From the NCBI GenBank assembly GCA_903872565.1, contig CAIQLG010000034.1, positions 1-38,754 of the forward strand: a stretch of DNA of 38,754 nucleotides, read 5' to 3'. Shown here piece after piece: positions 1 through 38,754 of the stretch. Within the stretch, counting starts at the first letter, position 1; the number at the start of each line of letters is the position of its first letter. Position numbers and translations under genes: made by a program. The DNA comes from an uncultured Lentisphaerota bacterium. Its GTDB lineage: Bacteria; Verrucomicrobiota; Lentisphaeria; Victivallales; GWF2-50-93. The notes beneath the pieces are model-generated. The model saw nothing but the letters and a program-made list of their open reading frames with translations, was not told the DNA's origin and made no database searches.

Positions 1-822
1 CGTGCCGGTGATTGTCACCGCAGTGTTACCGGACACAGGGCCGCTGGCCGGACTTACGGTCGTGATCGTGGGTGCCGCGGCATAGGTATATCCGCCTGTC
101 TTCGTGACAGATCCGCCAGGAGTTGTCAGAATCACGTCAACTACACCAGCGGTCTTCGCAGGGGTGACGCAGGTCACAGACGTTGCGCTGACGGCAACTA
201 CCGAGGTGGCGGACGTTCCGCCGAAGGTGACGGCGGTTGTCCCGGTGAGATTCGTGCCGGTGATTGTCACCGCCGTGTTACCGGACACAGGGCCGCTGGC
301 CGGACTTACGGTCGTGATCGTGGGTGCCGTAATGCTCGGAAGAACGTTGATGGCCACGCTCTTGAAGGCCATGCCGTAGGTGGCCGTGTCGGTCGGAGTG
401 AAGGTGACGCTGAGCGCCTGGAAGTTTCCAGCATTCAGGATGGTTCCGGCGGTCGGCGTGTAGGCGAAGGTTCCGGGGACGCTGGCGGTGGCGTTGAGCT
501 GCGCCGAGCCAAGGGCCGTTCCGTAGGTAATGTTCGCTGGGTTCGGCCAAGTTATGGTCGGGACAGACAGGGTCAAGTCCTGATTGATGTCGGTCGGCTT
601 CGACCTTGCCGTCGTAGTGTTATCGCCCAGCTGTCCATAGTTATTACATCCCCACATCCAAAGCTTCCCGTCCGCCCCCAGCGCCATGGAATGAATCCCG
701 CCCGCCGCCACCGCGACTATATTGGACAATCCCAGTGCCTTAACCGGCGTCAAGCGGTTCGTCGTGGTGTTATCGCCCAATTGGCCCCAGACGTTATATC
801 CCCACGCCCAGACTGTCCCATC
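1..822 (-). pseudogene. In-frame continuation of the giant protein after the TAG at 823-825: rest of RCC1 unit 6, RCC1 unit 7, an Ig-like segment, two IPT/TIG repeats; runs off the window start
   Basis: Hand translation in the frame of the 823..8385 CDS gives DGTVWAWGYNVWGQLGDNTTTNRLTPVKALGLSNIVAVAAGGIHSMALGADGKLWMWGCNNYGQLGDNTTTARSKPTDINQ...TITTVSPASGPVSGNTAVTITGT with no further stop down to position 1. Confidence 0.8.
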
Positions 823-1650
823 CTACTTCAGCGCCACCGAGTGGTAGTAGCCCGCCGCCACCTGGACCACATCGCTAATACCACTGGCCTGGACTGGCGT
901 ATTTCGCTGGGTGGTACTCCCATCCCCCAATTGGCCATTGCTGTTATTCCCCCACACCCAGATCGTCCCATCCGACTTCAGCGCCAGCGAGTGACCGTTT
1001 CCTGCGGAGATCTGGACCACGCCACTAAAACCACTGGCCTGACCGACCTGGACCGGTGTCGAGCTGCCCGTCGTGGTTCCATTCCCCAATTGGCCGTTGC
1101 CATTGTCTCCCCACGCCCAGACCGTCCCATCCGACTTCAGCGCCAGCGAGTGGGAGTTGTCCGTGGAGACCTGGATTGCGCCGGTCAAACCAGTGGCCTG
1201 ACTGACTTGGACCGGCGATGTCCGCCGCGTGGTGCTCCCATCCCCCAATTGGCCATTGCTGTTATTCCCCCACGCCCAGACCGTCCCATCCGACTTCAGC
1301 GCCAGCGAGCAATTGTAGCCCGCGGCGACCGCCTTAATGCCGGCCGGCGTGAGCGCCTGGATCGGTGTCAGAGAGTACATCGTGGTTCCAACCCCCAATT
1401 CGCCATCGTTGTTCTCCCCCCACGCCCAGACCGTCCCATCGGACCTCACCGCCAGCGAGTGATTGTATCCAGCGACGACCTGGATTGCGCCAGTCAAACC
1501 ACTGGCCTGGCTGACCTGAATCAGGGTCGATTTGTTGGTCCAGGTTCCATCTCCCAATTTCCCATAAGAATTACTCCCAGACGCCCAGACCGTGCCATTG
1601 TTCCTCAGCGCCAGGTTGTGGTCGTACCCGGCGCCCAGTGCCATGCGCCC
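598..1650 (-). repeat. Seven tandem RCC1-type repeats (one full propeller's worth)
   Basis: Units with HSLALKSDGTVWAWGxNxxGQLGDG signature; unit 6 carries the TAG, unit 7 lies beyond it. Confidence 0.85.
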
Positions 1651-4600
1651 ATCGTTGTCAATGAACGTCAGAGTGTGGACCGTGGTGGAGCCGGGCATGG
1701 CATTGACGGGTGTGCCCATCGTGACTACGACCGTCTTGCCTATCTGGTTCCAGACAGCATCGTCGATGATCGTGACGGTGGCCGCGGCACTGGTCGAGCC
1801 CGCCGGTATCGTCAGCGGGCTAGAGCTGATCGCGTAGTCGATCCCGAGCGTGGCGGTTCCTCCTGTGACGCTGAACGGCACGGTGACATCCTGGGCAGTG
1901 GTCGCCGAGAGCAGTGCCGTGACCGTGGCCGTCCCCGCGCCCTCCCATTTCGACTGGCTGGCATTGGAGAACGAGACGGTCACCGTGGCGGCATCGTTGT
2001 CCTTGATCGTCAAGGTGTGTACCGTCGTGGCTCCCAGATTCGCATTGGTTGGCGTTCCCATGGTCACGATGACGGTCTCGTCCGGCTCGTCGAGCGCGTC
2101 GTCTACGATAGAGAGCGTGATGTTGGCCGTCGTGGAGCCGGCCAGTATCGTAAGCGGGTTGCTGGTCGTGATCGAGTAGTCCACGCCGCCGCCCGTGGCG
2201 GTTCCCCCTGTGACGCTGAACGGCACAATGATGTCCTTGCCGCTGACCATCGAGAGCTCGGCGGTGATCGTGGCCGTCCCGGCACCCTCGGACACGTCTT
2301 GGTCGCCTACTGTGAACTTGACTGACGGCGGCGTGGTGTCGTCCAGAATCGTGACGGTGGCGGCTGCGGGGTTGCCCAGCATGGCTCCGATGGCGTTGGA
2401 GAGCGTGATCGTGAACGTCTCGTCCGGCTCGTCGAGCATGTCGTTGATGATCGGGACAGTGAACGACTTGCTGACCGATTCGCCGCTGTCCCAGTTGAGC
2501 GTTCCGCTTGTGGAGGTGTAGTCGCTTCCGGCGATGGCCGCCCCGTTGGCGGTGGCGTAGTTGACGCTGGCGACCCCGGTGTTCCCGCCAGTCCGCGCCA
2601 CCGTGATCGTGACGATTCCGGCGTTCTCGTTGACCGAATATGTGTCGGACGAGAACGCCAAGGTTCCGGAGGCCGAGTCGTTGTCCTTGATCGTAAGGGT
2701 GTGAACCGACGGCGACACCTTGATGGCGTTGGCTGGGGTGCCCATGGAAATGATGACCGTCTCGGAGGATTCGACGCCGATGTCGTCGACGATGGTGACC
2801 GTGATAGTCCCGGTGGTGCTTCCGGCGGGGATGGTCAACGAGGAGGAGGGATTGATCGAGTAGTCCACACCGCCACCCGTGGCGGTTCCCGAGACCGTGA
2901 GCGGCACGGTAACCGTCTGGCCGCTGGCGGCCGAGAGCTGGGCCGTGATCGTGGCCGTCCCGGCGCTCTCCCACACCGACTGGCTGTCGGCGGTGAACGA
3001 GATGGTTGGCGTGGCATCGTCGTCGGTGATGGTGAGCGTGTGGATCCATGTCGAGCCCTTGGTGGCGTTGACGGGTGTCCCCATCGTGACTACGACGGTT
3101 TCGTCGGGCTCGTCGAAGGTGTCGTTGTTGATCGTGACGGTGATATTAGCCGTCGAGGAGCCCGCTGGTATCGCCAGCGACAGCGAGCTTGGTGCGACGG
3201 TGTAGTCTGTCCCGGACGTGGCGGATCCGCCGACCGTGAATGGCACGGTGACATCCTGGCCGCTGGGCGCCGAGAGCTGGGCCGTGATCGTGGCGGAGCC
3301 GCCGCTCTCGGCCAGTGGCTGCGACGCGGATGTGAACGACACGGTCGGCGTGGCATCGTTGTCGGTGATGGTGAGCGTGTGGATCCATGTCGAGCCCTTG
3401 GTGGCGTTGACGGGCGTCCCCATCGTGACGACGACGGTCTCGTCTGGCTCATCGAGGGCGTCGTTGTTGATCGTGACGGTGATGGTGGCCGTGGTCGAGC
3501 CGGCCGGTATCGTCAGCGGACTGATCTTGTCCATGACATAGTCGGTTCCGTTCGTGGCGGTTCCCGAGACCGTGAACGGCACCGTGACGACTTTTGCGCT
3601 GACGGCCGAGAGCTGCGCCGTGATCGTGGCCGTCCCGACGCTCTCCAGCTTCGTCTGCGAACTGGCAAACTGCACGACCGGATAGTCGTTGTCTGGAATC
3701 GTGAGAGTGTGGACGTAGTTCGTCCCGAGCGTGGCGTTGTCGCTCGGGGTTCCCAGCGTTACGACGACCTTCTCGTCTGACTCGTCGAGGACGTCGTTGG
3801 TGATAGTGACGGTGATATTGGCTGTCGTGGAGCCCGCCGGTATCGTCAGCGGGCTGGTCTTGTCCACGACGTAGTCGGTTCCGTAGGTGGCGGTACCAGA
3901 GACCGTGAACGGCACGATGACGGCCTGGCCGCAGGGCGCCGAGAGCTGGACTGTGATCGTGGCTGTGGCGTTTACATATGCGTTCATTGATTCTGACCAC
4001 ACTTGCGCTTCAGAAATTGACTGCTCGCTGGCAGTGAACTGCGCCGTGGGCCGGTAGTACGCGCCTACGGCGGCCAAGGTCTGGATGTCCACGGCGCCCA
4101 GCGCCCCGTCGTAGATTCTGAACTCGTCAAACAAGCCTTTGAAGCCGTAGTTCAAAGTGGTCCGGTTTCCTATTGCAAGGTCTTGATATGAGGTCATGAA
4201 CACCGATCCTGCGGGCGGGGTCAGCGCATCGTACAGCTTTCCGTTGACATACCAGTCCACCTCGTACGGGGTCGCCGTCACGGCGTAGTGGTACCAGCCG
4301 CCAGCGACGGTAGAGTGGGTTGTTGAAGTCACCGTGCCGCCTGCCGTGGTATACCATTGGAGCTTGCATGCGCCACCTGACGAATAAATCATCGAGTGCT
4401 TGGTCCCTGACGGATCCTTGAGCGTCAAGGCGGTCTCGTTGGCGGTCCACGACGCCAGATCCGAGTTGATCCAGGAGCTCACGGTGAAGGCCGAATTGGC
4501 CGCCATCGCCGGTATCGGCAGCGTCACCCCGCTGGTGGCGGCGGCGAATTTGATCCCCCCGTTCAACATGCCACTCGTCGTCCAGGTGGGTCCGTTGACC

Positions 4601-7600
4601 AGGATACCGTTGTTGCCGTGGCCGGAGGTGTCGGCCGCCAGCGTGCCAGTGGTTTCGTCGAAAGGCAGATGGGCCAGCAGCCCGGCCACCCGGATCGCCA
4701 CCTCTCCGGATGTCCCCACCGCGCCCAGGTTGTCGGTCGCCTTTGCCGTGAGGATGTATGAGCCAGCAGGAGCTCCGCTCCATGTGAAGGTGTAGGGGGA
4801 GGCCGTCGCCTCGCCCAGCTTCGTCGCCCCCTGGTAGAACTCGACCTTGACTATCGAGCCGCCCAGGCTGGCGGCATCGGCGCTTATCGCGATGTCGTCG
4901 GACGCCATGAATGTCGCCCCCGAAGCGGGGGTTGTGATCTCGACCGAGACGCCCACTGTCAATGTTGCCGCTTCGCTGGTGACACTTCCGCTGGCGTTGG
5001 TCACCACCACGTCGTAGTAACCGACATCGCCGCCCGAAACTGATGAGATCGTGTAAGAGTATCCGTTCGCCCCGGCAATTGGCGCGCCATTATGCCGCCA
5101 CTGGTAGCTCAACGGCGCGGCTCCCGCCGCCTCCACGCTGAAGGCCGCCGGGTCCCCGAGGGCCGCCACCGTCACGTCCGCCGGCTGTGTCACGATCACC
5201 GGGCTGGTCGTCCCAAAGCACGCAACATCCCCGTTGCGATTCACCACAATGATCTTCCCGCTCCGGTCCACCGCCACTCCATGCATATAGGGCTCGCTGC
5301 CGGAGGAAACCGCGAAAAGCTGCCTCCCGGTCTCCCGGTCCAGGACGCTGACTCCCCCTGCGGCGTCGGTCAGTTTGACGAGGCAGTTGGCCGTCAGCGC
5401 CATCCCCCTCGAGGGTGACGAGCCGGGGATCCACAGCGCGTCAGGCGCGGGCAGGCCGGAGGACGACTGATTGTTCGTGACGGCGGAGTCTAACCATTGG
5501 CTCAGGGTGGTCTGGGAATACTTTTTACCGTCGATGTACGCGTCCGAGCCGTCCCATGCGGGAAAGGACAGTGTACAACTAGTATACGGCGCAACCGGCG
5601 TACCCGAGACGGTTTTAATGATAGGGCAGGTGGAGAACATAACAAGCATTTCCTTGTGCAGATCCTCCCCCCAGGCAAGCACGTAGTCGCCCATGGCACC
5701 GATTTGTCGGCCGCCTGCATTAGGTAGCGGGTTGCTGGTGGAGATGGCACCCGTCTCCAGATCGAAGATCCCCATCCTCCGGTAAGGAGCCTCCCGCACA
5801 AAGAGCTTTTGGCCGACCACGGTCATATACCCGCCGGGAACCAGGCCGATCCGGGTCCTTCCAGGCGTGTTGGCCAGGCAGACCCCGGCGCTGGTTTTCT
5901 GCCAGATTATGGCACCGGTCGCCGCGTCCACTGCGTACGCCTGCACGCCCCATTCGTCCAGCATCCCGGACACGAAATACGCCACGCCGTCGTTGACCAG
6001 CACGCCAGTCAGGATTGGCCAACTGCTGATCAGATGCCCGTAGTAGTTGAACCGCCGCTCCGCCGGAGCCGCTCGGAAGCGCCACACCAGCTCGCCGGTG
6101 TGCGCCTCAAAGCAGTACGCGTACCCGTCGCCGGAGCCCACGTAGACGCAGCCGTTCCAGACGGTAGGCGTGGCAAAGACCCAGCCGCCGGTGGCGTAGC
6201 TCCATTTCAGGCTGCCGTCGGCGTTGTCAAGGCATTTAACAACTCCATCGCTGCCCGCCAGATACGTGTAGCCCCCCGCCGTCACCGGCGGTGTCACGTC
6301 GTGATAGATGCTGTTGTAGTCGGCGGCGGCCGGCGGCGTGTACAGCTTATTTGGGTTGTCATACTTCCAAAGCTGGACGCATTGACTGGTGGCCACCCGC
6401 GCATGGGAGGAGGCGCTGCGGCTGTTGTTCGCGCGGTGCGTGGGCCAGTCCAGTTCGTCAGGAACCACCCGCTTCGTCCAGGAGGAGTAGACCGGGCCTT
6501 TTTCCAGCCGCTCGGATTCCACCGCCGTCTGATCGGGATTGAAGGAGCCCTGCGGCACCTCAGCTTTCGTCCCAAAATGCATTTCAAAGCATGGGCAATT
6601 CCTTGGTTCAAACATCATCATTCCATCCGTGGCAAAGGGAACTGAGTCACAATCTACAGAGTTTGGGGAGGATTGCCCCGCGGCGGCAATTTTCTCAAAC
6701 GAGTATTGATATCCCCCGGCGCGGCCATTCCACGTGCCCTGCGGTGTTACGGAGTCTCTGGTGCAATTGCCTTGATTATATGAAACACTCGACCCGTTGG
6801 TGGTGGCGACGCCAGTCAAAATGTCATAGGTGGTGGAATAGTTCTCCCAGCACACAAATTCCTTGCCGCCGTTGCGATAAGGACTTTGGACAATGTCAGG
6901 CCCCACCCACGAAGAAGAGCCGCCCAACGATTTTGTCCATAGGACCGATCCGTCAGCGACGGATAGATACGCCAGGGACGCTAGGGGATATGGAGGATCG
7001 TATGAATTACTGGCTTTCATGGAAACCAGAACGCCATAGGTGGAAGCGTTGATGCCAATGATCATTGCTGGCGCGGTGACGATGGTGACCGGACCCCAGA
7101 TTTTCGATCCGTCCGCAGCGTTGTAACAATAGAGCGAGGTCTGGCTGGCTACATACAGCTTGCCGCCGCCCACCACTAAACTTCCAGCTTCTGCTGTTCC
7201 CAATAACGCGTTGTTGTCGATAAAATCCGACTTGCTATACACGATGGCTCTGTTCGCCAGATCATAGGCGAACAACGTGTTCTTGCCGACATTATCACCA
7301 AGCGCGGCGTAGAGGATGTCATTGTCAACTTTAGCATAAGCATAACCATTTCCATCGGGGAAGGGAATGGCGGTGCTCTCGCCTGTCTCACCGTCAATGA
7401 TCTGATCATCATAGATGACGCCTTTTGAGAAGGCTGCAAGATAAGGGGCGCCCGTCCGACTATAAACTTGAAAAATCCATGTGGATCTAGAAGATTTGTT
7501 AGCCGCCAGTTCCCACAAAAGCTGGCCATTATACGCCGAGGATGCGTACACATGATCTGTTTCTATACCGCCGACGATATCCGGAAGCCACCTGTACACC

Positions 7601-8385
7601 CGTCCGCCGCCGGACGTTATACAATGTGTACCACCGAGAAAGGCATGAATTGTAATACCCTTGGGCTTGGCGAGCCATTGCGGCAAGGTGGGCCAGGTTG
7701 CCCTCTTGTCGTTGTGGAAACGACTGCCTCCGCTGTTGATCATGTTCCCCTCGTAGGTGTCCGGCAGACGGCTGATCTTGGTAATCACCGCCCAGGTGCC
7801 GTTGGTGTCGCTGACCACGGCGGCCGCAGATAGATCATGCGTGCCAGCGATCCAAGTTGTCAGAGCGGCGGACGACAGGCTGCCGCCCTCTGCGGTGGCC
7901 CGCCCCACCCAGGCCTTGGCCCCGGGGGCCAGTATCCGCTCGATCTCGTTGTAGGACACGCTGGCGAGGTCGGAGTCCGTCAGCCCCGTGACCGCCACCA
8001 GATCCATGAAATTATCAGCGTAGGGCATCGAGTAGGCGGTGGTGGACAGCGTGCCGGAGCGGACATAGATGTTGCGACCGAGCAGACCGCCAGCCTTGCC
8101 CTGCGCCGTCTTCAACAGAATTGGATCGCTCTCGAAGGCATCCACCAGCATCTTGGGATCGTCTCCCTTGTTCCAAAAGCCGACCGCCAGCTCGCCGGAT
8201 CCGCATTTCGGCACGGCGACTGCGGCGCAATGCCGCCCCGACTGGGTGAGCAGGGAGAGCGCGAGGGCATCGGCGGCGGTCTGGTCCATCGCCTGGGTGC
8301 CGACGGCGCACATGAGGATGGCGGCGGCGCAGGCAAAGCCACGAGCAAGGGGCGTATGGGAACGTACAAACTGGTCGATTGACAT
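823..8385 (-). CDS. Giant secreted multidomain protein: signal peptide, MTase-like N-terminal region, PQQ-like beta-propeller repeats, Ig-like domains, LamG, 7 Calx-beta, RCC1 repeats; ends at an apparently premature TAG
   Basis: ORF 823..8427. The internal ATG at 8385 is preferred: GAGGG lies a few nt upstream and the product starts MSIDQFVRSHTPLARGFACAAAILMCAVGTQA (signal peptide). Motifs: 'DGSLKWSYATGGWVFATPTVWNGCVYVGSGDGYAYCFEAHTGELVW' (PQQ), 'HLPFDETTGTLAADTSGHGNNG' (LamG), 'GTDY...LTIPAGSTTANITVTI..D...DEPDETVVVTMGTP' (Calx-beta), 'HSLALKSDGTVWAWGNNSNGQLG' (RCC1). Confidence 0.9.
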   Translation of the reverse strand: MSIDQFVRSHTPLARGFACAAAILMCAVGTQAMDQTAADALALSLLTQSGRHCAAVAVPKCGSGELAVGFWNKGDDPKMLVDAFESDPILLKTAQGKAGGLLGRNIYVRSGTLSTTAYSMPYADNFMDLVAVTGLTDSDLASVSYNEIERILAPGAKAWVGRATAEGGSLSSAALTTWIAGTHDLSAAAVVSDTNGTWAVITKISRLPDTYEGNMINSGGSRFHNDKRATWPTLPQWLAKPKGITIHAFLGGTHCITSGGGRVYRWLPDIVGGIETDHVYASSAYNGQLLWELAANKSSRSTWIFQVYSRTGAPYLAAFSKGVIYDDQIIDGETGESTAIPFPDGNGYAYAKVDNDILYAALGDNVGKNTLFAYDLANRAIVYSKSDFIDNNALLGTAEAGSLVVGGGKLYVASQTSLYCYNAADGSKIWGPVTIVTAPAMIIGINASTYGVLVSMKASNSYDPPYPLASLAYLSVADGSVLWTKSLGGSSSWVGPDIVQSPYRNGGKEFVCWENYSTTYDILTGVATTNGSSVSYNQGNCTRDSVTPQGTWNGRAGGYQYSFEKIAAAGQSSPNSVDCDSVPFATDGMMMFEPRNCPCFEMHFGTKAEVPQGSFNPDQTAVESERLEKGPVYSSWTKRVVPDELDWPTHRANNSRSASSHARVATSQCVQLWKYDNPNKLYTPPAAADYNSIYHDVTPPVTAGGYTYLAGSDGVVKCLDNADGSLKWSYATGGWVFATPTVWNGCVYVGSGDGYAYCFEAHTGELVWRFRAAPAERRFNYYGHLISSWPILTGVLVNDGVAYFVSGMLDEWGVQAYAVDAATGAIIWQKTSAGVCLANTPGRTRIGLVPGGYMTVVGQKLFVREAPYRRMGIFDLETGAISTSNPLPNAGGRQIGAMGDYVLAWGEDLHKEMLVMFSTCPIIKTVSGTPVAPYTSCTLSFPAWDGSDAYIDGKKYSQTTLSQWLDSAVTNNQSSSGLPAPDALWIPGSSPSRGMALTANCLVKLTDAAGGVSVLDRETGRQLFAVSSGSEPYMHGVAVDRSGKIIVVNRNGDVACFGTTSPVIVTQPADVTVAALGDPAAFSVEAAGAAPLSYQWRHNGAPIAGANGYSYTISSVSGGDVGYYDVVVTNASGSVTSEAATLTVGVSVEITTPASGATFMASDDIAISADAASLGGSIVKVEFYQGATKLGEATASPYTFTWSGAPAGSYILTAKATDNLGAVGTSGEVAIRVAGLLAHLPFDETTGTLAADTSGHGNNGILVNGPTWTTSGMLNGGIKFAAATSGVTLPIPAMAANSAFTVSSWINSDLASWTANETALTLKDPSGTKHSMIYSSGGACKLQWYTTAGGTVTSTTHSTVAGGWYHYAVTATPYEVDWYVNGKLYDALTPPAGSVFMTSYQDLAIGNRTTLNYGFKGLFDEFRIYDGALGAVDIQTLAAVGAYYRPTAQFTASEQSISEAQVWSESMNAYVNATATITVQLSAPCGQAVIVPFTVSGTATYGTDYVVDKTSPLTIPAGSTTANITVTITNDVLDESDEKVVVTLGTPSDNATLGTNYVHTLTIPDNDYPVVQFASSQTKLESVGTATITAQLSAVSAKVVTVPFTVSGTATNGTDYVMDKISPLTIPAGSTTATITVTINNDALDEPDETVVVTMGTPVNATKGSTWIHTLTITDNDATPTVSFTSASQPLAESGGSATITAQLSAPSGQDVTVPFTVGGSATSGTDYTVAPSSLSLAIPAGSSTANITVTINNDTFDEPDETVVVTMGTPVNATKGSTWIHTLTITDDDATPTISFTADSQSVWESAGTATITAQLSAASGQTVTVPLTVSGTATGGGVDYSINPSSSLTIPAGSTTGTITVTIVDDIGVESSETVIISMGTPANAIKVSPSVHTLTIKDNDSASGTLAFSSDTYSVNENAGIVTITVARTGGNTGVASVNYATANGAAIAGSDYTSTSGTLNWDSGESVSKSFTVPIINDMLDEPDETFTITLSNAIGAMLGNPAAATVTILDDTTPPSVKFTVGDQDVSEGAGTATITAELSMVSGKDIIVPFSVTGGTATGGGVDYSITTSNPLTILAGSTTANITLSIVDDALDEPDETVIVTMGTPTNANLGATTVHTLTIKDNDAATVTVSFSNASQSKWEGAGTATVTALLSATTAQDVTVPFSVTGGTATLGIDYAISSSPLTIPAGSTSAAATVTIIDDAVWNQIGKTVVVTMGTPVNAMPGSTTVHTLTFIDNDGRMALGAGYDHNLALRNNGTVWASGSNSYGKLGDGTWTNKSTLIQVSQASGLTGAIQVVAGYNHSLAVRSDGTVWAWGENNDGELGVGTTMYSLTPIQALTPAGIKAVAAGYNCSLALKSDGTVWAWGNNSNGQLGDGSTTRRTSPVQVSQATGLTGAIQVSTDNSHSLALKSDGTVWAWGDNGNGQLGNGTTTGSSTPVQVGQASGFSGVVQISAGNGHSLALKSDGTIWVWGNNSNGQLGDGSTTQRNTPVQASGISDVVQVAAGYYHSVALK
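1655..4050 (-). repeat. Seven tandem Calx-beta domains, ~110 aa each
   Basis: Repeated (A/E)SxGTATITAQLS...VPFTVSGTAT.GTDY...IPAGSTTA.ITVTI.(N/D)D..DEPDETVVVTMGTP..A..GS..HTLTI.D(N/D)D. Confidence 0.85.
4075..4680 (-). other. LamG/concanavalin-like domain within the giant protein
   Basis: LLAHLPFDETTGTLAADTSGHGNNGILVNGPTWTTSGMLNGGIKF...WYVNGKLYD...LFDEFRIYDGALG. Confidence 0.8.
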
Positions 8386-8501
8386 AGAACCCTCACTTTG
8401 GTTATTGTTTTTTCCCAATAATCTCAAGGCACGGAATCCTTGAAAGCTCGCCTTAGGAACTGTGAACCTAATCCGCAGCAGCGGCTGGAATTACTGGTGA
8501 A

Positions 8502-10655
8502 TCACTCCTTCTCAGCGATCTTCTTCAACAATTCGGCTTTGACAGCGTCGGACAACGAGGACTGATTAACCCATTTTGCCCTGTCCGAACTGACAAAACT
8601 CAAAGAATCCGCCACAGCTTCAAATGCCTTATCCCGTCCCTCTCCTCCTGTCATCTGTCCAGCCCAATTGGCTGCCGCCATGGGATCTTTATGCGCCCAA
8701 ACACGGGCTATCTGGCACAACCTCATCTCCCGATCCCCCTCTGGCAGCCGTTCAGCCCAGTTGGCCGCCCCCACGGGATCTTTCCACGTCCAGCTATCGG
8801 ACACCCTGGACAACGTCGCATCCCGCTCCTCCTTCGGCAACTGCTCCGCCCAGTTGGCTGCGGCCTCGGGGTCTTTCCCCGCCCAAGCATAGGCCAGGTC
8901 ACCCAACGTCGCATTCCGCTCCTCCACTGGCAGCCGTTCAGCCCACTCGACCACCGCCACAGGGTCTTCATTCACCCATCTCGAAACCACACAGCCCAGC
9001 GCCCAATCCCGCATCTGCCTCTTCGGCAGTTGTGAGAACCAGTCGGCCGCCGCTGGGCAACCTTTATCGTCACACAAGCGGGGCCACACATCCTGCATTG
9101 CCAGCTCCTGCTTCTCCCCAGGCAGACGCTCCACCCAATTGATCGCCGCCGCCATATCATTCCGCGCCCAACCCGCCACTACCGCACCCACTGTCTGATT
9201 GCTATCTGATAACTGATCCTCCTGTTGCTCTGCCCACTCTGCTGCGGCCACCGGATCTTGCTGCGCCCAACTGGATACCGCACTCCTCAATGCTTTAGGA
9301 GGCGTCCAAGTCCCTGTTCCGTTTTCCATTGCTTTACTACTTCTTTGTTCATTGATCCGTTTATTGATTTGAGTTGCCCACTTAAGCGCCGCCTCAGGGT
9401 CTTTCCGCGCCCAAACATTTGCCACACCGTCCAATGGTCCTATAATTTGCCCCAAATACTCATTGGCATATTCACCATCGAATGGCAGATTCTCCGCCCA
9501 TTCGGCCGCCCACAAGGGATCTTTCTCCGCCCACGCTTCCGCCACGGCCCACAATGCCGTAGCCTGCGCCCTGGACTTCGGCATGTGCTCCGCCCACGAG
9601 ACCGCCACATCAGGAGCATAGTCAAACCATTCTCTCATCAGACTGCTCAGCGGTTCAAGATCGTTAGGATACCCTTGTAACGCTCTTTCGGCCTCGGACT
9701 GGAAATCTCTTGTCTTTGGCGAGTGCCTGACGGACGGCGGAGTGCTCTTTGAGTCCGGAGCCTGTGCCACCGTTCCGGCATCGGCATCTGACACGACAGC
9801 CTTGCCGCCTCCATCCGCGATTTTTTCCTTCGCCACCACACGGATAATTCCGCTTCCCAGCAACAGTAGCAGCAATGTCGCCAGCAATCCCAATCCGACT
9901 ATTTTCATCTTTGTCATAAACATCACCTTCATTGTTCCTTCCATTATCGACACTATGCTTCCCGCTCCGGAACCGGCTGTGGCACCTGCCGCGGCCAATT
10001 TCGGAACAGCCAACAAGGAAGGAATGAGAGTTTCTGGAATGGCGGCCTGTGATTCTGTAGCCAGCACTCCAATCAGCGCGGGAACGCCCAAGGTGCAGCC
10101 GCGCTTTACAAGCCGCTTGCGCAAGGTCAAAATACCATCAAATGCGCGTTTGCTCAATGTGCCAGGAGCACACTCCGCGATCTCCGCAGCATCCTTCTCG
10201 CTCAAGCCCTGCAGATGGCGAAGAATCACCGCCTCTCGCTGTCCTACAGACAATGCAGAAAGTTCCTCATCCAGGATTCCAAGAATGGTTTCACTATCGT
10301 GGGAACCGACATAAGAATGTGATTCGGCATTCATAATTTCTGCGGCTACGCTCTCTCTCTTGTCGCGGCGCACTCTCGACCGAGCCATAAAAAGAGCTGT
10401 CTGCCTTGCCACAGCATAAAGCCAGCAAGCCAATGTTTTTTTCTCTTTCAAATGACAACTTTTTTTAACCAATGTCATAAAAACCGCCTGACTCGCATCT
10501 TTCGCATCGTGTTGGTTCACCAGCTTACGGAAGCAGACGCTATAAACCATTGCACCGTAGCGAGAGACAATCTCCGCGAAGGCACCTTCATCGCCAGTCT
10601 CCGCATAGGCTTTGATGAGTTCGGCATCTTTTTTCGTTTGCACCTGCATTATCAC
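8502..10655 (-). CDS. ECF-type RNA polymerase sigma factor fused to a TM helix and a C-terminal ~33-aa WA-repeat domain
   Basis: N-term 'AETGDEGAFAEIVSRYGAMVYSVCFRKLVNQHDAKDASQAVFMTLVKKS...LACWLYAVARQTA' (sigma2) and 'LSVGQREAVILRHLQGLSEKDAAEIAECAPGTLSKRAFDGILTLRKRL' (sigma4); TM 'MKIVGLGLLATLLLLLLGSGIIRVV'; then WA repeats. Start GTG 10655 or ATG 10649. Confidence 0.9.
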   Translation of the reverse strand: MIMQVQTKKDAELIKAYAETGDEGAFAEIVSRYGAMVYSVCFRKLVNQHDAKDASQAVFMTLVKKSCHLKEKKTLACWLYAVARQTALFMARSRVRRDKRESVAAEIMNAESHSYVGSHDSETILGILDEELSALSVGQREAVILRHLQGLSEKDAAEIAECAPGTLSKRAFDGILTLRKRLVKRGCTLGVPALIGVLATESQAAIPETLIPSLLAVPKLAAAGATAGSGAGSIVSIMEGTMKVMFMTKMKIVGLGLLATLLLLLLGSGIIRVVAKEKIADGGGKAVVSDADAGTVAQAPDSKSTPPSVRHSPKTRDFQSEAERALQGYPNDLEPLSSLMREWFDYAPDVAVSWAEHMPKSRAQATALWAVAEAWAEKDPLWAAEWAENLPFDGEYANEYLGQIIGPLDGVANVWARKDPEAALKWATQINKRINEQRSSKAMENGTGTWTPPKALRSAVSSWAQQDPVAAAEWAEQQEDQLSDSNQTVGAVVAGWARNDMAAAINWVERLPGEKQELAMQDVWPRLCDDKGCPAAADWFSQLPKRQMRDWALGCVVSRWVNEDPVAVVEWAERLPVEERNATLGDLAYAWAGKDPEAAANWAEQLPKEERDATLSRVSDSWTWKDPVGAANWAERLPEGDREMRLCQIARVWAHKDPMAAANWAGQMTGGEGRDKAFEAVADSLSFVSSDRAKWVNQSSLSDAVKAELLKKIAEKE
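8570..9640 (-). repeat. About ten degenerate ~33-aa repeats (WAxKDPxAAANWAExLPxxxRDxxLxxVxxx) in the sigma factor C-terminus
   Basis: e.g. WAGKDPEAAANWAEQLPKEERDATLSRVSDS / WTWKDPVGAANWAERLPEGDREMRLCQIARV / WAHKDPMAAANWAGQM. Confidence 0.85.
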
Positions 10656-10881
10656 CAGTTTTTCACTCTTTCCTGCATAACGCTTGCCGTCAGGCCGATT
10701 TGATTACATACAAATTTAAAAAAAATATGAAAATTTATTTTCAATTCGAATTTCGATAGTGACATCTACGTTACCGCCGTAGAGGGTTATAGAGTAGGTT
10801 CCGGGTGCGCTGATGGTGGCCGCCGCGCAGCTTTGGCGACACGTATTATCCTCCGGTCGACTTTCATGGTGTCGGTTGCCG

Positions 10882-11541
10882 TCATGCGAGTCGCCCCTCC
10901 CGCATCTCTAGACGGAGTCCCGCCACCCGCATGACCGATTCGTCGTGGGTGGCCATGAGGACGGTTCCACCGCCGGAGGCGAAGTCGACGACGTACGCCA
11001 TGATGGCTGCGGCGTTCTCCTTGTCGAGATCCCCTGTGAGCTCGTCGGCGATCAGTATCGGCGGTGCTCGCAGGAGTGCCCTGGCAAGGGCGACGCGGCG
11101 GCGCTCGCCTACGCTGAGGGCTCCCGGGGTGTGGAGGATGCGGTGTCCGAGGCCGAAGCGGCCGAGCAGCTCACGCGCCCTCTCCTCCGCCCCTTCGACA
11201 CCGCCCGCCAGTACCGGGATCATGGAGTTCTCTAGTACGTTCAGGTATGGAAGAAGGTGGAACTGCTGGAAGACGAAGCCGATCCCCTCCGCCCTGAGCC
11301 TCGCACGGCCGACGGCTCCAAGTGTGTATGGGTTCGCTCCGCGGACGGAGACGCTTCCGGAGTCCGGCGACAGCAGGGCACCCGCCATCAGAAGTAACGT
11401 CGTCTTGCCCGATCCGCTGGGCCCGTGGATGGCGCATAGCTCGCCGGGGGCAAGCGAGAGGCTGGCCCCCTCGACCGCCACGACCTCCCGCCCGCCGGGA
11501 GCTTTGAAACATTTACGGATGTTGCTAATACTCAAGCTCAT
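10882..11541 (-). CDS. ABC transporter ATPase, LolD/MacB/FtsE type
   Basis: MSLSISNIRKCFKAPGG...GPSGSGKTTLLLMAGALL (Walker A), 'LSVGERRRVALARALLRAPPILIADELTGDLD' (signature, Walker B), H-loop 'MATHDE'. Start at 11541 overlaps the permease stop (ATGA); longer ORF to 11880 not supported. Confidence 0.92.
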   Translation of the reverse strand: MSLSISNIRKCFKAPGGREVVAVEGASLSLAPGELCAIHGPSGSGKTTLLLMAGALLSPDSGSVSVRGANPYTLGAVGRARLRAEGIGFVFQQFHLLPYLNVLENSMIPVLAGGVEGAEERARELLGRFGLGHRILHTPGALSVGERRRVALARALLRAPPILIADELTGDLDKENAAAIMAYVVDFASGGGTVLMATHDESVMRVAGLRLEMREGRLA

Positions 11542-12821
11542 ATGGAACCTCTCAGAGTGTCGGCCGGATCCCTTGTCGATGCCCGCAGGGCTGGAAGCCA
11601 GGCGGCGGTGCACGAGAGAACGCCGGCGCAGAAGACCGTCACCGCCACATCCCTCCATCTCACTAAGTCCATCACGGAGACCCCCTCGAAAAGGGAGCCT
11701 CCAGCCGCGCCGCAGCAGAGGACTGCCAGCCATCCCGCCAGCGCCCCGCCGATGCCTATGGCCATGGCCCTCGAGAGGAAGAGCGACAGGATGGAGAGCC
11801 GCCCCACGCCGACTGCCAGAAGCGTTCCGATCTCGTGCTCTCGCTGTGTGACGTTGACATGCGTCAGATACGCGATCCACGTGGAGCAGACAGCTCCAAG
11901 GATAAGCCCCATGAGGATAGAGAACCGCTCACGCCCCCGCTTGAGCTTGGCCCGATCGGCGGCGATCTGGCCTATCTGGGACTCGGCAGTCTTGGTGGCC
12001 TGGACACGCGACTCAGCCCTCGCAATGGCGTTGCTACTCAGTTCGATGACTTCCACGCCTGGCAAAATCCGGGTTATCTCCCTGCGGATCTCGCCAAGGC
12101 GGTCCACGGTGGCGCAGTTGCACTCCAGTGCGAGGATCGAATTGATCAGCCCCTCCTTGCCGAACATGCCCTGGGCGTCCTTGAGGCTCAGCCATATGGT
12201 TATGTCATCGAGGCTGCCGCGCTCCGCCTCGCACTTGTCGACCTCGAAGCTCCTCCCCATGAGGACGACGCTCCTTCCGTCCGGTGAGAGGCACTTTCGC
12301 AGCTCGCTGCCGAGAACGGCGTGGCCGTCTGGTACCGGATTCAGCATCGGCTCCCTCACCACGCCACCACGGTGCGACTGGGGAATCTCGCCCCGGACAC
12401 CTACCACTAGGACAGTCCGCTCCATCTCCGGCCATTTCGTCTTGACCGTGAGACTGGGCAGGATGTGGTTGATGACGGCGATGCCGCCGTCTGCCAGCCT
12501 CCGGGCGTAGCTCTCGGGCATCGTTTTGGAGGCGTAGCCCTGTGCGTGTACTTCGCCGAGGTCCTGCCCCTCCGGAAAGATGTGGATGTTGAAGCCGAGC
12601 CCCTTCATGGTCTTCCTCACCTCGTCTTCGAGCCGCGCCATCTCCCTCTCCGTGGAGAGCCTCTGCTCCTCGAGGACACGCGCGGTCGCCCGGTCGAACG
12701 CACGCAGCGAGGCGATTGTCAAACCAAGAGCGGCGACGACGACCGACACCGACAGAAGGCCGGCGGCGAACTGGAAAGGCCGGTGGGCGATCTCCTTTCG
12801 GACAAGAGTGGCCGTCCTCAT
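11538..12821 (-). CDS. FtsX/MacB-like ABC transporter permease
   Basis: N-terminal TM, large extracytoplasmic segment, then three TM segments; 'YLTHVNVTQREHEIGTLLAVGVGRLSILSLFLSRAMAIGIGGALAGW'; 4-nt overlaps with both neighbours. Confidence 0.85.
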   Translation of the reverse strand: MRTATLVRKEIAHRPFQFAAGLLSVSVVVAALGLTIASLRAFDRATARVLEEQRLSTEREMARLEDEVRKTMKGLGFNIHIFPEGQDLGEVHAQGYASKTMPESYARRLADGGIAVINHILPSLTVKTKWPEMERTVLVVGVRGEIPQSHRGGVVREPMLNPVPDGHAVLGSELRKCLSPDGRSVVLMGRSFEVDKCEAERGSLDDITIWLSLKDAQGMFGKEGLINSILALECNCATVDRLGEIRREITRILPGVEVIELSSNAIARAESRVQATKTAESQIGQIAADRAKLKRGRERFSILMGLILGAVCSTWIAYLTHVNVTQREHEIGTLLAVGVGRLSILSLFLSRAMAIGIGGALAGWLAVLCCGAAGGSLFEGVSVMDLVRWRDVAVTVFCAGVLSCTAAWLPALRASTRDPADTLRGSI

Positions 12822-14263
12822 GCTCTCCTCCTCATGACGAAGACCGTGACTGCGGCGAGAAGCGCCAATGCCGCAAGAGACGCGGCGACGGCAATGGATC
12901 CTATGGACGGAAGGAAGACTGGGGCTGGCTCCATGGCTGTCGGAGCGGGTGCCGCCACGGCTTCAGCCGAGGCGGCGGACTCGGATTTGGCGGCCGAAAC
13001 GGGGATAGTGAGCTCCGCCGCCGGAGCAGACTGGGACTTGGCGGCCACGGCTCCGCCTTTGTGGGCGAGGTAGGCCGGGATTCTCGGTGTAGTCATGCTC
13101 TCTTTGCCGGACTTCGCCAGAGCTCCGGCTCCCGGCAGGGGCGGGAGGGCGCTCTGGCGCGGGGAGGCTCCGGCGACCTTGTCCCAGGGAGCCGTAAGCA
13201 GCAGATCGATGCCAGGGTTCATGCCCTTGATCTCGCAGGAGCAGTTGCCGACCAGGAATGTCAGGATCTGACCGACAAGCTCAGAGGTGATCTCATTTGC
13301 GGGCAGCGCTTCGAGTGCACGCCCCCTTCCGAAAACCGGCACGACAACGGGCGAGCCGGGCGGGGCATTCCGGACGGCGGGAAACAGTGATTTAAGCTGG
13401 GAGACTAGGAACCGCTCCCCGGCGGCATCCCTGGAAAGACGCAGGACGGGGGACAAGACCCCCGGCGGCATGGCCGACTTGCCGTCGCCTCCCGGAGTCT
13501 TCAAGGCGTCCCCGGCCTCGGAGATGTGGAGCTTGAGTGACTCCTCGAAGGCATCGTTCTCTCCAGCACTGTTTCCTTCGATGACCAGCCACACGGCCAC
13601 CGCCCCTTTCATAAGATGCTCGACCAGAGTTTTGCGGAGCGGCGAGTCGAGCAGCCACGCCGCCACCCCTGGGGCGAAGGGCTCCACGACCGCCTTGCGA
13701 TCCGACTTAGGCATCCCCTGCTTCATCCATGGCACAGATGGGACTCTCCCCGCAGCCTCCATTTTAGGTCTGTCGGATGCGTGAGGCAGGATGACGAGCA
13801 CCGGTGCCTTGACGGGATTCGTTCTTAGAAACTCCTCGATCGGCGGCGGCACGAAGGCACCGTCCCCGATCCGCTTGTGGAAAATGACATTGACCGACGG
13901 CCCGGGCGTTGCGCCTCCGGTCGGCTCCGCCCCCGTGCCAGGCTCGCCGGGGAAGGTGGTCCCGTAGGCGGCTCCGCCGCCGCGCCCCATCGCAGAGTTG
14001 GAGACTTTGAAGGCTTTTGACAGGATCTCCAGTTCGGCGGCCTGTTCCGGTGTCGGTTCGCCGTCGATGACGGCGCACACATCGTACGGGCTGGGATCCC
14101 ATCGCTCGAGGGCGTAGCGGTAGACTGGCACGTTGCAGGCCACCAGGCTGGGAGCGGTGGACAGGAGCGCGAGGCCAGCGGCGACCAACGCCCCCGCACA
14201 TGAAAAAAAGCCAGCCCTACAGGGCGCGCCCCCCGCTTTTGGTGGCTTCGGAGTCATATCCAT
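12818..14263 (-). CDS. Uncharacterised C-terminally anchored exported protein (CNVPVYRYALERW family), partner of the ABC genes
   Basis: MDMTPKPPKAGGAPCRAGFFSCAGALVAAGLALLSTAPSLVACNVPVYRYALERWDPSPYDV..., motif GNCSCEIKGMNPGIDLLL, C-terminal TM plus MRRRA; ATG start at 14263; 4-nt overlap with the permease. Confidence 0.75.
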   Translation of the reverse strand: MDMTPKPPKAGGAPCRAGFFSCAGALVAAGLALLSTAPSLVACNVPVYRYALERWDPSPYDVCAVIDGEPTPEQAAELEILSKAFKVSNSAMGRGGGAAYGTTFPGEPGTGAEPTGGATPGPSVNVIFHKRIGDGAFVPPPIEEFLRTNPVKAPVLVILPHASDRPKMEAAGRVPSVPWMKQGMPKSDRKAVVEPFAPGVAAWLLDSPLRKTLVEHLMKGAVAVWLVIEGNSAGENDAFEESLKLHISEAGDALKTPGGDGKSAMPPGVLSPVLRLSRDAAGERFLVSQLKSLFPAVRNAPPGSPVVVPVFGRGRALEALPANEITSELVGQILTFLVGNCSCEIKGMNPGIDLLLTAPWDKVAGASPRQSALPPLPGAGALAKSGKESMTTPRIPAYLAHKGGAVAAKSQSAPAAELTIPVSAAKSESAASAEAVAAPAPTAMEPAPVFLPSIGSIAVAASLAALALLAAVTVFVMRRRA

Positions 14264-14466
14264 GGATACGACTTTCTGAAATTGGAGACGACGAGCACCG
14301 GATTGGCCGCAGTGAAAACTTAATACCATATTTTTTCCCGATAAACACGCAAAAAACGCCCCAATATTAATGTCCTATACGATTTAACTTCCAACTAACC
14401 CATTAGGATTCCTATAACATCTTTTCCAATTTTGTCAATGCGGATAAGTCTTAAATATAAAATTAT

Positions 14467-16248
14467 TTAAAACTTGAATGAGAGTGTGGAGGGGTGGGAC
14501 TCCTTCATTTTCATGAATACGAGTTCGTCGAGGAGTTGTCTTGCCGGTGTCCATTTGCCCATATAGCTGATGTATCCCTGTATGCTGTATATCTCATTTT
14601 CAGCCTGAGCTCTTGCTGACTTGCGAATTTCGCACATTTCAGTCTCGTGATTCAGGTTGAAGGCTTTTTCAGCCTTCTGGAGTTCGAATTTAAGCATTTC
14701 ATTCTGGGAAATCCATTGTCCTTCCACAGGCAAATATCCTGAATCCCTGTAGTATTTTTCCCCATTGAATCCTTTGTCGTTTCCATTTCTTCTGACATAT
14801 GCGGCTTTCTGTACTGCGACGAACTTGTCGAGCTTTTCAATTGTGACCGATGGGACTCTAATTACGAATGCATTGATTTTAAGGTTCGCACATATTTCCA
14901 TTGTCTTCGCCTTGGAGTCAAAGGGTTTTAGTACGTCAATTTTTTCCTTTATTATGTCCCGCTCTCGCTGGACTATCATTTTTTCTATTTCCTCCTGTGG
15001 CTTGTCGGGAGCCTGTATGTCGGATGGAATTCCGAGTCCACCTGCAAGAATCTGGCGTGTCCTATCCTTCATGTCAAAATACTTGTAGAATCCTCCCGCG
15101 ATGGAGAAGACGGATCCGAGCACGATAAAAGTCAGGACCGTAAGTGCGGCCTTCCTTAGTATTCCCGAGCATGCGCTTCTGAATTTTCTGCTGCTGGGTT
15201 GTGTTTTTTTTTCAATTCCAAGCGCTATTTTCATGGTTTTTCCTATCGCCTCGACTGTCGTCTTGAATCTCACCACTGGGGGAACATTGTAGAGGGAATC
15301 TCTTACCTTGTCCATTCCTCTTTCCAATGGGATTAAGCTGCGGGGGCGTCCATGGGGATCCCTCTGTATCATCTTGTCGAGCAGCTGGACTGTTTCCTCG
15401 CGACAGTGTTTTATATAAGGCCTGGAAGAAATTATTCTGGCGGCCCGAAGATGTTTTTTGACGAGTTCGTCGAGTTCCTTCTGCGTGTAGTATGTCCGGC
15501 CAGCGAGCATATAGAAGAAAAGCATGCCCATGCTGTATATTTCGCTGTATTCGTCTTCGGCCACGCCGACGATTCTTTCCGGTGGCATAAAGAATGGTGA
15601 ACCTTCAATCATGTCGGAATCGGAGTTTGCGGTTTTCATTTCTTCTGTTGGCATGGTGAGCCCGAAATCGAAAATCTTGATGTTTTTGTTACTATCCACA
15701 ATTATGTTCTGCGGCTTGAGATCGCGGTAGAGAAAGCCTTTTGAGAGCATATATTTTTCAGCATCGAGAATTTGTTCCATTATAGAGAAGGCTTCACGTT
15801 CTGTCATGTGGAACTGTTTTTCGACAAAATGGTCGAGCCTTGTTCCTTCGAGAATTTCCGTTGCGAGATAGTGTTCTCCGTGGGAAAACCCGCCTTCGAC
15901 AACCTTTACAATATTATTATGATGTCCCAGTTCTTTTGCGGCGTTGATCTCTCTCAGGAAGTCCTTTACAAAAGTCTGATCGTCTTTTTTGCTTCTTGGG
16001 AGGACTTTCACGGCATATTCAGCTTCATCCTTATCGGATACGGCACGGTAGACTTTTCCCATTCCGCCCTCGCCGAGAGTGTCATAGAGCCAGAAACTGG
16101 AGATTTTCGCGGGTATGAGAACATCCCTGAGGCAATATGAGCATTTGACGAAGTTGAGTTTCTGTTCGTTGAGGATTGGAATCTCCGCACCGCAGGCGCA
16201 TTTGACTCTTTTGTGTCTGAGCATTTCAATGTCTGGTCTTATATTCAT
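14467..16248 (-). CDS. Serine/threonine protein kinase with N-terminal zinc-ribbon-like motif and a C-terminal TM/extracytoplasmic region
   Basis: CACG...CSYC; 'LGEGGMGKVYRA', 'YAVKVL', 'YRDLKPQNIIVD', 'IFDFGLTMP', 'PPERI'; TM 'AALTVLTFIVLGSVFSIAGGF'. Confidence 0.92.
   Translation of the reverse strand: MNIRPDIEMLRHKRVKCACGAEIPILNEQKLNFVKCSYCLRDVLIPAKISSFWLYDTLGEGGMGKVYRAVSDKDEAEYAVKVLPRSKKDDQTFVKDFLREINAAKELGHHNNIVKVVEGGFSHGEHYLATEILEGTRLDHFVEKQFHMTEREAFSIMEQILDAEKYMLSKGFLYRDLKPQNIIVDSNKNIKIFDFGLTMPTEEMKTANSDSDMIEGSPFFMPPERIVGVAEDEYSEIYSMGMLFFYMLAGRTYYTQKELDELVKKHLRAARIISSRPYIKHCREETVQLLDKMIQRDPHGRPRSLIPLERGMDKVRDSLYNVPPVVRFKTTVEAIGKTMKIALGIEKKTQPSSRKFRSACSGILRKAALTVLTFIVLGSVFSIAGGFYKYFDMKDRTRQILAGGLGIPSDIQAPDKPQEEIEKMIVQRERDIIKEKIDVLKPFDSKAKTMEICANLKINAFVIRVPSVTIEKLDKFVAVQKAAYVRRNGNDKGFNGEKYYRDSGYLPVEGQWISQNEMLKFELQKAEKAFNLNHETEMCEIRKSARAQAENEIYSIQGYISYMGKWTPARQLLDELVFMKMKESHPSTLSFKF
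14622..14634. repeat. Iterated palindrome copy 1, TGCGAATTTCGCA, inside the kinase gene
   Basis: Exact match. Confidence 0.9.
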
Positions 16249-16408
16249 TTTAGTTCAAAGCCCGCTTTGATTTTCAATTTACCTCACGATTTGTTTAGCA
16301 TTTACCATGCCAAAAGGAATAAAAAAATATAGACAGAAGGATTTATATGCGAAATAATATATGAAAATGAGGATGGGGAAATAATCTTGAGTTTTTCAGT
16401 GAAAAGCT

Positions 16409-16566
16409 TGCAGGAACGCCACCAACTTGGTGGCATAATGGCGGAACGGTAAGACACAAAATGCCAGCAGAGCCACAGATTCCGGCCATTTCGTATGCGC
16501 CGGGATTGCCGGCGTTCCTAAAAGTTTGGATTTCCAGTTATGTTGAGTTCAGCATAAGTGGAAATC
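16409..16566. repeat. Structured intergenic block with nested dyads downstream of the SDR gene
   Basis: AGGAACGCC/GGCGTTCCT arms ~100 bp apart, CCACCAA-C-TTGGTGG, and GATTTCCAGTTATG...CATAAGTGGAAATC (16529-16566, one mismatch). Confidence 0.55.
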
Positions 16567-16572
16567 TAAAAA

Positions 16573-17427
16573 TCAAACTCCGGAAAATGCGGAAAATCCG
16601 CCGTCCACCGGAATCACGACCCCGTTCACAAAACCGGAGGCATTGTCATCAACCAGCCAAAGCAGTGTTCCGATCAGATCTTCTGGAGTTCCGAACCTGC
16701 CCATAGGAGTGTGCGAGATGATCTTCCCGGCGCGAGGAGTAAGCGAGCCATCAGGATTTGTAAGAAGGGATCTGTTCTGATCGCTGAGGAAAAATCCAGG
16801 TGCTATTGCATTTGTCCTTATGTTCACTTTCGCCATATGTACCGCGAGCCATTGCGTGAAATTGCTGACGGCGGCCTTGGCCCCACTATAGGCTGGGATC
16901 TTTGTAAGCGGACGGAATGCGTTCATCGAAGAAATATTGATTATGTTGCCGGACTTCTTTTCGGCCATTTTCCTGGCGAAAGCCTGAGTCGGGAGCAGCG
17001 CCCCGAGGAAATTAAGATCGAATACGAATTTTATGCCTTCGGCGGAAAGATCGAAGAAAGAAAGAATCTGTTCCGAGGAGTTCAAGTCTTCCGGGAAAAG
17101 ATACTCCTTCGAGGTCGTCCCCTTGGGGTGATTGCCGCCCGCCCCGTTTATCAGAATGTTGCAGGGCCCAAGTGTGTCGCAGACTTTTTTCTCGGCCTCC
17201 TTGAGACTTGCAATATCGAGGACATTCGCAGACAATCCGACAGCGGTACCGCCATTGGACTTGATTTTGTCGGCGACTTTTTTTGCAGCTTCCTCGCGGA
17301 GATCGAGAACTGCGACTTTCGCACCGCATTCGGCAAGCGCCTCCGCCATCGAGCCGCATAGAATTCCGCCGCCACCTGTCACGACCGCAACTTTTCCGCC
17401 TAAATCAACCTTGAAAGGAACAGACAT
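16573..17427 (-). CDS. uxuB: SDR-family oxidoreductase, likely D-mannonate oxidoreductase / fructuronate reductase (UxuB/YjmF-like)
   Basis: 'KVAVVTGGGGILCGSMAEALAECGAKVAVLD', 'ILINGAGGNHPKGTT', 'SSMNAFRPLTKIPAYSGAKAAVSNFTQWLAVH', 'GRFGTPEDLIGTLLWLVDDNASGFVNGVVIPVDGGFSAFSGV', as recalled for the Bacillus UxuB-type SDR. Confidence 0.8.
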   Translation of the reverse strand: MSVPFKVDLGGKVAVVTGGGGILCGSMAEALAECGAKVAVLDLREEAAKKVADKIKSNGGTAVGLSANVLDIASLKEAEKKVCDTLGPCNILINGAGGNHPKGTTSKEYLFPEDLNSSEQILSFFDLSAEGIKFVFDLNFLGALLPTQAFARKMAEKKSGNIINISSMNAFRPLTKIPAYSGAKAAVSNFTQWLAVHMAKVNIRTNAIAPGFFLSDQNRSLLTNPDGSLTPRAGKIISHTPMGRFGTPEDLIGTLLWLVDDNASGFVNGVVIPVDGGFSAFSGV

Positions 17428-17533
17428 ATTATACCCCTTTTAATTTTTCACTAGAGTGGGGGGGAATATATCATAAGATTATATAATGTCCAATTCATAT
17501 TTCTTCGCTTTAAAAATTCGGATTACGGTTTAA

Positions 17534-17554
17534 TTTTCTGTAAACAACAGAAAA
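17534..17554. promoter_or_regulatory. Perfect 8-bp inverted repeat TTTTCTGT-aaaca-ACAGAAAA in the uxuB-like/rhaA divergent region; candidate operator
   Basis: Seen directly, 20 nt upstream of the rhaA start. Confidence 0.4.
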
Positions 17555-17574
17555 ATCTAAACTGGGAGAGAGCC

Positions 17575-18843
17575 ATGTCCGCAAAAAAAATAACAGAACA
17601 AACCTACGCTTTCGCAAAGGAAAAATATGCTGAATACGGTGTTGATACCGAAAAAGCGCTCAGACAACTTCGCAAAATCAGTATTTCCATCCACTGCTGG
17701 CAGGGCGACGATGTAACCGGCTTCGAGAACATGGGGGGAACTCTCACCGATGGCGGACTGCAAGTCACGGGAAACCATCCCGGAAAAGCCCGGACACCAG
17801 ACGAGCTTAGGACAGACCTTGAAAAGGCGTTCAGCCTGATTCCCGGCTCACACAGGCTCAATCTCCATGCGATCTACGCCGAAACCGACGGCAAAAAAGT
17901 TGAGCGGAACAAGATCGTTCCGGAACATTTCAGGAACTGGGCTGACTGGGCGAAAAAGAACAAGATCGGAGTAGATTTCAATCCGACCTTCTTTGCGCAC
18001 AAGCTTGCATCCGACGGATTCACACTAAGCAACAGGGACAAGGCCATCCGCGACTTCTGGATCGAACACGGCATCGCCTGTAGGGAAATCGGTGAATATT
18101 TTGGGAGGAGACTAGGGACAGCATGCGTCACAAATATTTGGATTCCTGATGGTTACAAGGATACTCCATACGACAGGAAAGCACCCCGCGAAAGACTCAA
18201 GGATTCCCTTGACCAAATCCTCAAACACAAAATGAACAAAAAATTTATTCTTGACGCGGTGGAATCCAAGCTTTTCGGAATCGGCTCGGAATCCTATGTG
18301 GCCGGCTCGCACGAGTTCTATCTCGGATATGCGGTCAAGAATAACACGCTTCTCTGCCTTGACACAGGACATTTCCATCCTACCGAAACGATATCTGACA
18401 AAATATCATCTGTACTTCTCTTCATTGACGAACTGCTTCTGCACGTGAGCCGCGGGGTCCGCTGGGACAGCGATCATGTAGTGACCTACACCGACGATCT
18501 CAGAACGATCGCCGAGGAGCTTGTCCGCGGTGGCTTTCTTGAAAGGACACATATCGGGCTCGACTATTTCGATGCCAGCATCAACAGGATCGCGGCATGG
18601 GTGATCGGATCAAGGAATCTTCTGAAGGCTCTGCTTGGGGCGCTTCTCGAACCCGGGAAAATCCTTTCCGATCTTGAGAATTCCGGTAATCTGACCGCCC
18701 GGCTCGCCATGTTCGAGGAGATCAAAACACTGCCTCTCGGTGCGGTTTGGAACTATTATTGCCAGACACAGAACTGTCTTTCCGACGGCGAATGGTTCAA
18801 GGAAATCACAAGCTACGAGAAAAAGATTTTCTCGAAAAGATAA
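17575..18843 (+). CDS. rhaA: L-rhamnose isomerase
   Basis: '[16 protein letters not shown]', '[40 protein letters not shown]', '[27 protein letters not shown]', '[12 protein letters not shown]', '[20 protein letters not shown]'; close to the recalled E. coli RhaA; GGGAGAG upstream of the ATG. Confidence 0.96.
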
Positions 18844-18878
18844 TATTTGCGGCAGTGGGGGAAATTTTCATTCAGATA

Positions 18879-19889
18879 CTATGAGAAATCCCTGACTTCC
18901 TCCTTTATGATCATAAACTGCTGGTCCAGTTCTTTTGTCTGAACCGCCCAGAAGGATTCTTTGCTCCAGTCCGGGAAGTTGACATTGAAGGAAGGATCGT
19001 TTTTCTGGCGGCTTATCCAGTCGAGAAAATAGAGCATCCTCATGGCCCTGAGTGGCTCTATAAGTATGGTGCTTTTCCTGTCGAAATCGCGGAATTCGCA
19101 ATATCCTTTCAGCATGAGCCCGAGTTCAATTTCCGATTCTGAGGCGCGGCCCGGCGGCAACAGCATCCACATGTCCTGGACTGGAGGCCCGTTTATCATG
19201 TCGTCGAAATCAATGAGCTGAAGCCCTTCGTCCGGTCTGTGAAGGATGTTCCTGGAATGGCAGTCTCCGTGGATCCTTATGGATTCGCAGTCTTTGAAAA
19301 GTGGAAGTATGAATTTCAATATGCCATTTGAGACTTCTGAAAATGACTTGTCATATCTGCTCGGAACATGTCCGGACTCGATAAGCTGCGAGATGTCGGT
19401 GGCGGTTGTTTTCGCCGGATGGAGTCGGAGCCGGTGTTTGGACATTTTAATGCTCCCGGCAAGATGTGTGCGGGCGATCACCCTGCCGAGCCGTTTCCAG
19501 TCGTCGTCGGAATTCGGCTCCCATATTCTCCCGAGTCTTTTGGGATAGACCGCGAAAAATATGCCTTCGATTTCCCCTATGGTGGAACCGTCCTTGAGTT
19601 TCATCGGGGCGACTACCGGGATTTCCTGCTTGTCGCATTCAATCACGAAATCGTGCTCGTCGAGTATCGCATTTTTCGACCATCTGCCTGGACGGTAGAA
19701 TTTTGCGATGATGCGTTCACGTTGCGAGGTCTGCAGTTCATAGACTCTGTTGATGTAGCTGTTTAGCGGGTGTGTGAATCCTGCCAGAGCGATTCCTGTC
19801 GCGTCCTCGACACCGGAAACGATGACATCCGGGGTCAGTCCGGTGAAATCCCCCACCGTCTGCTGCTGTTCATGTGATAATTTATTCAT
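18879..19889 (-). CDS. srkA: SrkA/YihE-like aminoglycoside-phosphotransferase-fold kinase
   Basis: 'LNSYINRVYEL', 'AKFYRPGRW', 'RIHGDCHSRNIL', 'LIDFDDMINGPPVQDMWMLL'. ATG directly abuts the lptE-like TAA. Confidence 0.88.
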   Translation of the reverse strand: MNKLSHEQQQTVGDFTGLTPDVIVSGVEDATGIALAGFTHPLNSYINRVYELQTSQRERIIAKFYRPGRWSKNAILDEHDFVIECDKQEIPVVAPMKLKDGSTIGEIEGIFFAVYPKRLGRIWEPNSDDDWKRLGRVIARTHLAGSIKMSKHRLRLHPAKTTATDISQLIESGHVPSRYDKSFSEVSNGILKFILPLFKDCESIRIHGDCHSRNILHRPDEGLQLIDFDDMINGPPVQDMWMLLPPGRASESEIELGLMLKGYCEFRDFDRKSTILIEPLRAMRMLYFLDWISRQKNDPSFNVNFPDWSKESFWAVQTKELDQQFMIIKEEVRDFS

Positions 19890-20438
19890 TTACCAGGCTT
19901 CGACGGTGTAGCTGACGGCCTGCTGAGCGGCGTTGCGGCAGGCCTGCTGTATCCCCAGTCTCCTGGTCACCTCGTGATCCGACATGACCTGGAATGTTGC
20001 GGTGCCGAATACCTGCCTGTTGTTTATGAGAGGTTTTTCCCGGCCCGGAATAAGTACTGTGAATTCGAATTTCACCTCTATTCTCCATTCCGAAGGAGTG
20101 TATCTCTGTTCGCCGTCATAGGATTGATTTGCAGTGGCGACTATTTTTATGTTGAGGACTCTGCCGTAGATTATGCAGTCGGCCTCCTTTAGTCCCTTGA
20201 CTTTGAGAGAGCCGTCGAACTGGTACTGCTCGGAGAGCGCCTGTCTCATATATGTTGAACATAGTGGCTCCATCGTCTCATTTGTGATCGGTGCAATTGC
20301 TATGCTTTTCACCTGCGGGTGCATAATTGAACCGACATTGTATCCGCATCCAGGCAGTAGCAGCACACTTAGGACAAGTGCGAAATTCGCAGATGTCAGC
20401 AAGCTCCTGATCATATTTTTTTTCATCTTAGCATTCAA
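19890..20438 (-). CDS. lptE: LptE-like LPS assembly lipoprotein
   Basis: Signal peptide with lipobox LLPGC; 'CGYNVGSIMHPQVKSIAIAPITNETMEPLCSTYMRQALSEQYQFDG'. Confidence 0.8.
   Translation of the reverse strand: MNAKMKKNMIRSLLTSANFALVLSVLLLPGCGYNVGSIMHPQVKSIAIAPITNETMEPLCSTYMRQALSEQYQFDGSLKVKGLKEADCIIYGRVLNIKIVATANQSYDGEQRYTPSEWRIEVKFEFTVLIPGREKPLINNRQVFGTATFQVMSDHEVTRRLGIQQACRNAAQQAVSYTVEAW
20379..20391. repeat. Iterated palindrome copy 2, TGCGAAATTCGCA, inside the lptE-like gene
   Basis: Exact match. Confidence 0.9.
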
Positions 20439-20444
20439 TCCTTG

Positions 20445-21494
20445 TTAATTGTCCTTGGGTTTTATGCCGAGATCCTCGACAGGCAAAAGCCATTTTCCGT
20501 TGCTGTTTTCGGGGACGACAAGGATATTGTCCTTGACATCTGGCATTTCCTGGATCTTGTATTTCGGCCCCGGCCTGGGCTTGTATTCCGTTATTGAAGG
20601 CACGTATTCCAGATTCCTCGAGGCGATCATTCTTTCGGCTCGGACTGCCGCCGGGCTTTCGGGAAATTCCCTCAGTATCGTAGTGCAGTATCTCGCCGCC
20701 GCCGCGGTATTTTCTCTCCGGTCGTAGAACTTCGCCATCCCATAGATTCTTTCCGATGCCAGCGTTTCGGACTCGGACAGCGATGACTTGAGCCAGTCCA
20801 TCTCGGGATCGTCAGGATATTTCTTGATTAATTCTTTGATGAGCTCGAGTGCGAGATTGCAGTAGTGAGCGTCTCCGTCTCCTCTTCTCGCTTTCTGCAG
20901 ATAGATGTTTGCCAGTTCGAATTCAGCGAATCTCGCCTGCTTGGTCCCCGGGTGGTACTCGGCTATTTCCTTGAAGATCTTTATGGCTTCGTCTATCTTG
21001 TTCTCTTCAATATATATTTTCGCGAGCCTCAGTCTCAACTCGGGTGAGAAGTCTGTGAACGCGGCGTTTTTAAGTACCGCCTCATATATCTCGACAGTCC
21101 TGTCGTCGTCTTCCAGCCAGGGCATCCAATAGAACGCAGGGTCTCTTTTGCCCTTGTAGAATTGTGTCCCTATTTCGTATTCCTTCAAGATGATTCCCTT
21201 GAAGTCCACCATTGCCGGATAGCACACGACCAGCTTCTGAAGGCATTGGAACTGCTTGTATCGGAATCCCGCTTTAGAGTATGCGTCCGAGGCCTTTTTC
21301 AGAGCGTTCATCTTGAGAACAGAATCATCCGCCAGAAGTTCCGCCGCCATATATTTTTTTGCGGCATCGTAAAAATCTCCCGACTTCTCCTCGTCAAGCC
21401 CCTGAGCGAACTCCGCCCTCGCGGAATTGTCGTCCGCAAGCGCTGTCAGAAAAACTGCGAATATCGCGGAAACTGCCCAAAAGGCCTTTTTCAT
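20445..21494 (-). CDS. Exported TPR protein (BamD/YbgF-like organisation)
   Basis: MKKAFWAVSAIFAVFLTALADDN signal peptide; TPR-like repeats ('IDEAIKIFKEIAEYHPGTKQARFAEFELANIYLQ'). Confidence 0.75.
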   Translation of the reverse strand: MKKAFWAVSAIFAVFLTALADDNSARAEFAQGLDEEKSGDFYDAAKKYMAAELLADDSVLKMNALKKASDAYSKAGFRYKQFQCLQKLVVCYPAMVDFKGIILKEYEIGTQFYKGKRDPAFYWMPWLEDDDRTVEIYEAVLKNAAFTDFSPELRLRLAKIYIEENKIDEAIKIFKEIAEYHPGTKQARFAEFELANIYLQKARRGDGDAHYCNLALELIKELIKKYPDDPEMDWLKSSLSESETLASERIYGMAKFYDRRENTAAAARYCTTILREFPESPAAVRAERMIASRNLEYVPSITEYKPRPGPKYKIQEMPDVKDNILVVPENSNGKWLLPVEDLGIKPKDN

Positions 21495-21549
21495 GTTTTT
21501 CAAATGTAAAACCACCGATATATAATTCCACCGCGTTGAATGTTTGCCT

Positions 21550-22548
21550 TCAAAGTAGTTTCAGGCCTGGAAGATCCTGCACATCCACGAGGCCGGCAAC
21601 CTTTTTATCCTTGTCTATGACGATGATGTCGTCTATGTGTTTGTTGGCGACGAGCTTCAAGACATCCACGGCGAGCGCGTTGCAAGCTACCGAAGCCGGA
21701 TTCTTCGTCATCACGGAAGAGACTTTTTTGGTCAGGATTTCCAGATCATCGTTCACATGCCTCCTGAAATCGCCGTCGGTGAAAATTCCGAGAAGTCTGC
21801 CTTTTTTGTCCACTATGATTGCGGATCCGCTCCGCGCCTTGGTCATTTTAAGGAGTGTGTCCTTCACGAGCGTGTCTGGCGGAAGCATCACAAGCCTTTC
21901 GCCCGTTCTCATGATGTCAGAGACCGTCAGTGTCACCGCCTTTCCGATTGCGCCGGCGGGGTGCAGTCTTCCATAGTCCTCCTTCGTCACCCCTCTCATT
22001 TTGAGCAGTGCAATCGCCAGCGCATCTCCGAGCGCGATGAGGACGGTGGTGCTTGTTGTCGGAGCCAGATTGAAGGGGCAGGCCTCTTTTTTAACTGTCA
22101 TAAGAACCACGATGTCGCTCCAGCCGGCGAGTTTCGACGATGCCTCGCCTGTGATTGATGCTATGGGTATTTCGAGTCGTCTGGCGGATGGCAGAATGGA
22201 AAGTATTTCGTCGGATTCTCCGCTGTAGCTTATGACGATCAGGATGTCGTTTTTCTGGAGAATGCCAAGATCACCGTGCATGGCTTCAACGGGATGCATG
22301 AAGACGGCCGGTGCGCCAGTGCTTGCGAGTGTCGCAGCAATCTTGTGGCCGACGTGTCCGCTCTTGCCTATTCCGCTTATTACAATTTTCCCGCCACTGT
22401 TGCAGATCCTGATGCATTCCTTGACAAGGCGCATGAACTCTCCATCGAGCTTTTTCCGTACCTCCCTGAGCCCCTCAATCTCAATGTCGAGAACATCTCT
22501 TGCTATTTCCAATATTTTATCCATAAGCGGCAAATTCTCCACAAGCAC
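21550..22548 (-). CDS. kdsD: KpsF/GutQ-type arabinose-5-phosphate isomerase (SIS plus two CBS domains)
   Basis: 'GGKIVISGIGKSGHVGHKIAATLASTGAPAVFMHPVEAMHGDLGIL', 'LIVISYSGESDEI', 'GRLHPAGAIGKAVTLTVSDIMRTGE', CBS 'VVTKNPASVACNALAVD'-type segment near the C-terminus. Confidence 0.93.
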   Translation of the reverse strand: MLVENLPLMDKILEIARDVLDIEIEGLREVRKKLDGEFMRLVKECIRICNSGGKIVISGIGKSGHVGHKIAATLASTGAPAVFMHPVEAMHGDLGILQKNDILIVISYSGESDEILSILPSARRLEIPIASITGEASSKLAGWSDIVVLMTVKKEACPFNLAPTTSTTVLIALGDALAIALLKMRGVTKEDYGRLHPAGAIGKAVTLTVSDIMRTGERLVMLPPDTLVKDTLLKMTKARSGSAIIVDKKGRLLGIFTDGDFRRHVNDDLEILTKKVSSVMTKNPASVACNALAVDVLKLVANKHIDDIIVIDKDKKVAGLVDVQDLPGLKLL

Positions 22549-22646
22549 AAGCTTGACGGTTACAATTTTCTTGCAAAAGGAGTAATCTAACGCTTCCTCT
22601 CCCCTTTTTACAGCATATTTTAGAACAAATTATTAATTTATGGTAA

Positions 22647-22701
22647 TGCGTCATTTAGTGGTGGAGGGCCATGCTCCGTCATGGTCGCATAGAATGACGC
22701 A
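22647..22701. repeat. Nested inverted repeat (cruciform-like) just downstream of lacZ
   Basis: Outer arms TGCGTCATT (22647-22655) and AATGACGCA (22693-22701) perfect; inner GGCCATG/CATGGTC with one wobble. Confidence 0.6.
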
Positions 22702-22718
22702 CCCCTTCTACACCAATA

Positions 22719-25928
<3,210 letters not shown>

Positions 25929-26087
25929 TCAATAGCTCTGGAGATGTGGAAAAAGGGGTTGTGGCTAAAAAGGATTGCAGCCGGGAAATCTGAATGAAAA
26001 TTCCCCCCAGGGGTGGAATTTTGAGACATTATTATTTTCAACGGATCAGGAACTCTGAACCTAAAATATATAAGATCTGCCGGAAAT

Positions 26088-26999
26088 CTACTTCGGATAT
26101 TTTTCATTTTTCCGCTGGCGGTACCAATTGGAAAATGCCGAGGGGCAGGAGAAACCCAGTTTCTCTGAGATTTCCTTATGCAGACATCCCCCCCTTAACA
26201 TTTCTTCTGTCCTGGTCAGTCTTGCGACATTAATGCAGTCGTGAACCTTCTGTCCGGTATGTTTTTTGAAGAACCGCTGAAAGTGGAACTTGCTGTAACC
26301 GGCAATCTTAGCAAGCCCATCAATCGTCACGCCACTGCCGGAAGTGTCAGAGATGTGCTGGAGCACCATTCGAATGATTTTCGCATGGTGCTTTTTGCCA
26401 TCGCATTCAGCTTTCTCACTAACCAGATCCAATTCGATAAGATTTAAAAAAAGCAATGACAAGAGAGACTTCAATTTCATTCTTCTCAGATTCGTATCAA
26501 GAGGAGAGTTTCTGAGATCTCCCCATTCCTGAATGAAAGTATTGTATAATTCGGCATTTTCCAGGATCAGCACTCTCCGATCGTATTCAATCCTCCCTTT
26601 GTTTACTGGCAGCAGACGCGCAATTATCCGGCACGGCACAAAATAAAGCCATAGATGAACAATATTATCTATTTCCCGAGGGTATACCCTGTCATGTCTC
26701 TCATAGGAGTCGTAAAGAAAAATAGTGCCGACTGTTGCCGGAAATATCAGACGGTTCAGGCTGCTCACGGTATGGCCCTTGAGCACAAACAGGATTTCTT
26801 TTGTCCGGTGGCTGTCGGAATTGGTTTTGAGCCATTCCTCATGCGTATTGTCACTCACAGGTCTGTGATCGGGCGGAAAAATAGAAGACACCAACTTCCA
26901 CTTTTCTGGATGGGAAAGTAATCGCCGGTGTGTTTCATTGAAGATCATCTGTTTTTGGGAAGTATTCACAATATGGCATTTTTGATTAACAATAAGCAT
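26088..26999 (-). CDS. AraC-family transcriptional regulator
   Basis: C-terminal double HTH 'VTIDGLAKIAGYSKFHFQRFFKKHTGQKVHDCINVARLTRTEEMLRGGCLHKEISEKLGFSCPSAFSNWYRQRKN'. Start uncertain. Confidence 0.9.
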   Translation of the reverse strand: MLIVNQKCHIVNTSQKQMIFNETHRRLLSHPEKWKLVSSIFPPDHRPVSDNTHEEWLKTNSDSHRTKEILFVLKGHTVSSLNRLIFPATVGTIFLYDSYERHDRVYPREIDNIVHLWLYFVPCRIIARLLPVNKGRIEYDRRVLILENAELYNTFIQEWGDLRNSPLDTNLRRMKLKSLLSLLFLNLIELDLVSEKAECDGKKHHAKIIRMVLQHISDTSGSGVTIDGLAKIAGYSKFHFQRFFKKHTGQKVHDCINVARLTRTEEMLRGGCLHKEISEKLGFSCPSAFSNWYRQRKNEKYPK

Positions 27000-27009
27000 T
27001 TTATATCAA

Positions 27010-27038
27010 TTGACTATATTAGCAATATCAAGTACGAT
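27010..27038 (+). promoter_or_regulatory. Candidate sigma70-like promoter TTGACT-N17-TACGAT upstream of the DegT gene
   Basis: TTGACT 27010-27015, TACGAT 27033-27038, 17-nt spacer, in an AT-rich region; GAGGTG before the ATG at 27102. Confidence 0.4.
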
Positions 27039-27101
27039 ATGGCACTATAAAGTAAAATCAATATGAGCATTTTTAAATATCTAACTATAATGAGGTGAAA
27101 A

Positions 27102-28361
27102 ATGTCAAAGCTCGCACTTCTCGGTGGGAAACCAGTCTCTGAAACACACATCGGAGGGCTCCCATGGCCGCCAACTTCTGAAAAAACCGGAGACAAGCTG
27201 AAAGCATTGTATCTTTCCGGAAAGTGGTCTTTCAACAGCCCGTCCGAACAGGAATTTGAAAAAGCATATGGCAAATACCATGGAGCGAAACACGGAATTT
27301 TCATGGTCAACGGGACTGTGACGCTTGAATGCGCATTGCTCGCACTAGGAGTAGGAAAAGGCGATGAGGTGATCATTCCGGCACTGACCTGGATCGCCAC
27401 CGCCACCGCCGTAAGGGACGTGGGCGCAAAACCGGTCTTTGTGGACATCGAGGCAACGACACTTTGCATGGACCCGGCAAAATTCGAACAGGCGATAACC
27501 CCGAAGACAAAGGCGGTCATCCCTGTCCACCTTTACGGCTCGATGGCCGATTTGGACAAGATTATAAGAATCGCCAAGAAACACAAGCTCGGTGTCATAG
27601 AGGATTGCGCACATATGCAGGGTGGCATCTGGAATGGACGCGGCGCAGGTTCGTGGGGCGATGTCGGATCGTTCAGCTTCCAGCAGTCTAAGACTGTTTC
27701 CGCTGGAGAAGCTGGTATCTGTCTGACAAATGACGACGAACTTGCCGACAGGATCTTCCGCGCCAAGCATATCGGTTATTCGATCGGAGCTACCCAGGGT
27801 GGAGCAAAACAAGGTCCTCCCGCAGGTCTAAGATGCCACAATTATCGTGGCACCGCCTTCCAGGCGCTGATTCTTGCCGATCAATTGAAAGGCCTAAAGA
27901 AGTTAATCGCAACCTACAACAGGAATGCAGCGGAAATAGAGAAAACAGTTGCAGGGCTCAAGGGTGTGAGAGTGCAGGCGAGGGGACGCCTGGCAAATAC
28001 ACAGGGATACTATGCCTTGGTTCTGATTTTTGACTCGGCTCCTATGAAGGATATTCCGTTATCAACCATTATTGCGGCATTGGGTGCGGAAGGACTTGGC
28101 TGTGCGGGCACCTATGGCCCGGTCTACAGTCATGTACTTTTCAACATGGGGAAAAACGAATATCGGATAGATGGCGGTTCATGCCCAGTAGCCGAAGTCG
28201 TAGGAACTGTCCATTCCGTCTGCATAGGACATCCGATTCTCGGCAACGACATTAAAACCATAAGGAAGATTTGTGCAATCATTGCCAAGGTCGTGGAAAA
28301 CCATATGGAATTGATCAATTACACAGCAACCGCAAAGAAACTCTCGGAGGTGATTTCATGA
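27102..28361 (+). CDS. DegT/DnrJ/EryC1/StrS-family PLP aminotransferase
   Basis: 'GDEVIIPALTWIATATAVRDVGAKPVFVDIEATTLCMDPAKFEQAITPKTKAVIPVHLYG', 'VIEDCAHMQGG', catalytic Lys 'SFSFQQSKTVSAGEAG'. Confidence 0.94.
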   Translation: MSKLALLGGKPVSETHIGGLPWPPTSEKTGDKLKALYLSGKWSFNSPSEQEFEKAYGKYHGAKHGIFMVNGTVTLECALLALGVGKGDEVIIPALTWIATATAVRDVGAKPVFVDIEATTLCMDPAKFEQAITPKTKAVIPVHLYGSMADLDKIIRIAKKHKLGVIEDCAHMQGGIWNGRGAGSWGDVGSFSFQQSKTVSAGEAGICLTNDDELADRIFRAKHIGYSIGATQGGAKQGPPAGLRCHNYRGTAFQALILADQLKGLKKLIATYNRNAAEIEKTVAGLKGVRVQARGRLANTQGYYALVLIFDSAPMKDIPLSTIIAALGAEGLGCAGTYGPVYSHVLFNMGKNEYRIDGGSCPVAEVVGTVHSVCIGHPILGNDIKTIRKICAIIAKVVENHMELINYTATAKKLSEVIS

Positions 28362-29728
28362 AAGCTGGTTTTTTTGAACTGGACATCACTCCGCGGGTAG
28401 GAGTGGGACTGTGCGGATTTGGCCCTTATGTTAACAGGTATTCCATAGGAGTGCGCGATGTCTTGAAGACCCGCGCGGCAGCATTCGAACAAGACGGAGA
28501 AAAAGCCATCATCGTAAGCTGTGATCTTATTGGAGTGACTCCGGAAATTGCACAGAAGGTCAAGCAACTTGTTGAAAAACAGACTGGAATTCCGGCAGGA
28601 AACATAATGGTACACTGCACCCACACCCACAGCGGTCCCAATACAGGCGCCTATATCGGCTGGGGCAATGAGGATGATCCCTATATTGTTCTTTTGCCGG
28701 GAAAAATAGCCAAGGCTTGCGCAGGAGCGCTCGGGAGATTGCAGGAAACAGAAATGCTGCACGCCGCAGTTCCGTGCGAAGGAGTCGGACTGAACCGTGA
28801 ATATGACAAAGACGCCCCGCCGCTGGAAGATGTACTGCGTGATGACTGGCGTCCGGCAAAACCGGAACTCACAGATACCAAGTGCCATGTGTTGAAATTC
28901 ATACACAAAACAACCGGTAAAATGAGCGGCTTCATGGCTTATTTCGGATGCCATCCCGTGGTATGCTGTCGGTTGACCAGATACATCCACGGTGACTATT
29001 GCGGAGTTGCGATGAACAATCTGGAACGCGAGAATCCGGGGGCTGTCGGACTTTTCCTGCAAGGCGCGCAAGGCGATGTCAATTCGTGTGTCGTCCACAA
29101 ACCGGAAAAGGAGGCATTGCTGGCTCTCGACATCATAGCTGCGAGATTCGCAAATTCCGTCCGGCATGGATTGCAGACCGCCAAACCTCTTGCCGTAGAC
29201 AACATTAAATGCGCCGATGTGATGCAAGATTTCTCATCCAAGGAAATTCCCCTGAGCAGGATAAAGGAAATGCTCGCGGAAAAAGAGGCCATCGTTTATG
29301 CGGACGGAGTTTCGGATGAGAATGAAACGGTCCGTATGGCCGTTGTCACTGTGCTTACACTGCGTTGCATCATCAGCCGCATTGAAAATGGAGAAGACCT
29401 CCTGACTCAGACGGCAGAAATACAGGGGATAAGGCTCGGACCGGTGGAATTCCTGAGTGCTCCGCTTGAAATAATGCAGGCAATAAAAAATGAAGTTGTT
29501 GCAGCGGCAAAGGCACCGGTCACGCTAGTAATGGGCATTACAAATGGAAGCATGGGCTATGCTCCGGACAAGACAGCCGCCGCCCGCGGTGGCTACGCGG
29601 CAGATGTCGTTCCTATGATTGTCGGCAGAATGCCTTTCCTCGATATTCATTCAGAATTGGTGCAGGCATTTCTGGAGATTGATAGTATTTTATCTAATTC
29701 TGACTGTACCTGTAGCCCGGAAAAATAA
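28358..29728 (+). CDS. Neutral/alkaline ceramidase-like protein (N-terminal domain family)
   Basis: 'FFELDITPRVGVGLCGFGPY', 'AIIVSCDLIGVTPEIAQKV', 'IMVHCTHTHSGPNTG', 'VGLFLQGAQGDVN'; ATG 28358 preceded by GGAGG and overlapping the DegT stop (ATGA). Confidence 0.82.
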   Translation: MKAGFFELDITPRVGVGLCGFGPYVNRYSIGVRDVLKTRAAAFEQDGEKAIIVSCDLIGVTPEIAQKVKQLVEKQTGIPAGNIMVHCTHTHSGPNTGAYIGWGNEDDPYIVLLPGKIAKACAGALGRLQETEMLHAAVPCEGVGLNREYDKDAPPLEDVLRDDWRPAKPELTDTKCHVLKFIHKTTGKMSGFMAYFGCHPVVCCRLTRYIHGDYCGVAMNNLERENPGAVGLFLQGAQGDVNSCVVHKPEKEALLALDIIAARFANSVRHGLQTAKPLAVDNIKCADVMQDFSSKEIPLSRIKEMLAEKEAIVYADGVSDENETVRMAVVTVLTLRCIISRIENGEDLLTQTAEIQGIRLGPVEFLSAPLEIMQAIKNEVVAAAKAPVTLVMGITNGSMGYAPDKTAAARGGYAADVVPMIVGRMPFLDIHSELVQAFLEIDSILSNSDCTCSPEK

Positions 29729-29758
29729 CCACAAATGCACATATTAACGGCAGGCTGA

Positions 29759-29785
29759 AGGAATGAAAATATTCATTCCTGTTTT
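29759..29785. terminator. Hairpin AGGAATGAA-AATA-TTCATTCCT followed by GTTTTC; candidate terminator between convergent genes
   Basis: Perfect 9-bp stem at 29759-29767/29772-29780; the right arm contains the permease stop codon (29773-29775). Confidence 0.6.
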
Positions 29786-31542
29786 CTGAAGAGCGCCCAG
29801 GTTCTTATGCCGGCGAATATGATGAAGAAGGTTGTGAGTGCGAGCAGTATGACAATGTTTCTCTTCCATATCTCACCGTATTGTGGAAGAATTCCAAAAC
29901 TGATCTGCATTGCGCTGATTATCGGGTTGAATGAGAGTATGAACGAGGATATGCCGGTGGAAAGTCTTTCGCCGAGGGCGGCGGGAGCCAGTGTTATCAC
30001 GCAGATGAACGCGGATATCGAGTATGAGACGGCGGTGGCGATGCTTGTCCTACGGCATATGGAAGAGGCGAAAAGGCCGCCGGACAGGAAGGTGAGACTG
30101 CTCAGGACAAGTATGACTATCCATATGACGAGCCTTCTGTATGTCCCCCAGAACTTGATCCACCACTCCTCCTCGGAGGCCATTTTGGCGAGTTTTGCCC
30201 ACCATTCGCCGCTGATCATGGAGCCGTCCGGAAAGACCGTCTGCACCTCGAGATATGCCATTGCGAAAAGGATGAAGACACTGCTTATTATGAAGATGAG
30301 GGCGTAGAAGAATGTGGCCTTGAGTTTTCCGAGGATTACGGTCAAAGGGCTTATGGGAGTGAGTCTGAGCTGGATGAATGTTCCATTGGTGATCTCGTCG
30401 GTGATGAGCCCGCTGCTGAGTCCCGGGGTGAGGAGCGCGACAATGCCGGTCTGGAAGATTATGGCGGCGGCCCAGACTTTTTCAGGGTCCACCTTGTCGC
30501 CGAGCTGCATCGCGACGAGAGTGAGCAGGCAGAGGCTCGCTATGAATATTCCGGAAATGGTTCTGATAATAAAATTGGGATTGGAGAATATTTTGCTTCT
30601 GAGCTCGGTGATATAGACCGGGTTGGAGAAGTACCCGATGTTCTTTTTTCTCTTGAGTGGATCAAAGAGGTAGAACGGCCAGGTGAGTTTTCTCTTGATC
30701 GCGGTTCTGGTATCCGAATACTTCGCCATACTTTTTGCGAATTTCGCAGGCGGTTTGAGTATCCTCTTGAAGAATTGAGCGAACGCTACGGCAGAAATGA
30801 TGCAGGAGCTTATGAAGAAGATGAGTAGAGGTGAAACTGCGTCTCTGCCAGGTATGACAGACATGCTCATGGAATATTTTTCTGGACTGAGCAGATAGAA
30901 CATGGCATCGTAGGGGCTTATGTTTCTGACCATCTGCCATAGTGTTCTGAACCCTATGATGTTGCCGAGGAGCGCACCTGGCAACCAGGTTGCGCCCGCA
31001 AAGACAAGAATCAGTATGTAATTCATGAGGATTGCAGTGGAGCTTCTCGAGCAGTAGGAACTGCAGGCAAGCCCGACAAGACCGTAGCTGAGTGCGGTCA
31101 TAAAGAGAATAAGCGCGATCTTGGAGAGGAAAATAAGGTTCACTCCGCCGGTGAGGGCTGTCATCGCGGCAATTGGCATCGAGAGAGCTATCAGGATAAG
31201 GAGCATCATTATGGAGGAAATCAGTTTGCCAGCCATGATCTCGGACGGTGTGAGGAGCGTGGTGAAAAGAGATGCATAGGTGTCGTTCTCCCTCTCTATA
31301 GTGATGGAAGTCGCGGCGAATGCAGGAACGAGAAGCATCAGGACAGTGAGGTTGACGCTGAAGAAAAGTTCGAAGATTTTTCTCCCGCTTTCTGACACTG
31401 CGGAGAGGACTCCGCTCCCCGGCCACATGGCGAGCAGTACAAAGGCGAGCGAGAAGAGATAGACGAAGACGAAGAATCTCACTTTCGGCGATCTTGCCGA
31501 ACTCATGAACTCTCTTTTAAGTATCGGGTTGTCGAAAAACAT
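29773..31542 (-). CDS. ABC-2 type transporter permease
   Basis: Many TM segments in two modules; 'NPILKREFMSSARSPKVRFFVFVYLFSLAFVLLAMW', 'TSITIERENDTYASLFTTLLTPSEIMAGKL', 'SSGLITDEITNGTFIQLRLTPISPLTVILGKL'. Confidence 0.88.
   Translation of the reverse strand: MFFDNPILKREFMSSARSPKVRFFVFVYLFSLAFVLLAMWPGSGVLSAVSESGRKIFELFFSVNLTVLMLLVPAFAATSITIERENDTYASLFTTLLTPSEIMAGKLISSIMMLLILIALSMPIAAMTALTGGVNLIFLSKIALILFMTALSYGLVGLACSSYCSRSSTAILMNYILILVFAGATWLPGALLGNIIGFRTLWQMVRNISPYDAMFYLLSPEKYSMSMSVIPGRDAVSPLLIFFISSCIISAVAFAQFFKRILKPPAKFAKSMAKYSDTRTAIKRKLTWPFYLFDPLKRKKNIGYFSNPVYITELRSKIFSNPNFIIRTISGIFIASLCLLTLVAMQLGDKVDPEKVWAAAIIFQTGIVALLTPGLSSGLITDEITNGTFIQLRLTPISPLTVILGKLKATFFYALIFIISSVFILFAMAYLEVQTVFPDGSMISGEWWAKLAKMASEEEWWIKFWGTYRRLVIWIVILVLSSLTFLSGGLFASSICRRTSIATAVSYSISAFICVITLAPAALGERLSTGISSFILSFNPIISAMQISFGILPQYGEIWKRNIVILLALTTFFIIFAGIRTWALFRKQE
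30736..30748. repeat. Iterated palindrome copy 6, TGCGAATTTCGCA, inside the ABC-2 permease gene
   Basis: Exact match. Confidence 0.9.
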
Positions 31543-31543
31543 T

Positions 31544-32476
31544 TCAGGCTCCGGCGCGGTTTGTGATTTTCATGAATACGTTCTCGAGGTCAGCCTCGTT
31601 TTCCGAGAACCACTTGACTCTCACCTTGTTTTCGATGAGGAAAAGCAGTATGGTGCCTATCATGTCGCGCATTCCGCTATAGGTGAATTCGATCTGCGAC
31701 TTGTCAATTATCTTGACATTGGATACGCCGTCAACATGTCTCATCAGCTCGGCAGCCTGGTTGACATCGGAATCCACGGTAAGCATGATCACGATGTCCT
31801 CCTGGAGTTTGCTGCTTATTTCCTTCACGGTGCCCTGTGCGAGAAGTTTCCCCTTCACGACAATTCCGACTTTCGTGGCTATTGTGGACAATTCCGGCAA
31901 GATATGGCTTGACAGGAGGATGGTTTTTCCCAGGCCGCTGAGTCTGAGGATGATCTGTTTCATCTCGATTCTGGCATTGGGATCGAGTCCGCTGGTGGGT
32001 TCGTCCAGGATAAGGACATCAGGATCGTGGACGAGTGTTTTCGCAAGCCCGATTTTCTGCCTCATACCTCTGGAAAGCGAGCTCAGCTGGTAGTCTATCA
32101 TGAATCTTGAGCCTGTGATTTCGAGGACTTCCTCTATTCTGCTTTTTCTTTTCTTAGGTGGGATCTTGAATGCCGCCCCATAAAAGTCCAGGAATTCCCA
32201 TACGCTCATCTGGTCGTATATTCCTGTGATGTCCGGCATATAGCCGATAATCTTCTTGACGGCTCTGATGTTTCTCTGATTGACCTCGACACCGCCGATC
32301 GAGGCTCTGCCGGAATCCGGCTTCAACAGGCCGCAGAGCATTTTTATGGTTGTAGTCTTTCCGGCACCGTTATGTCCGACAAATCCGTAGATGCATCCCC
32401 TTGGAACATCGAGGTTCAGCTTGAAGATGCCGCGGCCGGATCCGAAATCCTTGGTGTAATTTTCAGTGTTAATCAT
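31544..32476 (-). CDS. ABC-2 type transporter ATPase
   Basis: 'GFVGHNGAGKTTTIKMLCGLLKPDSG', 'LSRGMRQKIGLAKTLVHDPDVLILDEPTSGLDP', 'LLSSHIL'. Confidence 0.95.
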   Translation of the reverse strand: MINTENYTKDFGSGRGIFKLNLDVPRGCIYGFVGHNGAGKTTTIKMLCGLLKPDSGRASIGGVEVNQRNIRAVKKIIGYMPDITGIYDQMSVWEFLDFYGAAFKIPPKKRKSRIEEVLEITGSRFMIDYQLSSLSRGMRQKIGLAKTLVHDPDVLILDEPTSGLDPNARIEMKQIILRLSGLGKTILLSSHILPELSTIATKVGIVVKGKLLAQGTVKEISSKLQEDIVIMLTVDSDVNQAAELMRHVDGVSNVKIIDKSQIEFTYSGMRDMIGTILLFLIENKVRVKWFSENEADLENVFMKITNRAGA

Positions 32477-32493
32477 TTTGCCATCCGTGTTGT

Positions 32494-35031
32494 TCAGTAT
32501 GTTGAACCTGTTAAATTTTCATTTATGAATCCCTTGACTGAAACCGACAAATTCGTTATTGACAATGCATTCGCCCTGCGTCTCTGCACAGGATCCATGA
32601 GAGGATTTTTCTCATTCACGGTTATTAGGAATCTGCCCTTCCCGGTGATTGGGTCAATTATGCCGCCGATCTCTTTCCCGGCAAATGAAAAGACACCGTC
32701 ATTCTTTGTCTTGCCATTTACAACCTGGTCGGGGCGGAACTCCGCATATAAAGGTTTAGGCTGGGGATTTTTACTGTCGGGAAGAGCCTCGAGCTTTACA
32801 AGACGTGGCTCGAGGATCAGATTTCCACCCGGATTGCTGAACGAGAAGTAAATCCTTATTTCTGAGGGCTTTATTAATCTGAAGTGCGGGGGCACCTGGA
32901 AATCAATGGAATATTCGGAACTTGAGTACAGTCCCTCCTGGTTGCTGTTGAGCCTGTTGCCGTCAATTATTATTTTTGAACTTGTATTCCCGGCAGTCAA
33001 AGAAATCTGCTCCGGGCCGATCAATATCTCGTCCTCGGAATATTTTTCCCTCACGGGATAAACCATGATCTTTTTGCCCTGGCATCTGAAGCCCTCCGGA
33101 AGGCTCATCAAAGGATTTTCCATCCTTGTCGCCACCAGCAGCGCCGGGGAAGGCAGCCTGTCTCCATTATGCACGGCGTTCATGATCTGTTTTGAAAGAA
33201 CATCCGTGCTGAACATTTTGTCGCTCTCGTTGTTGCGGAAGGAAATCTGGCCGCCGCTGACATTCACCGGCAGTACTCCGTTCTGGAAGGCCAGGAATGC
33301 GAATTCGGGCTCCAAGCCGTCGGGTGACTTCCAGCCCTTAAGTTCATAGCCGGATTTCAGGTAGACAAGCTCGGGCAATATGGGCTCGCGCAAATTGGTC
33401 TGGAGACATGCCTTGGCCTTGAATTGCTTGAGCCTCAGCGACTGAAGCGGAACGTCGGACAATTCCGGAATACCATCGATTCTCTGGACAATAAGCTGAA
33501 CTCTCTGGACGTTCTGCGAAGACTCCTGTTGCGTGCTTTCCATGCCCGATCCCGAGAAAAAACCACCCCGACTTCCGCCGGATGCCTGCTCGGAATTGAA
33601 CCTTGGGATTCCGGAATAGTCCCGTGGAAGAATGGTGGAGATGAAAGATCCTGTGTTGGGAGCCTTCAATGTAACCTGCCTGTTTCTGTCGGAAAAAAGT
33701 CCGCAGTACAATGTGGTGTTGTCCGAGAAATCGCCGGGAATCGTCAATTCCACTCCGCTAAATATTGTGCCGTTGTTTTTGGCGGCGTTTTTCGCCTTGG
33801 AAAGGATATTGAGTGTCATTATGGTTGCAATCAGAATGCATACTCCCCATGCGGAAATATTTCTCTTGAGAAAATGTCCAGCCACAAATGCGGTGGCAAG
33901 AAGCAAGAAATATACGATTATGATTTTGAACACTGTGGCTGTTCCGGGAACGGTGAAACCTGTCATCTCGTCAATGCAGTTTGAAAATCCTCTTTCTTCG
34001 TTGTAGAGGTCCTGCCTTGACATGACAAATCGCGCCAGCTCCTTCCAGTCGGACTTGTCATTGTAGACATCATCCGAGAGTGGAATTGATATTAGCATGG
34101 CTGTCCCGAGTCCGAATTTCTTATATGCCACAAGAGGCATGCCATAATCCTTGATCAGGACAATGGAATTTTCAGCGGGAGTTGATTCGAGGAAATCGCA
34201 GAGCTTGACTCCTTTGAAGTCTTTCACAATTGCCGAAAGCGCCTTCACTTCGTCAACCTTCCTCACTCTGACAGGTTTTACCGGAATGAGATCTCCAATC
34301 GGGGTCAGAGCGGCCTTAAGTGTTGATTCGGGATATGCGAACACAAGAAGTCCGCCGGTTCTGACATATTCGTGTAGCGCATTGAACTGCGCCGTGTTCA
34401 TATTGTCGAAATTCAGATCAAGGAATATGAGGACATCAATGCCATCAAGCCCTTCGGGGGAGATGGGCATGCTCCGGGATGAAAAAAAGACCGGGAAAAA
34501 CTTGTCCTTCATATCCGGGAAGTTGACCATGGATCCGAAATTTATGTCGGCGGAATCGTTCAAGATCCCGTAATGAGGGCTTTTGGAATACAACATTTTG
34601 ACTGGAATAGACTCGCCCCTGTTCGGAAGCTTTGATCCGTCCGAAAAACTGGTGAGAAGATAATTTTCAGTGGTGCTACTCATGACCGTGCTGTTATAGT
34701 CATAGGTGGTACTGGCCGGAACATACACGGTGTCCATGAAAGTTATTTCCGGAGCTACCGAGAATGTGTCGTCAGCCGGCGATATCATCAGTGAAACATT
34801 GTGCGCCTTGCTGTCAGGGTTTTTTATGAGGCAGTGGAACGCCGCAGGAGTGAAAGGTTTGAGCCTGACGGATGTTCCCATTCTCATTGCTCCACCTGTG
34901 ACTTCAGGTTCGGAGAACAGATTCGATGCCGTCGCCAGAAAAGATGCCACGGCAACAAGTGCAGTAAGAATTCTCCCGCCGCATGAGTTTCCTCTGAAAA
35001 CATTTTCAACTGTTGCAGGCATGTTTTTCAC
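32494..35031 (-). CDS. Uncharacterised 845-aa exported/membrane protein of an ABC/HEAT operon
   Basis: N-terminal hydrophobic segment, 'LHEYVRTGGLLVFAYPES' (GATase-like segment), internal TMs 'VFKIIIVYFLLLATAFVAGHFLKRNISAWGVCILIATIMTLNIL'. GTG start overlaps the HEAT gene by 4 nt. Confidence 0.7.
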   Translation of the reverse strand: MKNMPATVENVFRGNSCGGRILTALVAVASFLATASNLFSEPEVTGGAMRMGTSVRLKPFTPAAFHCLIKNPDSKAHNVSLMISPADDTFSVAPEITFMDTVYVPASTTYDYNSTVMSSTTENYLLTSFSDGSKLPNRGESIPVKMLYSKSPHYGILNDSADINFGSMVNFPDMKDKFFPVFFSSRSMPISPEGLDGIDVLIFLDLNFDNMNTAQFNALHEYVRTGGLLVFAYPESTLKAALTPIGDLIPVKPVRVRKVDEVKALSAIVKDFKGVKLCDFLESTPAENSIVLIKDYGMPLVAYKKFGLGTAMLISIPLSDDVYNDKSDWKELARFVMSRQDLYNEERGFSNCIDEMTGFTVPGTATVFKIIIVYFLLLATAFVAGHFLKRNISAWGVCILIATIMTLNILSKAKNAAKNNGTIFSGVELTIPGDFSDNTTLYCGLFSDRNRQVTLKAPNTGSFISTILPRDYSGIPRFNSEQASGGSRGGFFSGSGMESTQQESSQNVQRVQLIVQRIDGIPELSDVPLQSLRLKQFKAKACLQTNLREPILPELVYLKSGYELKGWKSPDGLEPEFAFLAFQNGVLPVNVSGGQISFRNNESDKMFSTDVLSKQIMNAVHNGDRLPSPALLVATRMENPLMSLPEGFRCQGKKIMVYPVREKYSEDEILIGPEQISLTAGNTSSKIIIDGNRLNSNQEGLYSSSEYSIDFQVPPHFRLIKPSEIRIYFSFSNPGGNLILEPRLVKLEALPDSKNPQPKPLYAEFRPDQVVNGKTKNDGVFSFAGKEIGGIIDPITGKGRFLITVNEKNPLMDPVQRRRANALSITNLSVSVKGFINENLTGSTY

Positions 35032-36806
35032 TTTACTTCCTTGTCTTCCTTGATCTTGTTGACGGGGAAGAAAAATAAGGGATCCTGCATTTCGAGTTTT
35101 TTCGGTTCCGGCTTCTTCCCATCCATCATGCAGAGAGCCTGGTACATGTTGTATTCCAAGGCCGAGGTATATCCGAGCTCCTTGGTGTCTCTTTGGATAA
35201 TCGAATATATCTTATTCGCGGCCTCGCCAGCATCCTTGTACTTGCTGTTGAGAGCGGCGAGAGCCCAGAATGCCGATACTCGCGCAAACAACGTGTCATA
35301 ACTGCTTCCCATCGGAGTTGGAATCACTTCTTGCGTGATATTCCTTTCAAGGGTGGATAGTATTTTCTTGTCGTAGGAAAATGTTTTTGCTATAGCCCAG
35401 GAGGCGTGCGCCCTGACATCGGCGGAGACGGTGTATTCCTTCAGATTTTCAAAGAGGATGCCTGCGAAAACATTGTTTCCCGTCAGAGCAATGGACCTTA
35501 TTGCTTCGAGCCTGACCTGGAGATCGGAGTCCTTGTCCAGCTTTCTCAGCAAATCGTATGTCTCAGGGAGATTGAATCTTCCCAGTGTCCATGCGATGGC
35601 CTTTCTCACCGATGGATTCTTATGATCTGCAAATGACACGACCACATCCGAAGATTCCTTATAGTCGAACGAGCCGAGCGTACGAATCGCCCTGGCGATT
35701 GTCTCGTCCAATTTGGCATCCTTGAGAATCCCGGTTATCTTTTCGGAATATTCCTTTTTGCACAGAAGCCCGAGCACTCTCAAGGCGGAATCCTGGGACA
35801 CGGAATTGTCTAGCGATTCTCCGCCGATCATTTCAATGAACTGATTTTGAGGGCTCAGCTTCACAAGCGAATCCTCGGCCGCTGTCCTCACGAAGAAACT
35901 GGCATCGGCAATTTTTTTGATGAGTGTAAGCACCGAATTATCACTTTTATAATTCCCCAGCGTAAGGCATGCAAGGCGCCTGACCTCGAAATCGCTGTCC
36001 TCTGTAAGCTTGATCAGAACATTCTCCAGCAACGGATTGACAATATTGTTTTCCGCGACCGCAGTCCGGACAGGGACAATCTGGTCATCGGAAAGCTTGT
36101 CGAGACAAAATATCCCTGCTTCATTCATTCCGGCTTTTATTCCGCTCACAAAGGATATCTTGACGGAACTGTCATCCTTGGAGACCGCGTCAAGCGCTTC
36201 TTTGAGACTCTTCTCCTTTGACTCAAATTTTCCTATGAAATATGCGGCTCCGCACCTGTTGGGCATGAAACTGCTTTTTAACAGTCCCTCGAGCTTCTGC
36301 AAATCCTGCTTGATTACACAATTTCGGAGTTCATTCCATATCATGTTGGCGACGAATTCGTTGTCTTCGGTTTCAAGCGATTTAAATACCTGATAGGCAT
36401 TTCCGCCGGAGTTGAGAAAGACAAGATTGGAATACAGTCTTATGAACTGTGAATTGTTCTTCAAGTTGTCGCGGTAGTAGTCTATCTTCACCGGCTTGAA
36501 TATTTTCCTCTGGTTGTAGATCGAACGAAGCGATTCCGCCACGATATTCTGATCTTTCTCCTCCTTGAGAATCCCCTCGAGTTCCTGGGCTACCACCTTG
36601 TTGTTTGTCAAGCCCAGCATCTTGACCGTTTCTCCTCTGACCCTGGGATCCTTGATGCGGTCGAGATATTTAAACTGCACATTGACATCCTTCGTGGGGA
36701 CAAATATCTCGGATTCCGGGGGGTCTATTTTCTGATCGAAGGGCTGGGTGCTCCAAATATCCCCCAGAAGAGGATAGAAAAGACTTATCATCAATATTAA
36801 GTTCAT
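35028..36806 (-). CDS. Exported HEAT-repeat protein
   Basis: Signal-like MNLILMISLFYPLLGDIWS from ATG 36806; HEAT units 'IVPVRTAVAENNIVNPLLENVLIKLTEDSDFEVRRLACLTLGNYKSDNSVLTLIKKIADASFFVRTAAEDSL'. Confidence 0.82.
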   Translation of the reverse strand: MNLILMISLFYPLLGDIWSTQPFDQKIDPPESEIFVPTKDVNVQFKYLDRIKDPRVRGETVKMLGLTNNKVVAQELEGILKEEKDQNIVAESLRSIYNQRKIFKPVKIDYYRDNLKNNSQFIRLYSNLVFLNSGGNAYQVFKSLETEDNEFVANMIWNELRNCVIKQDLQKLEGLLKSSFMPNRCGAAYFIGKFESKEKSLKEALDAVSKDDSSVKISFVSGIKAGMNEAGIFCLDKLSDDQIVPVRTAVAENNIVNPLLENVLIKLTEDSDFEVRRLACLTLGNYKSDNSVLTLIKKIADASFFVRTAAEDSLVKLSPQNQFIEMIGGESLDNSVSQDSALRVLGLLCKKEYSEKITGILKDAKLDETIARAIRTLGSFDYKESSDVVVSFADHKNPSVRKAIAWTLGRFNLPETYDLLRKLDKDSDLQVRLEAIRSIALTGNNVFAGILFENLKEYTVSADVRAHASWAIAKTFSYDKKILSTLERNITQEVIPTPMGSSYDTLFARVSAFWALAALNSKYKDAGEAANKIYSIIQRDTKELGYTSALEYNMYQALCMMDGKKPEPKKLEMQDPLFFFPVNKIKEDKEVK

Positions 36807-36888
36807 CAATAATTTTCTCGTTATGTTTAGGATTTCGATATTCGAATTTCGGATTTGGGTTGCAGGCACAGCCCGCCTTAGTGATTAT

Positions 36889-37872
36889 CTATTTATAGTT
36901 GGTTATGATTATTTCCGAGACGCATCCGCGGCCATCGGCCTTGGAGTTGATGAATCTCGGAACCGGAATGCGCTGTATCTTGAATCCCTCGTAGAGCTTG
37001 TCGAAGAAATCGTCGTCCGGATCGGAGTTCTTCGGATCCGAGTTGCTGAGCATTAGATGTATCCCCTTTTCGTGGAGCCTGCTGTAAAGAGTGGAAAGCC
37101 TTATCTGTTCGGCATCGTCGAATCTGGTCGCACTGTATGCGGTGAAACTCGATGCATTGATGGGACGGTAGGGAGGATCAAAATATACGAAAGAGCTGTG
37201 TTTTATCTCGTCTTCAATCATGTCGAAGGAGGCTCTTCTTATTTCCGCCATCTGCAGGATTTTTGAAACATTGACAAGGTTTTCCTCGTCGCATATTCTC
37301 GGGTTGTCGTAATCGCCCGCGGCGGAATTGAACTCCCCGTCCGAATTAACCCTGAAGAGTCCGTTGAAGCAGGTCTTGTTGAGAAATATTATCTGTGCCG
37401 CCCTGGGTATCCACTTTTCGGAGTAGTTTTCGAAATCCATGAATTTCCTGCGCAAGTTGAACTTCCATCTCAGTCCGTAGAAATAGGTGCTTCTCTCGGA
37501 TCTGTTCAACTTCAGGTACGACTTTTCATACTTTTCAAGTTCCTGGATCAGTTTCAAAGGATCCTTCTGGACTACCTTGTATGTGAGAATCAGCTCCTCG
37601 TTGATGTCATAGATGTATGCGTTCTCAACCTGGTAATTTTGAACTATGTCAAAAAATACCGCGCCGCTTCCGAGAAACGGTTCGAAGTAGTTTTTGATCT
37701 TCCTGTTCTTGAGTTCGGAGGGGTAGAGCCCCTGGAATTTGTGCAGAAGTTTTCTTTTCCCGCCTGCCCACTTGAGAAAAGGCTTCGTGGGCGGAACAAC
37801 CCCGCGTCCGGTCTTGTCGGGCGCGGATCGCTCCATCCTATCCATTTTCGAATTGATCCGAGAATTACTCAC
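36889..37872 (-). CDS. dam: DNA adenine N6-methyltransferase, Dam/DpnIIA (D12 class)
   Basis: 'PFLKWAGGKRKLLHKF', 'YFEPFLGSGAVFFDI', 'FVYFDPPYRPI'. Confidence 0.94.
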   Translation of the reverse strand: MSNSRINSKMDRMERSAPDKTGRGVVPPTKPFLKWAGGKRKLLHKFQGLYPSELKNRKIKNYFEPFLGSGAVFFDIVQNYQVENAYIYDINEELILTYKVVQKDPLKLIQELEKYEKSYLKLNRSERSTYFYGLRWKFNLRRKFMDFENYSEKWIPRAAQIIFLNKTCFNGLFRVNSDGEFNSAAGDYDNPRICDEENLVNVSKILQMAEIRRASFDMIEDEIKHSSFVYFDPPYRPINASSFTAYSATRFDDAEQIRLSTLYSRLHEKGIHLMLSNSDPKNSDPDDDFFDKLYEGFKIQRIPVPRFINSKADGRGCVSEIIITNYK

Positions 37873-37896
37873 TGAATTCCCCTCTTCAGTAAATAT

Positions 37897-38295
37897 TTAC
37901 AGCGGAAGTCCGAAATAAAGTTTGAGCCAGGATTCGAGATCCTCGATCTCAAGGGCTCTTCCGGTCGAAATCAGAAACGACTTCATGTTCTGAGTCATTC
38001 CCTCGCCACCATAGAGGATTATCCCGTAGATCGGCCATGCCTTGATATCCTCGACGACAGAAGGAATCTTCTCTTCGGTTGTCCCGGGTGTCTTCTGGAA
38101 TTTGCATTCGATCCCGAGAACTTTTCTGGTCTGGGGGTTCAGAAGTATCACATCAATTTTCCTGTTGGAACCCCAGATCCGTTTTCCGGCCGGGTACTGT
38201 TCCTTTGACTCGAGACCAAGATTCTTGGCGATTTCCACAACAGCCTTGACAAGTTCTCCGCATGTTTCAAACGAGTTCTTTTTCGATTCCGCCAT
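37897..38295 (-). CDS. Small PD-(D/E)XK-type nuclease, putative restriction partner of the Dam-like methylase
   Basis: 'NRKIDVILLNPQTRKVLGIECKFQ' fits D-x(n)-ExK; 25-nt gap to the methylase. Confidence 0.7.
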   Translation of the reverse strand: MAESKKNSFETCGELVKAVVEIAKNLGLESKEQYPAGKRIWGSNRKIDVILLNPQTRKVLGIECKFQKTPGTTEEKIPSVVEDIKAWPIYGIILYGGEGMTQNMKSFLISTGRALEIEDLESWLKLYFGLPL

Positions 38296-38350
38296 ACTAG
38301 TATCCTTTCATTTTATTGTTTAGAATTAGACATTAGATTTAAAAACATTG

Positions 38351-38598
38351 AAGTGTAGGTTTGACCCCGGCTCTGCTCCCGTTCTTTACCGACTGTTTTT
38401 CCTTAAAATAAACTTCTCATCCACGTTGTAAAATCCTGCAACCGCTGAGACAACTCTTGCTAAAGGAATTAAGGCTAGAAACCGTGTCTGCCTGCCCAGC
38501 TCACGCCGAATGTTCAGGTTTTCCGTCATTACTGTCAGGAAAAAACAAACATGTCTGCTACTGGACGAATAACTTAACATGGCTTTTCTTATTGTCAA
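38351..38598 (-). pseudogene. Possible C-terminal remnant of a Y1 (IS200-like/RAYT) transposase
   Basis: 70-aa ORF ending 'RRELGRQTRFLALIPLARVVSAVAGFYNVDEKFILRKNSR', similar in style to DnaA-like C-termini of Y1 transposases; AAGTGTAGGTTTGACCCC lies just downstream (38351-38368). Confidence 0.35.
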
Positions 38599-38754
38599 AT
38601 CATAGAAGGTACGACCTGGGGTGTTAAAAACTTGCCACTTTTCTTAGGTTTTCTGGAAATAACTTCACCGAGGAATTCTTAAAATTTGTATTTATGAGAC
38701 TAAAAGCCCTTTTCCTTTTTGACAAAAAACTCTCTCCGATATTCTGCCTGAGCC

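Follow-up and report, generated by a model that had tools for sequence, protein, structure and literature searches.

The open reading frame at 8502..10655 on the (-) strand of the window, the 38,754-nucleotide stretch of Lentisphaerota DNA analysed here, encodes an ECF sigma factor followed by a linker, a transmembrane (TM) helix and a WA-repeat solenoid, at the coordinates and on the strand that an earlier sequence-only note had given. The annotated GTG start yields 717 aa and an ATG two codons further in (10649) yields 715 aa; the ATG is probably the true start, as the resulting MQVQTKKDAEL matches the N-termini of the paralogues. Sigma-70 region 2 covers residues 30-96 (10368..10568, (-) strand; Pfam Sigma70_r2, E 1.2e-8) and sigma-70 region 4 covers residues 127-172 (10140..10277, (-) strand; Pfam Sigma70_r4_2, E 1.7e-7), both over the Pfam gathering scores and separated by ~30 residues. 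The protein also reaches 61 bits against TIGR02937 (cut-off 42.9) and matches solved ECF sigmas, e.g. SigW 5wuq (E 3.6e-10). Having predicted sigma2 and sigma4 domains and no sigma3, it classes by sequence as an ECF (group 4) sigma factor. The earlier note had read sigma2, sigma4, a TM helix and a repeat array on one polypeptide, which Pfam, hydropathy and a WA profile confirm; the domain search that it proposed found undisrupted sigma domains and, by hydropathy, one TM segment.

The C-terminal half of the protein contains nothing assigned by Pfam, in which no model fits the repeat and the best scores are at chance level. The predicted WA-repeat alpha-solenoid occupies residues ~334-697 (8565..9656, (-) strand) in 11 two-helix units, eight of which carry a clear WAxxDPxAAxxWAxxLP signature. 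In a whole-genome search, a 32-residue WA profile, whose training rows include some repeats from this very ORF, recovered eight units in the ORF (E 1.5e-14 to 1.5e-9) and 57 matches genome-wide, 49 of them (E<=0.01) at other loci. AlphaFold, given the tail and 16 related sequences, returned a regular alpha-solenoid of 11 helix pairs (mean pLDDT 89.4), bearing out the fold predicted in the earlier note, whose count of about ten repeats is fair given eight clear profile matches and 11 modelled helix pairs. A few WA relatives touch helical Pfam models, e.g. ELYS and Katanin_con80, and Foldseek returned importin, armadillo and PP2A-A type solenoids at low TM-scores. As these matches are of the generic helical-repeat kind, we dropped the attempt to name a solenoid family, and the model supports the tail at the level of general fold class, alpha-solenoid. 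The tail probably lies outside the cytoplasm, given that the sigma domains must be cytoplasmic and a single TM helix follows them, that WA repeats elsewhere in the genome and phylum follow an N-terminal membrane anchor, and that homologous sigma-TM proteins bear envelope-type tails (T2SS G pilin, GH123).

Between the sigma domains and the solenoid, hydropathy reveals one strong hydrophobic segment at residues 244-276, peaking at 252-271, in which the predicted TM helix is placed at residues ~253-273 (9837..9899, (-) strand; Kyte-Doolittle maximum 2.43); next in height come the linker (1.33) and the tail (0.82). The helix is preceded by a conserved post-sigma linker at residues 183-252 (9900..10109, (-) strand), recognised by its conservation, by a peak at synonymous sites and by homologues in PVC bacteria, and is followed by a low-complexity juxtamembrane spacer at residues ~274-314 (9714..9836, (-) strand) that is predicted to be disordered (pLDDT ~30, conservation 0.15). 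An alignment of 14 sequences (seven from paralogues and seven from PVC bacteria) gives mean pairwise identities of 0.49 for sigma2, 0.55 for sigma4 and 0.44 for the linker of 70 residues, whose final 14 positions reach 0.54; the TM helix stands at 0.24 and the spacer at 0.15. Thus the linker is about as conserved as the sigma domains, and the TM helix and spacer are far less so. S213 and M245 are invariant throughout the alignment, and the juxtamembrane block MEGTMKVMFMTKMK (MEGxMKxMFxxKxK, 0.54) is among the best-conserved parts beyond sigma. A mere tether would not need such conservation. The linker, which contains a single cysteine (C187), has no detectable match among solved structures and is modelled with low confidence (pLDDT 30-50), so a role as an anti-sigma in cis is a guess from its conservation.

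The earlier note saw no anti-sigma factor nearby, and this holds for the nine window proteins and the ten paralogue neighbours scanned (a subset of those neighbours), none of which has an anti-sigma domain. The gene for a large secreted-type multidomain protein of 2534 aa (823..8427, (-) strand; PQQ propeller, Ig, LamG, Calx-beta, RCC1) begins 74 bp downstream of the sigma stop and is possibly co-transcribed with the sigma gene or a target of it. We dropped its product as a conserved partner after finding no equivalent beside the paralogues examined. On the same strand as the sigma ORF, 3.8 kb upstream, 14467-16248 encodes a Hanks-type kinase (Pkinase domain E 1.1e-51), which raises the alternative that this kinase or another activates the sigma factor by phosphorylation and that the solenoid serves mainly as a scaffold. 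Planctomycete ECF59, 61, 62 and 217 are indeed listed as phosphorylation-regulated (PMC8999054). However, three genes lie between the kinase and the sigma gene, and Hanks-type kinases are absent from the ten paralogue neighbours scanned, the sole kinase-like protein there being of ABC1/UbiB type at the paralogue C172. We therefore consider control by phosphorylation very unlikely.

The source genome, a draft of 6.56 Mb in 606 contigs with 5% estimated contamination, gives 27 sigma-region-2 matches in total. Seven apparently intact genes have the sigma-linker-TM order and form two subfamilies, A (C34, which is the window gene, C395 and C55a) and B (C172, C600, C4 and C64). WA-repeat tails are found in C34, C395, C172 and C600. 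The tail of C55a consists of YD/RHS-like repeats (RHS_repeat E 0.006, DUF2963 E 3.6e-8), that of C4 includes a weakly matched DUF1559/pilin-like piece (E 0.0038), and that of C64 combines a Pfam-unassigned domain with a few divergent WA units. At the C4 locus a separate anchored WA-repeat gene stands directly downstream of the sigma gene. The survey proposed in the earlier note thus does not uphold a singular architecture: the window protein belongs to a same-genome family with swappable tails.

How the tails came to differ may be read from synonymous sites, measured as the share of codons that are identical where both genes encode the same amino acid. From sigma to linker this share rises from 47% to 82% in C34/C55a (p 1.3e-4) and from 53% to 73% in C64/C4 (p 0.025), two pairs with unrelated tails, and from 54% to 91% in C172/C600 (p 2.4e-6); these p-values are uncorrected for the 21 pairs compared, and the two lowest survive such correction. 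The 12 between-subfamily pairs have no such rise, and codon bias was rejected as the cause on these grounds. In sliding windows, the linker peak of C34/C55a and C4/C64 is flanked by divergence on both sides; in C172/C600 the similarity extends past the linker into the tail. These patterns are best explained if gene conversion or recombination has acted at the linker and joined heads to new tails; constraint at the nucleotide level is a less likely alternative. The linker is a candidate cis-inhibitory or release segment and an apparent recombination joint.

A second shared feature lies ahead of these genes. Subfamilies A and B can be aligned over some 75 bp ahead of the start codon, and in the window the conserved upstream block spans 10654..10727 ((-) strand), overlapping the annotated GTG by two bases and containing a T-tract, AAANCGnnCTGNCGGCAA, a TATA-like element and GGAAAG. 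The window block is one of the nine copies from which the profile (R1) was built and matches it at 55.5 bits (E 3e-14). Beyond the training copies, the profile matches C323 (48 bits) and C266 (39 bits), both relics of the sigma family; weaker matches occur at C173 and C21, with no clear gene behind them, and a weak one (E 0.12) just upstream of the separate ECF gene C172:11650 (L042). At the latter locus (L042:11572-12974) the ECF sigma gene is followed by one for a TM protein, as in a classic sigma/anti-sigma pair. No RNA structure was predicted for the block. With the strong genome-wide matches confined to sigma-family copies or relics, the block is less likely to govern a wide regulon. The sequence makes it plausible that the block is a shared promoter or leader, possibly an autoregulatory one, and common descent accounts for part of the sharing. 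A tiny frame (VKNW or MKNW, then a stop) closes at the sigma start codon or a little ahead of it, at 10650-10665 ((-) strand) in the window and just upstream of 6436 in L039; it is possibly a leader peptide or a product of chance.

Searching genome contigs and viral contigs with the full-length protein gave no matches, and a linker profile was needed to detect relatives outside the genome. In a set of 198 genomes (86 genera) from the class, the source genome alone matched a linker + TM profile, and among 388 genomes of the phylum five were positive, the source genome included. In named records, the linker-TM module turns up in MAGs with the labels Planctomycetota, Planctomycetia, Kiritimatiellae, Verrucomicrobiia and Akkermansia. 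The architecture is therefore no isolated oddity but one form of a module that recurs across PVC bacteria. These sigma-linker-TM-X proteins (L105-L114, L125-L128) have the same order of sigma2, sigma4, linker, TM helix and extracytoplasmic-type tail, and their linkers end in (K/E)G(V/A/T)(L/M)KxMFxxKxK, as here. The window protein likewise has the (K/E)GxxKxMF linker motif followed by one TM helix and, on its presumed topology, a large extracytoplasmic-type tail. What differs is the tail itself, which in the PVC proteins is of HEAT repeats (L109), TPR (L105), GH123 (L107), T2SS G pilin (L106) or unassigned type, with WA repeats seen in none. In L107:5548-8973 the domain joined to sigma by the same linker and TM helix is a glycoside hydrolase 123 (E 2.3e-25), and L126 and L127, from related genomes, encode very long sigma-linker-TM proteins (ORFs of 2294 and 2319 aa) whose tails look alpha-2-macroglobulin-like by eye. 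Of the 388 phylum genomes, 11 gave WA-repeat matches, counting the source genome; the WA proteins read from the other genomes have no sigma domain, and most start with a membrane anchor. The stand-alone WA proteins of the phylum (L048, L055, L136, L138, L139, L142) share the ~31-32-residue repeat behind a membrane anchor and differ from the window protein in having no sigma domains. In this sampled survey the WA-sigma fusion was seen only in the source genome.

ECFs with C-terminal extensions are known, including TM fusions and planctomycete WD40 tails (PMC8999054, PMC8567305, PMC8103513). ECF57, for example, comprises planctomycete ECFs in which WD40-like C-terminal extensions are common but not universal (PMC8999054). 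Compared by described features rather than by group models, the window protein resembles ECF57 in having a C-terminal repeat tail on an ECF sigma and no separate anti-sigma in a PVC bacterium, and differs in that its tail is a predicted WA alpha-solenoid with no WD40 match. ECF57 proteins have two conserved cysteines that link sigma2 and sigma4; cysteines are present in each of these domains of the window protein, but in subfamily B (C172, C600) sigma2 has none. IutY (ECF243) of Pseudomonas putida is a fused sigma-TM protein activated by Prc and then RseP cleavage (PMC8999054). Like the window protein it has sigma, TM and periplasmic parts on one chain; what sets IutY apart is an anti-sigma module of FecR type linked to a TonB-dependent receptor, as the window protein has no FecR match. 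Members of ECF52 and ECF53 (e.g. SCO4117 of Streptomyces) also fuse sigma to a TM helix and an extracytoplasmic domain, and proteolytic activation is predicted for the sigma-TM fusions ECF48/52/53 (PMC8999054). In ECF52 and ECF53 a zinc-finger (ZAS) segment precedes the TM helix, whereas the window protein has no zinc-finger match and C187 as its one linker cysteine. The tethered-sigma design is thus of a known kind. Two features look new, the WA-solenoid tail and the indications of tail exchange: neither was found in the literature searched, the main ECF classification papers excluded.

With middling confidence, we propose that the window protein is a modular membrane-tethered sigma factor of PVC type, held inactive by its linker and tether and freed by regulated proteolysis when the solenoid senses a partner. 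We infer that it would then work as a one-component trans-envelope switch. The tether and linker would keep sigma off RNA polymerase, with the linker as a cis-acting anti-sigma; the solenoid would bind a periplasmic or envelope partner, possibly a stand-alone WA-repeat protein; engagement of this partner would lead to cleavage near the TM helix by a site-1 and then a site-2 protease; and the freed sigma would transcribe its targets and, via the shared upstream block, its own gene. Regulated proteolysis is favoured by analogy with IutY, cleaved by Prc and RseP. Site-2 protease homologues are present in the genome, which says little, since they were found in all 14 control genomes and are near universal. 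The intact sigma domains, single TM helix, confidently modelled solenoid and conserved linker, together with the lack of an anti-sigma domain among the proteins scanned, give the tethered-switch reading about an even chance. Alternatively, the uncleaved sigma may work in place, clustering of the solenoid or a conformational change relayed through the TM helix and linker exposing sigma2 and sigma4. The highly conserved juxtamembrane block would fit such mechanical coupling, and protein interaction has been put forward as the activating event in the extension-bearing ECF42 and the WD40-bearing ECF57 (PMC8999054). However, a poorly conserved TM helix and a disordered, variable spacer are ill suited to precise mechanical coupling, and no working tethered sigma like the window protein was found in the literature searched; we regard activation in place as possible, if doubtful. 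Proteolytic release thus remains our preferred reading. A more far-reaching picture, in which the linker/TM DNA is a recombination joint for new envelope sensors and the WA-sigma and free anchored WA proteins form one periplasmic solenoid network feeding mutually or self-activating sigma genes via the upstream block, seems to us rather unlikely.

Most extension-bearing ECF groups have no experimentally studied member (PMC8999054), and in PVC bacteria little work has been done on signalling through tethered sigmas whose outside domains can be swapped. Seven intact members in one genome, with signs of tail exchange at one conserved linker, make two questions testable, namely whether the linker acts as an anti-sigma in cis and whether swapping the tail changes the signal. 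If both are so, one-protein envelope reporters could be built from the module.

Clearly decayed paralogues exist, and not every copy is functional. At least seven family copies (C55b, C216, C526, C545, C266, C323, C509) are truncated or internally deleted, which could be taken to mean that the window gene is itself a decaying, non-functional or constitutive copy in a duplicating family, persisting without a dedicated signal. However, this copy is intact over 717 codons and retains the upstream block. Moreover, when its sigma region is compared with that of C395, third codon positions diverge most (identity 0.47, against 0.73 and 0.79 at first and second positions), which points to purifying selection on the protein; we consider decay of the window copy quite unlikely. 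In the degenerate copies at L040 (C55), L041 (C216), L046 (C526), L047 (C545), L053 (C266) and L087 (C323), we observed internal deletions or missing ends, and in some of them the middle is gone, with the upstream block and the final repeat still in place. These deletions could be real gene decay or errors of the draft assembly. Three decayed copies also have in common ~50 bp past the stop (gttcaccg.ttcccgttgaccgt.ccccgcaaa; L040 near 302, L046 near 9729, L053 near 2370), possibly a dispersed repeat.
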